Notes under the pieces: model-generated
The model's input: the letters and a program-made list of their open reading frames with translations, nothing else
Told to the model about the DNA's origin: nothing
Databases searched by the model: none
In this document: one piece after another, positions 1-64,000 of the stretch
How positions within the stretch are numbered: the stretch's first letter is position 1
Layout of the letters: each line of letters begins with the position of its first letter
From: Sulfitobacter sp. OXR-159
GTDB lineage: Bacteria; Pseudomonadota; Alphaproteobacteria; Rhodobacterales; Rhodobacteraceae
Assembly (NCBI RefSeq): GCF_034377145.1
Contig: NZ_CP139707.1
Span: forward strand, 62,001-126,000
DNA: 64,000 nucleotides
Reading direction: 5' to 3'
Translations under genes and position numbers: made by a program

Positions 1-479
1 GAAGCCTGCCCCTCAATCACGTCATCATCGTCAAAAGGCGACAGGAAATGCGCGCCCTCGTCCCGGCAGAAACTCTGTGCCGCCGCCAAGGTCGCATCGA
101 AATAATCCCCCACCAGCCGAATCTCGACATTCTCACCGCCGAACATCCGGGTCTTTTGCACCTTCTGCTGCGGCGTGGTCACCGGCATGAAAATCACGCC
201 GCGCACCCCGAAATGGCTACAGGCAAAAGCCACCCCCTGCGCATGGTTCCCCGCCGAGGCACAGACAAACAACCCCTGCCCCGGGATCACTTTGCGCATC
301 GCATTGAACGCGCCACGCAGTTTGTAAGAGCGAACCGGGCTTAAATCCTCGCGCTTCAGCCAGATATCCGCGCCAAAGCGCTCCGACAGATGCTCATTCC
401 GCAACAGTGGTGTGGCCGGAAACAACACCCGCAACGCCTCTGCCGCCGCCTGTGCTTTCTGTGCAAATTCATCCGCCAT
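1..479 (-). CDS. ilvA: Threonine dehydratase, N-terminal part (cut by window edge)
   Basis: Pyridoxal-phosphate enzyme that deaminates threonine to 2-oxobutanoate, the first step of isoleucine synthesis. About 159 codons are visible; the rest lies beyond base 1. The ATG at 477-479 follows a good AAGGAG ribosome site. The protein has the fold-type II signature SYKLRGAFNA with the PLP lysine at about residue 53, and the ASAGNHAQGVA phosphate-binding loop at about 75-85. It could be another serine/threonine dehydratase-like enzyme because the C-terminal ACT region is out of view, but the loop sequences match IlvA well. It is divergent from argG, 124 bases away. Confidence 0.88.
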   Translation of the reverse strand, partial: MADEFAQKAQAAAEALRVLFPATPLLRNEHLSERFGADIWLKREDLSPVRSYKLRGAFNAMRKVIPGQGLFVCASAGNHAQGVAFACSHFGVRGVIFMPVTTPQQKVQKTRMFGGENVEIRLVGDYFDATLAAAQSFCRDEGAHFLSPFDDDDVIEGQA

Positions 480-603
480 TTGTGCTCTCCTTGCTGCCAT
501 TCGTCGATAGGCGCGCAGCCTGCATAGGTCAACGCAGGCTTCAATCTTGCCCGCGCCCGCGAAAACCGCTACCTCGCAGGGCGAACTTGAAAGGAACCCC
601 GTC

Positions 604-1830
604 ATGTCCGCGCCCAAGAAAGTCGTGCTTGCCTATTCCGGCGGCCTCGATACCTCGATCATCCTGAAATGGCTGCAAACCGAATATGGCTGCGAGGTGG
701 TGACCTTCACCGCCGACCTCGGCCAAGGTGAAGAGCTTGAACCGGCCCGAAAAAAGGCCGAGATGATGGGCATCGCGCCAGAGAACATCTACATCGAAGA
801 CGTGCGCGAGGAATTCGTCCGCGACTTCGTCTTCCCGATGTTCCGCGCCAACGCGGTCTATGAAGGTCTGTATCTCTTGGGCACCTCCATCGCCCGCCCG
901 CTGATCTCCAAACGCCTCGTGGAAATCGCCGAAGAAACCGGTGCCGATGCCGTGGCCCACGGTGCAACCGGCAAAGGCAACGATCAGGTCCGCTTTGAAC
1001 TGGCCGCCTACGCGCTCAACCCCGACATCAAAGTCATCGCCCCTTGGCGCGAATGGGATCTGTCGAGCCGCACCAAACTCTTGGAATTCGCCGAAGCGCA
1101 CCAAATCCCCGTCGCAAAAGACAAACGTGGCGAAGCCCCCTTCTCCGTCGATGCCAACCTGCTGCACACCTCTTCCGAAGGCAAAGTCCTCGAAGACCCA
1201 GCCATCGACGCGCCCGACTATGTCTACCAGCGCACGGTGAACCCCGAAGACGCGCCGGACACGCCCGAATACATCGAAATCGGCTTTGAGCGCGGCGATG
1301 CCGTCAGCATCAACGGCGAAGCTATGTCCCCCGCCACGATCCTCACCAAATTGAACGAGCTTGGCGGCAAACATGGCTGTGGACGTCTCGATCTGGTCGA
1401 AGGCCGCTTCGTCGGCATGAAATCCCGCGGCATCTATGAGACCCCCGGTGGCACCCTGCTGCTCGAAGCCCACCGCGGCATCGAATCCATCACCCTCGAC
1501 CGCGGCGCCATGCACCTCAAAGACGAGCTGATGCCGAAATACGCCGAACTGATCTACAACGGCTTCTGGTACAGCCCCGAACGGACCATGCTGCAAGCCG
1601 CCATCGACGCGAGCCAAACCCATGTCACCGGCACCGTGCGCCTGAAACTCTACAAAGGTCATGTCCGCACCGTGGGTCGCTGGTCCGATCACAGCCTCTA
1701 TTCCGAGGCCCATGTCACCTTTGAAGACGACGCCGGCGCCTATGACCAAAAAGACGCCGCAGGCTTCATCCAACTGAACGCCCTGCGCCTCAAACTCCTC
1801 GCCGCCCGCGATAAGCGCACCAAAGGCTGA
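604..1830 (+). CDS. argG: Argininosuccinate synthase
   Basis: Cytosolic enzyme joining citrulline and aspartate with ATP to make argininosuccinate, the next-to-last step of arginine synthesis. It is 408 residues, normal for the family. The ATP-binding P-loop AYSGGLDTS is at residues 10-18, and the [14 protein letters not shown] block that binds ATP and citrulline is at about 118-131. I chose the ATG at 604, after an AAAGGAA ribosome site, over an upstream in-frame start at 547, because homologues begin directly with the [14 protein letters not shown] strand. It stands alone and ends in a region with a strong hairpin terminator. Confidence 0.96.
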
Positions 1831-1884
1831 GCCAAGAGGGGACCTAATTTCTCTCTTCATCCTTTCTTAAATACCCGCGGGGGT

Positions 1885-1903
1885 CCGGGGGCAGCGCCCC
1901 CGG
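1885..1903. repeat. G/C palindrome downstream of argG (REP-like)
   Basis: CCGGGGG, a 5-base loop CAGCG, then CCCCCGG: a perfect 7-bp G/C stem. The flanks (TACCCGCGGGGGT just before it) extend the G-rich character. Very similar palindromes recur in intergenic spacers of Roseobacter-group genomes as I know them, but only one copy is seen here, so repeat status is an inference. It has no T-run and is less likely to be the terminator than the hairpin just downstream. Confidence 0.45.
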
Positions 1904-1927
1904 CGGTCTGCCCCGCGCACAGACGCA

Positions 1928-1957
1928 AAAGGCCCGGACGTTCCCGCCCGGGCCTTT
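1928..1957. terminator. Bidirectional hairpin terminator between argG and the 1978-2391 gene
   Basis: AAAGGCCCGG, a 10-base spacer, then CCGGGCCTTT. The arms are exact reverse complements with A/T ends on both sides, so the hairpin can end transcription of the convergent genes on either strand. Confidence 0.8.
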
Positions 1958-1977
1958 CTACATCTATCAATGCCAAA

Positions 1978-2391
1978 TCAATCGGCAGTGATGACTTTCA
2001 TCACCAATTCGCCGTTTGGCTTGATCGGCCCGTCTTCCTTGGCGCCCAGCGTGTATTCGAACACACCGGTCTTCATGCCGCCATCTTCGGAATGCACCAT
2101 CAGCATCAGCATATCACCCGAAGCCACGTCCTCTTGCAGGATCGCGACCACGTCGGTGTTCTCACCCGCACGCAGCGGCGCATAGCCCACAACGGGGCCG
2201 GGCTTCATGTCGGCATCGGTGCGGTGCACGACCAGCCAGCCATTCTCTCCTGCCATCACTTTATCGGCGCTAACGACGCCATTCGAAACATCTTGGCCCG
2301 ACGCTTCGACCATTGCCATGGCATGGGCATCAGCCCATGCGCCACCGGCGATCATGGACAGGGCGACTACGGTGCTTGCAAATTTTTCCAT
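1978..2391 (-). CDS. Secreted DUF7282-like protein
   Basis: A 137-residue protein with a signal peptide: hydrophobic segment at about 5-18, cleavage likely after the WADAHA region. The mature part contains a pattern like HRTDADMKPGPVVGYAPL followed by AGENTDVVAIL, typical of the beta-rich DUF7282 domain found in exported proteins. Function is unknown. The ATG at 2389-2391 follows a clear GGAGGGAAAAC ribosome site. It converges on argG and shares the terminator at 1928-1957. Periplasmic or surface location is inferred from the signal sequence only. Confidence 0.72.
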   Translation of the reverse strand: MEKFASTVVALSMIAGGAWADAHAMAMVEASGQDVSNGVVSADKVMAGENGWLVVHRTDADMKPGPVVGYAPLRAGENTDVVAILQEDVASGDMLMLMVHSEDGGMKTGVFEYTLGAKEDGPIKPNGELVMKVITAD

Positions 2392-2458
2392 CTGGTTTTC
2401 CCTCCGTTTGAAATAACGCCGTAGTCACGACAGCGACCCAAAATAAGTTTCGCAGATT

Positions 2459-3157
2459 TTAGAAATTTTTAAGACGTTCCACAAATAGCTGCTCATAATA
2501 GGGTAAGGCGGCGGCCAGAACCTCAGCATTCGCCCCGTTCAGCAGGGGCACCCCCCCCTCGGGTCCGGCAAATCCGGTGCTTTGATGAATCGCCCCATAC
2601 CAATGCGGGGCCCAAACCCCATCCTCGGGGCGTGGTCCGGCAGGCCAGCGCAGCATCGCAGGGTCGAAAGGCAGACCGACCGCGGCGCAGAGTTTGCGCA
2701 GCATCCCCTCTGGGTCCGCACGGATATCGCCACTGTCGATGACCAGCCCGCCCAAACGCTCAAACAGCATAAGCTGTCGGTCAAATCCAATGTCCGCCAA
2801 ACGGGGCGCTTCACGTTTCGCGGCGTAGCTCGCGATCACCCGTGCGGGATGGCGGATCAGATGGATGTTCACACAATCCTCCGCCCAGTCCAGCGGAAAC
2901 CCGTCGATCATATGCTGCGCCATATGTTTCATATAAAGATGCCGCGCGCCGTCCTGCACAAACCCCAAGGGCACCCGCGCAGGGTCTTGCTCCTGAGCCG
3001 CCAGCACGGCGTCGCGCATCGGATGTTCCAACCCGGTCGCCTTCAGATAGGCCGCGTAGAAAGGCTCATCCATCGCGGTAAAGTCCTGCCGCGCCCCGAA
3101 ACTATACATCATCGCGGTGCTTAGATTGCGTGGCCCTGACCACATCGCAATTCGCAT
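2459..3157 (-). CDS. Sulfotransferase-like protein
   Basis: A 232-residue cytosolic protein that starts directly with a PAPS-type 5'-phosphosulfate loop (MWSGPRNLSTAMMYSF, residues 5-20). It has a later block HLIRHPARVIASY (about 98-110) resembling the 3'-phosphate-binding motif of the sulfotransferase family. Members in Roseobacters often stand near branched-chain aminotransferase genes and their substrates are unknown. The family assignment rests on these two motifs; catalytic activity is not proven. It lies on its own between genes of opposite strand, 155 bases from msrA. Confidence 0.7.
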   Translation of the reverse strand: MRIAMWSGPRNLSTAMMYSFGARQDFTAMDEPFYAAYLKATGLEHPMRDAVLAAQEQDPARVPLGFVQDGARHLYMKHMAQHMIDGFPLDWAEDCVNIHLIRHPARVIASYAAKREAPRLADIGFDRQLMLFERLGGLVIDSGDIRADPEGMLRKLCAAVGLPFDPAMLRWPAGPRPEDGVWAPHWYGAIHQSTGFAGPEGGVPLLNGANAEVLAAALPYYEQLFVERLKNF

Positions 3158-3312
3158 GAAAGGTTTCCCCCATTGCCGTTAAACCCGGAACGCTAGAAAG
3201 AACGCGCCATCTCGCCAAGTGGTAAATTGCCTTCACCAGCGCGTGACTTCCCCTGCCCCGGCCTTGCGCTATCTCAGTCCCAGCGGCAACCCTACGCCAG
3301 AGGAGGACCATC

Positions 3313-3978
3313 ATGTTCCGAAAAACAATGTTCAAACCCGCCATTCTGACCCTCGCCATCACCTTGGGCCTCGCGGCGCAGAACCGCCCTGCCGCTGCGG
3401 CGCAAACCGAGGTACTGACCGTCGCAGGCGGCTGTTTCTGGTGCGTCGAGGCGGATTTCGAATCCGTCAAAGGCGTGAAAGAAGCCGTCTCGGGCTTTGC
3501 CGGGGGGCGCACCCAGAACCCCACCTACAAACAGGTCACCGGCGGCAACACCGGCCATTATGAGGCCGTGCAAATCCAATTCGACCCAGACGTGGTCAGC
3601 CGTAAAACGCTGCTGGACCTCTTTTTCCGCTCAATCGACCCGACGGATGCGGGCGGTCAATTCTGTGACCGAGGGGAAAGCTACCGCACCGCGATCTTTG
3701 CGGGCAGCCCTGCCCAGAAAAGCGCCGCAGAGGCGGCCAAGGCCGAGGCGCAGACCGCCCTTGGCGCCAAGGTCGTGACCCCAATCCTTGGCGATGCGCC
3801 GTTTTATCCGGCTGAGGATTACCACCAAGACTACTACAAAAGCAGCGAGCGGCTGGCCTTCAGCAGTGTCGGCGTGGCGGTCAAAAAGTCAGTCGCCTAC
3901 AAACGCTACCGCAACGGCTGTGGCCGGGATGCCCGTGTGAAACAGCTTTGGGGCAGCGCGGCACCCTTTGTGAAGTAA
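3313..3978 (+). CDS. msrA: Peptide methionine-S-sulfoxide reductase MsrA, exported form
   Basis: Repairs oxidised methionine (S epimer) in proteins. The catalytic block is GGCFWCVEADFE with the nucleophilic cysteine at residue 41 and Cys44 beside it. The GNTGHYEAVQI motif at about 78-88 and the EDYHQDYY motif near 170 complete the family. Residues 1-30 form a signal peptide ending in AAAA, so this copy probably works in the periplasm, which is less usual than cytosolic MsrA. The GDRGxQYR motif reads CDRGESYR here. A very strong ribosome site, AGAGGAGGA, precedes the ATG at 3313. The total length of 221 residues fits signal peptide plus domain. Confidence 0.93.
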   Translation: MFRKTMFKPAILTLAITLGLAAQNRPAAAAQTEVLTVAGGCFWCVEADFESVKGVKEAVSGFAGGRTQNPTYKQVTGGNTGHYEAVQIQFDPDVVSRKTLLDLFFRSIDPTDAGGQFCDRGESYRTAIFAGSPAQKSAAEAAKAEAQTALGAKVVTPILGDAPFYPAEDYHQDYYKSSERLAFSSVGVAVKKSVAYKRYRNGCGRDARVKQLWGSAAPFVK

Positions 3979-3994
3979 CCGCGACACCGATCGC

Positions 3995-4870
3995 TTAGGT
4001 ACGAAAATCGTGATCCCGGATCTCTTTCAGGTCGGGGATCACATCCGCGGTGCCATGGCGCATGACCATCAACGCCCCGGCGCGCATCGCCAGATCAATC
4101 GCCTGCGGCATGGTCATCCCCCGGTCCAACCCCGCGACCAGATAGCCGGTAAAGGTATCCCCCGCCCCGGTCGTATCCACCGCCTCGACCCGATAGGCAG
4201 GGTAGCTTTCCACCAGATGCGCCTTGTTAGAGACCCATTCGCAGCCCCCGGCGCCCAGTGTCACCACGATGTCATCGACAGGCAGTTGTCGCAGCTCGCC
4301 CCCCGTCGCGGCCCGAAGCTGCGCCGCTTCGACTTCGTTCAATACCAACAGATCGATCTGGTCTAGGATCGCCGTCACCGCCGCCGCATCGAAAGGCGCG
4401 GCGGCATAGGCCAGCCGCAGGCCCAATGTCTTTGCCGTCCGGGCCGCGAACCGCTGGCCGTTGGTCTCATTCTGCATCAACAGCCAATCGCCAGAGGAGG
4501 CCTCACTCAGCGCCGCGCCGATCATCTCATCGGTGATTTCGTGGTTGGTGCCGGGGAAAATGACGATGTTGTTCTCGCCCTCAAGATCAACGGCGATATT
4601 GGCGTGGCCGGTGACCCCCTCCATCAAGGTGATATGCGCCGTCTCGACCCCGTATTCCAGCAGCCTTTCCAGCGCCCAACCGCCATCGGCCCCCAGCGCG
4701 CCGACATGCATCACCCGCGTCCCGGCGCGGGCGGCGGCAACCGACATATTGGCCCCCTTACCGCCCAGCCCTTGTCGAAAATTGCGGGCCGAAATGGTCT
4801 CTCCCGGCCCCGGCAGATGGGGCAACAGATAGAAGTTATCCGCGTTGATAGAGCCGAGGTTCCAGATCAT
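3995..4870 (-). CDS. rbsK: PfkB-family carbohydrate kinase, ribokinase-like
   Basis: ATP-dependent kinase of ribose or a related sugar or nucleoside. At 291 residues it carries both PfkB signatures: the N-terminal GLGGKGANMSVAAARAG substrate loop (about 34-50) and the C-terminal DTTGAGDTFTGYLVAG block, with the catalytic aspartate in GAGD. Its ATG shares one base with the maeB stop (TGATG, position 4870), so the two are probably translationally coupled. No sugar transporter is nearby, so the true substrate is uncertain; the family call is secure, the ribose call is not. Confidence 0.82.
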   Translation of the reverse strand: MIWNLGSINADNFYLLPHLPGPGETISARNFRQGLGGKGANMSVAAARAGTRVMHVGALGADGGWALERLLEYGVETAHITLMEGVTGHANIAVDLEGENNIVIFPGTNHEITDEMIGAALSEASSGDWLLMQNETNGQRFAARTAKTLGLRLAYAAAPFDAAAVTAILDQIDLLVLNEVEAAQLRAATGGELRQLPVDDIVVTLGAGGCEWVSNKAHLVESYPAYRVEAVDTTGAGDTFTGYLVAGLDRGMTMPQAIDLAMRAGALMVMRHGTADVIPDLKEIRDHDFRT

Positions 4871-7128
4871 CAGCCCACCTTGCAGGCCGCGAGAATGGCC
4901 ATGTTAAGAATGTCATTCGCCGTGGAGGTGGAGGAGCAGATCTGAATTGACTTGTCCAATCCCGTAAGGATCGGCCCGATCACCGTGGCCCCCGCCATCT
5001 CTTGCATCAGCTTGACCGAGATGCTGGCCGAGTGCCGCGCTGGCACCACGAGGATATTGGCAGGCCCCGTCAGCCGCGAGAACGGGTAGTTCGCCTGACT
5101 GGCCGCATTCAGAGCCACGTCGACGGTCATCTCGCCTTCGTATTCGAAATCGACGCCGCGCCGGTCGAGCACTTCGGGCGCGAGGTGCATCTTTTCGGCG
5201 CGTTCCGAGACGGGGTAGCCAAAGGTCGAGAAGCTGACAAAGGCCACCCGCGGCTCCAGCCCCAGATGCCGCGCTACGCGGGCACCGCTTTCAGCGATAT
5301 TAGCCAGATCGTTCTCATCGGGCCATTCATGAACCAGCGTGTCCGCGATAAAGACGATGCGCCCCTTGTGCAGCAACGCCGTGATGCCTGCGGCTCCGGC
5401 TTCGGCATTGGCCTCAAAGACATGGTTCAACCGTTCCAGAACATGCGCCGATTTGCGCGTGGCCCCGGTGACCAGACCATCGCCATGTCCATGCGCCAGC
5501 ATCAGCGCCGCGAAGACGTGACGATCGCGCGAAGCAAGGCGGTGGATGTCTTTGCGGTCAAACCCTTTGCGCTGCAGACGGCCATAAAGGAAATCTTTGT
5601 ATGTTTCCAAATGCTGCGTATTGGCAGCGTTCACCACCTCCAACTCGCGCACCGCATCTTCCATGCCCGCTTCTTCGAGCTTGGCGCGCACGTCGTCCTC
5701 GCGGCCCACGACCAAGGCTTTCCCCAGCCCGGCGCGCTGGTACATGACCGCCGCGCGCAGTACTTTGGGATCATCGCCCTCGGCAAAGATCATCCGCGCC
5801 TGATTGGCCCGAGCGCGGGCGTTGATGCCGCGCAGGATGCTCGCCGTCGGGTCCATCCGCGATTTCAGACCCAGTTCATAGGCATCCATATCGATGATCG
5901 GCCGCCGCGCCGCCCCTGTGTCCATCCCCGCCTTGGCCACGGCAGGCGGAATGCGGTGGATCAAGCGCGGATCAAAGGGCGTGGGGATGATATAGTCGCG
6001 ACCAAAGCTCAGCGTTCGGCCATAGGCCAGCGCCACTTCATCGGGCACATCCTCACGCGCCAGCTGCGCCAAAGCATGGGCGCAGGCGATCTTCATCTCA
6101 TCGTTGATAGCGCGTGCGTGAATATCCAGGGCACCGCGGAAGAGATAGGGAAAGCCCAGCACGTTGTTAACTTGGTTCGGATAATCCGACCGCCCGGTGG
6201 CGACGATGGCGTCCATACGGACCTCATGCGCCTCTTCGGGGGTGATCTCTGGATCCGGGTTCGCCATGGCGAAGATCACCGGGTTGTCGGCCATGGAGGC
6301 AACCATCGCAGGCGTCACCGCACCCTTGACCGAAACGCCGAGGAAGACATCCGCGCCCTTCATCGCCTCTTCGAGGCTGCGCAGCTCGGTATTGGCAGCA
6401 TGGGCCGATTTCCACTGGTTCATGCCCTCGGTACGACCCTGATAGATCACACCCTTGGTGTCGCACATGATGCAGTTGTCATGCCGCGCGCCCATCGATT
6501 TGAGCAGTTCCAGACAGGCGATACCCGCCGCCCCCGCCCCGTTGAGCACGATGTGCACATCTTCGATCTTTTTGCCCGACAGATGCAGCGCGTTGATCAG
6601 ACCCGCTGCGCAGATCACCGCCGTGCCGTGCTGGTCGTCATGGAAGACGGGGATGTCCATCTCTTCCTTCAGACGTTGTTCGATGATGAAACACTCAGGC
6701 GCTTTGATGTCTTCGAGGTTGATGCCGCCAAAGGTTGGCCCCATCAGCTTACACGCGTTGATGAAAGCCTCGGTATCCTCAGTATCCAACTCGATATCGA
6801 TCGAGTTCACATCGGCAAAGCGTTTGAACAGAACCGCCTTGCCCTCCATCACCGGCTTGGAGGCCAGCGCGCCGAGGTTCCCCAAGCCCAGCACCGCCGT
6901 CCCGTTTGAGATCACCGCAACCAGATTACCCTTGTTGGTGTAGTCATAGGCCGTCTCGGGGTTTTCCGCGATCGCCTCACAGGGCACCGCCACGCCGGGG
7001 GAATAGGCGAGGCTGAGGTCCCGCTGGGTGGTCATCGGCACCGTCGCCGAGATCTCGAATTTGCCGGGCGTCGGCTCAAGGTGAAAGGCAAGCGCCTCTT
7101 CAGAGGTGATACGGTTCTTTCTGGTCAC
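4870..7128 (-). CDS. maeB: NADP-dependent malic enzyme with phosphotransacetylase-like domain
   Basis: Converts malate to pyruvate and CO2 with NADP reduction. About 752 residues in two parts: malic enzyme (1-430, with the DDQHGTAV metal-binding block and the NAD(P) loop NGAGAAGIACLELL) and a C-terminal phosphate acetyl/butyryltransferase-like domain (about 435-752, ending QICSSTSTANDILN), typical of the large bacterial MaeB where this domain is regulatory. There is no ATG near the 5' end. I chose the GTG at 7126-7128 because GGGAAGG stands 8 bases before it; a GTG at 7167 and a TTG at 7185 are alternatives. It is followed with 1-base overlap by the sugar kinase. Confidence 0.92.
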   Translation of the reverse strand: MTRKNRITSEEALAFHLEPTPGKFEISATVPMTTQRDLSLAYSPGVAVPCEAIAENPETAYDYTNKGNLVAVISNGTAVLGLGNLGALASKPVMEGKAVLFKRFADVNSIDIELDTEDTEAFINACKLMGPTFGGINLEDIKAPECFIIEQRLKEEMDIPVFHDDQHGTAVICAAGLINALHLSGKKIEDVHIVLNGAGAAGIACLELLKSMGARHDNCIMCDTKGVIYQGRTEGMNQWKSAHAANTELRSLEEAMKGADVFLGVSVKGAVTPAMVASMADNPVIFAMANPDPEITPEEAHEVRMDAIVATGRSDYPNQVNNVLGFPYLFRGALDIHARAINDEMKIACAHALAQLAREDVPDEVALAYGRTLSFGRDYIIPTPFDPRLIHRIPPAVAKAGMDTGAARRPIIDMDAYELGLKSRMDPTASILRGINARARANQARMIFAEGDDPKVLRAAVMYQRAGLGKALVVGREDDVRAKLEEAGMEDAVRELEVVNAANTQHLETYKDFLYGRLQRKGFDRKDIHRLASRDRHVFAALMLAHGHGDGLVTGATRKSAHVLERLNHVFEANAEAGAAGITALLHKGRIVFIADTLVHEWPDENDLANIAESGARVARHLGLEPRVAFVSFSTFGYPVSERAEKMHLAPEVLDRRGVDFEYEGEMTVDVALNAASQANYPFSRLTGPANILVVPARHSASISVKLMQEMAGATVIGPILTGLDKSIQICSSTSTANDILNMAILAACKVG

Positions 7129-7298
7129 GATATGGCCCTTCCCTTGCTTTGGAATCTTCTTAGCCACGATCGGACGCCTGCACAACGCAAGCGCCGCGTC
7201 AGAGCAAAATTGCCCGATAAAGGCCGCCCATCACGCCTGCACCCCCTTTCCCTGCTTCGGGGGGTTTTGTAGGGTCCGCGCTGCAATAGGGGGCCGCC

Positions 7299-9944
7299 GT
7301 GCAGACAGAAAAAGTAACGCCAATGATGGCGCAATATCTTGAGCTTAAAGCGGACCACGCGGATGCGCTGCTGTTCTACCGCATGGGCGATTTCTACGAG
7401 ATGTTTTTCGACGATGCCGTGGCCGCTGCCGAAGCGCTGGACATCGCGCTGACCAAACGCGGCAAACATCAGGGCAAGGACATCGCCATGTGTGGCGTGC
7501 CGGTCCATGCTGCCGAAGGCTATCTGTTGACGCTGATCCGCAAGGGCTTTCGCGTGGCGGTCTGCGAGCAGATGGAAAGCCCCGCCGAAGCCAAGAAACG
7601 TGGCTATAAGTCAGTGGTGAAACGCGATGTGGTGCGGCTGGTGACACCCGGCACTCTGACCGAAGAAAGCCTGCTGGAAGCCCGCCGTCACAACTACCTC
7701 GCTGCCTTTGCCGAGGTCCGTGATGCCTGCGCGATGGCATGGGTCGATATCTCTACCGGTGCGTTTCACGTGATGCCCTTGGCGCAGGTTCGTCTGGGGC
7801 CGGAACTGGCCCGCCTCTCGCCGTCTGAATTGATCGTCTCTGAGGCGAAAGAGAGTGAATTGCACGAAGTCGTCTCTGATTTCGGGATTGCGTTGACGGG
7901 CTTGGCCCGTTCGGCCTTTGACAGCGCCAGCGCGGAAAAGCGGGTCTGCGATCTGTTTGATATCGCGACGCTTGAGGCATTCGGCAGCTTCACCCGCGCC
8001 GAAGTCTCGGCCATGGGTGCGGTAATAGAATACCTCACCATCACGCAACGCGGCAAGCTGCCCCTGCTCCGCCCCCCGCAGAAAGAGGCGGAAGCGCGTA
8101 CCGTACAGATCGACGCGGCAACCCGGCGCAATCTGGAACTGACGCATTCTCTGAATGGCGGACGCGGCGGGTCTTTGCTGTCGATCATGGACAATACCGT
8201 CACTGCCGGGGGCGCGCGCCTGCTGGAACGGCGGATCTCAAGCCCCTCGCGGGTCGTTGACGTGGTGTCCGCTCGCGCCGATGCGGTCAGCTTTGCCCAT
8301 GAGAATGCCCGTCTTGCCGAAGACGTGCGCCGACGGCTGCGCAATGTTCCGGACCTCGACCGCGCATTGTCGCGACTTTCGCTTGACCGGGGCGGCCCGC
8401 GTGACCTTGCCGCGATCCGCAACGGGTTGATCGAAGCCGAGGCTTTACACCAGAGCCTAACACAACCGGAACTGCCAGATCTGCTGCGCGAGGCCGCCGA
8501 AGGTTTGCAGGGTCATGGCGACCTCATCGACCTGCTGGATCAAGCCTTAGTCGCCGAACCGCCGCTGATGGTGCGGGATGGCGGCTTCATCGCGCCCGGT
8601 CACGATGGAGACCTCGACGCCGCGCGCGAGTTGCGCGACGAAGGACGCGGCGTAATCGCGGGCATGCAGCAGCAATTTGTTTCTGACACGGGGATTTCCT
8701 CGCTCAAGATCAAGCACAACAATGTCTTGGGCTATTTCGTCGAATGCACCGCGACCCATGCGGAAAAGATGCTCTCTCCGCCGCTGTCAGAGACCTTTAT
8801 CCACCGTCAGACAACGGCGAACCAAGTGCGGTTCACCACCGTCGAACTGTCTGAGTTGGAGACGAAAATCCTCAACGCTGGCAACCATGCGCAGGAGATC
8901 GAAAAACGGCTCTACGAAAGCCTTCGGAGTGCCATTTTGGAACATGCAGCAGAGATTGGCCAAACCTCTGCCGGGCTGGCTGAGGTCGACCTTGCGACAG
9001 GTCTGGCCGACCTTGCGCGGAGCGAGAATTGGACCCGCCCGCGCGTTGATATGTCTCGGGCGTTTGACATCAAGGGCGGGCGGCATCCGGTGGTTGAGCG
9101 CGCTTTGACCCAACAATCAGGCGAGCCTTTCATCGCCAATGACTGCGACCTTAGTGCCGAGGGCGAAGCCGCGAACATCTGGCTGCTGACCGGCCCGAAC
9201 ATGGCCGGTAAATCGACCTTCCTGCGGCAGAACGCCCTGATTGCGCTGATGGCGCAAATGGGCAGTTTCGTGCCCGCAAGCTCGGCCCATATCGGCGTTA
9301 TCAGCCAGCTTTTCAGCCGCGTCGGCGCGTCGGACGATCTGGCGCGGGGCCGCTCGACTTTCATGGTGGAGATGGTCGAAACCGCCGCGATCCTGAACCA
9401 GGCGGATGACCGCGCCTTGGTCATCCTTGATGAAATTGGCCGCGGCACGGCCACTTATGATGGCCTCTCTATCGCTTGGGCGACGCTGGAACATCTGCAC
9501 GACGTGAACCGGACACGGGCGCTGTTTGCCACGCACTATCATGAAATGACGGCACTGGCGGGCAAGCTGCCGGGTGTCGACAATGCCACGGTAGCGGTCA
9601 AGGAATGGGAGGGCGAGGTCGTCTTCCTCCATGAGGTGCGCAAAGGCGCGGCAGACCGGTCTTACGGGGTGCAGGTCGCGCAACTGGCGGGCCTGCCTGG
9701 GCCGGTGATCGCACGCGCCCGCGTGGTGCTGGAGGCGCTGGAAAAAGGCGAGCGCGAAGGCGGCGCGACGCAGAAAACGCTGATCGATGATCTGCCGCTG
9801 TTCGCCGTCAGCCCGACTCCACAGCCGAAGCCCGCGACGACATCGGCGGTCGAGGAAAGGCTGAAAGAGATCATCCCTGATGAACTCTCCCCTCGTGAAG
9901 CGCTTGAACTGATCTACAAACTAAAAGAGGCGGCCAAGTCCTGA
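7299..9944 (+). CDS. mutS: DNA mismatch repair protein MutS
   Basis: Binds base mismatches and small loops and recruits MutL. It has 881 residues. The mismatch-contact motif (FYRMGDFYEMFFDDA, Phe-x-Glu core in FYEMF) is at about 24-38. The ABC-type ATPase has P-loop GPNMAGKSTFLRQ at about 632-644, Walker B VILDEIGRGT near 708, and an ATHYHEMT switch block. The GTG at 7299 lies 5 bases after an AGGGGG ribosome site; an ATG 24 bases later is possible. It is monocistronic, and its last codons overlap the terminator of the convergent grpE. Confidence 0.97.
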   Translation: MQTEKVTPMMAQYLELKADHADALLFYRMGDFYEMFFDDAVAAAEALDIALTKRGKHQGKDIAMCGVPVHAAEGYLLTLIRKGFRVAVCEQMESPAEAKKRGYKSVVKRDVVRLVTPGTLTEESLLEARRHNYLAAFAEVRDACAMAWVDISTGAFHVMPLAQVRLGPELARLSPSELIVSEAKESELHEVVSDFGIALTGLARSAFDSASAEKRVCDLFDIATLEAFGSFTRAEVSAMGAVIEYLTITQRGKLPLLRPPQKEAEARTVQIDAATRRNLELTHSLNGGRGGSLLSIMDNTVTAGGARLLERRISSPSRVVDVVSARADAVSFAHENARLAEDVRRRLRNVPDLDRALSRLSLDRGGPRDLAAIRNGLIEAEALHQSLTQPELPDLLREAAEGLQGHGDLIDLLDQALVAEPPLMVRDGGFIAPGHDGDLDAARELRDEGRGVIAGMQQQFVSDTGISSLKIKHNNVLGYFVECTATHAEKMLSPPLSETFIHRQTTANQVRFTTVELSELETKILNAGNHAQEIEKRLYESLRSAILEHAAEIGQTSAGLAEVDLATGLADLARSENWTRPRVDMSRAFDIKGGRHPVVERALTQQSGEPFIANDCDLSAEGEAANIWLLTGPNMAGKSTFLRQNALIALMAQMGSFVPASSAHIGVISQLFSRVGASDDLARGRSTFMVEMVETAAILNQADDRALVILDEIGRGTATYDGLSIAWATLEHLHDVNRTRALFATHYHEMTALAGKLPGVDNATVAVKEWEGEVVFLHEVRKGAADRSYGVQVAQLAGLPGPVIARARVVLEALEKGEREGGATQKTLIDDLPLFAVSPTPQPKPATTSAVEERLKEIIPDELSPREALELIYKLKEAAKS

Positions 9945-9951
9945 CCGCCTC
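9922..9951 (-). terminator. grpE terminator lying in the end of mutS
   Basis: On the minus strand GAGGCGG, an 11-base loop, CCGCCTC, then TTTTAG. The stem is a perfect 7 bp and is followed by four Ts only in the grpE direction. It spans the mutS stop codon, so it is embedded in coding DNA of the convergent gene. Confidence 0.6.
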
Positions 9952-9973
9952 ACTCAAAGATATCTGACTGGGC

Positions 9974-10537
9974 TTAGCTCGCCGGAGTCGAAGACACCCC
10001 AACCTGCGCGGGGCGCAGCAGACGGTCGTGCAGCATGAAGCCTTCGGCGGCGACCTGAATGATCTCGCCCGCGACGGTGCCGGGCACCGGGGCTTCGAAC
10101 ATCGCTTCGTGATGCTTGGGGTCGAACTTGTCGCCCACTTCGGGTGCGATCACTTCGATGCCATGCTTTTTAAAGACGTTCAGCAGCTCGCGCATCGTCA
10201 GTTCCACACCTTCCAGCAGCGGGCCAAAAGCCTCTTTCTGCTCTTCGGTGGTGGTTTCCAGCGCGCGTTTCATGTTGTCGTAGACCGGCAGCATGTCACG
10301 GGCGAGCTTGGAGCCGCCGTAGTTCTCAGCCTCTCGACGATCCTTGTCGGAGCGTTTGCGCGCGTTCTCGGCATCGGCCAGCGCGCGCATGAAACGGTCG
10401 CGGTATTGGTCACGCTCGGCGCGCAACTCTTCCACCGCAAGGGCTTCTTCGTCGATCTCGGCCATGTCTTCGGCGTATTCTTCAGCTTCGGCGCTGTCGA
10501 TCTCGTCCAAAAAGTCGTTTTCTTTCGGCTCTGCCAT
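9974..10537 (-). CDS. grpE: Nucleotide exchange factor GrpE
   Basis: Cochaperone that releases ADP from DnaK. A 187-residue protein with an acidic N-terminal tail (EIDSAEAEEYAEDMAEIDEE) leading into a long helix (YRDRFMRALADAENARKRSDKD) and a C-terminal beta wing with the signature region MFEAPVPGTVAGEIIQVAAEGFMLHDRLLRPA split across about 148-180. It starts 9 bases after hrcA stops, so it is co-transcribed with that regulator. A hairpin inside the 3' end of mutS ends the operon. Confidence 0.95.
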   Translation of the reverse strand: MAEPKENDFLDEIDSAEAEEYAEDMAEIDEEALAVEELRAERDQYRDRFMRALADAENARKRSDKDRREAENYGGSKLARDMLPVYDNMKRALETTTEEQKEAFGPLLEGVELTMRELLNVFKKHGIEVIAPEVGDKFDPKHHEAMFEAPVPGTVAGEIIQVAAEGFMLHDRLLRPAQVGVSSTPAS

Positions 10538-10546
10538 GTTCCACCT

Positions 10547-11611
10547 CTAGTTCCGGTCGGAAATCAGCTTTCCCACCAGTTGTGCCGTGTAGTTCACAAT
10601 CGGCACGATACGTCCATAATTTAAGCGTGTCGGGCCAATGACACCCACGGCGCCGATCACCTTACGATCAGCGTTCATATAAGGGGAAACGACCAGAGAG
10701 GAACCCGAAAGTGAGAAAAGTTTGTTTTCGGAGCCGATAAAAATGCGCACACCGTCCCCATCTTCGGCCAGTTCGAGGAATTCGGCGATGTCTCGCTTGC
10801 GCTCAAGGTCATCAAAGAGGCTGCGGATACGGTCGAGGTCTTCGGCCTCCCCCTCCCCGCTCAGCAGATTCGACCGGCCCCGGACAATCAAGCGTTCGGA
10901 ATGCTCCCCTTCTGCGTCCCAGAGCACGGCACCGCTCTCGACCAGTTGCTGGGCCAAGACGTCAATCTCCTGACGGCGTTTGGCGATCTCTTGTTTGATG
11001 CTGCGTTGCAATTCGCTGAGGGTCTTTCCCTCAACGAAAGCATTCAGAAAATTCGCCGCCTCGCGCATCGAACTGGGCGTTTGCCCCGGCGGAGGCGTGA
11101 AAAGCCGGTTTTCCACATGGCCATCGGAAAAGACGAGCACAACCAAGGCCCTATCAGGCGACAGAGAGACGAATTCGATATGCTTTATCGGCGCTTCGTG
11201 CTTCGGCGTCAGCACAAGAGAGGCGCCATGCGTAACTCCCGACAAGGCAGAGCCAATCCGGTCCAAAAGCCCGCCCACATCGGACGAATTATTGCCCAGC
11301 GTCGCGTCAATCTTTTCGCGGTCCAACTCGGTCGGGTCGCCAATCTCGATCATGCCATCGACGAACATCCGCAGCCCCAATTGGGTTGGAATCCGCCCGG
11401 CCGAGACATGCGGGCTGTCGAGCAGCCCCATGTATTCGAGATCCTGCATCACATTGCGGATCGTCGCTGCCGAAACCTTTTCGCTGAAGTCGCGCGTCAG
11501 CGTGCGCGACCCGACGGGATCGCCACTTTCCAGATAGCCTTCGACCACCCGGCGAAACACTTCGCGGGACCGGTCGTTCATGTCTTTCAGCAATTCAGGC
11601 GTGTTTTTCAT
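10547..11611 (-). CDS. hrcA: Heat-inducible transcription repressor HrcA
   Basis: Repressor of chaperone genes (groESL, sometimes dnaK) through the CIRCE operator. About 354 residues: winged-helix DNA-binding domain at the N-terminus ([20 protein letters not shown], then [18 protein letters not shown]), then the HrcA sensor domain ending with [18 protein letters not shown] chose the ATG at 11609-11611; a longer in-frame reading upstream lacks homologous character. I see no CIRCE palindrome in this window, so the targets lie elsewhere. A sigma-70-like promoter sits at 11632-11660. Confidence 0.95.
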
Positions 11612-11631
11612 CGGTGCTCGCTCTCTTCCCC

Positions 11632-11660
11632 AATAAAGGTACAAGCCGGGCAAACGTCAA
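11632..11660 (-). promoter_or_regulatory. Candidate sigma-70-type promoter of hrcA-grpE
   Basis: On the minus strand TTGACG (11660-11655), a 17-base spacer, then TTTATT (11637-11632). The predicted start would be about 10-15 bases before the hrcA ATG. The spacing is ideal, the -10 matches at four of six positions. Confidence 0.45.
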
Positions 11661-11721
11661 TCGGGGTTGCATCAAAGCCTTGTGGGGCGGTATCCCCGGG
11701 CAACATCAAAAAGGATATGTC

Positions 11722-12435
11722 ATGCGTCCCTCTGGCCGGAAACTCGATGAAATGCGCGCCGTCTCGATCGAGACAGGTTTCACCAAACACGCCGAAGGGT
11801 CGGCCCTGATCAAGATGGGCGATACCCATGTGCTGTGCACCGCCACGATCGAAGACCGCGTGCCGCCGTTTATCAAAGGCTCCGGTCTGGGTTGGGTCAC
11901 CGCCGAATACGGCATGCTGCCCCGCGCCACCAATACACGGATGCGCCGAGAGGCTGCTTCGGGTAAGCAAGGGGGCCGCACGGTCGAGATCCAGCGCCTG
12001 ATCGGTCGCGCCCTGCGCGCCGGTGTCGACCGCTCCGCTCTGGGAGAGCGTCAGATCACCGTCGATTGTGACGTGCTTCAGGCCGATGGCGGCACCCGCT
12101 GCGCGTCGATCACCGGCGGTTGGATTGCCCTGCGTTTGGCCGTGAACAAACTGATGAAAGCGGGCGATGTCGTCTCTGATCCGCTGGTTGATCCGGTCGC
12201 TGCGGTAAGTTGTGGTATCTATGCAGGACAGCCGGTGCTTGACCTCGATTATCCCGAAGACTCTGAGGCCGGCGTTGACGGTAACTTCATCATGACGGGG
12301 TCCGGCAAGCTGATCGAAGTCCAGATGAGCGCCGAAGGCTCTACCTATACGCGCGACCAGATGAACCAGCTGATGGATCTGGCCGAAAAAGGCGTCGGCG
12401 AACTGGCCGCGATTCAGAAATCGGTCACCGCATGA
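11722..12435 (+). CDS. rph: Ribonuclease PH
   Basis: Phosphorolytic 3'-5' exoribonuclease that trims tRNA 3' ends. It is 237 residues, the usual size, with the family start MRPSGRKxDEMR, the [16 protein letters not shown] block near 90-105 and the phosphate-binding [18 protein letters not shown] block near 112-128. The ATG at 11722 follows AAAGGA. Its last four bases overlap the rdgB start (ATGA), and hemW overlaps rdgB in turn, so the three form a tightly coupled operon. Confidence 0.96.
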
Positions 12436-13043
12436 CACGCAAGTTCACCGAAAGCCGGATCCTGATCGCCACCCATAACGCGGGCAAACTGGACGAAATG
12501 CGCCAGCTTTTCGCGCCCCACGGGGTAGAGGTCGTCGGCGCGGCAGAGATGGACCTGCCCGAGCCCGAAGAGACCGAGGCCACATTCGTTGGCAACGCGC
12601 GGATCAAGGCACATGCGGCGGCCAAGGCCACCGGCATGCCCGCCTTGGCCGACGATTCCGGCATTGAGGTCGAAGCGCTGGACAACGCCCCCGGTGTCTA
12701 TACCGCCGACTGGGCAGAGACCGAGAATGGCCGCGATTTTATCATGGCCATGACCAAAACGCGGGACCTGTTGGAAGAAAAGAACGCCCCCCACCCGCGC
12801 CGCGCCCGCTTTTGCGCGACGCTGGTGCTGGCTTGGCCCGATGGCCACGACGAAGTCTTTGCGGGTAAGGTAAATGGCACGCTGGTTTGGCCCATGCGGG
12901 GTGAACAAGGGCATGGCTATGACCCGATGTTCCAACCCGATGGGCATGACTTCACATTCGCCGAGATGGACGCGGAACAGAAAAACAGCATCAGCCACCG
13001 CGCCGATGCTTTTGCGAAATTGATTGCGGGCTGTTTTGGCTGA
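12432..13043 (+). CDS. rdgB: RdgB/HAM1 non-canonical purine NTP pyrophosphatase
   Basis: Hydrolyses XTP, dITP and dHAPTP to monophosphates, keeping damaged purines out of DNA and RNA. 203 residues with the N-terminal [13 protein letters not shown] loop, the [11 protein letters not shown] block containing the catalytic aspartates (about 73-83), and the C-terminal SHRADAF motif. It overlaps rph by 4 bases and hemW by 8. Confidence 0.96.
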
Positions 13044-14190
13044 AGATTGGCAACAGGGCGGCTTCGGCCTTTATATCCACTGGCCATTTTGCGAGGCGAA
13101 ATGTCCCTATTGCGACTTCAACAGCCATGTCAGCCGCCGGATTGACCAAACCGCCTGGCGTGATGCCTATCTGGCCGAGCTTCAGAGAGCGGCGGATGAG
13201 ACACCGGGCCGCGTCCTCAACGCAGTCTTTTTCGGGGGCGGCACACCCAGCCTGATGGACCCGGATGTCGTGGCCGATATCATTGCCGCGATCCGGCGAC
13301 ACTGGCCCACCGCAAATGATCTGGAGATCACGCTCGAAGCCAACCCCGGTTCTGTCGAAGCGGGCCGTTTCACCGCTTACCGACAAGCCGGCGTTTCACG
13401 TGTCTCTATGGGAATTCAGGCGCTCAACGATTCAGATCTCAAGCGTTTGGGCCGCCTGCACTCTGCGAAAGAGGCGATGACGGCTTTCGATATCGCCCGC
13501 AATACGTTCGAACGGGTCAGTTTCGATCTTATCTATGGCCGTCAGGATCAAACCGCGGCCCAATGGGAAGCCGAGCTAAAGCAGGCTCTATCGCTTGCGA
13601 TAGACCATATTTCGCTCTACCAACTGACCATCGAACAAGGCACTGCTTTCGGCGACCGCTATGCCCGTGGCAAGCTGCGCGGCCTGCCCGACGAAGACTT
13701 GGGCGCGGATATGTTCACTCTGACACAAGACATTTGCAACGATATGGGCATGCCCGCCTATGAGGTTTCAAATCACGCGCGCGATGGCGCCCAATCGCGT
13801 CACAACCTGATCTATTGGCGCTACGGCGATTATATCGGTATCGGCCCCGGCGCGCACGGACGGCTGACGCTTGACGGACAGAAGTTGGCAACCGTCGCCT
13901 ATAGCAATCCGCAACGGTGGCTTGATGGTGTCGCGAAAGGCCAAGCGGAGAAACCCCGCGCCGCCATCAGCCGAAGCGAACAGGCGACCGAGTTTCTCCT
14001 TATGGGTCTGCGCCTGAAAGAAGGCGTCGATCTGGCTCGCTACGTCGAGATCGCCGGGCATGAAATCGACGAAAAGGCCGTCGATCACCTGCAAGATATT
14101 GGCATGGCAAAGCGCGAAGCAGGCAGATTAATCGTGTCCGATCAAGGCGTTATTGTTCTAAACGCCGTGATCGAAACGCTTTTGCCCTAG
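13036..14190 (+). CDS. hemW: Radical SAM haem chaperone HemW
   Basis: Haem-binding radical SAM protein thought to deliver haem to respiratory enzymes; often mislabelled as coproporphyrinogen oxidase HemN. The [4Fe-4S] motif [11 protein letters not shown] has cysteines at 19, 23 and 26. GGGTPSLM follows near 72. The N-terminal extension of true HemN is absent, which favours HemW. There is no ATG: I chose the TTG at 13036, overlapping the rdgB stop, because homologues start about six residues before the [11 protein letters not shown] strand. A TTG at 13024 is an alternative. The stop codon shares bases with that of convergent parB. Confidence 0.9.
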
Positions 14191-15086
14191 GACCCGCCCA
14201 GCAGGCGGCAGATCTCGTCCAACTGGTCAAGCGTGGTATAGTGCAACGTCACCTTACCCGCTTCTTGGCCCGGTTTATGGTCCAAACTAACCTTCATACC
14301 AAGGTTAGCTGACAGGTCGCCTTCAAGCGCCTGAGTATCGGCGTCTTTCTCTGAGCGCTGCGAGAGGCGCTCTTTATTTACCATATTTCCGCGCTCGCCA
14401 GCCTGATCTTTCTTGACCAACGCTTCGGTTGCGCGCACGGAAAGGCCACCCTTGATGACCTGCTGGGCCAATTTCATCGGGTCCTTTGCAGGGATCAGCG
14501 CCCGCGCGTGCCCCGCGCTTAATTCATTCTGACGCACCATTTCCTGGACCGGATCCGGCAGGTTCAACAGACGCAAAAGGTTCGCAATATGGCTCCGGCT
14601 CTTGCCAAGAGCCTCTGCCATCTTCTCCTGTGTGTGCCCGAATTTATCCATCAGCTGACGATAACCCGCCGCTTCTTCGACCGAGTTCAGGTCGGCCCGC
14701 TGGATGTTTTCGATAATCGCAACTTCAAGCACTTCAACATCTGTGAACTCGCGCACGATGACCGGAAGGCTATGTATCTTCGCGATTTGGGAAGCACGCC
14801 ACCGCCGCTCACCCGCGACAATCTCAAAGTTACCATTGTCCAGCGCACGCACGATCAGGGGCTGAATGACCCCCTTCTCCTTGATAGATGCGGCGAGGTC
14901 GTCCAGATGCTCTTGCTCAAACCGTTTACGCGGCTGATCTGGGTTCGGCTTGATCCGCTCAATCGGAACGAACTGCTCCGCCGCCGCGGCCCCCTTGGCG
15001 GCCACGCTCTCTGTCTCAGCTACATCCGCCATCAGTGCCGAAAGCCCCCGGCCAAGGCCCCGTTTACGCTCTTGTTTATCTGCCAT
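14187..15086 (-). CDS. parB: Chromosome partitioning protein ParB
   Basis: CTP-dependent clamp that loads at parS and spreads to build the segregation complex at the origin. 299 residues: basic N-terminus (KQERKRGLGRGLSALMADV), the ParB/Srx CTPase box GERRWRASQIAKI (about 93-105), the IENIQRADLNSVEEA motif, a helix-turn-helix (TQEKMAEALGKSRSHIANLLRLL, in parts) and a C-terminal dimer domain. It lies 12 bases after parA. Two perfect parS sites sit 1.4 and 3.3 kb upstream in rsmG and mnmG. Confidence 0.97.
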   Translation of the reverse strand: MADKQERKRGLGRGLSALMADVAETESVAAKGAAAAEQFVPIERIKPNPDQPRKRFEQEHLDDLAASIKEKGVIQPLIVRALDNGNFEIVAGERRWRASQIAKIHSLPVIVREFTDVEVLEVAIIENIQRADLNSVEEAAGYRQLMDKFGHTQEKMAEALGKSRSHIANLLRLLNLPDPVQEMVRQNELSAGHARALIPAKDPMKLAQQVIKGGLSVRATEALVKKDQAGERGNMVNKERLSQRSEKDADTQALEGDLSANLGMKVSLDHKPGQEAGKVTLHYTTLDQLDEICRLLGGS

Positions 15087-15098
15087 ACTGCCACCTTA

Positions 15099-15896
15099 TT
15101 AACCATTGTTTCTCGTTAGCTCTGCCGCCAAATCGCGGTAGGCTTGGGCCCCTTTCGAAGTAGGATCGTAACTCAAAACAGGCATCGCAAAACTTGGCGC
15201 TTCGCTTACCCGAACATTCCGCGGGATGACGGTCTGGAACACCAAATCTCCCAGGTTCGAACGCGCATCACTCTCAACCTGCTGCGACAGGTTATTCCGC
15301 CTATCATACATCGTAAGAAGCACGCCCTCGATCCTCAGCTCTTTATTCCCGCTCTGCCGCACTTCGCGGATCGTAAGCATAAGCTGTGAAAGACCCTCCA
15401 GCGCGAAAAACTCGCTCTGAAGCGGCACCAGAACAGAATGCGCCGCGATCATCGCGTTTACCGTCAATAGGTTGAGAGATGGAGGGCAGTCGATCAGGAT
15501 ATAGTCGAACTCAAACTGATCCATTGCTGGTTGCCGCAGCGCATCATGAAGAAGGAAGCTCCTCTTCTCATTCGAGAAAAGCTCAATATCTGCAGAGCTA
15601 AGGTCGACCGTCGCGGGAACGATAAGCAATCCATCCGTCTCAGTGCGCTGAATGACATCCTGCGGCAAGCTGTCGTCAAGCAAAAGATCATAGGTCGTGA
15701 ACTCTCGATCCTCTACTTCGATCCCAAGCCCGGTAGAGGCGTTCCCCTGCGGGTCAAGATCGACAACGAGGATTCGCTTGCCTGCCTCTGCAAGCGCTGC
15801 TGCGAGGTTGATGGTGGTAGTGGTCTTACCAACGCCGCCCTTTTGGTTCGCAATGGCAACGATTTTCGGTCCAGCCGGACGAGAGAGGTCAGACAC
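15099..15896 (-). CDS. parA: Chromosome partitioning ATPase ParA
   Basis: Deviant Walker-A ATPase that binds DNA non-specifically and pulls ParB-parS complexes. About 265 residues with NQKGGVGKTTTTINLAAALAEAG (P-loop lysines 19 and 24), the switch VVDLDPQGNAS and the YILIDCPPSLNLLTVNAM block. I chose the GTG at 15896, whose GTGTCTGA overlaps the rsmG stop by 8 bases; an upstream TTG at 15902 is possible. Soj-type chromosomal ParA, not a plasmid type, given the neighbours. Confidence 0.96.
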   Translation of the reverse strand: MSDLSRPAGPKIVAIANQKGGVGKTTTTINLAAALAEAGKRILVVDLDPQGNASTGLGIEVEDREFTTYDLLLDDSLPQDVIQRTETDGLLIVPATVDLSSADIELFSNEKRSFLLHDALRQPAMDQFEFDYILIDCPPSLNLLTVNAMIAAHSVLVPLQSEFFALEGLSQLMLTIREVRQSGNKELRIEGVLLTMYDRRNNLSQQVESDARSNLGDLVFQTVIPRNVRVSEAPSFAMPVLSYDPTSKGAQAYRDLAAELTRNNG

Positions 15897-16494
15897 GGGC
15901 AATATCCTTAATCTTCAAAATAGCGGCAGCTGGATTTGTTTTGCTCTCTATGGCTTCGAGCGCGTAGGTCCAGACTTTCTTAGCATCACTGTCTTCGCTT
16001 TGCCAATTCTGCCCCTTGGGAAAGAGCGCGGTACCGTCAGGATTTAGATGAAGGTCAGTGAAGTCCAAAAGCTGGGTCAAATCTGCAAGGGCTCGTGCCG
16101 ACAATAGATCGGCTTTGAGACCATCCAACTGCTCGATCCTCTCAGTTTTCACTAATGCGGTCAGGCCGAGTTCACGAATAGCGGTACGGAGAAACGCGCA
16201 TTTGCGTTGATCACTTTCGACCATGGTCACTTGAAAGGTCTGCGCTTCTTGATTGAGAATCGCAACCACAATTCCCGGAAACCCTCCGCCGCTGCCAAGA
16301 TCAACCCAATGGCCCTCGCCCTCTGCAAGTTCAAAAACCTGTACGGAATCGAGAATATGACGCTGCCAGAGATCATCCAAGCTGTTTTTGGAAACTAAAT
16401 TGATCTTCGGATTCCATTTTCGAACCAAATCTGCGAAGGCTTCCAGCTTGGAAAATGTTTCACGTGAAACATTCAGGTCATATTTTATCGTCAT
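15889..16494 (-). CDS. rsmG: 16S rRNA (guanine-527-N7) methyltransferase RsmG
   Basis: SAM-dependent methyltransferase (formerly GidB) acting on G527 of 16S rRNA. It has 201 residues with the SAM loop [16 protein letters not shown] at about 66-81. Codons for NVSRETF near residue 8 are built on a perfect parS palindrome (16456-16471), as seen in several other bacteria. It overlaps mnmG by 4 bases (ATGA) and parA by 8. Confidence 0.95.
16456..16471. promoter_or_regulatory. parS site 1, inside rsmG
   Basis: TGTTTCACGTGAAACA, a perfect 16-bp palindrome identical to the bacterial parS consensus. It is read in the rsmG frame as V-S-R-E-T. It lies 560 bases upstream of the parA start and is a ParB loading site by sequence. 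Confidence 0.9.
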
Positions 16495-18362
16495 GCGGAC
16501 CTCTTACCCGATCGCCTTTTCACCCGCGCGAGGATCAAAGTTAGGGCAGCCGGCGTCATCCCGTCGATACGGGCTGCCTGTGCCATCGTTTCAGGTCGGG
16601 CCGCCGCGATCTTCGATTTCAATTCATTAGAGAGCCCCGCAAGGTCGTCAAACATGAAATCAGCTGGTATCCGAAGGCCCTCGTCCTTCTTAAGGAGATC
16701 GATCTCGTTCTGCTGGCGAGAGATATAGGTCGCGTAAAGCGCATCGCGCTCGATCTGGCGTCGTACCTCTTGTGAGGCTTCCTCAAGGCTACTATCGAGC
16801 GACAATAGATCTTCGAACTTAACGTCTGGGAATGCGAGTACTTGAAAGCCATTCCGTTTAGAACCATCTTGGTTGACGGCAATACCGGCCTCCAAGAGTT
16901 CTTTGGGGGTAAATTCTTTAGAGAGTAATTGCTGTTTAATGGCCTTCAAAGAGGCCAGCTTACGCTGGAAAGTCTTACAACGAGCTTCCGATACGCAGCC
17001 GATCTCCATTGCCACGGGTGTCAAGCGCTGGTCCGCATTATCCGCGCGTAAGGATAGACGGAACTCCGCCCGGGACGTAAACATGCGATATGGCTCGCTC
17101 ACACCACGGGTCGTCAGGTCATCAATCATGACACCGATATAGCTCTCTGCCCGCCCGAAGGTTACAGCGTCCCTACCCAGTGACGTTAGCGCGGCGTTCA
17201 AGCCAGCGACGAGGCCCTGAGCAGCGGCCTCTTCATATCCTGTGGTACCATTGATCTGACCCGCCAAATAGAGGCCCGGCACGGTCCGCACAGCGAGGGT
17301 CGAAGACAAAGCACGCGGGTCTATATAATCGTATTCGATGGCATAGCCGGGCTGTATGATTACTGCATTTTCGAGCCCGACCATACTCCGTACGTAGGCC
17401 TCTTGTATGTCTTCCGGCAACGATGTTGAAATTCCGTTCGGGTATACAGTATGGTCGTCTACGCCCTCAGGCTCCAAGAAAACCTGATGCGAGTCTTTAT
17501 CCGCAAATCGAACCACCTTGTCTTCAATAGATGGGCAATAACGCGGGCCCACGCCATCGATATGCCCTCCATACATGGCGGACCTATCGAGGTTCTCGCG
17601 AATGATCTGATGAGTTTTCTCGTTGGTGTGCGTTATTCCGCAGGCGACCTGCGGCGCGGATACCGTAGTCGAAAGAAAGGAAAATACGACAGGCTCCTCG
17701 TCGCCAGGCTGTTTCTCCAAAATATCCCAGTTAATGGTTCGGCCGTCCAGGCGCGGCGGTGTTCCTGTCTTCAACCGTCCCATAGGAAGGCCGAAGGAGT
17801 CGATCCGCTTAGCGAGACGAACGGAGGCTTTGTCGCCCATCCGACCGCCCTGACGCGAGACGTCGCCGATATGAATGACGCCACGCAAAAAGGTTCCAGT
17901 GGTTAGGACCACAGAGGTAGCTCGGAGAGTAGCACCGTCGGCCAATACCACCCCAGCGACAGTGTCACCATCCATTGCGAAATCCACGACTTCGCCTTCG
18001 ACAATATCGAGGTTCTCTTGGCCTTCGATCTCTTTGAGCATCTCGGTACGGTAGATTTTGCGGTCTGCCTGGGCTCGCGGGCCTTGCACCGCGGGGCCTT
18101 TGCGACGGTTCAGCAGACGAAACTGAATGCCCGCCTTATCTGCCACCCGCCCCATAACGCCGTCCATCGCATCAATCTCGCGGACGAGGTGACCTTTGCC
18201 CAGCCCTCCAATCGCAGGATTGCAAGACATCACACCTATGCCGCTCCGGTCCATCGTCACAAGAGCGGTATGAGCTCCGAGGCGCGCCGAAGCGTGAGCC
18301 GCTTCCGCGCCCGCATGGCCGCCGCCGATCACGATCACATCAAAATGTTTCACGTGAAACAC
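16491..18362 (-). CDS. mnmG: tRNA uridine-34 5-carboxymethylaminomethyl modification enzyme MnmG
   Basis: FAD-binding partner of MnmE that modifies the wobble uridine of several tRNAs (formerly GidA). 623 residues: FAD loop [21 protein letters not shown] at about 9-29 (given in part), GidA signatures TGTFLRG and [10 protein letters not shown], and the C-terminal MnmE-binding helices. The start is GTG at 18362, because the first codons (V-F-H-V-K-H) are encoded by a parS palindrome. It begins only 4 bases after mnmE ends and overlaps rsmG by 4. Confidence 0.96.
18346..18361. promoter_or_regulatory. parS site 2, at the start of mnmG
   Basis: A second perfect TGTTTCACGTGAAACA. It takes in two bases of the mnmG GTG start codon, so the palindrome overlaps the translation start. 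It is 1,890 bases from parS site 1 and about 3.2 kb from the proposed oriC. Confidence 0.9.
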
Positions 18363-18366
18363 TCCA

Positions 18367-19653
18367 TCATTTACCTACGCAAAAGCTGGTGAAGATTTCA
18401 TCCAGCAAGTTTTCGACATCTATTCGGCCTACTAAAGATTCGAGCGCGCGTATAGCGAATCGCAATTCCGCCGCGGCCAGATCATAAAAGTCGGGTCCAC
18501 GCTGCAGGATAACATCTACCTCAGCCAAACACGAGACAGCTTGCTCCAGAGCGACGCGATGTCGCTCATGCGTCGCGAGTCCGATGCTGGCGCTCTTCGT
18601 CGAAAGTGTCGTTTGGACCCGAGAAATAAGCTCAGAGACGCCCTGCCCGGTTTTTCCGGAGATCCCACTTTCTTTGATACCTGAAAGATCCGCTTTTGGC
18701 CGGACCAAGATATCATCGGACTCCGGAGCGATCATCAAAGTCTCATCCGGGGCGGCAAGGAAGACTCGCAAGTCCGCGGCTTTCGCGCGCTCGACAGCCC
18801 GCTCGATTCCCATGGCCTCAATCTTATCATCGCTATCGCGCAGACCCGCCGTATCCAGCAGTGTCACCGGCAGGCCGCCGAGGTCCATCCTCACCTCGAT
18901 AACGTCCCGGGTCGTGCCTGCAATTTCGGAAGTAATCGCGGCGTCACGTCCTGCGAGAGCATTTAGCAGGGTCGATTTACCGGCGTTCGGTGCGCCGATG
19001 ATGGCTACCTCGAAGCCATTCCGAACGCGCTCTGCGACATAGGTGCCCCGCGATTCGGCCTCCAGCTCTTTCCCGACTTTGGTCAGCAGCGCGTCGACCT
19101 CTGGGGTGACATCGACGGGCACCTCTTCGTCTGCGAAGTCGATCGTCGCTTCAAGCAGGGCTGCGGCACGGATCAGGTCTTTCCGCCAGTCTTCGACCCG
19201 TGCGCCAAGGTGCCCGGAGAGAACGCGAAGAGCTTGCTTTCTTTGAGCCTCAGTTTCGGCTTCGATGAGATCTGCCAGCCCTTCAACCTGTGCGAGGTCC
19301 AATTTTTCATTTTCTAGAGCGCGACGGGTGAATTCACCTGCCTCAGCCATTCGTGTTTCCGGGAATGTCGAGAGCAGTGAGAGCATAGCGCGCACGACAG
19401 CGATCGATCCGTGCACTTGCAGCTCGACAACATCCTCGCCGGTGAAGGAATTCGGCCCGGGAAAGCTGAGCACCAAGGCTTGGTCAATGACCTCCCCATC
19501 GGCGCCCCGAAGATTGCGTAACACGCTTTCGCGCCCCTTAGGACGTTGGCCCGTGATCTTCTCTGCGATCGCAAAGGCCTGCGGGCCGGAAATGCGGATC
19601 ACCGCAACTCCGGCACGGCCCGGCGCTGACGCTTGGGCGAATATCGTGTCCAT
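18367..19653 (-). CDS. mnmE: tRNA modification GTPase MnmE
   Basis: K+-activated GTPase that works with MnmG on U34 of tRNA. 428 residues: N-terminal formyl-THF-binding domain ([10 protein letters not shown]), helical region, a Ras-like G domain ([14 protein letters not shown] at about 216-229, DTAGLRD G3 motif) and the C-terminal catalytic cysteine in the last four residues CVGK. It heads the mnmE-mnmG-rsmG-parA-parB run and is separated from rho by 32 A/T-rich bases holding TTAATAAATAA, which may carry its promoter. Confidence 0.96.
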
Positions 19654-19685
19654 ATCTCACTAACCTATTGTTATTAATAAATAAC

Positions 19686-20957
19686 TCAGGTGTTCATGGA
19701 GTCGAAGAAGTCAGAATTCGACTTGGTCTGCTTGAGTTTGCCGAGCAGGAACTCGATGGCGTCGGTGGTCCCCATCGGGTTGAGAATGCGGCGCAGGACA
19801 AAGGTCTTTTGCAAGTCCACTTTATCGACCAGCAAATCCTCTTTCCGGGTGCCGGATTTGAGGATGTCGATCGCCGGGAAGACGCGCTTGTCGGCGATCT
19901 TGCGGTCCAGCACGATTTCGGAGTTGCCGGTACCTTTGAACTCTTCAAAGATCACTTCGTCCATGCGGCTGCCGGTGTCGATCAGCGCGGTCGCGATGAT
20001 GGTGAGCGATCCGCCCTCTTCAATGTTCCGTGCGGCACCGAAGAAGCGTTTTGGGCGCTGCAGGGCGTTTGCGTCGACACCACCGGTCAGAACCTTACCC
20101 GAAGATGGCACCACGGTGTTGAACGCGCGGCCCAGACGGGTGATCGAATCGAGCAAGATCACCACGTCGCGCTTGTGTTCGACAAGACGCTTGGCTTTCT
20201 CGATCACCATCTCGGACACGGCCACGTGGCGCGTTGCAGGTTCGTCGAAAGTGGAGGAAACGACCTCCCCCTTTACCGAACGCTGCATGTCGGTGACTTC
20301 CTCGGGCCGTTCGTCGATCAGCAAGACGATGAGATAGCACTCTGGGTGGTTCTTTTCGATGCTATTGGCGATGTTTTGCAGCAGCACGGTCTTACCGGTG
20401 CGCGGCGGGGCGACGATCAGCGAACGCTGACCCTTACCGATGGGCGACACGAGGTCGATGATCCGCGCGGAGCGGTCTTTGATAGTGGGGTCATCGACCT
20501 CCATCGTCAGGCGCTCGTCAGGGTAGAGCGGCGTCAGGTTTTCAAAAGCAACCTTATGGCGGGCCTTCTCAGGCGCCTCAAAGTTGATCTTGGTCACTTC
20601 GGTCAGCGCGAAATAGCGTTCGGTGTCGTCGGGCGCCTTGATCAGCCCCTCGATGGTGTCCCCGGTACGCAGCGACCATTTGCGGATCATGTCGGGCGAG
20701 ACATAGATGTCATCGGGGCCCGGCAGATAGTTCGCTTCGGGCGAGCGCAGGAAACCGAATCCGTCTTGCAGCACTTCCAAGACGCCATCGCCCGAGATCT
20801 CCCAACCGTCATCCGCGCGTTCGCGAAGAATTTGGAACATCATCTCGCCTTTACGCATGGTCGAGGCGTTTTCGATTTCCAGCTCTTCGGCCATGGCGAG
20901 CAGGTTTTTCGGCGTCTGCGCCTTGAGATCAGCGAGGTTCAGCGTTTCGGTTGTCAT
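19686..20957 (-). CDS. rho: Transcription termination factor Rho
   Basis: Hexameric RNA-dependent ATPase that ends transcription. 423 residues with an N-terminal Rho-N helix bundle, the cold-shock-like primary RNA site ([23 protein letters not shown], in parts), P-loop [12 protein letters not shown] at about 176-187 and the Q-loop/R-loop domain. Location next to mnmE and hemJ beside the origin is conserved in alphaproteobacteria. Confidence 0.97.
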
Positions 20958-21081
20958 GGAGCATCCTGTTCAGCCGCAGCAGAATGCGGGCTGGTCGATC
21001 ATTTGAATGTGGCAAGCAGAAACCGCCCCGGACGGGACAGTGGCGCAGATATAGGCAACGGGGCTGCTTGAGTCAATTGCT

Positions 21082-21531
21082 TCAGAATTTCACAACGACC
21101 GAGAAGACGATCACGATCATCAAAAGCGTCGGCACCTCGTTCAAAAGGCGGAACTGACGGCCTGTCACCGTGCTGTCGCCGCTTTTGACGGATTTGACCT
21201 GTTTTTTCAACCAAATGTGGAAAACCGTCATGGCGACGACGCTAGCACCCTTGGTCCAAGGCCAGATCATCGTCCAATCCACGATTCCGGGCGTCAGAAC
21301 GAGGGCGAGGCCGAAACCCCATGTCGCCATCATCGCGGGGCGCATGATGAACTGAGCGAGCTTAAATTCCATCATCGAGAAGGTCTCATGCATCCGACCT
21401 GCCGAGCCTGCCTGTTCGACATGATGCACGAAGAGCCGGGGCAGATAGAAGAGCGCGGCCATCCAACTGATGACGGACACGATATGGAGCGCTTTGATCC
21501 ACGGATAGGCGAGGCTGAGAAGATCAAACAT
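21082..21531 (-). CDS. hemJ: Protoporphyrinogen IX oxidase HemJ
   Basis: Oxygen-independent membrane enzyme making protoporphyrin IX, the main form in alphaproteobacteria. 149 residues with four hydrophobic segments (about 12-30, 58-76, 84-103, 128-147), the KALHIVSVISWMAALFYLPRLFVHH pattern (in parts) with conserved His16, and RPAMMATWGFGLAL. It is the first gene left of the proposed oriC, reading away from it, 124 bases upstream of rho. hemE, often adjacent to this locus in relatives, is not present here. Confidence 0.9.
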   Translation of the reverse strand: MFDLLSLAYPWIKALHIVSVISWMAALFYLPRLFVHHVEQAGSAGRMHETFSMMEFKLAQFIMRPAMMATWGFGLALVLTPGIVDWTMIWPWTKGASVVAMTVFHIWLKKQVKSVKSGDSTVTGRQFRLLNEVPTLLMIVIVFSVVVKF

Positions 21532-21937
21532 GGGGACGGCTCCGGTGTGCGTGCTTCTTTCTTAATAAATAAGAAAAGAGAAAAGATGTAGTTGATTGTA
21601 GGGAACCGGATTCCTGTGGATTAATGATTTATACAGCCGCTTATCAACAGGTGAACAAACTTCACCGCCACCTGTGGATAAACCCGCCCCGATTCGCGAA
21701 TGTTGAACTTTCTCAGGATCTTGCCAGCGTATTTTCCGGGGGACAAAATGTATCAAAGAGGGGATAACCGATGAAGTGCCGTGGTTATACGCACAAGCGG
21801 CTTATCCCTATCCATCGGGGTGGGAATCGGCGACAAAAACCGCGACTCGGGGCGAGATCTGCGGGCTTGTGCTGTCAACTTTTATCTCGCAGAACAAATC
21901 CTCAAGATTTGCGCCAGATCATCACAGGGTTATCCAC
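21532..21937. other. Putative chromosomal replication origin (oriC)
   Basis: A 406-base gene-free gap between divergent hemJ and maf. It holds an A+T-rich stretch at 21556-21600 (including TTAATAAATAAG, a candidate unwinding element), two perfect DnaA boxes TTATCCACA (21673-21681 minus strand; 21930-21938 plus strand), and one-mismatch boxes at 21615-21623 (TAATCCACA, minus) and 21641-21649 (TTATCAACA, plus). Two-mismatch forms are at 21802-21810 and on the minus strand near 21760. Four GANTC sites (21609, 21691, 21824, 21844) could be CcrM targets. Flanking order (parB-parA...rho-hemJ / maf-aroE-coaE-dnaQ) is that of known alphaproteobacterial origins. Confidence 0.85.
21673..21681 (-). promoter_or_regulatory. 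DnaA box, perfect
   Basis: TTATCCACA on the minus strand, in the middle of the oriC gap, with one-mismatch boxes at 21615 and 21641 nearby. Confidence 0.8.
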
Positions 21938-21938
21938 A
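21930..21938 (+). promoter_or_regulatory. DnaA box, perfect, touching the maf start codon
   Basis: TTATCCACA whose last A is the first base of the maf ATG (21938-21940). DnaA bound here would cover the maf ribosome site and start. Confidence 0.75.
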
Positions 21939-22537
21939 TGCCGCAGAAAATCGTCCTCGCCTCCGGCTCGGAGATCCGCGCAAAACTCTTGGCGCAGGCC
22001 GCGATCCCGCATGAGGTGATCCCGGCGCGGATCGACGAAGAGATGATCACCGCTGCCCTGCGCGCAGAGGCGGCGAAACCGCGCGACATCGCCGATACAT
22101 TGGCCGAGATGAAGGCCCGCAATGTGAGCGAAAAACACCCCGGCGCCCTGGTATTGGGCTGCGATCAGGTCTTGGAGCATCGCGGAGAGATGTTGCACAA
22201 GCCGCGTGATCGGGATGAGGCCATCGCGCAGCTTTACCAGTTGCGCGGGGATCGGCATTCGCTGCTCTCTGCCGCCGTGCTCTACGAAGATGGTGAACCG
22301 CTGTGGCGGCATGTCGGCCAAGTGCGGCTGCGGATGCGTGACGCCAGTGACGCCTATATTAAGGACTACGTCGAACGGAACTGGGACAGCATCCGCTACG
22401 CGGTGGGCTGCTATAAGCTGGAAGAAGAAGGTGTGCGGCTGTTCAGCCAGATTGAGGGGGATTACTTTCACGTCCTCGGTATGCCATTTCTTGAACTGCT
22501 GAATTACCTGACGCTGCGCGGAGACCTCACGACATGA
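21938..22537 (+). CDS. maf: Maf-family nucleoside triphosphate pyrophosphatase
   Basis: Hydrolyses modified or canonical nucleoside triphosphates (dTTP/UTP or 7-methyl-GTP subfamilies). 199 residues with the LASGSEIRAKLLAQA phosphate loop at about 7-21, the GCDQVLEHRGEMLHKP block and a later YIKDYVERNWDSIRYAVGCYKLEEEG block (in parts). It deviates from the classical LASxSPRR motif, as alphaproteobacterial origin-linked Maf proteins do. The ATG at 21938 follows AGGG; an open frame continues upstream into oriC but lacks a ribosome site. Overlaps aroE by 4 bases. Confidence 0.88.
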   Translation: MPQKIVLASGSEIRAKLLAQAAIPHEVIPARIDEEMITAALRAEAAKPRDIADTLAEMKARNVSEKHPGALVLGCDQVLEHRGEMLHKPRDRDEAIAQLYQLRGDRHSLLSAAVLYEDGEPLWRHVGQVRLRMRDASDAYIKDYVERNWDSIRYAVGCYKLEEEGVRLFSQIEGDYFHVLGMPFLELLNYLTLRGDLTT

Positions 22538-23367
22538 GCCTGTCCAAAATCCCCCTTGCCGGTGTGATCGGATCGCCCATCGCGCATTCCAAATCCCCGC
22601 AACTGCACCGCCATTGGCTAGAGACCTACGGCATCGCGGGTCATTATGTACCGCTTGATGTGGCGCCCGATGATCTGAAGGAGGTTTTGCGGACACTGCC
22701 CAAGATGGGTTTCGTCGGGGTAAATCTGACGATCCCCCATAAGGAAGCGGTGATGAAGATTGCGGATCTGATCACCGACCGCGCCACATTGATTGGTGCC
22801 GCCAATACGCTGATCTTTCGTCCCGATGGCAAAATTCATGCGGATAATACGGATGGCTATGGATTCATCGAAAACCTCAAAGCCGGAGCGCCCGATTGGG
22901 ATCCAAAATCCGGACCAGCGGCGATCTTGGGTGCAGGCGGCGCGGCGCGCGCTGTGGTCTCGTCGCTTTTGGACGCTGGGGTGCCTGAGATCTGCCTGTC
23001 GAACCGCACCCGCGTGCGGGCAGAGCAGTTGCAGCGCGATTTTGGCAGCAGGGTCAAAGTCGTCGATTGGATGCAGGCAGGCAATATGATTGATCATGCC
23101 GCCTTGGTGGTGAACACCACATCGCTTGGTATGATTGGCAAGGGTGCTTTGCGTGTGCCGCTTGATGGGCTGCGCCCCGGCACCGTGGTGACGGACCTCG
23201 TTTATACGCCGCTGCGGACACATCTGCTGGAAACGGCCGAGGAAATGGGCTGTGTCACGGTCGACGGCCTTGGCATGTTATTGCATCAGGCGGTGCCCGC
23301 CTTTGAGCGTTGGTTCGGTCAGCGGCCCGAGGTCAATCGCGCCACGCGCACGGCGGTGCTGCGCTGA
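22534..23367 (+). CDS. aroE: Shikimate dehydrogenase
   Basis: NADPH-dependent reduction of 3-dehydroshikimate in aromatic amino-acid synthesis. 277 residues with GVIGSPIAHSKSPQLHRHWL at 10-29 (shikimate site), the catalytic Lys/Asp pair in NLTIPHKEAV and near 106, the GAGGAARAVV NADP loop and the C-terminal GLGMLLHQA block. Overlaps maf by 4 bases and coaE by 1 (TGATG), in the operon that begins at the origin. Confidence 0.96.
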   Translation: MSLSKIPLAGVIGSPIAHSKSPQLHRHWLETYGIAGHYVPLDVAPDDLKEVLRTLPKMGFVGVNLTIPHKEAVMKIADLITDRATLIGAANTLIFRPDGKIHADNTDGYGFIENLKAGAPDWDPKSGPAAILGAGGAARAVVSSLLDAGVPEICLSNRTRVRAEQLQRDFGSRVKVVDWMQAGNMIDHAALVVNTTSLGMIGKGALRVPLDGLRPGTVVTDLVYTPLRTHLLETAEEMGCVTVDGLGMLLHQAVPAFERWFGQRPEVNRATRTAVLR

Positions 23368-23957
23368 TGTTTCACCTCGGGCTCACCGGGTCGATCGGCA
23401 TGGGCAAATCGACTACGGCAAAGATGTTTGCCGAGGAAGGCTGCGCCGTGTGGGATGCCGATGCAGCGGTGCACCGGCTTTATGCAAAGGGGGGCCCGGC
23501 GGTCGCGCCCATGCAGGCGGCGTTTCCGACGGCGATAGAGGCTGACGCGGTTTCTCGCGCCGCATTGAAAGAGATCATCGCCGCTGATCCAACCGCCCTG
23601 CCCCGGATCGAGTCCATCGTACATCCATTGGTGACCCAAGACCGGGCGACATTTCTGGCCGAGGCTCATAGCGACATTGCCGTCCTCGACATTCCGTTGC
23701 TGTTTGAAACTGGCGGCGACGCTGCGATGGACGCGGTGGTCTGCGTCACCATCCCCGACGCCGTCCAACGCGACCGCGTGCTTGCCCGTGGCACCATGAC
23801 CGAGGCGCAATTCGATACCATCCGCGCCAAGCAGATGCCCGCCAAAGAGAAGTGCGCCCGGTCCGACTATGTGATAGTGACCGACACGCCTGACCATGCC
23901 CGCGCGCAGGTGCGGGATGTGATCCGCCACATTAGGGAAAAGCTACGTCATGCGTGA
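23367..23957 (+). CDS. coaE: Dephospho-CoA kinase
   Basis: Last step of coenzyme A synthesis. 196 residues with P-loop GSIGMGKST at 8-16, the VWDADAAVHRLY block near 29-40 and the DIPLLFETG motif near 107-115. The ATG at 23367 shares one base with the aroE stop; a longer in-frame reading runs within aroE and was dropped. Overlaps dnaQ by 8 bases. Confidence 0.95.
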   Translation: MFHLGLTGSIGMGKSTTAKMFAEEGCAVWDADAAVHRLYAKGGPAVAPMQAAFPTAIEADAVSRAALKEIIAADPTALPRIESIVHPLVTQDRATFLAEAHSDIAVLDIPLLFETGGDAAMDAVVCVTIPDAVQRDRVLARGTMTEAQFDTIRAKQMPAKEKCARSDYVIVTDTPDHARAQVRDVIRHIREKLRHA

Positions 23958-24639
23958 AATCGTGCTCGATACCGAAACCACCGGCTTTGACCCCGAAAGC
24001 GGCGACCGTATCGTCGAAATCGGTGCGGTCGAGCTGATGAACCATATGTCCACGGGCGAGACCTACCACCAATATATCAACCCCGAACGCTCCATGCCCG
24101 AAGAGGCGTTTCAGGTGCACGGGTTGGGTGATGATTTCCTGCGCGACAAGCCCAAGTTTGCGCAGATCGGCAAGTCATTCCTCGACTTTATTGGCACGTC
24201 CAAGCTGATCATTCACAACGCTGCCTTCGACATTAAATTCCTGAACGCCGAGCTGCGCTGGATGGGTCTGCCTCAAATCCCATGGGAACAAGCGCTTGAT
24301 ACGCTTGAAATTGCGAGGAAACGCTTCCCCGGCTCGCCCGCCTCGCTCGACGCGCTCTGCCGCCGCTTTGGGATCGACAATACCTCGCGGACGCTGCACG
24401 GCGCTTTGCTCGACAGTGAGATTCTGGCCGAAGTCTATCTGGAATTGATCGGGGGGCGGCAGCCCGACTTTGCGCTGTCATCGGCGCCCGAACGGAAATC
24501 CGGTGAGCCTGACACGCGCTGGATCGCGAAACCGCGGCCCAATCCCCTGCCCTCGCGTCTGACAGAGGCCGAAGCCGCCGCCCATGCCGAATTTGTCGGC
24601 AAACTGGGCGACGATGCGCTGTGGAAACAGCTTGGCTGA
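23950..24639 (+). CDS. dnaQ: DNA polymerase III epsilon subunit (3'-5' proofreading exonuclease)
   Basis: Proofreading subunit of the replicative polymerase. 229 residues with the three Exo motifs: LDTETTG at 5-11, HNAAFDIKFLNAEL near 93-106, and HGALLDSEILAEVYLEL near 152-168. A proline-rich C-terminal tail would bind the alpha subunit. Last gene of the maf-aroE-coaE-dnaQ run; a hairpin over its stop codon probably ends the transcript before convergent secB. Confidence 0.95.
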   Translation: MREIVLDTETTGFDPESGDRIVEIGAVELMNHMSTGETYHQYINPERSMPEEAFQVHGLGDDFLRDKPKFAQIGKSFLDFIGTSKLIIHNAAFDIKFLNAELRWMGLPQIPWEQALDTLEIARKRFPGSPASLDALCRRFGIDNTSRTLHGALLDSEILAEVYLELIGGRQPDFALSSAPERKSGEPDTRWIAKPRPNPLPSRLTEAEAAAHAEFVGKLGDDALWKQLG

Positions 24640-24658
24640 CGCTTAGGCGTCGGCTTTT
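24635..24658 (+). terminator. dnaQ terminator spanning both convergent stop codons
   Basis: GCTGACGC, TTAG loop, GCGTCGGC, then TTTT. An 8-bp stem with one G-U pair. It contains the dnaQ TGA and the secB stop, only three bases apart. Confidence 0.5.
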
Positions 24659-25125
24659 GGCGGGGTCTCGGCCTGACGGCGGGCAACTTCGTTGCGGTAG
24701 AGCGACAGGAAGTCGATGTTCTCAAGGTTCAGCGGCGGGAAGCCACCATCGCGGGTCACGTCGCTGACGATGCGGCGCAGGAAGGGGAAGATCATCCGCG
24801 GGCATTCGATCAGCAGATAGGGGTGCATCTGCTCTTCAGGCACGCTTTCGACTTGGAAAATACCGACATAGTCGATTTCCAGCACGAAGAGCGTCGCGTC
24901 GCCGTCTTTCGCTTTCGAGGTGATGTTCAGCTTGATCGCGGTCTCATACTGGTTCTCCCCACCACGCTTTTTCGCGTCGAGGTTGACCTGAACCTGCACA
25001 TCGGGCTGCACATCTGCAGGGGCGCCCTTTTGCGCCATGATGTTCTCAAACGACATGTCGCGGATGAACTGGCCCAGCACGCGCATCTGCGGCTGTTTCG
25101 GTTGCGCTGTTTCGTTTTCTGCCAT
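24643..25125 (-). CDS. secB: Protein-export chaperone SecB
   Basis: Tetrameric cytosolic chaperone that keeps presecretory proteins unfolded and passes them to SecA. 160 residues with the typical QFIRDMSFENIMAQKG start region and the CPRMIFPFLRRIVSDVTRDGGFPPL stretch (in parts) near 110-135. 65 bases downstream of fxsA and probably transcribed with it. Presence beside the origin is conserved. Confidence 0.96.
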   Translation of the reverse strand: MAENETAQPKQPQMRVLGQFIRDMSFENIMAQKGAPADVQPDVQVQVNLDAKKRGGENQYETAIKLNITSKAKDGDATLFVLEIDYVGIFQVESVPEEQMHPYLLIECPRMIFPFLRRIVSDVTRDGGFPPLNLENIDFLSLYRNEVARRQAETPPKADA

Positions 25126-25190
25126 TTTCTGTGTCCTGTTGTGGTGAATTTCTTAAATCTATCCGGACTTAGCAGGTCGGCACGGGCCGC

Positions 25191-25694
25191 TCAATCCTTA
25201 GTCCAGCCGGAGGGGCCCTTGGTCTGGCGCGGCTGTTCGGGGATCTCATGGAAATCGCCATCGATCACGTCACCGCGACCGCGCGGGTCGCGTCTGCCCT
25301 GCGGGCCGGGGCGCGGGCCCATGCCGCCCGGGGTGCCAAAGCTTTGGACCTTCACCCGGTCGCGGATCGCGCTGTAGGCCGCCTGCCGGAAGCGCGGGAT
25401 CAGGAAAGCAAAGCCGACAGCATCGGTGAAAAAACCCGGTGTCAGCAGCAGCGCGCCGGAAAACAGGATCATCGCGCCATGTACCAAAGGCTCTGTCGGG
25501 TCGCGCAGGTCATTGAAGGAACTGCGCAATTGACCAAGCGCCAGCGCCCCTTGAGAGCGCACCAACCATGTGCCCAGAACGGCGGTCAGCACCACCACGG
25601 CCAGCGTCCAGCCAAGGCCGATGGCGCCACCGACTTGGATGAAAAGCGTGATCTCGATCAGAGGCACGGCGATAAATGCGATCAATAGCCACAT
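25191..25694 (-). CDS. fxsA: FxsA-family cytoplasmic membrane protein
   Basis: Small inner-membrane protein; in E. coli its overproduction relieves phage T7 exclusion by F plasmids, natural role unknown. 167 residues with hydrophobic segments at about 2-20, 24-42 and 72-95, the PLIEITLFIQVGGAIG block, and an LLLTPGFFTDAVGFAFLIP block near 80-98, followed by a basic, glycine/arginine-rich tail. I took the ATG at 25692-25694; an extension to 25745 is open but unlike the family. Confidence 0.88.
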   Translation of the reverse strand: MWLLIAFIAVPLIEITLFIQVGGAIGLGWTLAVVVLTAVLGTWLVRSQGALALGQLRSSFNDLRDPTEPLVHGAMILFSGALLLTPGFFTDAVGFAFLIPRFRQAAYSAIRDRVKVQSFGTPGGMGPRPGPQGRRDPRGRGDVIDGDFHEIPEQPRQTKGPSGWTKD

Positions 25695-25798
25695 GTGGCG
25701 GGGTCCTTTCGCTGGGGGCAGAGTGGACTTGCCCCGGTCGAACACCTACATAAGAGCTTAACACGCATGTTTCCATGCCACCCCTGAATGAGGTTTCG

Positions 25799-26458
25799 AT
25801 GAATTCTCCCCTGATACAGCTTCTGGTGCTTGCCGGTATCGCCGTATTCCTGATCCTGCGGCTGAAAAACGTGCTTGGCACCCGCGAGGGTTTTGAAAAG
25901 CCCCCGGTAACCGATCAAACGCCAAGCGCCCGCAGTGGCCCCGCGTTTGAGGTGATCGAGGGCGGCCCCGATCTCGATATCACCGACCACGTTCCCGAAG
26001 ACAGCTCCTCGGGCAAGGCACTGGCCGAGATGAAACGGGTTGAGCCCTCGTTCGGCGTCAGCGATTTTCTGCAAGGCGCACGCGGTGCCTATGAGATGAT
26101 CGTCATGGGCTACGAGCGTGGCGATCTGGCAGAAATTCAGCCGTTTCTGGCCGATGATGTCTATGAAAGCTTTGTTGACGGTGTCGCGGCGCGCGAGGAT
26201 CAAGGTCTGACGATCGACGCCAACTTTATCGGCGTGCGTGAAATGGAATTGGTCGACGCCACGATGGACGAGACCACCAAAGAAGCCGAACTCACCATTC
26301 GCTTCGTGGGAGAGCTGACCTCTGAAGTACGCAACCGCGAAGGCGAGGTTGTCGAGGGCAGCAGCAACGAAATCAAACGCCAAAAAGATACATGGGTCTT
26401 CGCCCGTGTCATGGGCTCGGATGATCCGAATTGGCTGTTGGTTTCCACAGACGGGTAG
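25799..26458 (+). CDS. Tim44-like (TimA) adaptor protein
   Basis: 219 residues: an N-terminal membrane anchor (LIQLLVLAGIAVFLILRL, about 5-22), a charged linker, and a C-terminal Tim44-like domain (about 75-219) containing the FLQGARGAYEMIVMGYERGD and FLADDVYESF blocks. Bacterial Tim44-like proteins are proposed membrane-associated adaptors; mitochondrial Tim44 links the import motor to the translocon. The ATG at 25799 has GAGG 8 bases upstream. Divergent from fxsA and overlapping the start of mltA. Confidence 0.85.
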   Translation: MNSPLIQLLVLAGIAVFLILRLKNVLGTREGFEKPPVTDQTPSARSGPAFEVIEGGPDLDITDHVPEDSSSGKALAEMKRVEPSFGVSDFLQGARGAYEMIVMGYERGDLAEIQPFLADDVYESFVDGVAAREDQGLTIDANFIGVREMELVDATMDETTKEAELTIRFVGELTSEVRNREGEVVEGSSNEIKRQKDTWVFARVMGSDDPNWLLVSTDG

Positions 26459-27492
26459 CGCGTGCGCTCGGCGCACTTGCGCTGTTGGGCGGTGTGTCGA
26501 TGAACACGCCGTCCGCAGCAGAGGTGCATTATACGGTGATGGATTTCGACCAGCTTGACGGCTGGGCCGAAGATGACCACGCCGCCGCCTTTGAGGTGTT
26601 CACCAGCACTTGCGGCGACATGAAAGATGTCGATTGGCGCGCGCTGTGCAAGCTGGCCAAAGATGGCCCCGACCCCCGGCAGTTTTTCGAATTGTTCTTC
26701 CGGCCCGTGTTGATGGAAGACGGGAAAGATGGGCTGTTCACAGGGTATTTCGAGCCAGAGTTGGACGGCGATCTCTACCCCTCTGCGCGGTTTCAGTACC
26801 CCATCTACGCCATGCCCCCCGAGGCCGAAGAGAACCGCCCCTGGCTCACCAGACGTGAGATCCTAGATGGCGACGTGATGCGGGACCGCGGATTGGAAAT
26901 CGCTTGGGTCGATGACCCGGTTGAGCTTTTCTTTTTGCAAATTCAAGGCTCTGGCCGTATCCGCCTGCCCAACGGCAGCTACCTGCGCGTGGGCTACCGG
27001 GGGGCGAATGGCCATGATTACCGCTCTGTCGGGGTCGAACTGGTGCGGCGCGGGGTCTATGAGGCGCATCAGGTTAGCGCCGATGTCATCAAGAATTGGG
27101 TGCGCCGCAACCCCGAAGATGGCCGCGAATTGCTCTATCACAATCCATCCTATGTTTTCTTTCGAGAGGTCAGCCGGGTGCCCGCCGACAAGGGGCCGCT
27201 TGGGGCGATGAACCGTTCTATCACCACGCTGCGCAGCATCGCGGTGGACCCGTCGCATGTGCCGCTTGGCGCGCCGGTTTGGATCGAAAAAGACGGCAAG
27301 AAACCCATGCGGCGCTTGATGGTCGCGCAGGATACAGGCTCGGCCATCAAGGGCACGCAGCGTGCGGATGTGTTCTTTGGCACCGGCGACAAAGCGGGCC
27401 GCGAGGCAGGCCGCCTGCGCGACGCGGGGCGGATGATGGTTTTGATGCCGATCCAACGCGCCTATGCTTTCCTGCCGGAGAGCGCGATATGA
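26431..27492 (+). CDS. mltA: Membrane-bound lytic murein transglycosylase A
   Basis: Cleaves peptidoglycan glycan strands to 1,6-anhydromuropeptides in the periplasm. 353 residues: signal peptide (HRRVARALGALALLGG, cleavage likely after PSAA), MltA domain with GYFEPELDGD and SGRIRLPNGSYLRVGYRGANG (in parts), and a C-terminal 3D domain with VAQDTGSAIKGTQRADVFFG where the aspartates are catalytic. The signal peptide only fits a TTG start at 26431, which overlaps the Tim44-like gene by 28 bases. No lipobox cysteine is visible, so it may be soluble. Overlaps the Smr gene by 4 bases. Confidence 0.9.
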   Translation: MAVGFHRRVARALGALALLGGVSMNTPSAAEVHYTVMDFDQLDGWAEDDHAAAFEVFTSTCGDMKDVDWRALCKLAKDGPDPRQFFELFFRPVLMEDGKDGLFTGYFEPELDGDLYPSARFQYPIYAMPPEAEENRPWLTRREILDGDVMRDRGLEIAWVDDPVELFFLQIQGSGRIRLPNGSYLRVGYRGANGHDYRSVGVELVRRGVYEAHQVSADVIKNWVRRNPEDGRELLYHNPSYVFFREVSRVPADKGPLGAMNRSITTLRSIAVDPSHVPLGAPVWIEKDGKKPMRRLMVAQDTGSAIKGTQRADVFFGTGDKAGREAGRLRDAGRMMVLMPIQRAYAFLPESAI

Positions 27493-28073
27493 AACGCCGC
27501 CGCCTGAACGAAGACGATCTTGCGCTTTGGCGCAGGGTCACGGAACGGACAGAGAAGCTGGAGCTGAACAAGCTTTTCACGCAGGAGATCGACGCGCCCG
27601 CCCCTGCCCCGCCGCAGGTCCGTCGGGCCAAAATCGCGCTCCAAGGCAACAAGCCTCAGCCGACCATGAAGAAACGCAGCAATGACTTGCGCCCGACATT
27701 GTCAGAACAGATGAAAGCCGCCCCGGTTCAGATGGATCACAAAGCCTTCGGCAAGCTGAAGCGCGGCAAACTGCGCCCCGAAGGCCGGATTGATCTTCAT
27801 GGCATGACGCTTGACCGCGCGCATCCGGTGTTGAACGGCTTCATCATGGATGCCCATGCGCGGGGCAAGCGGTTGGTGCTGGTCATCACCGGCAAGGGCA
27901 AGCGCCGCGACGATGGTGGCCCGATCCCTGTGCGCGATGGTGTTTTGCGCCATCAGGTGCCGCAATGGCTGTCGATGCCGCCGCTCAACGGCCTTGTGCT
28001 TCAGATTGCGCAGGCCCATGTCAGCCACGGCGGCGGCGGGGCCTATTACGTCTATCTCCGGCGCAACCGTTAG
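27489..28073 (+). CDS. Smr-domain protein
   Basis: 194 residues: basic N-terminal half, then a small MutS-related (Smr) domain with the IDLHGMTLDRAHPVLNGFI block (about 101-119) and the ITGKGKR..GGPIPVRDGVL block (about 135-155). Smr domains are DNA/RNA nicking nucleases; some act on stalled ribosome mRNAs. Location directly after mltA, with ATGA overlap, is common in alphaproteobacteria, though the functional link is unknown. The stop shares bases with the convergent MFS gene. Confidence 0.87.
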   Translation: MKRRRLNEDDLALWRRVTERTEKLELNKLFTQEIDAPAPAPPQVRRAKIALQGNKPQPTMKKRSNDLRPTLSEQMKAAPVQMDHKAFGKLKRGKLRPEGRIDLHGMTLDRAHPVLNGFIMDAHARGKRLVLVITGKGKRRDDGGPIPVRDGVLRHQVPQWLSMPPLNGLVLQIAQAHVSHGGGGAYYVYLRRNR

Positions 28074-29287
28074 CCGCGCAACAGCGGCCTATAGCGTCTG
28101 ATCGCCCATGCGGCCAATCCAGCCGCCACCAGATAGTAGACCGCAATCGGCAACATTTGCTGCGGGAAATCGACGCCCAAGTCGATGAACAGACCCGTCA
28201 CCCCCGGCCCGATGGCCGAGCCAAAGACCATCAGCGCCGCGGCTACTGCTTTGATCGACCCCACATGGCGGGTGCCGAAGTACTCGGCCCAGAACGCCGC
28301 CGGTGCGGTGGATTGCATGCCTTGCCCGAAGCCGAAAATCACCAAACCGATCCCCGCCATCCACAGCGTATCGGCATAGGCCAGCACCGCGAATGACAGG
28401 GCAAAGGGCAGCATCATCACAGGCACCACGCGGCTGACACCAAAGCGGTCAATCGCCCAGCCCGAAAGGAAGGTCGAGGCCACCGCCGAGAGGGTGTAGA
28501 CTGGCATAAGCGCCACGAATTCGACCAAGGCCCAGCCTTTCACTTCGGTCAGGTGAACCTGCTGGAAAAACAGCGCGGTGCCCCATGCAGCGGGGCCGAT
28601 GGCGAGAGGGATGATCATCCAAAACAGGCCCGAACGGAACATCTCTGCCCGCGTCCAATGCCGCCCCTCCATGCCCGCGCGCTGCGCCTGATCCGCCATG
28701 CTCTGCGGGGTGCGCTCTTGACGCAGCAGCATCAGGATCACCGGGATGGTCAGCAGCACCAGCCCGGCGGCCAGCACCCAAAGGCTGCGCCAATGAAAGC
28801 TGGCGAAAAGCGCCACAAAGATTACCGGAAGAAACGCCTGACCGGCCGCAAATCCCATAGAGGATAGCGAAAGCGCTTTGCCACGTGATGCCTCAAACCA
28901 GCGCACCATGGCGACCTGCCCAAGCTGAGACATCATGCCCTGCCCGGTTAGCCGCAAGGCATAGATAACGAAGATCAGCGCGATCCAATTAGGCACTGCC
29001 GCCATCGCCAAACAGGCCCCGGCAAGCGCCACCATCACGCCAAAGGCCAGCACCCGCACGCGAAAACGATCCGTCAGCACCCCGGCCCAGACCATGGTGA
29101 CTGCCGAAAGCGTCGTGCCGATGGTATAGATGCCGCCCCATTGCCCATCACTCAGGCCAAAATCGCCCTTCACCGCCCCGGCAAAGAGCGAGATGAAATA
29201 GGTTTGCCCATAGGACGAGGTGAATGTCAGCAGGAAACCGGCCAGCAGAAACAGCCAGTTGCGCCGCAAAAATGAGAGGTACTCCAT
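28070..29287 (-). CDS. Major facilitator superfamily transporter
   Basis: 405 residues with about 12 hydrophobic segments and the typical cytoplasmic loop after segment 2 (GVLTDRFRVRVLA). The RxxG-type loop and the mid-protein cytoplasmic loop (RQERTPQSMADQAQRAGMEG, near 190-210) fit an MFS carrier of the oxalate/monocarboxylate-like or CynX-like kind. The substrate cannot be read from sequence. 38 bases downstream of hslU on the same strand, so read-through is possible. Its stop TAA overlaps the stop of the convergent Smr gene. Confidence 0.85.
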   Translation of the reverse strand: MEYLSFLRRNWLFLLAGFLLTFTSSYGQTYFISLFAGAVKGDFGLSDGQWGGIYTIGTTLSAVTMVWAGVLTDRFRVRVLAFGVMVALAGACLAMAAVPNWIALIFVIYALRLTGQGMMSQLGQVAMVRWFEASRGKALSLSSMGFAAGQAFLPVIFVALFASFHWRSLWVLAAGLVLLTIPVILMLLRQERTPQSMADQAQRAGMEGRHWTRAEMFRSGLFWMIIPLAIGPAAWGTALFFQQVHLTEVKGWALVEFVALMPVYTLSAVASTFLSGWAIDRFGVSRVVPVMMLPFALSFAVLAYADTLWMAGIGLVIFGFGQGMQSTAPAAFWAEYFGTRHVGSIKAVAAALMVFGSAIGPGVTGLFIDLGVDFPQQMLPIAVYYLVAAGLAAWAIRRYRPLLRG

Positions 29288-29325
29288 GCCCCTTTCATCG
29301 CCGGGGCAAGGAGGAAAGGAAAGCC

Positions 29326-30627
29326 CTAAAGAACGTAGCGGCTTAGATCGGTGGAGCGGGTCAGTTCGCCAAGGTTCTTTTCGACAAAGTCGGCATTAAC
29401 CGTGATCTCCTGCCCCGACCGGTCGGGCGCATCAAAGGAGACCTCTTCGAACACCCGTTCCATCACCGTATAAAGCCGCCGCGCGCCGATATTTTCGACT
29501 GAGGTGTTCACATCCGCCGCGATCTTGGCCAGCGCCGCGATGCCCTCTTCGGTGAAGGTGACGGTCAGATCTTCGGTCCCCATCAGGGCGGTGTATTGCC
29601 GCGTCAGCGCATTGTCGGTCTCGGTCAGGATGCGAACAAAATCACCCTCCGTCAGCGCCCGCAGTTCGACGCGGATCGGCAGACGGCCCTGAAGCTCGGG
29701 CAACAGGTCCGACGGCTTGGCGATGTGGAAGGCACCAGAGGCGATAAAGAGGATATGATCGGTCTTAACCGTGCCGTATTTCGTCGACACCACGGTGCCT
29801 TCGATCAGCGGCAGCAGATCGCGCTGCACCCCTTCACGTGAAACATCACCGCCCCGCGCATCGGAACGGGCGCAGACCTTGTCGATCTCATCCAAAAAGA
29901 CGATGCCGTTCTGCTCGACAGCCTCGATGGCGGCGCGGTTCACGGCTTCATCGTCCAGCAGTTTGTCGGCTTCTTCGCCGACCAGCACCTCATAGCTATC
30001 GGCCACGGCCATGCGTTTTTTGGTGGTGCGCCCCCCCATGGCTTTGCCAAACATATCGCCAAGGTTCATCATCCCCATGCCCTGTTGGCCGGGAATGTCC
30101 ATCATTGGGAAGGGGCTGGAGGTATCGGAGACCTCAAGCTCGATCATCGTGTCATCCAGCTCACCACTGCGGAGCTTCTTGCGGAACATCTCGCGCGTGC
30201 CGTCGCGGGCATCGGTGCCGGCGATGGCGTCGATCACGCGCTCTTCGGCGGCCTGCTCGGCCTTGGTTTTCACGTCTTCACGCATGAAATCGCGGGTCAT
30301 GGCGATGGCGCTGTCCACAAGATCACGGATGATCTGCTCCACGTCGCGGCCAACATAGCCCACTTCGGTGAATTTCGTCGCTTCGATCTTGATGAACGGC
30401 GCGCGGGCCAGCTTTGCCAGACGGCGGCTGATCTCGGTCTTGCCGACGCCGGTGGGGCCGATCATCAGGATGTTCTTGGGATAGACTTCGTCGCGCAGGT
30501 CATCGCTTAGCTGTTTGCGGCGCCAGCGGTTGCGCAGGGCCACGGCTACGGCGCGTTTGGCGTCATTCTGGCCGATGATATAGCGGTCCAATTCGGATAC
30601 GATCTCGCGGGGGGTCAGGTCGGTCAT
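29326..30627 (-). CDS. hslU: ATP-dependent protease ATPase subunit HslU
   Basis: AAA+ unfoldase of the HslUV protease. 433 residues with P-loop [20 protein letters not shown] near 57-76, Walker [11 protein letters not shown], and the HslU-specific intermediate domain (about 110-235). The extreme C-terminus (STDLSRYVL) matches the tail that docks into HslV. Overlaps hslV by 4 bases (ATGA). Confidence 0.97.
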
Positions 30628-31184
30628 GCGGTGATTTTCTCCACGGTGAGTTTGCCGTTGGTGTAGACGCAGATGTCGGCGGCGATCGCCATGGCATCAC
30701 GGGCAATGGTTTCGGCGTCGCGGTCGCTGTCCATCATGCCGCGCGCAGCGGCGAGGGCATAGTTCCCGCCCGACCCGATGGCCGCGACCTCATGTTCGGG
30801 CTCCAGCACATCGCCCGCGCCGGTGATGACCAGCAGGTCTTTCCCGTCGGTCACGATCAGCATCGCTTCGAGCTTTTGCAGGTATTTGTCGGTGCGCCAG
30901 TCCTTGGCCAATTCGACACTCGCGCGGGCCAATTGCCCCGGTGTCGCTTCGAGCTTGGCCTCCAACCGTTCCAGCAGGGTAAAGGCATCTGCCGTGGACC
31001 CCGCAAACCCCGCCACAACGTCATAGCCGCCGGGGCTGAGCTTGCGCACTTTGCGCGCGGTGCCTTTGATCACGGTCTGGCCAAGGCTGACCTGTCCGTC
31101 ACCGGCAATTACTACTTCGCCGCCTTTTTTGACGCCAATGATCGTGGTCCCGTGCCAACCGGGGAAATCGTCGTTCTGTGCCAT
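30624..31184 (-). CDS. hslV: ATP-dependent protease peptidase subunit HslV
   Basis: Threonine peptidase of HslUV. 186 residues; the propeptide should be removed before TTIIGVKK so that Thr13 becomes the N-terminal nucleophile. Further proteasome-like blocks are [21 protein letters not shown] (in parts) and [14 protein letters not shown]. An AGGAGG ribosome site precedes the ATG, and a candidate heat-shock promoter lies at 31209-31238. Confidence 0.97.
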
Positions 31185-31208
31185 GGGGCCTCCTGTCGCT
31201 TGGCGCTC

Positions 31209-31238
31209 TATATGGCCCCCGTGGCAGGGCAGGACAAG
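31209..31238 (-). promoter_or_regulatory. Candidate heat-shock (RpoH) promoter of hslVU
   Basis: On the minus strand CTTG (31238-31235), 19 bases, then CCATATA (31215-31209), about 25 bases before the hslV ATG. The elements resemble sigma-32-type CTTG and CCCAT-T boxes; the spacer is a few bases longer than ideal. Confidence 0.35.
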
Positions 31239-31284
31239 GGCAGCGCCGCTTGTGAGCGGTCGGGCGACCGGCTAGCCTCTGGCG

Positions 31285-32187
31285 ATGCAGGATCACGCCC
31301 AAGTTAATATCTACCTTGAACCCCCGCTACGGCAGAGCGCCGAAGCCGGGACGCATAACTTCATCGGAAAACTCGCGCGTGTCCTCGAAAATGCTCAATT
31401 TAGGGTCACATATCGAGATATCGGCGCGCCCGCCCGCGCGGCTGATGCGCTTTCATTAAGCCATATGGCCCCTGCCCCAACGTCCCGCGGTTTGGTCTTT
31501 CGGCGCTGCTACTACTACCCCTTTTGGCAGATCGAAGCGCGCCCTGAACGGTGGCTTTGGGATGTCGCCGTGGCCGAGTTTGATCCAAGCGGTGTCGATC
31601 CAAAGCAGGCGCAACGCTTCTACAGTTTCTGGCAAAAGCGCCTGTTCGGAGATGCGCCGCAACAGTCCAACCGCGATGGGCCGATCTACGTGCCGCTACA
31701 GGGCCGCTTGTTGCAGCGGCGGTCTTTTCAATCTTGCAGCCCACTTGAAATGCTGACCCTCACTCTTGATCATAGCACCGGCCCCGTCGTCGCGGCCTTG
31801 CACCCGAAAGAGTTCTATAGCCCCGAGGAGCAAACCGCGCTTGAAGCGCTCGCTGCGCGCCATCCAAAATTGACACTGACGATGGGTGAGATGGTGCGGC
31901 ATTTGCAAAGCTGTGCATTCGTCGTGACGCAGAATTCAGCAGCCGCCTTCTCTGGTTACTTCTTTGGCAAACCGGCGTTGTTCTTTGGCCAGATCGATTT
32001 CCACCATATCGGCGTGCGGGCGGATCTTGCGGATCTCAGCCACAGCTTTGACGCCGTGGGGCAGGCTGCCCCGGATTTCGCCGCTTATATCCGGTGGTTC
32101 TGGCAAGAGCATTGCATCAACGCAGGCCGCGCCGAGGCCGAAGAAAAGATCGTTGCCCGGTTCAAACGCTTTGGCTGGCCCCTTTGA
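31285..32187 (+). CDS. Hypothetical protein, weakly like capsule-polysaccharide synthesis proteins
   Basis: 300 residues, no signal peptide or membrane segment. The C-terminal half (HPKEFYSPEEQTALEAL near 172-188, then VVTQNSAAAFSGYFFGKPALFFG near 212-234, in parts) resembles the donor-binding half of capsule-synthesis (KpsS/LipB-like) and related retaining glycosyltransferases. There, a histidine, a serine pair and a following K-P lie at similar places. No glycan gene neighbours support this, so the function stays open. Divergent from hslV; followed by a terminator shared with trxA. Confidence 0.6.
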   Translation: MQDHAQVNIYLEPPLRQSAEAGTHNFIGKLARVLENAQFRVTYRDIGAPARAADALSLSHMAPAPTSRGLVFRRCYYYPFWQIEARPERWLWDVAVAEFDPSGVDPKQAQRFYSFWQKRLFGDAPQQSNRDGPIYVPLQGRLLQRRSFQSCSPLEMLTLTLDHSTGPVVAALHPKEFYSPEEQTALEALAARHPKLTLTMGEMVRHLQSCAFVVTQNSAAAFSGYFFGKPALFFGQIDFHHIGVRADLADLSHSFDAVGQAAPDFAAYIRWFWQEHCINAGRAEAEEKIVARFKRFGWPL

Positions 32188-32210
32188 CTGGCTCTTGTGA
32201 CCGCAAATGG

Positions 32211-32238
32211 AAAGGGCGCCCCGAAGGACGCCCGTTTT
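32211..32238. terminator. Hairpin between the 31285-32187 gene and trxA
   Basis: GGGCG, a 10-base loop, CGCCC, then GTTTTCG; AAA flanks the other side. It can serve both convergent genes. The stem is short (5 bp). Confidence 0.5.
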
Positions 32239-32267
32239 CGTAACTCAAATCTGGTAAGGTACTGACC

Positions 32268-32588
32268 TTAGATGGATTCTTCGATCCAGCTTTGCAGGGC
32301 CGCCTTGGGGCGTGCGCCAGCAAGGTTGGACACGACCTGCCCGTCTTTAAAGATGAACAGCGCCGGAATACCACGCACGCCGACCTGAGCGGGGGAGTTC
32401 GGGTTTTCGTCGACGTTGACTTTGACAATCTTCACGCGACCGTTCATCTCATCCGACAGCTCCTCTAGCGAAGGGCCGATCTGTTTGCACGGGCCGCACC
32501 ATTCGGCCCAGAAATCGACCAGAACCGGAATGTCCGAATTTTTGACTTCGGCGTCGAAAGTGTCGTCGGTGACTGCGACGGTTGCCAT
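32268..32588 (-). CDS. trxA: Thioredoxin
   Basis: General protein disulfide reductase. 106 residues with the active site WCGPCK (cysteines 31 and 34) and the conserved cis-proline in RGIPALFIF near 74. Last gene of the leftward tsaE-amgK-murU-addB-addA-trxA run, 36 bases after addA, with its own AGGAGAGCATC ribosome site. Confidence 0.97.
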
Positions 32589-32624
32589 GATGCTCTCCTG
32601 ACAGGAATGGGTTGAGGCCTGAAC

Positions 32625-35600
32625 CTATGAACGCGGGGCGGTGGCGTCAAGATATGGCAGGGCACGCAGCGCATTTGTCACGATATCGTTGGGTAACACC
32701 ATAAGCGCGGGGCGGGCGGTCCACAGAATGGCGGTCTCGATCCGGCGATCGGGGTAGATTTGGCGCAGCATATGGGCATAGGCGCCCATCTGGCGCAACA
32801 GCCCGTCGGGGCAGGCGTCGGCGGTCTCGGGGACCACGCGGTTGGTCTTGAAATCGACGGCAAGGATATGGTCCTCGGCGATCACCAATCGGTCGATCGT
32901 GCCGTGCAGACGCTGATGGCCCAAGCTGCCGGTCACGGGGACTTCGGCAAGGGTCGTTTCGGTGAACAGCGGGGCGAGGGCAGGGGTGCGCAGAACCGCG
33001 TCGGCCTCACTTTCGGCGCGGGCAATCATTTCAGGTGGATGCCTTCGGGCCAAGCGGTCCAGAAATACTTGCCGCGCGTCCGGCCCCATGAGGGGCAGAT
33101 GCTCCAACAATTCATGGACCAAAGTGCCGTAGCTCAGCGCGGTATCCATATCAAAGCCGGCCTCACCCGCCAGCGCCTTGGCATCGCCAAGATCGGAGGG
33201 CGAGAGGGTCTTGTCCTCCCCCCGGAGGGACGGGGCGGAACGGGTAAAAATAGGGTCTAACACGGGCGTTGTGACGATTTTCTCTGGCGTCTCTACGATG
33301 TCGAGCGTATCCCAGTCGCCCTGTTGATAGCGCAGCGTGCCATCATCGCCCAAGGGCTCGGCCCGGAGCCGGGCCAAAGCGGCAGCGGTGATCTGATACC
33401 AAGAGGATTCATCTTTCGACAGTTCCCCCGCCGCCGCCACGATCAGCCATTTCTCGGCCCGCGTCATGGCGACATAGAACAAGCGAAGCCGCTCTTGCAA
33501 TGCGGCCTCTTTCATCTCGTCCAACCGCGCGCGCATGGGCTGAGGCATGTCATCTGCCGGGGCTTTCCAGACGGGCGTGCCATCTACGGTGATGATCTCA
33601 TCCTTGATCGTCACATCGCGCCGCCCGGTGTCGGGCAGGATCACGATCGGCGCTTCCAGCCCCTTTGCCCCATGCACCGTCATCACGCGGATCTGGTTCG
33701 AAGCACTGTCGATCTGGCGTTTAATCTCCAGATCATCGGTCTGCATCCATTGCAGGAATCCGGTCAGGCTTGGCACCGTGCCGCGCTCGTAAGAGAGCGC
33801 TTGGCTTAGCATCGCATTGATCCCATCCTCGGCCTCTGGCCCCAACCGCGCCAGCAGTTTGCGGCGGCCATCGTGGCGGGTGAGGATGCGTTCGATCAGG
33901 TCGTAGGGGCGCAGGTAATCGACCTGCCCGCGCAGATCGCGCAGCACGGCGAGGGTGGCGGCGTGGGTCTCGGTCTGGCCGCGCAGGGCTTGCCAGAGGT
34001 GATCCTCTTTGCGGTAATGGGCGAGGGTGAAAAGGTCTTGCTCTGACCAGCCGAACAGCGGTGATTTTAACGCGGTGGCAAGGGATAGATCGTCGTCCGG
34101 TGTGGCGAGGAACGACAGGATCGCCGCCAGATCGCGCACCGCCAGTTCGGCCCCGACCTTAAGCCGGTCCGCCCCCGCAATGGGCAGTTCCGCCGCCTTG
34201 CAGGCGCGGATGATCTCGGAAAACAGGGCCGAGCGGCGCTGCACGAGGATCAGGAAATCCCCCGGTTGGATACGCCGCCGCGCCAGGCCGCCCTTGCTGT
34301 CGTCGGGGAGGAAATGTTCCTCGGTCGTCAGCTCCTTGATGCGCCGCGCGATGCGTTCGGCCAGTTGCACCGTGTGATGCCGCGCGCTGCGCCGGTCGAC
34401 GGGGTCGGTCCAATCGCCTTCCTCGTCTGGGCCCGCCTTTTCGATGAAAGGCCAAAGATCGACGCGGCCGGGCAGGCGGTCCTTAAAGGCCATATGCCCG
34501 TCATTGGTAAAGCCGGTCTGGATCTCGGGGTCGAAAACCCCATCGACTGCCTGCAAGATCGCCGAAGAAGAGCGGAAGGAATAGGCGAGGCTGCGGCGCT
34601 GGAAGAACTGGCCCGCTTCGCCGATTTTCTGTTCAAAGGTCGCGCCTTTGCGGTCCAACTCTTCGGGGTCGGCGCCTTGGAAGGAGTAGATCGACTGCTT
34701 TTTGTCGCCCACGACGAAAAGCGTCCGATCCACCTCATTACGTGCGCCAGCGCCTGAGTAAAATTCATCCGTCAGCCGTTCGATCACATCCCATTGGCGC
34801 GGCGAGGTGTCCTGCGCTTCGTCCACAAGGATATGGTCGATGCCACCGTCGATGCGAAACAGCACCCAAGCCGCCACCGCCTTGTCGGTCAACAAAGCGC
34901 TGGCTTTGAGGATCAGATCGTCAAAGTCGAGCCAGCCGCGTTTTTGTTTCTCATCGGCATAACGCTCAAGGAAACGGGCCGCGAACCGGTGCAGCACATA
35001 GGACTTGCGCGCCGCCTTTAAGGCCAGCCGCGCTTCGCGGGCGTCTTCGACGCGCTGCATCAACTGCTCAAGCTGCGGCATCTGTACGGCGATGACCTTT
35101 TGTGTCGGCTTGGTCGGAAAACTGCCGATTTTTGCGGTAAATGGCGCCTTGGCGCCGCTGCCGGTCAAAAGGGTATTTTCAAGCTGGGGCAGGGCAGAAA
35201 GATCGTAGCGGTCAATCTCTTGCAGCGCCGCGCCAGCCTTGCCGTCATTTCCGCCTTTGGCCAGCAGATGCGGGATGATCTCGGCCATCATCGCCGCTTC
35301 GCTGCCAAGAAAGACCGACGCCGCGATTTTCTCTTCGGTCAGGTCTTCGGGCTGGGCGAAAAGCGTTAGGATCTCGGCCCATGACCGGGGGTCGGTGAAA
35401 GCATCGCGCTGGCCCACGATGCTACGGGTAAGGCTGGCGAAATCTTCGCCGGTGTAATGCCGCGCAATGTCGGCCACCAGCGGGGCGTCTTCGCTCTCGG
35501 CCATCTCATCGACGATCTCGGCCCGCAGCAGATCGGCGGCGCGGTCTTCGATCTCGGTGAATTGCGGGCTGACCTGCGCCTCCAACGGGAAGCGGCGCAG

Positions 35601-35996
35601 AAGGGCCGCGCAGAAAGAGTGGATGGTTTGGATTTTCAGCCCGCCCGGTGTCTCAATCGCGCGGGCGAAAAGGGTGCGGGCATTGCGCAGTTGCTCGGGC
35701 GTCAACTCTCCTTGCACGCCGAGATCGGCCAAGGCATCGCGCAGCGCTTCGTCCTTCAGCATCGCCCATTCGCCCAAACGTTTGAACAGACGGTTTTGCA
35801 TCTCTGACGCGGCGGCCTTGGTATAGGTCAGGCAAAGGATGTGCTGCGGCTCCACATCGTCCAGCAACAGCCGCGCCACGCGGTCGGTCAGCACGCGGGT
35901 CTTGCCAGAGCCCGCGTTGGCGGTGAGCCAAGTGGAGGCATCGGGCCGCGCCGCTTCGATCTGGGCGCGGGTGGCATCGTCAAAATCGCGCATCAT
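32625..35996 (-). CDS. addA: Double-strand break repair helicase-nuclease AddA
   Basis: UvrD-type helicase and nuclease subunit of AddAB, which resects DNA ends for RecA in place of RecBCD. About 1,123 residues: Walker A ANAGSGKTRVLTDRVARLLL near 26-45, helicase motif GDKKQSIYSFQGADP near 400, motif VHGAKGLEAPIVILPDTGRR (in parts), and a C-terminal RecB-like nuclease with LAVDFKTN. The start is one of two adjacent ATGs (35994 or 35991) that overlap the addB stop. Large but normal size for alphaproteobacteria. Confidence 0.95.
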   Translation of the reverse strand: MMRDFDDATRAQIEAARPDASTWLTANAGSGKTRVLTDRVARLLLDDVEPQHILCLTYTKAAASEMQNRLFKRLGEWAMLKDEALRDALADLGVQGELTPEQLRNARTLFARAIETPGGLKIQTIHSFCAALLRRFPLEAQVSPQFTEIEDRAADLLRAEIVDEMAESEDAPLVADIARHYTGEDFASLTRSIVGQRDAFTDPRSWAEILTLFAQPEDLTEEKIAASVFLGSEAAMMAEIIPHLLAKGGNDGKAGAALQEIDRYDLSALPQLENTLLTGSGAKAPFTAKIGSFPTKPTQKVIAVQMPQLEQLMQRVEDAREARLALKAARKSYVLHRFAARFLERYADEKQKRGWLDFDDLILKASALLTDKAVAAWVLFRIDGGIDHILVDEAQDTSPRQWDVIERLTDEFYSGAGARNEVDRTLFVVGDKKQSIYSFQGADPEELDRKGATFEQKIGEAGQFFQRRSLAYSFRSSSAILQAVDGVFDPEIQTGFTNDGHMAFKDRLPGRVDLWPFIEKAGPDEEGDWTDPVDRRSARHHTVQLAERIARRIKELTTEEHFLPDDSKGGLARRRIQPGDFLILVQRRSALFSEIIRACKAAELPIAGADRLKVGAELAVRDLAAILSFLATPDDDLSLATALKSPLFGWSEQDLFTLAHYRKEDHLWQALRGQTETHAATLAVLRDLRGQVDYLRPYDLIERILTRHDGRRKLLARLGPEAEDGINAMLSQALSYERGTVPSLTGFLQWMQTDDLEIKRQIDSASNQIRVMTVHGAKGLEAPIVILPDTGRRDVTIKDEIITVDGTPVWKAPADDMPQPMRARLDEMKEAALQERLRLFYVAMTRAEKWLIVAAAGELSKDESSWYQITAAALARLRAEPLGDDGTLRYQQGDWDTLDIVETPEKIVTTPVLDPIFTRSAPSLRGEDKTLSPSDLGDAKALAGEAGFDMDTALSYGTLVHELLEHLPLMGPDARQVFLDRLARRHPPEMIARAESEADAVLRTPALAPLFTETTLAEVPVTGSLGHQRLHGTIDRLVIAEDHILAVDFKTNRVVPETADACPDGLLRQMGAYAHMLRQIYPDRRIETAILWTARPALMVLPNDIVTNALRALPYLDATAPRS

Positions 35997-38950
35997 TCCA
36001 AATCCTCTGGACGGGCAGAGCTGGTGCCGTCCCATTCGCCGAAGCGGGCCAGTTGGTCATAATTCCCGGCAAAAGCATCGCTTTGCACCATGCGGCGCGC
36101 GGTGAAGCCCTGCCCCTCATCAAGGTAGCGTGAGAGCAGCGCGTGCAGCCCGGCGAGCACCTCTTGCGGGTTTTCTTCTTCCAGCGGGGCAGGGACTTCG
36201 ACGGGTTTCGACCCGAGCCCGATAAAGGCAGCATGGGCCACATGGGCCACGCCCACCTCTGGGAAACCGCCACGCTCGACCATCGCAGCCTCGATCAGCA
36301 GTTGCTTGTCAAACAGCCGCTGTTCCTTTTTGCCCGGCGGCGTCCCGGTCTTGTAGTCGTAGATCAGCACATCGCCATCATCGGTCTGGTCGATCCGGTC
36401 CGCAAAGCCACTGAGGGTAAAGCCGAGGTCGGCGAAGGTGTAGCTGCCGCGCGCGCCCTGTTCGAACGCGACGGGGCTGGAGAATGCGGCGCGTTGGCTT
36501 TCACGGGCGATGAACCAATCTGCGATCCGGTCGATCCGTGCCAGCCACATGGCGCGGGCGGCGGGCCATGGGGCTTCCTCCTCCAGCACTTCGGCGGCCA
36601 CTTGCATCAGCGTGTCGCGGGTCAGTCGCGTAGGATCGCGGGCCACCAGCTTCACGAAATCCTCCATGATGCGGTGCAAAACGATGCCCCGCACCGGCGC
36701 GTCGGGAGATTGCACCAGCGGGTTGATCGGACGCAATTTCAGGCTGTGCTTGGCGTAGACGGCATAGGGATCACGGATCAGCGTCTTGATCTCGGTCACC
36801 GATAGTTTGCGCGGCCGCGCGGCACGGGGCGGGCGCGGCGAGGGGCGCGGCGCGGGGGCCGTACGCTTCACCGCCTCAAGGCCGCGCACCTGATCCAGCC
36901 AATAGCCGCCGCGTTGTTGCATCGCCTTCCACGCCTCCGGCCCGCCGGTGTCGCCCAAGCCGCCCAGCAGATTGCCCAACCGGTTCAGCCAGCGTGACGG
37001 CACCATCTCGGCCTCATCCGAGCGGATCGCTCGGGTGATCCAAACCTCGGGGCTAGCGATGGCTTGCTGATAGTCATGCGCCGACAGGCCGATGCGCCGT
37101 TCGGGCAACAGCAGCCCGGCCTTCTCGCGCATTTGACGGTTGAGCCAAGGATCGGGCGGCGGGGCTTCGGGCCATGTGCCTTCGTTCAATCCGCCGAGGA
37201 TGACCAGATCGGCCCCCTGAACCCGCGCCTCCATCGTGCCCCAGATCATGATGTCGGGGTGCGGGGTATCGGCCTCACGCACCTCTTCTTGGGACAAAAC
37301 CGCGCCCAGCAGGTCGGCGTAATCTGCGGCATTCATCGCGCCGCCATGGGCGGCATGCTCCGTCAGGTTGGCCATCACCGCCGCAGCCGCGATGCCCGCA
37401 CCCTGCTGCCAGAGCAGGTGATCGGGGTCGGCGGGTTGCCCGGCGGCGATCCTTTCGGCCAGCGCCAAATGCGCGGCGACGCAATCGGGCAGGGGCCGCT
37501 CTCCGGGGGCGTCATGGCCGGGGAAGGTCTCGCCCAGCCAAGCGACCCAATCGCGGAAGCCGCTGGGGTCCTCCATCCGCTTCGCGGCCCGCTCTGCAAT
37601 CTCGACCAAGCTCTCTGCATCGGGATAGGGCAGCCCGTGACGCCGGATCTCGGCCTCGAGCCGCTGGGTGTAAAGCTGGTGAAAGTTCCGCCCCGCGCCG
37701 CTGTGTGTCAGCGGGTGTTTCAGCAGGGTCAGCAGCGCCTCGGCATCCAGTTTCCGGACGAACAGCGCCGCCACATGGCGCAAGAACCGCCCCGGCGGAG
37801 AGAGTTGCAGCGGCATCCCGGCGCTGTCGTCAGGCAGGATGTTCCACCGATCAAGAGCCGCCGTGACCTGCCGGGTAAGCATCCGGTCGGGCGTGATCAA
37901 CGCGGCTTTCACCCCGTCTTCGGCAGCTTGGCGCAGACGCAGCGCAATGGCCAATGCCTCGACCCGCGGCGTGGGCGCTTCGATCAGGGTGATGTTGGCG
38001 GTGGCACCTTGCAGGTCTTCCAGTTTCGGCCCCTCACCCAGCCAAGCATGGGTGACCGGCGCGGGCCGGAGCGAGAGCGACACCAGCTTGTTACGGGCCG
38101 TCGAAACCGGGGGCATCTCGCACCACGGCTCAACCGCGCCGCGCGCAACGCCGAGCATGTTCATAAGCTTGCGAAAGCGGTATTGCGGGTGATCCTCGGC
38201 CAAAAGCGCCTGATCCAATTCATTCCAAACGGCGGTCGGCATCTCAAAGTCGAAACCGGGCAGGATGATCGCCCCTTGCGGCAGGCGGGCCACGGCCTCC
38301 ATCAGCAGCGCGGTGGTCCCGCGCGAGCCGGTGGAGCCGGCAAGGATCACCGGGTGCTGCGGTGGATTGTCCTGCCAGCGGGCGATGATCCGGGCGACGA
38401 GTTGACGCCGCCGCGCTTCGGCATCCGGGCGGGTGGTGGTCTGACCTAGATAGTCATGGGCGATGGCTAGGAACCGCTGCGCGCGCTCCCAATGGGCCGA
38501 GAGATGGCCAACGTCCAGCCCGGCCACCGTCTCGGGCGAGACCCCTTCGCCCTGCATCTCGTCGATCAGGCCCGCAAGACTGTCCGACAGCGCATAAAGC
38601 GACGCGCGCGGCGCGAGATCCGGCGCGGCATCCAGTAGGCGCGACACCAGTTGAATGAGTTCCAGCCGCCGTTGCAGCGGTGGCGTTGGGGCAGGCAGCG
38701 CAATGCCGGGGCCCAAGGCATCAAGGTCCGTAATCAGCCGAATGCGGGGCAGAAACCCCGCCGGTCCTGCGTCGAAATCATGGCGCAACCGGCGTGCCAT
38801 TCGGTTGGTGTTGACCAGCAGTTCAACGCGGGCCATCGCCTCGGGCGGGCCATTCTCCAACCGGTCGCAAAGCCCGCGCACCAACCCGCGTGGGAAGTCG
38901 ACACCGGGGGCGAGGCCAAAGACTCGGGGGCTGTCTTGCGGTTCAAACAT
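35993..38950 (-). CDS. addB: Double-strand break repair protein AddB
   Basis: Partner of AddA; an inactive helicase fold that scans for Chi-like sites, with a C-terminal nuclease. About 985 residues. The helicase-like loop GSTGSRGTTAL near 217 is degenerate, as in the alphaproteobacterial type. The nuclease has LIYDYKTGTPPG near 895 (Asp-x-Lys). I chose the ATG at 38948-38950, which overlaps murU by 8 bases, over a longer reading upstream. Confidence 0.94.
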   Translation of the reverse strand: MFEPQDSPRVFGLAPGVDFPRGLVRGLCDRLENGPPEAMARVELLVNTNRMARRLRHDFDAGPAGFLPRIRLITDLDALGPGIALPAPTPPLQRRLELIQLVSRLLDAAPDLAPRASLYALSDSLAGLIDEMQGEGVSPETVAGLDVGHLSAHWERAQRFLAIAHDYLGQTTTRPDAEARRRQLVARIIARWQDNPPQHPVILAGSTGSRGTTALLMEAVARLPQGAIILPGFDFEMPTAVWNELDQALLAEDHPQYRFRKLMNMLGVARGAVEPWCEMPPVSTARNKLVSLSLRPAPVTHAWLGEGPKLEDLQGATANITLIEAPTPRVEALAIALRLRQAAEDGVKAALITPDRMLTRQVTAALDRWNILPDDSAGMPLQLSPPGRFLRHVAALFVRKLDAEALLTLLKHPLTHSGAGRNFHQLYTQRLEAEIRRHGLPYPDAESLVEIAERAAKRMEDPSGFRDWVAWLGETFPGHDAPGERPLPDCVAAHLALAERIAAGQPADPDHLLWQQGAGIAAAAVMANLTEHAAHGGAMNAADYADLLGAVLSQEEVREADTPHPDIMIWGTMEARVQGADLVILGGLNEGTWPEAPPPDPWLNRQMREKAGLLLPERRIGLSAHDYQQAIASPEVWITRAIRSDEAEMVPSRWLNRLGNLLGGLGDTGGPEAWKAMQQRGGYWLDQVRGLEAVKRTAPAPRPSPRPPRAARPRKLSVTEIKTLIRDPYAVYAKHSLKLRPINPLVQSPDAPVRGIVLHRIMEDFVKLVARDPTRLTRDTLMQVAAEVLEEEAPWPAARAMWLARIDRIADWFIARESQRAAFSSPVAFEQGARGSYTFADLGFTLSGFADRIDQTDDGDVLIYDYKTGTPPGKKEQRLFDKQLLIEAAMVERGGFPEVGVAHVAHAAFIGLGSKPVEVPAPLEEENPQEVLAGLHALLSRYLDEGQGFTARRMVQSDAFAGNYDQLARFGEWDGTSSARPEDLE

Positions 38951-39635
38951 CGGCGCCCGCCAAAAGGCTTTCGGCAAGGGGAATGCCGCCGGGATGGCCC
39001 ACATCGCACCAACGCCCAGTATAGGGCAGGCCAAACAACGTCTCGCGCTGAAGCATCATATCCCACAATAGGTTGAGCGAGAATTTCTCGGCTTCGATAT
39101 CGGCCAGCAGATCGGTTTTGATGATCTGTATCCCGCCATAGACCTGCCCCGGCCCGCGTTGCAGGCGGCCATCCGGGGCGCGGGTAAAGTCGCCCGTGCC
39201 GCCATGGCCAAGGGTGTTTTCCAGCGGCACGGTCATCAATAGCGCTTCCATCCGCGCCGGATCCCACGCTGCTTGCAGCATCGCGAGCGGGTTCGGCCCG
39301 GCCCAAAGTGCGTCACTGTTCATGGTGAAAACCGGCCCCGCGCCCAGCAACGGCAGGGCATTGCGCAGCCCGCCGCCGGTGTCGAGGATCTCAGGCGTCT
39401 CGATCACGGTCTTAACACCCTGTGCCCGCAGATGGGCATCAAGCTGGTCGGGCAGATAGTGCAGGTTCGCCACGATCCGGGCGGGGGATATCCCGCGGGC
39501 GAGGTCCAGCGCGTGGTCGATCAAGGGGCGACCTGCGACCGGCACCATGGGCTTGGGCTGGGTCTGGGTGAGATGTTTCATACGCGTGCCGAACCCGGCC
39601 GCGAACATCATGATGGCGTCGGGATAGTCGCGCAT
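38943..39635 (-). CDS. murU: N-acetylmuramate-1-phosphate uridylyltransferase MurU
   Basis: Nucleotidyltransferase making UDP-MurNAc in the peptidoglycan recycling route that bypasses MurA. 230 residues with the N-terminal nucleotide-binding signature FAAGFGTRMKHLT..PKPM at about 11-30, a TGGGLRNALPLLG block near 88-100, and MNSDALW near 110. Directly downstream of amgK and overlapping it by 28 bases, the pair that defines this route. A glucose-1-phosphate-type substrate is the main alternative. Confidence 0.87.
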   Translation of the reverse strand: MRDYPDAIMMFAAGFGTRMKHLTQTQPKPMVPVAGRPLIDHALDLARGISPARIVANLHYLPDQLDAHLRAQGVKTVIETPEILDTGGGLRNALPLLGAGPVFTMNSDALWAGPNPLAMLQAAWDPARMEALLMTVPLENTLGHGGTGDFTRAPDGRLQRGPGQVYGGIQIIKTDLLADIEAEKFSLNLLWDMMLQRETLFGLPYTGRWCDVGHPGGIPLAESLLAGADV

Positions 39636-40621
39636 TGGCTTTTTAGATGCTCCAAGAATTCGGGGGTCGGAGGGGGCAGCACGCCCGCGATAGAATCCGC
39701 CACCGCGGCAAGCGCGGGATGACGCAGGTTATGTTGCAGATGCTGCCACACACGGGGGATCAGATCGACGTAATGCGGTTTGCCATCACGCAGGCAAAGG
39801 CGCGCAAAAATGCCCAGAATGCGCAGATTGCGCTGGGCACCAAGCAGCGCATAGGCGCGGCGGAAGGGGGCGGCTTCTTGTTCGGTCTGGGCAAGGTAAT
39901 AGTCGATGATCTGTGCCTCCACCGCGCGGGGAACATCACGGCGGGCGTCTTGCAGGATTGAGACCAGATCATAGGCCGGATGGCCCAGCAGCGCGTCCTG
40001 AAAATCCAGCAAGCCGACGCGCGCGGCACCTTCGCGCTCCGGCAGCCAGAGCAGATTTTCGGCGTGATAGTCGCGCAGGATCACGACCTTGGGCGCGTCA
40101 TCCAGCGCAGCGGCGAGGGGGCGGAAAGCCTGCGCGAAAGCGGCGCTTGCCACTTGCCCACCCTCGGGTGCGTAAAAGTCGAATGCGGGGGCTACCATAT
40201 CGGTCAGCCAATCGGCATCGCAAAGCGGCAGTTCCGGCAAGGGGGCGCTGTGAAGTTTGACCAATACGTCTGCGGCGGCGCGGTACAGCGGAAGTTCCCG
40301 AGCGGGATCAGCCGCCATCAGCCGGGCGAAAAGGTCATCGCCAAGGTCTTCGATCAGCAGCAGCCCGTGGTCGCTGTCCTTGTGGTAAATCTGGGGCGCG
40401 CTGAGGCCGCAGGCCGTCAGATGCGCCGCGACATCAAGGAAGGGGCGCACGTCTTCGCCGCGTTCGGGTGGGGCATCCATCAAGATGGCCCTATCTCCAT
40501 TCTCTTTGCGCAGCCGGTCATACCGCCGGTTGGAGGCGTCGCCCGCCAGCAGCTTTCGGGTGGCCCCGGCCCAGCCGGACGTTTGCAAAAAACCTTCGAT
40601 TAATGCGGCGCGTTCGGTCAT
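39608..40621 (-). CDS. amgK: Anomeric MurNAc/GlcNAc kinase AmgK (aminoglycoside phosphotransferase fold)
   Basis: Phosphorylates MurNAc or GlcNAc at C1 in cell-wall recycling. 337 residues with the APH fold: ASNRRYDRL nucleotide loop near 28-36, ILRDYHAENLLWL catalytic loop near 195-207 (Asp), and LLDFQDALLGHPAYDLVS with the metal-binding Asp near 218-235. The ATG at 40619-40621 overlaps tsaE by 4 bases; a longer frame inside tsaE was dropped. Not an antibiotic resistance gene by context. Confidence 0.87.
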   Translation of the reverse strand: MTERAALIEGFLQTSGWAGATRKLLAGDASNRRYDRLRKENGDRAILMDAPPERGEDVRPFLDVAAHLTACGLSAPQIYHKDSDHGLLLIEDLGDDLFARLMAADPARELPLYRAAADVLVKLHSAPLPELPLCDADWLTDMVAPAFDFYAPEGGQVASAAFAQAFRPLAAALDDAPKVVILRDYHAENLLWLPEREGAARVGLLDFQDALLGHPAYDLVSILQDARRDVPRAVEAQIIDYYLAQTEQEAAPFRRAYALLGAQRNLRILGIFARLCLRDGKPHYVDLIPRVWQHLQHNLRHPALAAVADSIAGVLPPPTPEFLEHLKSQCATIPTPS

Positions 40622-41091
40622 GTGCGCCACTCTGTCAACTTGGTGGCCCAACCGCTGCCGGACCATTCGGCTGTCAGCGCGCGGCTGTCTTCGTGGGCCC
40701 CGGGGGAAAGGCTGATCCGTAGCGCCCCGGCGGGGGCGAGCGGGCCCAGACGATCCGGCCATTCCACCAGACAGATCGCGTCATGAAAGGCCTCAACCAG
40801 TCCCAATTCCTCAATCTCATGGGTGGAGGTCAGACGGTAGAGATCGGCATGCCAGATCGCGCCGCTTGCCCCCTCATAGGTTTGCACCAATGTGAAGGTC
40901 GGTGAGGGGATGTCCTCGGGGTAGTCGAGCAGTTCGGTAATCAGGGCGCGGGCGAAATGGGTCTTGCCCGCACCGACATCGCCGCTGAGCAAAATGACAT
41001 CGCCGGGTGACAGGCGGCGGGCCAATTGCTGGGCGCGCCGGGCGGTGTCATCGGGGCCGCTGAGCCGGAGGGAAAGGGTATCGTCGGACAT
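40618..41091 (-). CDS. tsaE: tRNA threonylcarbamoyladenosine biosynthesis ATPase TsaE
   Basis: P-loop ATPase that acts with TsaB and TsaD in forming t6A37 of tRNA. 157 residues with GDVGAGKTHFARALI at 37-51, the SPTFTLVQTYEG block and the HADLYRL motif near 78-84. First gene of the amgK-murU-addBA-trxA run. tsaD lies elsewhere in this window (51950-53053). Confidence 0.95.
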   Translation of the reverse strand: MSDDTLSLRLSGPDDTARRAQQLARRLSPGDVILLSGDVGAGKTHFARALITELLDYPEDIPSPTFTLVQTYEGASGAIWHADLYRLTSTHEIEELGLVEAFHDAICLVEWPDRLGPLAPAGALRISLSPGAHEDSRALTAEWSGSGWATKLTEWRT

Positions 41092-41147
41092 GCCCCATGC
41101 TTAGCGTGCCGACACGCAGCCGCAAGATTAAAGCGGCGGGGAATGCC

Positions 41148-42674
41148 CTAGTTGGAGGGTTGTCGCCGGTCGCATGCCGAAGGCATGGCGCTGCGGTCCG
41201 GGCGGGCCGTTCCAACCGGGGTCGGGCGGAAGCGCAAAAGCGTCGCGCCGGAAGCGATGGCCGAAATCTCACAAGTGAGGGCCACGCCGTGGAGCGGAGC
41301 GATGGGCATGTTCCAGCCCGCGCGGTCCCCTCTGCCCATGACAAACTCGGCCACGTCGGGCCACAGCGGATTGGCGGCCGACATCTTTTGCCAGACGCGG
41401 ATCGCGTCGTTGATTGTAATCTCGGCAAAGCTTTTGTCGGGGTCTTGTTTCCATTGGTCGCGATAGGCGGCGTTGCAAAAGGTCAGCACGCCGGAGGCGG
41501 AGAAGACGGCGAACCCATCTTCGAGCTTGTCCAGCAGGCTTTGGCTTTGCTCAAGCTCAGCGCGGAAATTGCGGGTCAGGGTGACTTCGGCGGTGATGTC
41601 TTCGATCAAGAATGCGGTGGCCCCGTCGGGGTGGGGCCGGCCACGGATGCTGTAGGTTTGACCGTTCTCAAGCGACCATGTCTCTTGATAGCGCCCATCG
41701 GTTGCGGCGGCGATCACCTCGGCAATCTCCTGACGCCAATTCTTGTAGTTTTTTGGTTCCGGCATGCGGCGGCTTTCGCGCAGCTGATCGAAAAAGGACA
41801 CCATCGTCGGTCGGGCGCTGAGAAAGGGGGCGGGCAGGGAGGTCAGGTCAACCAGGGCAGGGTTGAACAGGGCCAACTGCCCATTGCGGTCAAAAATCGC
41901 CAGCCCGATGGACAGATGCGCAAAGGTCTTGGCAAGGGTTTGAACGAAGTTGCGCTGCGCCTCTTCGGCGGCGACCACAGCGTTGATGCAGGTGGCGTGG
42001 TAGACCTGCACATTGTCCTCTGTCGTGGTGGTCAGGGCGTACCAATCGGGTTTGTCCCCGTCGCCGCAGCGCAGGCATACGCGGTTGGGATGTTCGGGCG
42101 AGGGCGTGCTGAACAATGCGGCGCCGCCGCATTCAGGATCGGCCGGTGCCTTGCGTTTCAGGGCCCCGTAGGCCCGGTTGTGCCAGATGATGCGGCCTGC
42201 GGCATTGGTCTGCCATGCAGGGTTGGGGTTGGTTTCGCTGGCCCGGCGCAGCGCGGCGAGTTTTTGGAATGTCTCTTGCGTGATCTCTTCGGCCGCGCGG
42301 GTCTGGGGCAGGTGCAGCCAGCATAGCGCGTCCCGCCATGTGATGCGAAGTTCCGACGGGCTGTCGCCATCCTCTGCCACGAGGGTCAGTTTGCCAGTGG
42401 CCCCGTGCCGGGCCGTGCGGGGGAATTCAGGAAACCGCGACAGCAGCGCTTCGCGGATGTCCTCCCACTGGTGGTGGCCGGGGGCGAGGGCAAAGCGGGT
42501 CAGCGCGCTGTCGGAGCCGTGGATCAACTCGCCGTCTTCGAAAAGCAGGCTCATATCGTCGATGCCGGGCGGTGCCGCAGCGGGGCGGCCCGCGTTTGTG
42601 CTAAGCCACCAAAGGGCGGCCAGAGCGGCGGTGAAAGCAGCGGCAAGCACGATGATAACGTCTGGCAATGCCAT
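41148..42674 (-). CDS. divL: DivL-like PAS-domain regulator without kinase domain
   Basis: 508 residues: one N-terminal membrane anchor (VIIVLAAAFTAALAALWWLS, about 6-25), then several PAS folds. The PAS motifs include AAGRIIWHNRAYGAL near 160, GLAIFDRNGQLALFNPALVDL near 263, and GFAVFSASGVLTFCNAAYRDQW near 388 (PAS-7 type, all in part). It ends after a last PAS-like stretch with no HisKA or HATPase block. In Rhodobacter capsulatus a PAS protein near regB is known as DivL and affects CtrA and gene transfer agent; this gene has the same context. A perfect CtrA box lies 50 bases upstream. Confidence 0.7.
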   Translation of the reverse strand: MALPDVIIVLAAAFTAALAALWWLSTNAGRPAAAPPGIDDMSLLFEDGELIHGSDSALTRFALAPGHHQWEDIREALLSRFPEFPRTARHGATGKLTLVAEDGDSPSELRITWRDALCWLHLPQTRAAEEITQETFQKLAALRRASETNPNPAWQTNAAGRIIWHNRAYGALKRKAPADPECGGAALFSTPSPEHPNRVCLRCGDGDKPDWYALTTTTEDNVQVYHATCINAVVAAEEAQRNFVQTLAKTFAHLSIGLAIFDRNGQLALFNPALVDLTSLPAPFLSARPTMVSFFDQLRESRRMPEPKNYKNWRQEIAEVIAAATDGRYQETWSLENGQTYSIRGRPHPDGATAFLIEDITAEVTLTRNFRAELEQSQSLLDKLEDGFAVFSASGVLTFCNAAYRDQWKQDPDKSFAEITINDAIRVWQKMSAANPLWPDVAEFVMGRGDRAGWNMPIAPLHGVALTCEISAIASGATLLRFRPTPVGTARPDRSAMPSACDRRQPSN

Positions 42675-42724
42675 GACGGATACCCCTTTCGGCAAATGCG
42701 ACGCCCTATATTGAGAGCCAAAGG

Positions 42725-42739
42725 TTAACGGCGGGTTAA
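42725..42739. promoter_or_regulatory. CtrA-type binding site upstream of the DivL-like gene
   Basis: GTTAA-CGGCGGG-TTAAC: the exact TTAA-N7-TTAA pattern recognised by the cell-cycle regulator CtrA. It sits 51 bases before the DivL-like ATG and about 20 bases after the regB stop codon, which lies on the same strand. Confidence 0.65.
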
Positions 42740-42759
42740 CAAAAGCGCAGTTCCCCCTT

Positions 42760-44151
42760 TCAAGCCGTTAAGCGCTGGTTCTCGCCCATCACGGCATCAT
42801 CGGGGCCAAGGTCCAGCAGGCGGCGCGGCCAGACGACTTCGACCACCGCGCCGCTGCCTGCGGGCGGCAACCCGCGCAGCCAACCGCTGTCTGACCCATT
42901 GGCAAACCGGAGCCGCGCGCCGGACCGTTCGAGGAAAGTCTTGGCGATGAAAAGCCCCAGCCCCATGCCCTCATATTCGGGGCGCGCCGTCTCGCTTGCC
43001 GTGCCGCTACGGCGGCGCAGGAAGGGGTCGCCGATCCGCCCTAGATGCTGCGGCGGAAAGCCCGGCCCGTTGTCGATGATCCGCACCGAGATATCCTCGG
43101 CGGACCATTCGGTTTCGATCCAAACCGTGCTCTCGGCAAAATCCACCGCGTTCTGCACCAGATTGCGCAGCCCATGAATGATCTCGGGTTTGCGCGGGAT
43201 CGTCGGGGGGCGCGCGTGATCTCGGGCCATCGGGTTGTCAGAGAACATCACCGTCTTGCCGCGCTCCAGATGTGGCTCGGCGGCCTCTTTCACCACGGCG
43301 GTGAGTTGCGCGCGTTGCATATGCAGATCGTCTTTCCCAATGCGGCCCATATCGCGCAGGATATCGCGACACCGGTCAGCCTGATCGCGGATCAACGCGG
43401 CGTCTTCGGCCAGATCGGGCCGGTCTTCGAGGTCACCCAGCAGTTCGGTGCTGGCCAGTTTGATGGTGGCTAGGGGCGTTCCCAATTCATGGGCGGCAGC
43501 GGCCACAACACCGCTCAGGTCCGACAATTTCTGCTCCCGTGCCAGCACCATCTGCGTGGCCGAGAGGGCATCGGCCATGGAGTGGACCTCAGTCGTGACG
43601 CGCCGCGAATAGGCGCTGGTGAAAACGATGGCGATCAGCAGCGCCGCCCAATGGCCAAAGACAAAAATGCCGGGTTGGCGCAGCACATCGCCCGACTGGG
43701 TGACAAGCGGCAGATGCCACAGCGCCAGCACCGAAGCCGCGACAATCGCGGTAGCGCCCAAAACCAGTGTCGAACGCAGGCTGAGTGCGGTGGCCGAGAT
43801 CGTTACCGGGGCCAGCAGCAACAGCGCAAAGGGATTGTGCAACCCTCCGGTCAGCCCCAGCAGGGCGGTCAGTTGCAGCAGGTCAAACAGGACCATGGCA
43901 AGGTTCTCGCGCTCGGACAGGCGTTTGTTCTGGGGAAAGACAAAGGCCGCGACGAGGTTGCCGACCACCGAGGCACCGATGGTCAGATAACACAGGCCGA
44001 AGGCCAGTTGCAGCCCTAGCGCCCATTGCGCCACGGTGACGGCGGTCAACTGTCCGGCGATGGCGAACCAGCGCAGCAGGATCATCGTGCGCAGGCGGAT
44101 CCAACTGGCGCGGGTGCGCCCGTCGAGGGGCCGAATGTTTGCCTGCGTCAT
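42760..44151 (-). CDS. regB: Redox-sensing histidine kinase RegB/PrrB
   Basis: Membrane sensor kinase of the global redox system. 463 residues: six hydrophobic segments (about 23-180), the ubiquinone-binding motif GGLHNPF at 102-108, H-box AHELGTPLATI with phosphorylated His221, the conserved redox-active Cys261 (DQADRCRDIL), and the ATPase boxes (LRNLVQNAVDFA, IIDNGPGFPP, GMGLGLFIAKTFL). Divergent from senC-regA with a 99-base shared control region, as in Rhodobacter. Confidence 0.96.
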   Translation of the reverse strand: MTQANIRPLDGRTRASWIRLRTMILLRWFAIAGQLTAVTVAQWALGLQLAFGLCYLTIGASVVGNLVAAFVFPQNKRLSERENLAMVLFDLLQLTALLGLTGGLHNPFALLLLAPVTISATALSLRSTLVLGATAIVAASVLALWHLPLVTQSGDVLRQPGIFVFGHWAALLIAIVFTSAYSRRVTTEVHSMADALSATQMVLAREQKLSDLSGVVAAAAHELGTPLATIKLASTELLGDLEDRPDLAEDAALIRDQADRCRDILRDMGRIGKDDLHMQRAQLTAVVKEAAEPHLERGKTVMFSDNPMARDHARPPTIPRKPEIIHGLRNLVQNAVDFAESTVWIETEWSAEDISVRIIDNGPGFPPQHLGRIGDPFLRRRSGTASETARPEYEGMGLGLFIAKTFLERSGARLRFANGSDSGWLRGLPPAGSGAVVEVVWPRRLLDLGPDDAVMGENQRLTA

Positions 44152-44250
44152 CTGAGCCCCATCACTTTATTGCGTCTTGCATCACCTGCGATCTAGCGTA
44201 GGTCTGCGGCGAAACACGATCAAGAGCGGCCATCGGCGCAAAGGACTGAC

Positions 44251-44865
44251 ATGAAACAGATGATTGCATTTGGTGCGGTTGGGGTTGCAGCGGTATTTCT
44301 GGCCGGGACGGCCTTTATGGTGCTGCGCGGCGAAGATGATCCCTATGCCTCTTGCCGGTCAAGCCAGGTGGCGGGGGGCGATATTGGCGGTCCGTTCGAA
44401 TTGGTCAACGGCGCGGGCGAAACCGTGACCGATGCCGATGTCATCACCGAGCCTGCCTTGCTCTATTTCGGCTATACCTCTTGCCCCGATGTCTGCCCGC
44501 TGGACGTGGACCGCAACGCCGCCGCCACCGAGATCCTCGATGAGCGCGGCCAAAGCATTACGCCGGTTTTTATCACCGTCGACCCGGCACGCGACACGCC
44601 TGAAGTGGTCGGCGACTTTGCTGAGGTGATGCACCCGCGGATGGTGGGGCTGACCGGATCGCCTGAGCAAGTCAAAGCGGCCAGCCAAGCTTACCGCACA
44701 TACTACAAGGCCCACCCGGCAGATGAGAATGGTGAATACCTCGTCGATCACTCGACCTTCAGCTATCTGGTCATGCCCGAAGAAGGCGTCGTCGACTTTT
44801 TCCGCCGGGAGGTGCGCCCCGAGCAGATGGCGGACAGCATTGGTTGCTTCCTCGATCAAAGCTGA
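44251..44865 (+). CDS. senC: SCO1/SenC/PrrC copper chaperone
   Basis: Membrane-tethered periplasmic thioredoxin-fold protein needed to load copper into cytochrome oxidase; in the Reg system it also links oxidase activity to RegB. 204 residues with an N-terminal anchor (about 5-25), copper ligands Cys78 and Cys82 in SCPDVCP and the third ligand His near 167 in VDHSTF. 52 bases upstream of regA on the same strand. Confidence 0.95.
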   Translation: MKQMIAFGAVGVAAVFLAGTAFMVLRGEDDPYASCRSSQVAGGDIGGPFELVNGAGETVTDADVITEPALLYFGYTSCPDVCPLDVDRNAAATEILDERGQSITPVFITVDPARDTPEVVGDFAEVMHPRMVGLTGSPEQVKAASQAYRTYYKAHPADENGEYLVDHSTFSYLVMPEEGVVDFFRREVRPEQMADSIGCFLDQS

Positions 44866-44917
44866 AATTGACCCGCCGCGATAGCCGCCCCATATTGGCC
44901 TTGGAGAGGGGACGTTG

Positions 44918-45466
44918 ATGCAGGATATTGCTGACTTAGGCCCAGACCGTAGTTTGCTTTTAGTCGATGACGATGAGCCGTTTCTGCGCCGCTTGGCCAA
45001 GGCGATGGAGAAACGCGGCTTTGAGGTGGAAACCGCAGGCTCTGTCGCGGCGGGCAAGGCCATCGCCACCGCGCGTCCCCCGGCCTTTGCCGTGGTTGAT
45101 CTGCGGCTTCAGGATGGCAACGGCCTCGACGTTTTGGAAGTGCTGCGTGACAAACGTGCCGATGCGCGGGTGGTCGTGCTGACGGGCTATGGCGCGATTG
45201 CCACGGCGGTTGCGGCGGTGAAATCAGGCGCCACGGACTACCTCTCAAAACCGGCTGATGCGAATGACATCGTGAATGCGCTTTTGGCAACCGGCGGCGA
45301 TCTGCCCGAGCCGCCGGAGAACCCGATGAGTGCGGACCGCGTGCGGTGGGAGCATATCCAGAGGGTCTATGAGCTTTGTGATCGCAACGTCTCGGAAACC
45401 GCGCGGCGGCTGAACATGCACCGGCGCACCTTGCAGCGCATCTTGGCAAAACGCTCGCCGCGCTAA
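44918..45466 (+). CDS. regA: Response regulator RegA/PrrA
   Basis: DNA-binding partner of RegB controlling respiration, carbon and nitrogen fixation and (where present) photosynthesis genes. 182 residues: receiver domain with acidic pocket VDDDE (16-20), phosphoacceptor Asp61 in VVDLRL, Lys in SKPAD near 110; linker with prolines; C-terminal Fis-type helix-turn-helix VSETARRLNMHRRTLQRIL. An in-frame TTG just precedes the ATG at 44918; GGAGAGGGGA is the ribosome site. Its stop shares bases with a convergent GNAT gene. Confidence 0.96.
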   Translation: MQDIADLGPDRSLLLVDDDEPFLRRLAKAMEKRGFEVETAGSVAAGKAIATARPPAFAVVDLRLQDGNGLDVLEVLRDKRADARVVVLTGYGAIATAVAAVKSGATDYLSKPADANDIVNALLATGGDLPEPPENPMSADRVRWEHIQRVYELCDRNVSETARRLNMHRRTLQRILAKRSPR

Positions 45467-45942
45467 AGCTCGAACCGTTTCCAGATTTTATCGACGCGGG
45501 TGCCATCGGCCAGCGTGCAACTGGGCAGGCGGCGGAAATCCTCGAACCCGCGGCTTTGGTAATAGGCCAACCCGCCTAGATTGTCGGCGCGGATGATCGC
45601 GTGGATATGGGCATAGCCTAGGTCACGCGCGGCAGTCTTTGTCTGCTCGAACAGGGCCGAGCCGATGCCGAACCCCGTCTCTCCCAACCGCACGAAAGTC
45701 GCGACATCCACACCGCCTTCGGGCAGGTCTGGATGGGGCTCTATGTACTGAAAGCCTTTGATCTCTCCCCGCTCGTCTTCGGCCAGATGCCATGCGCTGT
45801 CAGGCGCGGTCATCCAACCTTGCAGCTCGCGCGGGGTGACGGGGGTGACCATGGCGGTGGTGCCGCCCTTGGCGATGATCGCGTTCAGCAAGTCGGCCAA
45901 GGCGCGGATATCAAGCGCCCCGGCACGGCGGACATGGATCAT
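45463..45942 (-). CDS. GNAT-family N-acetyltransferase
   Basis: 159 residues with a GNAT acetyl-CoA-binding loop in the GETGFGIGSALFEQTKTAARDLGY region (about 92-115, in parts) and NLGGLAYYQSRGFEDFRR near 122-139, a common C-terminal GNAT pattern. The substrate is unknown. ATGA overlap with the upstream HD gene suggests co-translation. Its stop TAG overlaps the regA stop. Confidence 0.85.
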   Translation of the reverse strand: MIHVRRAGALDIRALADLLNAIIAKGGTTAMVTPVTPRELQGWMTAPDSAWHLAEDERGEIKGFQYIEPHPDLPEGGVDVATFVRLGETGFGIGSALFEQTKTAARDLGYAHIHAIIRADNLGGLAYYQSRGFEDFRRLPSCTLADGTRVDKIWKRFEL

Positions 45943-46535
45943 GCCATCTCGCGCAGCAGCGCCTCATGGCGTTGGGTAAACTCGGCCCGTACCTCGACCG
46001 GCGGGCGCAGCAGAATGCTAAGCCCCTCCATCAGCGCCGCATCGGGGCGGCCAAAGAAACGGCTCGCCTCGGTTTCGGAAAAGCCCGCGATCTGGCTGGC
46101 CTCCATCCAAGCACTGACGCGGTCCGCCTTTTTGATCTGTTGCTTGACGCGCACCGGCAAGCTGGCAGGCAGGCCAAATCGGACATGTACGGCGGTGGTC
46201 AGCCGGTCATCCAAAGCGCGATAATCCGGCCCAACAGCAGCCTTCACGGGCGAGATCATATCGCCGATCACATATTCCGGTGCGTCATGCAGCAGCGCGG
46301 CCAAGCGCCATTTCGCAGGCGCACGGGGGGCGATCCGGGCAAATATCGTTTCCACCAATAGCGAATGTTCGGCCACCGAATAGGCATAGTCGCCCCGCGT
46401 CTGACCGTTCCACCGCGCGACGAAGGCCAACCCATGGGCGATGTCTTCGATCTCGACATCCACCGGGGTGGGGTCGAGCAGATCTAGCCGTCGACCTGAC
46501 AGCATCCTTTGCCATGCACGTGGTTTCTGCGCCAT
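45939..46535 (-). CDS. HD-domain phosphohydrolase, YfbR-like
   Basis: 198 residues with HD metal ligands: His in VAEHSLLVETIF near 55-66, the LLHDAPEYVIGDMISP motif near 82-97, and a later Asp in KKADRVSAWMEA near 139-150. Resembles the YfbR 5'-deoxynucleotidase family and related HD hydrolases. The nucleotide specificity is inferred only. It forms a two-gene unit with the GNAT gene. Confidence 0.85.
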   Translation of the reverse strand: MAQKPRAWQRMLSGRRLDLLDPTPVDVEIEDIAHGLAFVARWNGQTRGDYAYSVAEHSLLVETIFARIAPRAPAKWRLAALLHDAPEYVIGDMISPVKAAVGPDYRALDDRLTTAVHVRFGLPASLPVRVKQQIKKADRVSAWMEASQIAGFSETEASRFFGRPDAALMEGLSILLRPPVEVRAEFTQRHEALLREMA

Positions 46536-46610
46536 CCGCCGGAGTCCTTACCTCGTGATCCTTGGGAACAAATCCCTGTCAAACCTGTTCATCCCACGAA
46601 GGAGATAATC

Positions 46611-46913
46611 ATGAAACCCGTTTTTTCCGGTACGATATTTGCAGTTACCTTGGCCACCCTCGCAGGTGCCGCGCAGGCAGAAGAAGTCTGCATGCCCGCC
46701 AAGGAAATGAAGTCGGCTCTGATCGATTGGTACGGCGAAGAGCCTGTGCCGGGTCAGCGGGACGACAACAGCCAACTCTGGGCGTCGGATCAATCGGGCA
46801 CATGGACCTTGGTCAAGACATTGGCCGACGGCAATGCCTGTGTGCTGGCCCAAGGCGATGACTGGATGGCGGGGCTGTCGGGCGATAAGCAACTGGCCGC
46901 TCTTCAACGTTGA
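46611..46913 (+). CDS. Small secreted protein of unknown function
   Basis: 100 residues: signal peptide (MKPVFSGTIFAVTLATLAGAA, in part; cleavage after AQA), then a mature domain of about 77 residues with two cysteines (VCMPAKEM and NACVLAQGDDW), probably disulfide-bonded. Related short exported proteins beside ahcY in Rhodobacterales are sometimes mislabelled as S-adenosylhomocysteine hydrolase, to which they have no resemblance. A strong GAAGGAGATAATC ribosome site precedes the ATG. 85 bases upstream of ahcY, same strand. Confidence 0.78.
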   Translation: MKPVFSGTIFAVTLATLAGAAQAEEVCMPAKEMKSALIDWYGEEPVPGQRDDNSQLWASDQSGTWTLVKTLADGNACVLAQGDDWMAGLSGDKQLAALQR

Positions 46914-46998
46914 CCCTGCGGGGGTCATTCCCCATTCACATTGAGAATTCGCGGCGAAGGTGCTAACCGCCCTGCAACACTTCAAACAGGAGCGCCGC

Positions 46999-48390
46999 AT
47001 GGCCCACGACTATATTGTTAAGGATATCAATCTGGCGGCCTACGGGCGCAAAGAGCTGGACATCGCCGAAACCGAAATGCCGGGCTTGATGGCGCTGCGT
47101 GATGAGTACGGTGAAAGCAAGCCGCTGAAAGGATCGCGGATCGTCGGCTCCTTGCACATGACCATCCAGACCGCCGTTCTGATCGAGACGCTTGTCGCAC
47201 TTGGCGCGGATGTGCGTTGGGCATCCTGCAACATCTTTTCCACCCAAGATCACGCCGCGGCGGCGATTGCCGAAGCAGGCGTTCCGGTCTTCGCCATCAA
47301 AGGCCAGTCGTTGGTTGAACATTGGGATTACCTCGACAAATCCTTCATGTTCCCCAATGGCCCGAACCTGATTCTTGACGATGGCGGCGATGCGACGCTG
47401 TACATTCTGCTGGGCGCGCGCGTTGAGAATGGCGAAGACGAACTGATCGCTGTGCCAAAGTCTGAGGAAGAAGAAGCGATCTTCGCTCAGATCAAGAAGC
47501 GTATGGCGGAAAGCCCCGGCTGGTTCACCAAGATGCGCGACCAGATCAAAGGTGTATCCGAAGAGACAACCACCGGCGTGCACCGTCTCTATGATCTGGT
47601 GAAACAGGGCCAATTGCCCTTCCCCGCGATCAATGTGAACGACTCTGTCACCAAGTCGAAGTTCGACAACAAATACGGCTGTAAAGAGAGCCTCGTCGAC
47701 GGTATCCGCCGCGCCACCGACACGATGATGGCCGGTAAGGTCGCTGTTGTGATGGGCTATGGCGATGTGGGCAAAGGCTCTGCCGCGTCGCTGAGCGGTG
47801 CTGGCGCGCGCGTCAAGGTCACCGAAGTCGATCCCATCTGCGCGTTGCAAGCAGCGATGGACGGTTTTGAAGTCGTGCTGCTGGAAGATGTCGTGGCAAC
47901 TGCCGATATCTTCATCACCACCACCGGCAACAAGGACGTCATCCGCATCGAGCATATGCGCGAGATGAAGGACATGGCGATTGTTGGCAACATCGGCCAC
48001 TTCGACAATGAAATCCAAGTTGCTGCGCTGAAGAACCATAAATGGACCAACATCAAAGAACAGGTGGACATGATCGAGATGCCGAACGGCAATCGTCTGA
48101 TCCTGCTCTCCGAAGGCCGCCTGCTGAACCTCGGCAATGCCACCGGCCACCCGTCCTTCGTGATGTCCGCCTCCTTTACCAACCAAGTGTTGGCGCAGAT
48201 CGAACTGTGGGAGAACACCGACAAATACGGCAACGACGTTTATATCCTGCCCAAACATCTGGATGAGAAAGTCGCCCGTCTGCATCTCGACCGGATCGGC
48301 GTGAAGCTCTCAAAACTGAACCCCGAACAGGCCGCCTATATCGGTGTGACGCCTGAAGGCCCGTTCAAGCCCGAGCATTACCGCTACTAA
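46999..48390 (+). CDS. ahcY: Adenosylhomocysteinase (S-adenosylhomocysteine hydrolase)
   Basis: Splits SAH into adenosine and homocysteine, keeping methylation reactions running. 463 residues, NAD-dependent: substrate block [31 protein letters not shown] (in parts, about 52-82), catalytic Lys/Asp region [11 protein letters not shown] near 215-225, NAD loop [16 protein letters not shown] near 252-267, and the C-terminal KPEHYRY that reaches into the neighbouring subunit. The ATG at 46999 follows CAGGAG. Ends in a strong terminator. Confidence 0.97.
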
Positions 48391-48422
48391 ATCGCAAAGA
48401 GTTCCCTCTTTGGTAAGGTTTC

Positions 48423-48457
48423 AACGCCGCCCCGCAGACCGTCGGGGCGGCGTTTTT
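48423..48457 (+). terminator. ahcY terminator
   Basis: AACGCCGCCCC, a 10-base loop, GGGGCGGCGTT, then TTT: a perfect 11-bp G/C-rich stem with five Ts in the tail. Confidence 0.88.
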
Positions 48458-48596
48458 GTATTAAAGTACTGAAACTCCTCAGGAAATGCGGCCCATCGGC
48501 GGATTCAAGCAAATATCTGCCGGTAGCAAATGGCGGGCGGAACATAGTCACCCGGGCGGTGTTTCTTCCCCAGACCACTGAAAAGGAGTATCGAAA

Positions 48597-49508
48597 ATGA
48601 AACGTACATTCCTGAAATCCACCGTCGCCGCCCTTGCACTGACTGCGGGCACCGCATTCGCTCAGACTGCCGACACCGAAGCCGGTGCAGCAGCAGAGGC
48701 CGAGGCCACAATCTCGGGTGAGAGCGTAAGCGACACCGCCAACGATTTGACCGCCACTGTTGAGAAACAGGCCGAGCAAACCGCTGAGATGTCGCGTGAG
48801 AATTCCGACGACTACGATGGAACCAACGACCCCAACAAAACCGACGAAATTCTGACCGCCCCGACAGAGAGCGCGGAAATCGAAGGTGAAACCGAAGTCG
48901 ACAACGAAGCGGAGCTGACCGCCGAAACCGATGGCGTGACCCCGTCGACGGATGCCGAAGCCGATCTGGCCGGGAACGCGGACTCAGAGTCGAACTCGAC
49001 CCTGAGCACCGACACCAGCGGCACTGTCACAACAGAGACAGACACCGATCTGGCAGCCGATGAAGACGCCGATATCGACAGCGAAATGACTGCCGAGATC
49101 GAAGGCGAAGCTGAGACCGATCTGGAAGAGAATGTCGCTTCGGACACCGAAGCGAACATGGAAACAGACGTCACACGCACCGACACCGGCATGAGCAATG
49201 CCTTCTCCGGTATGGTTGTGGGTGATCTGGTCGGCCTGACCGTCGTGGAAGCGGATGGCGACACCATCGGTGACATCGACTATGTGATCAAAACTGACGC
49301 TGGTTATGCCGCTGTCGTTGGTGTGGGTGGCTTCCTTGGCCTTGGCGAACACACCGTCGCCGTGCCGCTTGAGGAAATCTCCATGGCCGCCGAAAATGAC
49401 CTGAAGCTGAGCTCTTGGACCAAAGCCGAGCTGGAAGCCCAGCCGGAAGTTGATGAAGATACAATCGAAGGTCTCGAAGACGACGTCCGTCTTGACGACG
49501 CATCCTAA
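48597..49508 (+). CDS. Exported acidic PRC-barrel protein
   Basis: 303 residues: signal peptide ending AFA (residues 1-22), a long disordered segment (about 23-195) of Glu, Asp, Thr, Ala and Ser with almost no hydrophobic residues and degenerate E-T/D-A units, then a PRC-barrel domain (about 199-285; MVVGDLVGLTVVEADGDTIGDIDYVI, in parts). PRC-barrels in exported proteins of this group are of unknown role; in the cytosol they occur in RimM and photosynthetic reaction centre H. AAAAGGAG precedes the ATG. Flanked by terminators on both sides, so it is its own unit. Confidence 0.85.
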   Translation: MKRTFLKSTVAALALTAGTAFAQTADTEAGAAAEAEATISGESVSDTANDLTATVEKQAEQTAEMSRENSDDYDGTNDPNKTDEILTAPTESAEIEGETEVDNEAELTAETDGVTPSTDAEADLAGNADSESNSTLSTDTSGTVTTETDTDLAADEDADIDSEMTAEIEGEAETDLEENVASDTEANMETDVTRTDTGMSNAFSGMVVGDLVGLTVVEADGDTIGDIDYVIKTDAGYAAVVGVGGFLGLGEHTVAVPLEEISMAAENDLKLSSWTKAELEAQPEVDEDTIEGLEDDVRLDDAS

Positions 49509-49530
49509 GCGACCCGCGATATCGAACTCA

Positions 49531-49555
49531 GAGGCGCCCCATCGGGCGCCTCTTT
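49531..49555 (+). terminator. Terminator of the PRC-barrel gene
   Basis: GAGGCGCCC, CATC loop, GGGCGCCTC, then TTT: a perfect 9-bp stem with a tetraloop. Confidence 0.8.
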
Positions 49556-49652
49556 GCGTATGGGGGCGTGGCTGACGGTCGTGGTCGACGGGGGCAGTCA
49601 GCCGGGGTCGCAAAATAAATCTTTTGCAAAACAGGGTTATGGCCTTAGGCTC

Positions 49653-49676
49653 CGGTTTCAGGAACCCCTGAAGCCG
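49653..49676 (+). promoter_or_regulatory. Leader hairpin before the DUF2853 gene
   Basis: CGGTTTCAGG, AACC loop, CCTGAAGCCG: a 10-bp stem with one G-U pair, without a T-run, placed just 9 bases before the TTGGAGAG ribosome site. A structured 5' leader or RNA-stability element is possible; it could also be a weak terminator remnant. Confidence 0.35.
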
Positions 49677-49697
49677 AAGTTACTGTTGGAGAGATTT

Positions 49698-50039
49698 ATG
49701 GGCAAGCGTGACGAATGGATCGCGAAATACGCCGAGGACCTGAAGAATAAATGCGGCATGGACCCGGATATGGACCTTTTGACCAAGGTGACCATCGGTT
49801 GCGGTCCGTCGATCTACAACGCCGACGCGCAAACGGTGTCTGCCGGTGATACGGCTGAATTGAACACCGTAAAGGACAACTTCCTTATCAAGAAACTCGG
49901 CCTGCCGGATGATGAGCACCTCATGGGTGGCATCCAGAAAGTGATTGAAACCTATGGCCGGTCAGAGCGGAACAAGTACCGCGCCGTGGTCTATTACATG
50001 CTGGTCAAACATTTCGGCAAAGAGTCTGTCTACGGCTAA
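49698..50039 (+). CDS. DUF2853 family protein
   Basis: 113 residues, soluble, mostly helical, starting MGKRDEWIAKYAEDLKNKCG and containing the conserved LTKVTIGCGPSIYNADA block (about 28-44) and a basic C-terminal helix (YRAVVYYMLVKHFGKE). Conserved in alphaproteobacteria; function unknown. It is transcribed alone, between a leader hairpin and a strong terminator. The ATG at 49698 follows TTGGAGAG. Confidence 0.88.
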   Translation: MGKRDEWIAKYAEDLKNKCGMDPDMDLLTKVTIGCGPSIYNADAQTVSAGDTAELNTVKDNFLIKKLGLPDDEHLMGGIQKVIETYGRSERNKYRAVVYYMLVKHFGKESVYG

Positions 50040-50072
50040 TTGCCGGAAAGACTTACCAAAACCTTACCTCGG

Positions 50073-50105
50073 ACGCGCGCTTGGTTAAGCGCGCGTTTCG
50101 TTTTT
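50073..50105 (+). terminator. Terminator of the DUF2853 gene
   Basis: ACGCGCGCTT, GGTT loop, AAGCGCGCGT, then TTCGTTTTT: a perfect 10-bp stem with a strong T-tail. Confidence 0.88.
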
Positions 50106-50114
50106 GATGGGGCT

Positions 50115-50268
50115 TTGACACAGTAGAAAGTTGAGAAATTCAATGACTTCTGCTATCAGTCTTATATCGGCTTGATGCGCTGATAAGAGTTTAAAGAACA
50201 TGTGTGGTGGTTTTGGGAGCACATGGGGTGAGAAGGGTTCTGGCGGGGTGCCGGAACCCTTTTTCGTT
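50115..50268 (+). ncRNA. Candidate small RNA with own promoter and terminator
   Basis: TTGACA at 50115-50120 and TTCAAT at 50139-50144 (18-base spacer) form a possible promoter. About 115 bases follow with no ribosomal protein or known gene. Two hairpins appear: CATGTG (50199-50204) with CACATG (50220-50225), and AGGGTTCTGGC (50234-50244) with GCCGGAACCCT (50250-50260) followed by TTTTCGTTT, a textbook terminator not belonging to any coding gene. An ATG at 50200 opens a 37-codon reading frame (MCGGFGSTWG...), but it runs through the terminator and has no good ribosome site. No family recognised. Confidence 0.45.
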
Positions 50269-50306
50269 TCCCAATCGTTAATTTTGGCCGGTCTTAGGGC
50301 CCGACC

Positions 50307-50726
50307 CTAGGGCGCAGTCTTACCCAAAGCGCAGATAAGGTCCCATTCAGCTTCGGTCACAGGTTGCACCGATAGGCGGGAGTTTTTCACCAGCACCATA
50401 TCCTCCAGCCGTGGGTCGGCCTTGATCGTATCCAGTGTCACAGGCAGGCTGAACGACCGCGCCGCTTTGATATCCACACATTCCCAACGCGGGTCATCGG
50501 TGCTGCTGTCGGGATGCGCTTCTGCGCAGACTTCGACGATGCCGACAACCTCGCGGTCTTTCTGAGAGTGGTAGAAGAACCCCAGATCGCCAACCTTCAT
50601 CTCGCGCATGAAGTTGCGCGCTTGATAGTTGCGCACGCCGTCCCATTCCTCGCCCGCGTCACCTTTGGCCTTTTGGTCGGCCCAGCTCCATGTTGCGGGT
50701 TCGGATTTGAACAACCAATAGGCCAT
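50307..50726 (-). CDS. EVE-domain protein
   Basis: 139 residues; EVE (PUA-like) fold starting YWLFKSEPATWSW with the signature VRNYQARNFMREMKVGDLGFFYHS (in parts, about 33-55). EVE domains bind modified nucleobases in RNA or DNA. Follows the YciI gene with a one-base TAATG overlap and so belongs to the leftward tsaD-gpsA-YciI-EVE unit, a common order in this group. An upstream in-frame start at 50747 lacks family support. Confidence 0.92.
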   Translation of the reverse strand: MAYWLFKSEPATWSWADQKAKGDAGEEWDGVRNYQARNFMREMKVGDLGFFYHSQKDREVVGIVEVCAEAHPDSSTDDPRWECVDIKAARSFSLPVTLDTIKADPRLEDMVLVKNSRLSVQPVTEAEWDLICALGKTAP

Positions 50727-50998
50727 TAGCCGATCACCCGGTTCCAATGGGTCAGGGTCACGCTTTGGAACAGACCAGCCTTGGCATAGGGGTCATTCGC
50801 GGCCCAATCCTCGGCTGCGGCCATATCTGGGACATCCAGAATGATGAGCGAGCCGATCATGCCGCCTTCGGCATTCAGCAGCGGGCCAGCTTGGGCTACG
50901 GCATCGCTGGATTTGAGATAGGCCAAATGGTCGGGCCGGTTTTCCTGACGGATCGGCAGGCCATCGGCTTTGTCATGGGCGGTCAGGGCAACAAACAT
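50726..50998 (-). CDS. YciI family protein
   Basis: 90 residues, ferredoxin-like fold with the NRPDHLAYL motif near 20-28 (conserved His) and a later Asp in the WAANDPYAKAGLF block. The family has weak dehydrochlorinase-like or structural roles; here the function is unknown. Its ATG lies one base from the gpsA stop, with the ribosome site AAGGAAGAAT inside the gpsA end. Confidence 0.88.
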   Translation of the reverse strand: MFVALTAHDKADGLPIRQENRPDHLAYLKSSDAVAQAGPLLNAEGGMIGSLIILDVPDMAAAEDWAANDPYAKAGLFQSVTLTHWNRVIG

Positions 50999-50999
50999 A

Positions 51000-51953
51000 T
51001 CATTCTTCCTTTAGGGGGCGGGTCAGTAGTGATTTCATGGCGCCAGCCACATCTAACTGGTTGTCGAGCAGCCCGGCAACCGCACGTGTAATCGGCATAT
51101 CGAGCGCAGCCTCGCAGGCAAGTGCATCCACAGCGCGCGCGGTGGCGGCTCCTTCGACCGTGGTCGACTGGTCAAACGGCGTGCCTTGGCCCAGCGATTG
51201 GCCCAGCCGGTAGTTGCGCGATTGCTCTGAGGTGCAGGTCAGCGTCAGATCGCCAAAGCCCGAAAGCCCGGCCAGCGTTGTCGGCTCCGCCTTCAGATGC
51301 GCGGCGAGGCGCTGCATTTCGGCATATCCGCGCGTCATCAGCGCGGCCCGCGCGCTTTCCCCCAGCCCTGCACCAATCGCGGCCCCGCTCGCGATGGCGA
51401 CGACGTTCTTCAGCGCCCCGCCCAGTTCCGCGCCAATTGTATCCGTGGTGCGGTAAAGCCGCAGGTTCGCCGTGGTCAACTCCGCCTGCAGGTATTTGCC
51501 CGCCTTCGCATCCGCACAGGCCAAAGTCAGCGCGGTGGGCAAGCCGCGGGCGATATCAGCGGCAAAGCTTGGCCCCGTCAGGATCGCGGCCGTGGCATCG
51601 GGGATGGTTTGGGTGATCACGCTCACCGGTCCGACACCGCTGCTGAGTTCGATCCCCTTGCAGCAGGCCACCAGATGTTTCCCGTGAAGCGCGTCTTTGT
51701 GGTCTTCCAAGACACTGCGCAGCCGCTGCATTGGCACGGCCAGCAACAGGATTTTTGCCCCGCTCGCTTCCTCAAGGCTATCCGTCACCGTGAGCGTATC
51801 AGGGAAAGGGCACCCCGGAAGGCGTTTGGTATTCTCACGGCGCTTGGCCATATCCCCCGCATCACGCGCCCAAAGCGTCACCGGCCCTTTGCCCGCCAGC
51901 GAGATTGCCAGCGCCGTGCCGAATGCCCCTGCGCCAAGGACGGAAACGCTCAT
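51000..51953 (-). CDS. gpsA: Glycerol-3-phosphate dehydrogenase [NAD(P)+]
   Basis: Makes sn-glycerol-3-phosphate from dihydroxyacetone phosphate for phospholipids. 317 residues: Rossmann loop [17 protein letters not shown] at 4-20, [17 protein letters not shown] near 138, the catalytic lysine in [16 protein letters not shown] near 186, and [19 protein letters not shown] near 240 (in part). Overlaps tsaD by 4 bases. Confidence 0.96.
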
Positions 51954-53053
51954 GCCTTGGCCCCCTTTTTGCCACTGCCCAGCATCGAAGGCCGTGCGGT
52001 ATCCAGTGGCCAGCGGGGACGTGCCGAGAGTGTCAGATCATCGGCCTCGCGCAGGGCGGCTTGCTCTCCAGCAGCGAAGGCGATCATCGCGGCGTTATCG
52101 GTGCAAAGCGCCAGCGGCGGAGCGACGAAACGCGCCTGCTGTTCCGCTGCAACAGTCTCTAAAGCGGCACGGATGGACTTGTTTGCCGCCACCCCGCCTG
52201 CCACACAAAGGCCCCGCGCACCCTCTGCTGGATACTCCGCAAAGGCGCGGCGGGTCTTATGGGCAAGCACATCGACCACGGCTGCTTGAAACCCTGCCGC
52301 CAGATCCGCCTGATCTTGTCGGGTCAGCCCGCCACGCTCTGCCACGCATTTGTCGCGAGCGCGCAGCACGGCGGTTTTCAGGCCCGAAAAAGACATGTCG
52401 CAGCCGTCACGATCCAACAGCGGGCGCGGCAGGGCGAAGCGGTTGGGCTCGCCCTCCTGCGCGCATTTCTCGATTGACGGCCCCCCGGGCTGCGGCAGCC
52501 CCAACAGCCGCGCAACCTTGTCAAAGGCTTCGCCCGGCGCGTCATCAATGGTGCCGCCAAGACGGTCAAAACTCTCCGGTCCCCGCACCAGCAGGAACTG
52601 GCAATGTCCGCCCGACACCAGCAACATCAGATAGGGATAGGGTACATCATCGGTCAGCCGCGGCGTCAGCGCGTGGCCCGCCAGATGGTTCACCCCATAA
52701 AGCGGTTTGCCCGTCGCCGCCGAAAGCCCCTTGGCACACATTACGCCTGAGACAACTCCGCCGATCAGCCCCGGCCCCGCAGTGACGGCGATGGCATCGA
52801 TCTGCGGCAGGCCGATCCCAGCCTCGGCCAAGGCCTCTTCGACACAGTGATCCAGTTTTTCCGCATGAGCGCGGGCGGCAATCTCGGGCACGACGCCGCC
52901 AAAGTCGGCGTGCAATTCGGTCTGGCCTGCCACAACCGAGGCCAGCACCGTGCCGCGCCCATCCTCGCCCATACGCACCACGGCGGCGGCGGTATCGTCG
53001 CAACTGCTTTCCAAACCAAGGATCAAGCGGGTCTGAGGCTGGGTAGAGGGCAT
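51950..53053 (-). CDS. tsaD: tRNA N6-adenosine threonylcarbamoyltransferase TsaD
   Basis: Transfers the threonylcarbamoyl group to A37 of tRNA, together with TsaB and TsaE. 367 residues: ASKHA/ASHKA nucleotide fold with [15 protein letters not shown] at 12-26, [17 protein letters not shown] near 52-68, the metal site NHLAGH near 115-120, and [12 protein letters not shown] near 317. I took the ATG at 53051-53053; the frame stays open far upstream without family similarity. Divergent from hemD. Confidence 0.96.
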
Positions 53054-53128
53054 GGGGGCTTTCCGTTGCAAGGCACCTGTACCGCAGGTAACACCGCTAT
53101 CACGCGCAAACAATGCCGGAGCCTTGTG

Positions 53129-53827
53129 ATGCCACAGCCAAGATTGCTTCTGACACGTCCACATCCCGGTGCCGCGCAGTTTCTGGATCGGCTCTCGCCC
53201 GCGCTGCGGGACGGGGCGGTGATTTCCCCCCTGATCGAGATTGCCCCGACCGGTGTAGGGGTCGATCTCGCGCCTTTCGCCGGGGTGATCTTTACCTCGG
53301 CCAATGGTGTGGCCCATGCGCCAAAGGGGGATGGACGGCCTGCCTTTTGTGTCGGCCCGCAGACCACAGCGGCGGCAGCGAAAGCGGGCTGGCAGGCGCA
53401 GATGGCCGGGCTGGATGCCCAAGCGCTGATCGCGACCCTCTTAGGCCAGCCGCAGATTGGCCCGCTCTTGCACCTTGCCGGACGCCATCGGCGGGCAGAT
53501 GTTGCCGCAATTTTAGGCGCTTCGGGTCTGACCGTCGATGTTGCAACGGTCTATGAACAGAACCTTTTGCCGCTTTCCTCCGCGGCGCAAACCCTATTAA
53601 ATGGGCCAAGTCCTGTTATCGTGCCGCTCTTTTCCCCGCGCAGCGCGGAGCATTTTGCCCGCGAGGCCAGTTGTACAGAGCGGGTCATCGCCCTGTCGAT
53701 CAGCCCCGCCGCCGCGCAGGCGCTTGAAGCTCTGCCGCTCTATGCGCATGATGTCGCTGCGGAACCCACTGGCGAAGCCATGGCGGAGGCCGTTGAAAAA
53801 CTTTTCCGCTGCACCACCTTGCCTTGA
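53129..53827 (+). CDS. hemD: Uroporphyrinogen-III synthase
   Basis: Closes and inverts ring D of hydroxymethylbilane to uroporphyrinogen III. 232 residues; HemD proteins diverge strongly. Recognised by [17 protein letters not shown] near 7-23, [12 protein letters not shown] near 54-65, and the C-terminal [15 protein letters not shown] helix. Its position in front of mic60 and hemY is the conserved alphaproteobacterial order. hemC, a usual partner, is not adjacent. A CGGAG ribosome site precedes the ATG at 53129. Confidence 0.85.
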
Positions 53828-53898
53828 GGGGCATAGGTATGCCGGGTAAGCTCGCCACTGCGAGCGGATGATAGGTTCAGAATCGAAAGGCGTACGGC

Positions 53899-55479
53899 GT
53901 GGCAAAACCCAAAAAGACGGTCAGCAAAAGCGAAGCGGACAAGACCACGGCCGAACAGACGCCCCCGCAGGCGGATAAGGCAGTAGCGGCAGAGAAAGCT
54001 GACGCGCCGAAACCATCCGAAACCGATGCCAAGGGTACGGACCCGGTGAAACCCGACGCGCCGAAGACCGAAGATGTTAAACCGGATGCAGCGAAAGCCG
54101 AGCCCGGGAAAACCGACGTGGGCAAAACCGAGCCGGGCAAAACAACCAGCACTCTGCCCGTGCGGGACACTGCGCCCGCAGCGGAGAAAGCCACGGCGAA
54201 GCCGACCGCTGCAAGCGACGCGGTCAAGCGTGATGACAAGGCACCGGCTAAGGCGGAGAGCGCCTCTACCGCCAAAGATACGACGCCAAATACGTCCTTG
54301 CCTAAGGATGATCCTAAACCAACGTCCAGCGGCGTTGCGCCTAAGGATAGATCGGTTTCCCAAGACAAACCAGCGACCGATCCTGCGCCTTCACGCGCGT
54401 CGGTAGCCGCGTCTAAGCCGGGTGACAGCACGTCGAAGCCCGCGCCGACCAAGACCGAAAAGCCAAGCGCTACGACCCCCAAACCAACCCCGACACCGAC
54501 CCCCGCGCCCGCTTCGAAGGAGCGCAAGCGGGGCGTGTTTTTCCCCATGCTGCTCGGTGGTGCCATTGCTGCCGGACTGGGGTTTGCCGCATCGGAATAC
54601 GACGTTCTTGGCACCCGCGCGCAGGGGGCTGCGGAATTGCAAAACGCGATCGAAGCGCAGCAGGCCCGCATCGCAGAGTTGGAAGCCCGCGCTGATGAGC
54701 CTGCGGCCCTACCGGAAAGCCTGCCACAGGTCGACGCGCTCAGCGCAGAGTTGACCGCCGCACGCGAAGAATTCTCGGCGCTTCAAAGCCAATTGGCCGA
54801 GATCGACAGCCGCCTCACCACGGTTGAGAAACAGCCCGTAAGCGGTGGCGAAAACGAGATTGCAGTCGCGGCCTTTGAACGTGAAATGGAAGCCCTGCGC
54901 GCCTCGGTCGCTGAGCAACGCCGCGAAATCGAAAGCCTGCTGGATAACGCCCAAACCGCCGAAGAGGCGACCGCCGCCGCTGCAGAAGCAGCCCGCGCCC
55001 AGACCGGCCTGACCCAGATGAACGCCGCGATCAGCGCCGGACGCCCCTTTGAGGCCGCGCTGGTCGAGTTGCAGGAAGCCGGGGTTGAGAACATTCCCCA
55101 AGCGCTGACTGAGACCGCTGCGGGCGGTGTGGTCACCCTCGCCAATCTGCAGGCCCGTTATCCCGATGCCGCGCGGCAGGCCCTGGCCACCGCCCGCGCC
55201 GCCGTGCCTGAAGAAGGCGAAGGCGGCTTTGGCAGTTTCCTGAAACGGCAGCTTGGTGCCCGCTCGGTCGCGCCCCGCGAAGGGACGGACCCCGATGCTG
55301 TCCTCTCCCGCGCCGAAGCAGCGGTGCGCGATGGCCGTTTGACCGACGCGCTGGCCGAGATCGAAACGCTGCCCGCCCCTGCGCAGGACGCGATGGCGGA
55401 ATGGCTTGCCGATGCCCGCGCGCGTCAGGCGGCTGAAACCGCCGCCAATGAACTCTCCCAACGCCTGACGGCCAACTGA
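53899..55479 (+). CDS. Mitofilin/Mic60-like membrane protein
   Basis: 526 residues: low-complexity N-terminal region rich in Lys, Pro, Ala, Thr and Asp (about 1-205), one membrane segment FFPMLLGGAIAAGLGFAAS (about 211-229), a long coiled coil (about 240-370, including AELTAAREEFSALQSQLAEI) and the C-terminal mitofilin signature (about 440-526). Alphaproteobacterial Mic60 shapes intracytoplasmic membranes and is encoded between hemD and hemY, exactly as here. Start is GTG at 53899 after GAAAGG. Gene symbol mic60 is used by some authors. Confidence 0.82.
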   Translation: MAKPKKTVSKSEADKTTAEQTPPQADKAVAAEKADAPKPSETDAKGTDPVKPDAPKTEDVKPDAAKAEPGKTDVGKTEPGKTTSTLPVRDTAPAAEKATAKPTAASDAVKRDDKAPAKAESASTAKDTTPNTSLPKDDPKPTSSGVAPKDRSVSQDKPATDPAPSRASVAASKPGDSTSKPAPTKTEKPSATTPKPTPTPTPAPASKERKRGVFFPMLLGGAIAAGLGFAASEYDVLGTRAQGAAELQNAIEAQQARIAELEARADEPAALPESLPQVDALSAELTAAREEFSALQSQLAEIDSRLTTVEKQPVSGGENEIAVAAFEREMEALRASVAEQRREIESLLDNAQTAEEATAAAAEAARAQTGLTQMNAAISAGRPFEAALVELQEAGVENIPQALTETAAGGVVTLANLQARYPDAARQALATARAAVPEEGEGGFGSFLKRQLGARSVAPREGTDPDAVLSRAEAAVRDGRLTDALAEIETLPAPAQDAMAEWLADARARQAAETAANELSQRLTAN

Positions 55480-55489
55480 GGAACGAAAA

Positions 55490-56995
55490 ATGCTCTGGTC
55501 TCTTATTAAAATCGTTCTTTTCGTCGTGCTCGTCGCCGCTTTGGCATGGGGTGCGGGCTTCTTGCTGGAAAGCGAGGGCGGCATTCAACTGACCGTGGCG
55601 GGCACCGAATATACCCTCGGGCCGCTGCAATCGGTCATCGCCGTTTTGCTTTTGATGTTCGCGGTCTGGGTGCTGCTCAAGATCGTGGCGCTGCTGTCGG
55701 CGGTCTGGCATTTCCTGAATGGGGATGAGACCGCCCTGTCGCGCTACTTTGACCGCAACCGCGAACGGAAGGGCTACGAGGCGCTGTCGGACGGGCTGAT
55801 GGCGCTTGCCAGCGGTGAGGGTCAGGTTGCGATGGCCAAGGCCGCCAAGGCGGACCGCTATCTCAAACGCCCGGCGCTGACCAATCTGCTGACTGCGCAG
55901 GCCGCAGAGCTTGCAGGCGACCGCCGCAAGGCAGAGCGGACCTATCGCAAGCTGGTCGAAGACGAAAAGACCCGTTTCGTCGGCGTGCGTGGCATCATGA
56001 AGCAAAAGCTGGCTGACGGGGATACCGATACAGCGCTGAAGCTGGCCGAGAAGGCCTTCGCGCTGAAGCCCAAACACGAAGAAACCGGCGATACGCTGCT
56101 GAAGTTGCAGGCCGAAAAGCATGACTGGACCGGTGCGCGCGGCACCTTGCAGGCCAAGTACAAAAACGGCCACCTGCCGCGCGATGTGCACAAACGCCGC
56201 GATGCGGTGCTGGCGCTGTCGGAAGCCCGCGAAGTCATCGCCGAGGGCAACAGCATTGAGGCGCGCGAGGCCGCGATCGAAGCCAACCGCCTGTCGCCCG
56301 ATCTGGTGCCAGCCGCCGTAATGGCCGCGCGCAGCTATATCGCGCAGGACAAGCCGCGCTATGCCTCGAAAGTGCTGCAAAAAGCGTGGAGCGTGCATCC
56401 GCACCCCGACCTTGCCGCCGCCTTTGCCGAGGTTCAGCCGGATGAAACCCCGCAGCAGCGCATCAAACGGTTCCGCGCGCTGACGAAATCACAGCCCGAC
56501 CATCCCGAAACCAAGATGCTGCTGGCCGAATTGCACATCGCCAACGAAGATTTCCCCGAAGCGCGCCGCGCGCTTGGCAATCTGGTCGAGACCGATCCGT
56601 CGGCGCGTTCCGTCACGCTGATGGCCGCGATCGAGCGGGGTGAGGGGGCGTCTGATACGGTGGTCAAAGGCTGGCTGACACGCGCGCTCAATGTCTCGCG
56701 CGGGCCGCAGTGGATTTGCGAGAATTGCCACCACATCCACGCCGAATGGAAGCCGATCTGCGAAAACTGCAAGAGCTTTGACACATTGGAATGGAAGACC
56801 CCGCCGCTCTCGGAAGTCGCCATGCCAAGCGGTGTGCAGATGCTGCCGCTGATCGTCGGGGCCCCGGAAACGACACCGCCAGAAGGCGCGCTTACAACCC
56901 GGACCGACGACATCGAAGAGGCAGAGTTGGTGACGGACACAGACGAGCCGACCAATCCCGACGCCTCGAAAAAGGCGCCGGACCCTACAGCTTGA
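55490..56995 (+). CDS. hemY: HemY-type TPR membrane protein
   Basis: 501 residues: two N-terminal membrane segments (about 5-25 and 44-66), the HemY N-terminal domain, then TPR-like helical repeats (about 110-390), and a C-terminal zinc-ribbon-like pair CENC...CENC (about 405-425) followed by an FDTLEW motif. The name refers to E. coli HemY in the hemCDXY operon, not to the unrelated protoporphyrinogen oxidase. The C-terminal ribbon resembles the rubredoxin-like end of LapB. Begins 10 bases after mic60 with GAGGAA; overlaps a convergent GNAT gene by 11 bases. Confidence 0.9.
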   Translation: MLWSLIKIVLFVVLVAALAWGAGFLLESEGGIQLTVAGTEYTLGPLQSVIAVLLLMFAVWVLLKIVALLSAVWHFLNGDETALSRYFDRNRERKGYEALSDGLMALASGEGQVAMAKAAKADRYLKRPALTNLLTAQAAELAGDRRKAERTYRKLVEDEKTRFVGVRGIMKQKLADGDTDTALKLAEKAFALKPKHEETGDTLLKLQAEKHDWTGARGTLQAKYKNGHLPRDVHKRRDAVLALSEAREVIAEGNSIEAREAAIEANRLSPDLVPAAVMAARSYIAQDKPRYASKVLQKAWSVHPHPDLAAAFAEVQPDETPQQRIKRFRALTKSQPDHPETKMLLAELHIANEDFPEARRALGNLVETDPSARSVTLMAAIERGEGASDTVVKGWLTRALNVSRGPQWICENCHHIHAEWKPICENCKSFDTLEWKTPPLSEVAMPSGVQMLPLIVGAPETTPPEGALTTRTDDIEEAELVTDTDEPTNPDASKKAPDPTA

Positions 56996-57434
56996 TGTCG
57001 TAGGTGACCCAGTTGGTCCGCGTGGCCAGCTTGTCATACACCCCACGGCCGCGGTAGTTATCCTCGGCCGTGATCCAGCGCACGAGGCTCCAGCCGCGTT
57101 TCTGGGCGATCTTTTTCACCTCACCGATCAGCGCGTCGGCAGCGCCGCTGCCGCGTGCTTCGGGGGCCACGAATAGATCGTCAAGGAAGCAGCCCGTCGC
57201 CGCCGCCAAGGGGCGCGCAAAGTGGCGGAAATGGGTCAGGCCGATCACACGGCCTTCGGCGTCTTCGCAGACCAGCCCTTCGACCTCTGTCAGCGGATCA
57301 TGCAGCCAAGACCAGACCCGCGCGCGCATTTCTGGTGTCTGCTCGACTTTGTAAAACGCGGCATAGCCTTGATAGAGCCGCTCCCAATCGGCGCGGTCAT
57401 GGTCTTTTACGGTACGAACTGTGAGGTCGGACAT
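56985..57434 (-). CDS. GNAT-family N-acetyltransferase
   Basis: 149 residues with the acetyl-CoA loop DDLFVAPEARGSGAADALI near 86-104 (the RGSGAA form of the Q/R-x-x-G-x-G/A motif) and the following KRGWSLVRWITAEDNYRGRGVYDKL block (in parts). The order of motifs is that of polyamine- or diamine-type GNATs, but the substrate is unknown. Convergent with hemY, sharing 11 bases. Confidence 0.86.
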   Translation of the reverse strand: MSDLTVRTVKDHDRADWERLYQGYAAFYKVEQTPEMRARVWSWLHDPLTEVEGLVCEDAEGRVIGLTHFRHFARPLAAATGCFLDDLFVAPEARGSGAADALIGEVKKIAQKRGWSLVRWITAEDNYRGRGVYDKLATRTNWVTYDIKL

Positions 57435-57478
57435 GGCGGGCTCCCTTCGCTGGCTGCGCGATCTTTGCCCCAGTTGGT

Positions 57479-58324
57479 TCAGAAATCCAGCCCAAGGTCC
57501 AGCGTTGTCGCCGAATGTGTCAGCGCACCCATGGAGATATAGTTCACCCCCGTCGCCGCGACCTCCGCAATGCGCGGCAATGTCATATTGCCCGATGCCT
57601 CAAGCACGATGCGGCCCCTGGCCATTTCCACCGCTTCACGAAGCGTCGCCGTGTCCATATTGTCCAACAGCACAACATCCGCGCCGCCTTCGTCCAAGAC
57701 CTCTTCAAGCTGCGCCAGCGTGTCCACTTCGATCTCGACCCGGATCATATGCGAGGCGTTGGACTTCACCGCCTGCAAGACGGGCCGGATGCCCCCGGCG
57801 GCGGCGATGTGATTGTCCTTGATCAGGATCGCATCCGAGAGGGAAAAGCGGTGGTTGAACCCGCCGCCATGCAGCACCGCCTGTTTCTCCACCATCCGCA
57901 GCCCCGGCGTGGTCTTGCGGGTGCAGGTGATCCGGGTCTCGGTGCCCTTGGTCTCGGCCACGCAGGCCGCTGTCAGGGTGGCGATGCCCGAAAGCCGCCC
58001 GGCAAAGTTCAACGCCACACGCTCTGCCGACAGGATCGCGGCGGCGGAGCCTTCGATCTCCATCAGCGTGTCGCCTTTGGAAATCGTGCTTCCGTCTTCT
58101 TTCAGCGTGCGAACCTCAAGCGTTGGATCGACCAGATGAAAGGCCAGCCGTGCGATCTGCATACCGGAAACGACCCCCTCGGCGCGGGCGCGCAGGCGGG
58201 CGGAATAGGTCGTGCCCTCGGGGATCACGCTGCGGGTGGTGACATCGCCATAGGTGCCGAGGTCTTCCATCAGCGCGGCGCGGACCAGCGGCTCAAGGAT
58301 CAGGTCGGGCAGGGCGGTGGTCAT
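57479..58324 (-). CDS. nadC: Nicotinate-nucleotide diphosphorylase (quinolinate phosphoribosyltransferase)
   Basis: Makes nicotinate mononucleotide from quinolinate and PRPP. 281 residues with the active-site CTRKTTPGLRMVEKQAVLHGGGFNHR region (about 133-160, in parts) and the later LIKDNHIAAAGG block near 165. ATGA overlap with nadB; third gene of the nadA-nadB-nadC operon of de novo NAD synthesis. Confidence 0.96.
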   Translation of the reverse strand: MTTALPDLILEPLVRAALMEDLGTYGDVTTRSVIPEGTTYSARLRARAEGVVSGMQIARLAFHLVDPTLEVRTLKEDGSTISKGDTLMEIEGSAAAILSAERVALNFAGRLSGIATLTAACVAETKGTETRITCTRKTTPGLRMVEKQAVLHGGGFNHRFSLSDAILIKDNHIAAAGGIRPVLQAVKSNASHMIRVEIEVDTLAQLEEVLDEGGADVVLLDNMDTATLREAVEMARGRIVLEASGNMTLPRIAEVAATGVNYISMGALTHSATTLDLGLDF

Positions 58325-59883
58325 GCGGGAAGTTCCTCAGGATTAGAGCGTAGGGCAGTGGCATCGGCCAGCGTCATGAAACTGCGCGCAGCCTCTTCGA
58401 GCGTATTGGGGTAATCGGTGCGGCAATGCGCGCCACGGCTTTCGCGGCGCGCATGGGCGGCGGCAGCGATCAGCGTGGCCGTGGCGGTCATGTTTTGCAG
58501 CTGGGCGCAGTCGGGTTGTGCGGCTTCGATCTGTGCAATCGTGGCAAGGGCACGTTGGAGCCCTTCCGCATCGCGCAGAACGCCGACATGGGCGGTCATG
58601 GTTTGGCGCAACTGGGCAACGAGGGTCTCAGCGGGTGTTTCGCCAGCGGGCAGGTCGGGCAGGGCCACCGTTCCGCTGTCGCCGGTGCTGCATTCCTCAA
58701 GCATGTCCTGCGCCGCGCGGCGGGCAAAGACCAGCGCTTCGAGCAGCCCGTTTGATGCAAGCCGGTTCGCGCCGTGCAACCCTGTCGAGGACGCCTCGCC
58801 ACAGACCCACAGTCCGGCAAGGCTGGACCGCCCATGTGCATCCGTGGCCACGCCGCCCATGTGGTAATGCGCAGCGGCGGCCACGGGGATCGGTTGGATC
58901 ACCGGGTCAATGCCGTTGCGCGCGCAAGCGGCGGCGACGGCGGGATACTCGGCCAGTACCGCAGGGCCCAAGGCTGCACGGGTGTCGAGCATGGGGCGCA
59001 GGCCCGCTTGGGTCTGGGCAAAGATCGCGCGGGCCACGATGTCACGCGGGGCGAGTTCGGCCAGCGGGTGGACCTCGGTCATGAACCGCGCCCCCTCGCT
59101 GTTGATCAGATGCGCGCCGGCACCGCGCAGGGCTTCGGTTGCCAAGGGGGCGGGGTCTTCGCCGCAGTCGATGGCGGTGGGGTGGAACTGCACGAATTCT
59201 GCATCGGCGATGAGCGCGCCCGCGCGGGCGGCCATGCCGATCACTTGTCCACGGATCCGTGCCGGGTTGGTCGTCAGCGCATAAAGCCCGCCCGACCCGC
59301 CCCCCGCCAGCAAGACCCCCGCGCCGCGCAACAGGGCGGGGGCGGAGCCTTCGGCCCGGGCCAATTCAATCTCAACGCCGGTGACTTTGCTGCCGTCGCT
59401 GTCCAATCCGCGCGCCAACACGCCTTCGAGTACTTGGATCGACGGGGTATTGCGCACCCGCTCGATCAGAGCGCGCATAATCTCGGCCCCGGCCTGATCG
59501 CCCTGCACCCGCACCACACGCGCGAAACTATGCGCCGCCTCGCGGGACATGACATAGCCCCCGTCGGCGCTGCGGTCGAAGGCGGTGCCAAAGTCGGTTA
59601 GGGCGAGGATATGCGCGCGCGCCTCTTCCGTCACGGTGGCCGCGACGCGCGGCTCTACCGTGCCGGCACCGGCGGCGATGGTATCCAAGGCATGCGCCTC
59701 GGGGCTGTCGGCCTGCGCCATCGCGGCGGCCACCCCGCCCTGCGCCCAAGCAGAACTGGCCCCCGAGCCAAGCGGATCAGGCGAGATCAGCAAAACGGGG
59801 CGCGGCGCAAGACAAAGCGCGGCATAAAGCGCGCCGAGGCCCGCACCAACGATGATGATCCTGCCGGTTGTGATCTCTTGCAC
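58321..59883 (-). CDS. nadB: L-aspartate oxidase
   Basis: FAD enzyme oxidising aspartate to iminoaspartate for quinolinate synthesis. 520 residues: FAD loop IVGAGLGALYAALCLA at about 11-26, ASSAWAQGGVAAA near 42-54, the HPTAIDCGEDP substrate block near 225-235 and MGGVATDAHGRSSLAGLWVCGE near 345-366 (in parts). The start is GTG at 59883, after GAGGG, 11 bases from the nadA stop. Succinate dehydrogenase flavoprotein is excluded by context and motifs. Confidence 0.95.
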   Translation of the reverse strand: MQEITTGRIIIVGAGLGALYAALCLAPRPVLLISPDPLGSGASSAWAQGGVAAAMAQADSPEAHALDTIAAGAGTVEPRVAATVTEEARAHILALTDFGTAFDRSADGGYVMSREAAHSFARVVRVQGDQAGAEIMRALIERVRNTPSIQVLEGVLARGLDSDGSKVTGVEIELARAEGSAPALLRGAGVLLAGGGSGGLYALTTNPARIRGQVIGMAARAGALIADAEFVQFHPTAIDCGEDPAPLATEALRGAGAHLINSEGARFMTEVHPLAELAPRDIVARAIFAQTQAGLRPMLDTRAALGPAVLAEYPAVAAACARNGIDPVIQPIPVAAAAHYHMGGVATDAHGRSSLAGLWVCGEASSTGLHGANRLASNGLLEALVFARRAAQDMLEECSTGDSGTVALPDLPAGETPAETLVAQLRQTMTAHVGVLRDAEGLQRALATIAQIEAAQPDCAQLQNMTATATLIAAAAHARRESRGAHCRTDYPNTLEEAARSFMTLADATALRSNPEELPA

Positions 59884-59894
59884 CGGCGCGGCCC

Positions 59895-60947
59895 TCAGAG
59901 GCCGAGTTCGCGGGAGAGGTCGATCATCCGCTGCACCGCGACGCGTGCTTTTTCGGAGTCTTCCGCCTCAACCTCGACCGCGCCGGACATGGTGTGCAGC
60001 GACCACAGCACCTTTTCCAGCGTGATCTTCTTCATGTAGGGGCACATGTTGCAGGGGCCGACGAAATCGACCTCGGGCAGCTCATCCGCGATGTTCGACG
60101 CCATGGAGCATTCGGTGACTAGCATCGCTTTCGCCGGTTTTTCGCGGTGCACATAGTCCAGAATGCCGCTGGTCGAACCGGAGAAATCCGCCTCGGCCAC
60201 CACATCCGGCGGGCATTCAGGGTGCGCGATGATGCGGGTGTCGGGGTTCCACTCGCGGTAATCGGCGATGTCTTTGGCGGTATATCGTTCGTGCACGATG
60301 CAGGCCCCGTCCCACCAGACGATGCGCTTCTCGGGCACCTGTTTGGCAATGTTCTGGGCGAGGTATTTGTCGGGCGTCATGATGACAGTGTCGCTTTCCA
60401 TCGCGGCGACGATCTGCGCGGCGTTGGACGAGGTGCAGCAGATGTCCGACGCGGCTTTCACCTCGGCAGTGGTGTTCACATAAGTTACCACCGGCGCGCC
60501 GGGGTATTGCGCGCGCATCTGTTCGACACCCTCGGCGGTGATGCTTTCGGCCAGCGAACAGCCCGCTTCCATATCGGGGATCAGCACGGTTTTCGACGGG
60601 TTCAGGATTTTCGAGGTCTCGGCCATAAAATGCACGCCGCATTGCACGATCACATCGGCCTCAACCTCAGTCGCCTTGATCGCCAGTTGCAGGCTGTCGC
60701 CCACGAAATCGGCGATGCCGTGATAGATGTCGGGCGTCATGTAGTTATGCGCAAGGATGACCGCGTTACGCTCTTTTTTCAGCTTGTTGATCGCGGCGAC
60801 ATAGGGGGCGTGAATGGCCCAATCGGGGGGGGAAACGACACGGTCCATCTTGGCGTAGATATCGGCCATTTCAGCCGCCAGCGCTGGCGATGGCGCGAGG
60901 TCATAATGGCGCTCAAGCTCGCTGGGCGAAAAGATTTCATCACGCAT
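59895..60947 (-). CDS. nadA: Quinolinate synthase
   Basis: [4Fe-4S] enzyme condensing iminoaspartate and dihydroxyacetone phosphate to quinolinate. 350 residues with VILAHNYMTPDIYHGIADFVGDS (about 63-85, in parts), a cysteine in VQCGVHFMAET near 102-113, GCSLAESITAE near 131, and the C-terminal CNMCPYMKKITLEKV near 300. The ATG at 60945-60947 follows AGGGGG; a start at 60980 is possible. First gene of the nad operon. Confidence 0.96.
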   Translation of the reverse strand: MRDEIFSPSELERHYDLAPSPALAAEMADIYAKMDRVVSPPDWAIHAPYVAAINKLKKERNAVILAHNYMTPDIYHGIADFVGDSLQLAIKATEVEADVIVQCGVHFMAETSKILNPSKTVLIPDMEAGCSLAESITAEGVEQMRAQYPGAPVVTYVNTTAEVKAASDICCTSSNAAQIVAAMESDTVIMTPDKYLAQNIAKQVPEKRIVWWDGACIVHERYTAKDIADYREWNPDTRIIAHPECPPDVVAEADFSGSTSGILDYVHREKPAKAMLVTECSMASNIADELPEVDFVGPCNMCPYMKKITLEKVLWSLHTMSGAVEVEAEDSEKARVAVQRMIDLSRELGL

Positions 60948-61081
60948 GGTCGGTCCCCCTCCGGCCTTGGCGCGTGTCACGGCACCGCGCTGGACACCAC
61001 ACCCGGCGTGCTGGCCATAGACGACTGGCGGGGTTTGGGCAAGCCAATACCCTTTATGACAGGGCGCTCAGCCTTTGTGGA

Positions 61082-61954
61082 TCAGGTGAATTTGCGGAAC
61101 AATCGGGTCTGATCGAACATCTCTTCCAGCCGCTCGGCCCGGTCTTTGGTGTCGGCCCAATTGATGTCCTGCATGGCCGAGATCACGCTTTCCACCAGCA
61201 AAAGCGTCGCCGCCGCACTGTCCCAAGCCGAGGGCGCGACGATCCGGCTGGAGAAGCAGATATCGGCAAGGCTATGCACCGGAGAGCGCCACTGGTCGGT
61301 AAAGAGGATGATCTTGGCCCCCCGCGCATGGGCCATCTCAGCCAGTTTCAGGGTGTTGTTCTCATAGCGGCGCACGTCGAAAATGACGAAGACATCGCCT
61401 TCGCCCACGTCCAGCAGGTAATGCGGCCATGCGTTGGAGGTGGACTGGATATGCGTCACCCGGGGCCGGATGATCTGCGCGTGCAGAAACAGATATTCCG
61501 CCATCGTATGCGTGATGCGCCCGCCCACGATATAAAGTGGGTGCGCGGTATCGGCGATCATGGCGCAGGCACGGTCAAAAGTCGCCGGTTCAATCTGGCC
61601 GAGGGTGTGACGGATATTGTCGATCACCGCGTCGGTGAAACGGTTCAGCACATGGCCCGAGGGCGCGCCTTCGGTCCATGTGTCGTGTTTGGCGATGGGG
61701 TTCTTGGCCTTGGCCTTTAGCTCTTCGCGCAACTCGTTCTGAAACTCGGGGTAACCCTTGAACCCCAGCTTTTGCACCATTCGCGCCACGGTGGGGGTCG
61801 AGACATTGGCATCCTTGGCCAGCGCCGTCAGCGGGCCGAGGCCAGAGGCGGGGTAATTCTCAAGAATCGAATGGGCGAGTTGGCGTTCCGCACGGGTCAG
61901 CCGGTCCAGTTCTTGCTGGATACGGTCGGAAATGGTCAGCGTCGGTTCAGCCAT
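61082..61954 (-). CDS. RpiR-type (SIS domain) transcriptional regulator
   Basis: 290 residues: N-terminal RpiR helix-turn-helix (TRAERQLAHSILENYPASGL near 24-43, then DANVSTPTVARMVQKLGFKGYPEFQ near 53-77, in parts) and a C-terminal SIS sugar-phosphate-binding domain (about 125-265; YIVGGRITHTMAEYLFLHA). Regulators of this family sense phosphosugars or related small acids. Divergent from the amidohydrolase/TRAP genes, 119 bases away, so it probably controls them. The ATG at 61952-61954 was chosen; an upstream start at 61984 exists. Confidence 0.87.
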   Translation of the reverse strand: MAEPTLTISDRIQQELDRLTRAERQLAHSILENYPASGLGPLTALAKDANVSTPTVARMVQKLGFKGYPEFQNELREELKAKAKNPIAKHDTWTEGAPSGHVLNRFTDAVIDNIRHTLGQIEPATFDRACAMIADTAHPLYIVGGRITHTMAEYLFLHAQIIRPRVTHIQSTSNAWPHYLLDVGEGDVFVIFDVRRYENNTLKLAEMAHARGAKIILFTDQWRSPVHSLADICFSSRIVAPSAWDSAAATLLLVESVISAMQDINWADTKDRAERLEEMFDQTRLFRKFT

Positions 61955-62001
61955 GGATGCCCCTCTTTTGACGAGTAATAACACAAACTGAACGGCGTTG
62001 T

Positions 62002-62019
62002 AATAAATTTGACATTATT
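62002..62019. promoter_or_regulatory. Inverted repeat in the RpiR/amidohydrolase control region
   Basis: AATAA, 8 bases, TTATT, overlapped by a TTGACA (62009-62014), with a second TTGACA at 62023-62028. A candidate operator for the adjacent RpiR-type regulator; short and A/T-rich, so chance is possible. Confidence 0.3.
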
Positions 62020-62073
62020 CTGTTGACAGAAGCCCCCCGCCCGAATGAGGTTTGATCAACTGAGGGGGACAAG

Positions 62074-62853
62074 GTGTCAGAGCAGACAGATCTTTCGAAT
62101 GAAGCCGTCGAGGTGATCAACGCCGGAGCCAAGGCGCCGCTGGTGTTGGTCTGCGAACATGCGGCGCGTGAGATACCGGCCTGCTTTGACGGTCTTGGTC
62201 TGGATGCTGCGGCCCGCGAAAGCCATGTGGCGTGGGATCCCGGCGCTCTGGCCGTGGCGCGGGCGATGGCGCAGGATTTAGACGCCGTGCTGGTGGCGGG
62301 GCGCGTTTCGCGGCTTGTTTACGACTGCAACCGCCCGCCCGAAGCCCCCGGCGCGATGCCCGCCCAGAGCGAGATTTTTGCGATCCCCGGCAATGCGTCA
62401 CTTGATGAGGCAGGCCGGGCCGAGCGGGTGACGCGCTATTACGAGCCCTTCCGCGCGACCCTTGCCGCGACGATCAAACGGGTCGATGCGCCCGCGATCG
62501 TCACGGTGCATAGTTTCACGCCGATCTACCACGGCAAACCGCGCCGTGTGGAAATTGGCATCCTGCATGACAGTGACGCACGGCTGGCGGATGCGATGCT
62601 AGCGGTGGCGCCAGAGTTCACTGACCTAACGGTCGAGCGCAACGCGCCCTATGGCCCCCAAGACGGGGTAACCCATACGCTCAAGGAACACGGTTTGGCG
62701 CATGGCCATCCGCATGTCATGCTTGAGATCCGTAATGACCTGATCACAACCGAGGCCGAGCAACAGCAGATGGCCGCGATGATCAGCAATTGGTTGCGTG
62801 CCGCGCTGATGCGGCCCGAAATGAATGACGCGATGAAGGACTCCAAACCATGA
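62074..62853 (+). CDS. N-formylglutamate amidohydrolase family protein
   Basis: Zinc-type hydrolase releasing formate from N-formylated amino acids. 259 residues: VLVCEHAAREIPACF near 31-45, HVAWDPGALAVARAMA near 61-76 (Asp/His zinc site), SRLVYDCNRPP near 90-100, and TVHSFTPIYHGKPR near 149-162. Related to HutG-II and to the N-formyl-glutamate and formyl-kynurenine type family. The start is GTG at 62074 with TGAGGGGG before it. Overlaps dctQ by 4 bases; no other hut genes are near, so histidine breakdown is not supported. Confidence 0.87.
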   Translation: MSEQTDLSNEAVEVINAGAKAPLVLVCEHAAREIPACFDGLGLDAAARESHVAWDPGALAVARAMAQDLDAVLVAGRVSRLVYDCNRPPEAPGAMPAQSEIFAIPGNASLDEAGRAERVTRYYEPFRATLAATIKRVDAPAIVTVHSFTPIYHGKPRRVEIGILHDSDARLADAMLAVAPEFTDLTVERNAPYGPQDGVTHTLKEHGLAHGHPHVMLEIRNDLITTEAEQQQMAAMISNWLRAALMRPEMNDAMKDSKP

Positions 62854-63416
62854 AATTCATGCGTGGCTATATCCGGGGCATCGACGCGATGAACCGACGG
62901 ATCGGGCGGATCATGATGTATGGCATCTTTGTCCTGATGGGGGTGCTGTTGTGGTCCACCGTCAGCAAAGCCTTCTTCGTCCCGTCGCTCTGGACGCTGG
63001 AAATGGCGCAGTTTGTCATGGTGGGCTACTACATCTTAGGTGGGCCTTACTCGATCCAACTGGGGTCGAACGTGCGGATGGACCTGCTCTATGGCGATTG
63101 GTCGCTGCGCCGCAAAGCGTGGTTTGATCTCTTCACCGTCTTCTTCCTGATCTTCTATCTCTGCGTGCTGCTCTATGGCGCGGTGAGTTCCACCGCCTAT
63201 TCGTTGGGCTATTGGGGGACCGAGCCGTTTAGCTTTTTCGGTGGGTTGGTCACGGGGACCGAAGAGATCGGCCATATGGAGAAATCCAGTTCCGCTTGGC
63301 GGCCCTACCTCTGGCCGATCAAGGTCGTGATGATCGTCGGTATCTTTCTGATGCTGCTGCAATGTCTGTCCGAGCTGTTGAAAGACGTGCTGCGGCTCAA
63401 GGGTGAGGCCATCTGA
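62850..63416 (+). CDS. dctQ: TRAP transporter small permease (DctQ)
   Basis: Four-helix small membrane subunit of a TRAP importer for organic acids. 188 residues with hydrophobic segments at about 25-43, 57-75, 95-118 and 158-180, and the typical MMYGIFVLMGVLLWSTVSKAFF first segment (in parts). Overlaps the amidohydrolase by 4 bases and dctM by 1 (TGATG). The solute-binding DctP gene is not in view. Confidence 0.88.
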   Translation: MKFMRGYIRGIDAMNRRIGRIMMYGIFVLMGVLLWSTVSKAFFVPSLWTLEMAQFVMVGYYILGGPYSIQLGSNVRMDLLYGDWSLRRKAWFDLFTVFFLIFYLCVLLYGAVSSTAYSLGYWGTEPFSFFGGLVTGTEEIGHMEKSSSAWRPYLWPIKVVMIVGIFLMLLQCLSELLKDVLRLKGEAI

Positions 63417-64000
63417 TGTCCTATGAAATGATCGCGACATTGATGTTCTCATCGATGATGCTGATGCTACTGACCGGCCAGCGCGTGTTTGGCGCTATCG
63501 GCTTTATCGCCGTTGTGTCGGCGCTGCTGCTCTGGGGTGACAAGGGCGGCTATGACATCGGCTTTGCCGCCGCGATGAAGCTGATGAAGTGGTATCCGCT
63601 GCTGACCCTGCCGATGTTCATCTTCATGGGCTATGTGCTGAGCGAGAGCCGCATCGCCGATGACCTTTACAAGATGTTCCATGTCTGGATGGGCGGTGTG
63701 CGCGGCGGGCTGGCGATTGGGACGATTGGTCTGATGGTGCTGATCTCGGCCATGAACGGGCTGAGCGTGGCGGGGATGGCGATTGGCTCGACCATTGCGC
63801 TGCCGGAATTGCTGAAACGCGGGTATGACAAGAGGATGGTGACCGGGGTGATCCAAGCGGGGTCGAGCCTTGGCATCCTCGTGCCGCCCTCGGTGGTGCT
63901 GGTGCTTTATGCGATGATCGCGCGGCAGCCCGTGGGGCAACTGTGGCTGGCGGGTGTCATTCCGGGGCTGATGATGGCGGCGATGTTCATTGCCTATATC
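63416..64000 (+). CDS. dctM: TRAP transporter large permease (DctM), N-terminal part (cut by window end)
   Basis: Large 12-helix subunit that forms the Na+-dependent transport path. 195 codons are visible from the ATG at 63416, with LLTLPMFIFMGYVLSESRIAD near 61-81 (in parts) and SLGILVPPSVVLVLYAMIARQPVGQLW near 148-174 (in parts), both family signatures. The rest lies beyond base 64000. Together with dctQ it would import the substrate handled by the amidohydrolase. Confidence 0.93.
   Translation, partial: MSYEMIATLMFSSMMLMLLTGQRVFGAIGFIAVVSALLLWGDKGGYDIGFAAAMKLMKWYPLLTLPMFIFMGYVLSESRIADDLYKMFHVWMGGVRGGLAIGTIGLMVLISAMNGLSVAGMAIGSTIALPELLKRGYDKRMVTGVIQAGSSLGILVPPSVVLVLYAMIARQPVGQLWLAGVIPGLMMAAMFIAYI

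Follow-up and report, generated by a model that had tools for sequence, protein, structure and literature searches.

Results

The window analyzed here is a 64-kb stretch of DNA (C1:62001-126000) from a Sulfitobacter-like genome of 4.42 Mb in 8 contigs, of which contig C1 comprises 3512771 bases. A gene-free gap of 406 bases occupies window positions 21532 to 21937 between two divergent genes, hemJ on the minus strand (21082 to 21531; an open reading frame with homologues in relatives) and maf on the plus strand (21938 to 22537; an open reading frame with an ATG at 21938 that homologues back as the start). A sequence-only reading had proposed the region as the probable chromosomal origin; the gap, its length and the divergence of the genes on its two sides proved real, as did the start of the proposed interval of 21532 to 21938, whereas its end did not stand, since the maf ATG begins at 21938 and the gap stops at 21937. 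The same reading expected the origin neighborhood to lie close to parAB and parS, which is the case: open reading frames for parB and parA lie on the minus strand at 14187 to 15902, and the sole perfect parS palindromes of the genome lie at 16456 to 16471 and 18346 to 18361, which places them 5.1 and 3.2 kb from the gap on its left side. The names hemJ, maf, parA and parB are presumed from the proteins, as are those in the gene order leftward of the gap (rho, mnmE, mnmG, rsmG, parA, and parB) and rightward of it (aroE, coaE, dnaQ, and secB). The letters of the two parS palindromes also encode N-terminal residues of rsmG (peptide NVSRET) and mnmG (peptide MFHVKH), so that centromere and coding sequence overlap.

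A scan for DnaA boxes found two perfect boxes in the gap and, in line with the near-matches noted earlier, two single-mismatch boxes and three double-mismatch boxes. Closest to the A+T-rich block described below is an R1-like box with one mismatch, TAATCCACA (21615 to 21623, minus strand); of the nine columns of alignment A1 that hardly vary, three fall in this box. It is followed by TTATCAACA, also with one mismatch (21641 to 21649, plus); a perfect box, TTATCCACA (21673 to 21681, minus); three weak boxes with two mismatches (21759 to 21767, minus; 21785 to 21793, plus; and 21802 to 21810, plus); and a second perfect TTATCCACA box (21930 to 21938, plus), its final base doubling as the A of the maf ATG. 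Conservation of a perfect box at 21673 was rejected, since each of the three nearest relatives has it with one mismatch. The 64-kb window as a whole has 11 boxes with at most one mismatch against 5.4 expected, a count reached in 1 of 100 shuffles, and 4 of the 11 fall inside the gap. Within the 824 kb of this genome that was sampled, the box score of the gap (29; a weighted count of boxes with at most two mismatches) is the highest, and all 400-bp stretches scoring at least 20 overlap the gap, which thus holds the DnaA-box cluster characteristic of a bacterial chromosomal oriC. The perfect box word itself is not enriched genome-wide (19 places versus 21 for the reversed control); 257 bp separate the two perfect copies in the gap, and any other pair on contig C1 is separated by at least about 65 kb.

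The A+T-rich block noted by the sequence-only reading lies at 21551 to 21600, where the composition is 74% A+T, a value matched by only 4.5e-5 of the 50-base stretches in the 824-kb sample. It is conserved in the aligned relatives and adjoins a DnaA box, as the unwinding block of a bacterial chromosomal oriC does, and we refer to it as the putative duplex-unwinding element (DUE). An IHF-like site at 21711 to 21723 (plus strand) matches seven of the nine fixed letters of WATCAANNNNTTR, counted by eye; at this aligned place at least eight of nine letters are found in 29 of 68 gaps, compared with a median of 0 at other positions. The best IHF match of the window's own gap (eight of nine) is elsewhere, at 21642, overlapping a DnaA box. 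The gap contains no CtrA site of the form TTAA-N7-TTAA with 0 or 1 mismatch, on which ground CtrA control of the origin was rejected, and no TGATCCACA G-box; the exact TTAA-N7-TTAA motif is present in 6 of the 68 aligned gaps.

Four GANTC (CcrM-type) sites, the number previously counted, span 21609 to 21848 (starts at 21609, 21691, 21824, and 21844), compared with 0.32 expected at the rate of the 824-kb sample; 0.1% of stretches of equal length reach four. Across the 68 gaps, the number per hemJ-maf gap ranges from 0 to 11. Because the sites are not conserved among relatives, they give weak support for an origin, and GANTC was rejected as a conserved origin mark, being absent from 23 of 68 gaps. 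Two relatives (L035 and L038) have 11 GANTC sites each in a hemJ-maf gap of approximately 400 bp. Over the whole window GANTC is depleted at least 4-fold (54 sites versus approximately 228 expected from base composition; dinucleotide shuffles gave 284, a count that may take the palindrome on both strands) and appears by eye to be denser at approximately 12 to 24 kb.

GC skew was computed on 320 contiguous kb, with C1 taken as circular, and on 20 stretches of 20 kb round the chromosome. This check, which had been suggested with the original proposal, put the cumulative minimum of the contiguous 320 kb at window position 19687, so that, within the 824 kb sampled, the gap lies 1.8 kb from the skew minimum at which a bacterial chromosomal oriC is expected. 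Rightward of the gap the 20-kb stretches have a positive skew and leftward a negative one, with a change of sign near 1.72 to 1.76 Mb: it is +0.061 at 1.70 to 1.72 Mb (L116), -0.006 at 1.74 to 1.76 Mb (L117), and negative thereafter except at 2.11 Mb (L123; +0.027). The word GGGNAGGG, which we take to be the FtsK-orienting word of Escherichia coli, is about twice as common in the genome as its reversed control (587 and 592 versus 281 and 302) and is strongly polarized, with 66 plus and 2 minus sites in 12 stretches of the right arm and 2 plus and 65 minus sites in 15 stretches of the left arm; these sums leave out L001 (0 plus, 3 minus) and the stretches near the gap. Its polarity flips sharply between L116 and L117, at 1.72 to 1.74 Mb. 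The bias is weaker in the 320 kb that surround the gap, where the left side has 9 plus and 33 minus sites and the right side has 28 plus and 12 minus sites, and two observations there run counter to an origin at the gap: the best local switch is at 29 to 33 kb of the window, 7 to 11 kb right of the gap, and five minus sites lie within the first 10 kb to its right.

Conservation was assessed in the best 80 of 567 relatives from a HemJ search, in which the nearest relatives with a name were Sulfitobacter. In 67 of the 80, maf adjoins hemJ across a gap of 385 to 450 bp, with ends extrapolated from protein matches. Three of the 13 loci in which no maf match lies by hemJ are cut by a contig end (L050, L058, and L096), and the remaining 10 are from Paracoccus (L057, L060, L062, L069, L071, L074, L080, L084, L094, and L102); as this holds for 10 of 10 Paracoccus loci, the origin neighborhood seems to be rearranged in that genus. 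An alignment of 68 gaps shows, from the hemJ side, the A+T block, GGATGATG...TGTAGGG, a CTGTGGATTA box, and the IHF-like site; toward maf follow CTGTGGATAA and TTATCC...TCCAC and then CACAGGGTTATCCAC at the maf start. The 68 gaps average 3.3 boxes with at most one mismatch, versus 0.09 in shuffles. In 52 of the 68 gaps the maf ATG has a box of this quality no more than 12 nt away, versus 0.12 in shuffles, and DnaA could repress maf through such a box at its start codon.

A sequence profile (R1) built from 67 copies of the A+T block and first box, one relative (L026) having been dropped for its N, matched 69 of 385 alphaproteobacterial genomes at an E value of at most 0.01. Of its best 30 loci, which include five from the window's own family and genome, 27 adjoin hemE, PPPase (COG1806 type), maf, aroE, rho, or their neighbors, and three (L144, L145, and L148) lie outside the origin neighborhood. 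The stricter filters of a second profile (R2), built from 40 sequences, left 171 of the 385 genomes with a match and 214 with none. Among 40 fresh matches, not among the 30 of R1 and taken down to an E value of 4.7e-5, 38 are in the origin neighborhood and two (L171 and L184) are outside it; genomes G216 and G159 were left out of the 40, as were G132 and G174, the genomes of the R1 failures L144 and L145, and counting the latter two the tally becomes 38 of 42. This tally checks the position found by R2, not its triplets. In the present genome the profiles find a single place.

The consensus of the 38 loci reads ATAAAAAGG TAG TTG TTG TTG TTG, then a short spacer and GGATA.CGGGGATTA, a stretch that reads as tandem DnaA boxes. 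A G recurs every third base: at least four of five positions have it in 36 of the 38 loci (13.7 when shuffled, itself a high null) and all five in 24 (1.4 when shuffled), and the family set has at least four of five in 59 of 67 (13.8 when shuffled). The middle base of the triplets is T, A, or G at frequencies of 0.44, 0.35, and 0.17 in the 38 loci and 0.59, 0.31, and 0.10 in the family, figures that are rough because the counting script took the wrong stretch in several loci, e.g., inside boxes. As judged from these sequences, the element is a phased array of G-ending triplets adjoining tandem DnaA boxes, in a layout like that of the B. subtilis basal unwinding system (BUS) with its DnaA-trios. 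The window's own copy is a slipped, degenerate example; read by eye, it consists of five triplets, ATG TAG TTG (A) TTG TAG (21586 to 21601, plus strand), with a one-base slip after the two box-proximal ones, and 13 nt, likewise counted by eye, separate the box-proximal TAG from the first DnaA box (21602 to 21614).

In the published account, a BUS comprises a box and, across a spacer of at most 16 nt, three or more NAN triplets in the 3'-to-5' direction (PMC8287927). On neither strand of the window's gap do three or more NAN triplets lie 16 nt or less from a box, even when the box is allowed two mismatches, and this rule was rejected for its element. Across the aligned gaps, the NAN rule holds somewhere in the gap, on either strand, in 49 of 68 cases (17.6 when shuffled), which, being a count over whole gaps, may reflect other boxes. 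At the element itself it does no better than chance: of the 68 family gaps 15 comply (opposite strand, 11; shuffle null, 25.5), and of the 38 class loci 6 (null, 5.0). A variant rule, under which three or more [T/A][A/T/G]G triplets must follow one another without a break and lie no more than 16 nt from a box, also fails for the window's copy; it fits 25 of the 38 class loci (null, 0.3) and 24 of the 68 family gaps (null, 6.2). Since this rule was written after inspection of the 38 loci, themselves found by a profile of similar sequence, it was tested on 22 loci from different families that were located by hemE alone. These came from 30 genomes picked from G001 to G034 (without G008, G018, G022, and G023), 8 of which had no hemE match; 5 of the 22 loci had no other origin-neighborhood gene in reach, and two (L226 and L227) came from genomes used for R2. 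The variant rule fits 9 of the 22 loci, L227 among them, and does not fit 13 (opposite strand, 2; shuffled, 0.06), while the NAN rule fits 5 (opposite strand, 9; shuffled, 1.85). Five of the nine fitting loci are from genomes that R2 missed (G007, G014, G015, G027, and G033).

The DnaA protein of this genome was aligned to PDB chain 8btg, which we take to be Bacillus subtilis DnaA, and has Lys, Glu, and Tyr at the places of Arg202, Glu228, and Asn187. In 29 other alphaproteobacterial DnaA proteins (91 genomes had a match, of which the best 30 loci were used, and L213 gave no usable open reading frame), the first two places are Lys and Glu in all 29, and the Asn187 place is Tyr in 26, Phe in 2, and His in 1. 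The alignment has Asn at this place in chain 2z4r, presumably Thermotoga maritima DnaA, and Gln in chain 1l8q (Aquifex). The numbering of 8btg agrees with the residues named in PMC10721633, according to which Arg202 and Glu228 of B. subtilis DnaA contact the guanine of a triplet and Asn187 the middle adenine. The same text reports that a change of the middle A to G or T slows opening, whereas a change to C does not. Elsewhere in the present genome, seven open reading frames of 253 to 319 amino acids (C1:2207849, C3:15267, C4:41492, C4:52519, C5:43835, C5:128700, and C7:40887) give weak Bac_DnaA matches. Several of them have the same score, and the set resembles copies of a helper ATPase of a transposon.

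Discussion

The gap at 21532 to 21937 is almost certainly the chromosomal oriC of this Sulfitobacter-like genome; the skew minimum, the polarity of GGGNAGGG, the parS sites, the box score, and the relatives together support the origin predicted by the sequence-only reading. Such an origin is in itself expected and ordinary. An origin at dnaA (C1:1-1362), 83 kb to the left, would reduce the gap to a DnaA-binding regulatory region. Many bacteria start replication at that gene, and C1:1 does carry a full-length dnaA followed by an open reading frame that resembles dnaN; the arms would also be slightly better balanced (approximately 49:51, versus 47:53 for an origin at the gap, calculated by hand). 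Cumulative skew, however, makes no turn at dnaA and still falls from -1434 at C1:1 to -3768 at C1:81687, the flanking stretches L001 and L110 contain no box cluster, and parS is not there; we rejected this location as very improbable.

It is similarly hard to believe that the boxes serve DnaA-dependent control of hemJ and maf transcription instead of an origin. Divergent promoters must sit in or near the gap, and the last box reaches into the maf start codon, a position that keeps a box in 52 of 68 gaps; such control would nevertheless leave the skew minimum, parS, and the A+T block unexplained, and in other families the element adjoins other genes (hemE, PPPase, and rho). Regulatory and origin roles of the boxes can coexist. 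An origin at hemE (C1:134282), 50 kb from the gap, was dismissed, there being no skew minimum at that gene and no box cluster in stretches L107 and L108.

For the predicted oriC in the gap, we envisage that DnaA would bind the box cluster and that the box at 21615 to 21623 would anchor a DnaA filament running left over the 13-nt spacer to the plus-strand triplets at 21586 to 21601. This filament would open the A+T-rich block at 21551 to 21600, the plus strand being the one that DnaA presumably takes, and an IHF-type bend near 21711 to 21723 might aid opening. Helicases would then load at the opened block, forks would proceed both ways to a terminus near 1.73 Mb, and ParB, presumably bound to parS 3 to 5 kb away, would segregate the new origins. 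The window's oriC probably works like a BUS. Its 13-nt spacer fits a BUS and both strict triplet rules failed, and we therefore classify it as an oriC, not as a BUS member by the published rule.

Our tentative proposal, to which we give somewhat less than even credence, is a variant DnaA-trio code of Alphaproteobacteria, 3'-G-N-T-5'. In this code the G and the three-base phase would be kept and the middle base would be free because the equivalent of Asn187 became aromatic, mostly Tyr, while the guanine-contacting pair was kept as Lys and Glu. Conservation of the guanine contacts without the adenine reader agrees with a triplet that retains its G but tolerates different middle bases; this pairing of DNA and protein is a correlation within one class. 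Alternatively, the array might be read as single-strand motifs of the E. coli type, for which TTGT and TTATT are named (PMC10797057, PMC10316083), and not as DnaA-trios. The (TTG)n arrays of many relatives do hold TTGT on the same strand, and the order of DUE, R1-like box, and IHF-like site is that of E. coli (PMC10316083). TTGT by itself, however, predicts no three-base period, and the array of L229 (AGG-TGG-TGG-TAG-TGG-TGG-TGG-ATG) lacks TTGT yet has G every third base; we consider this reading rather unlikely.

That DnaA homologues may recognize single-strand sequences other than those of B. subtilis DnaA is a possibility raised in PMC10721633. The alphaproteobacterial element, in which a DNA change is paired with a protein change, makes this possibility directly testable, and a single profile can place oriC in many Alphaproteobacteria. 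The variant element is not described in the portions covered of the literature on DnaA-trios and alphaproteobacteria. For DnaA-trios and Caulobacter crescentus the coverage was PMC8235120, PMC10316083, PMC10225481, PMC10797057, and PMC5043019, and an earlier description is possible.

Among known systems, the classical alphaproteobacterial origin sits between hemE and COG1806 (PMC1914354). Cori of C. crescentus shares with the gap the class-level neighborhood, DnaA boxes, and an A+T-rich block, and its IHF site may have a counterpart in the IHF-like site of the gap (PMC1914354, PMC4285127). It differs in its flanks, as here hemJ and maf border the gap, hemE is 50 kb away, and the origin does not lie between hemE and COG1806, and in the TTAA-N7-TTAA sites and TGATCCACA G-box that the gap lacks. 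Closer to the present genome, the Ori-Finder oriC regions of 101 Rhodobacteraceae likewise combine a nucleotide disparity minimum, DnaA boxes, and parAB nearby (PMC6699656), whereas anatomy at the level of the element is absent from the accessible portion of that article.

E. coli oriC shares with the gap, in addition to the order of its parts, a distance of 13 nt, which in E. coli runs from a TAG to TGTGGATAA, and differs in that other genes flank its origin gap. The E. coli spacing is that of a 44-letter sequence matched in 4799 of 5426 E. coli genomes. The eTrio of T. maritima has repeated TAG triplets, needed there for unwinding (PMC10316083); it consists of TAG only, whereas alphaproteobacterial arrays mix TAG with TTG, TGG, and ATG. 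The BUS of B. subtilis resembles the alphaproteobacterial element in its one-strand order of triplets, G+C-rich spacer, and box or tandem boxes (PMC8287927, PMC10721633), in a spacer whose reported peak is 10 to 13 nt (13 here), and in a box-proximal 5'-TAG-3' (PMC8287927). It differs in that the alphaproteobacterial middle base is T, A, or G, not A, and that Tyr takes the place of Asn187, and the published (.A.){3,} rule does no better than chance at the alphaproteobacterial element. From these comparisons we infer that the opening element of the gap is a widespread alphaproteobacterial version that falls outside the published trio rule and may follow a variant trio code.
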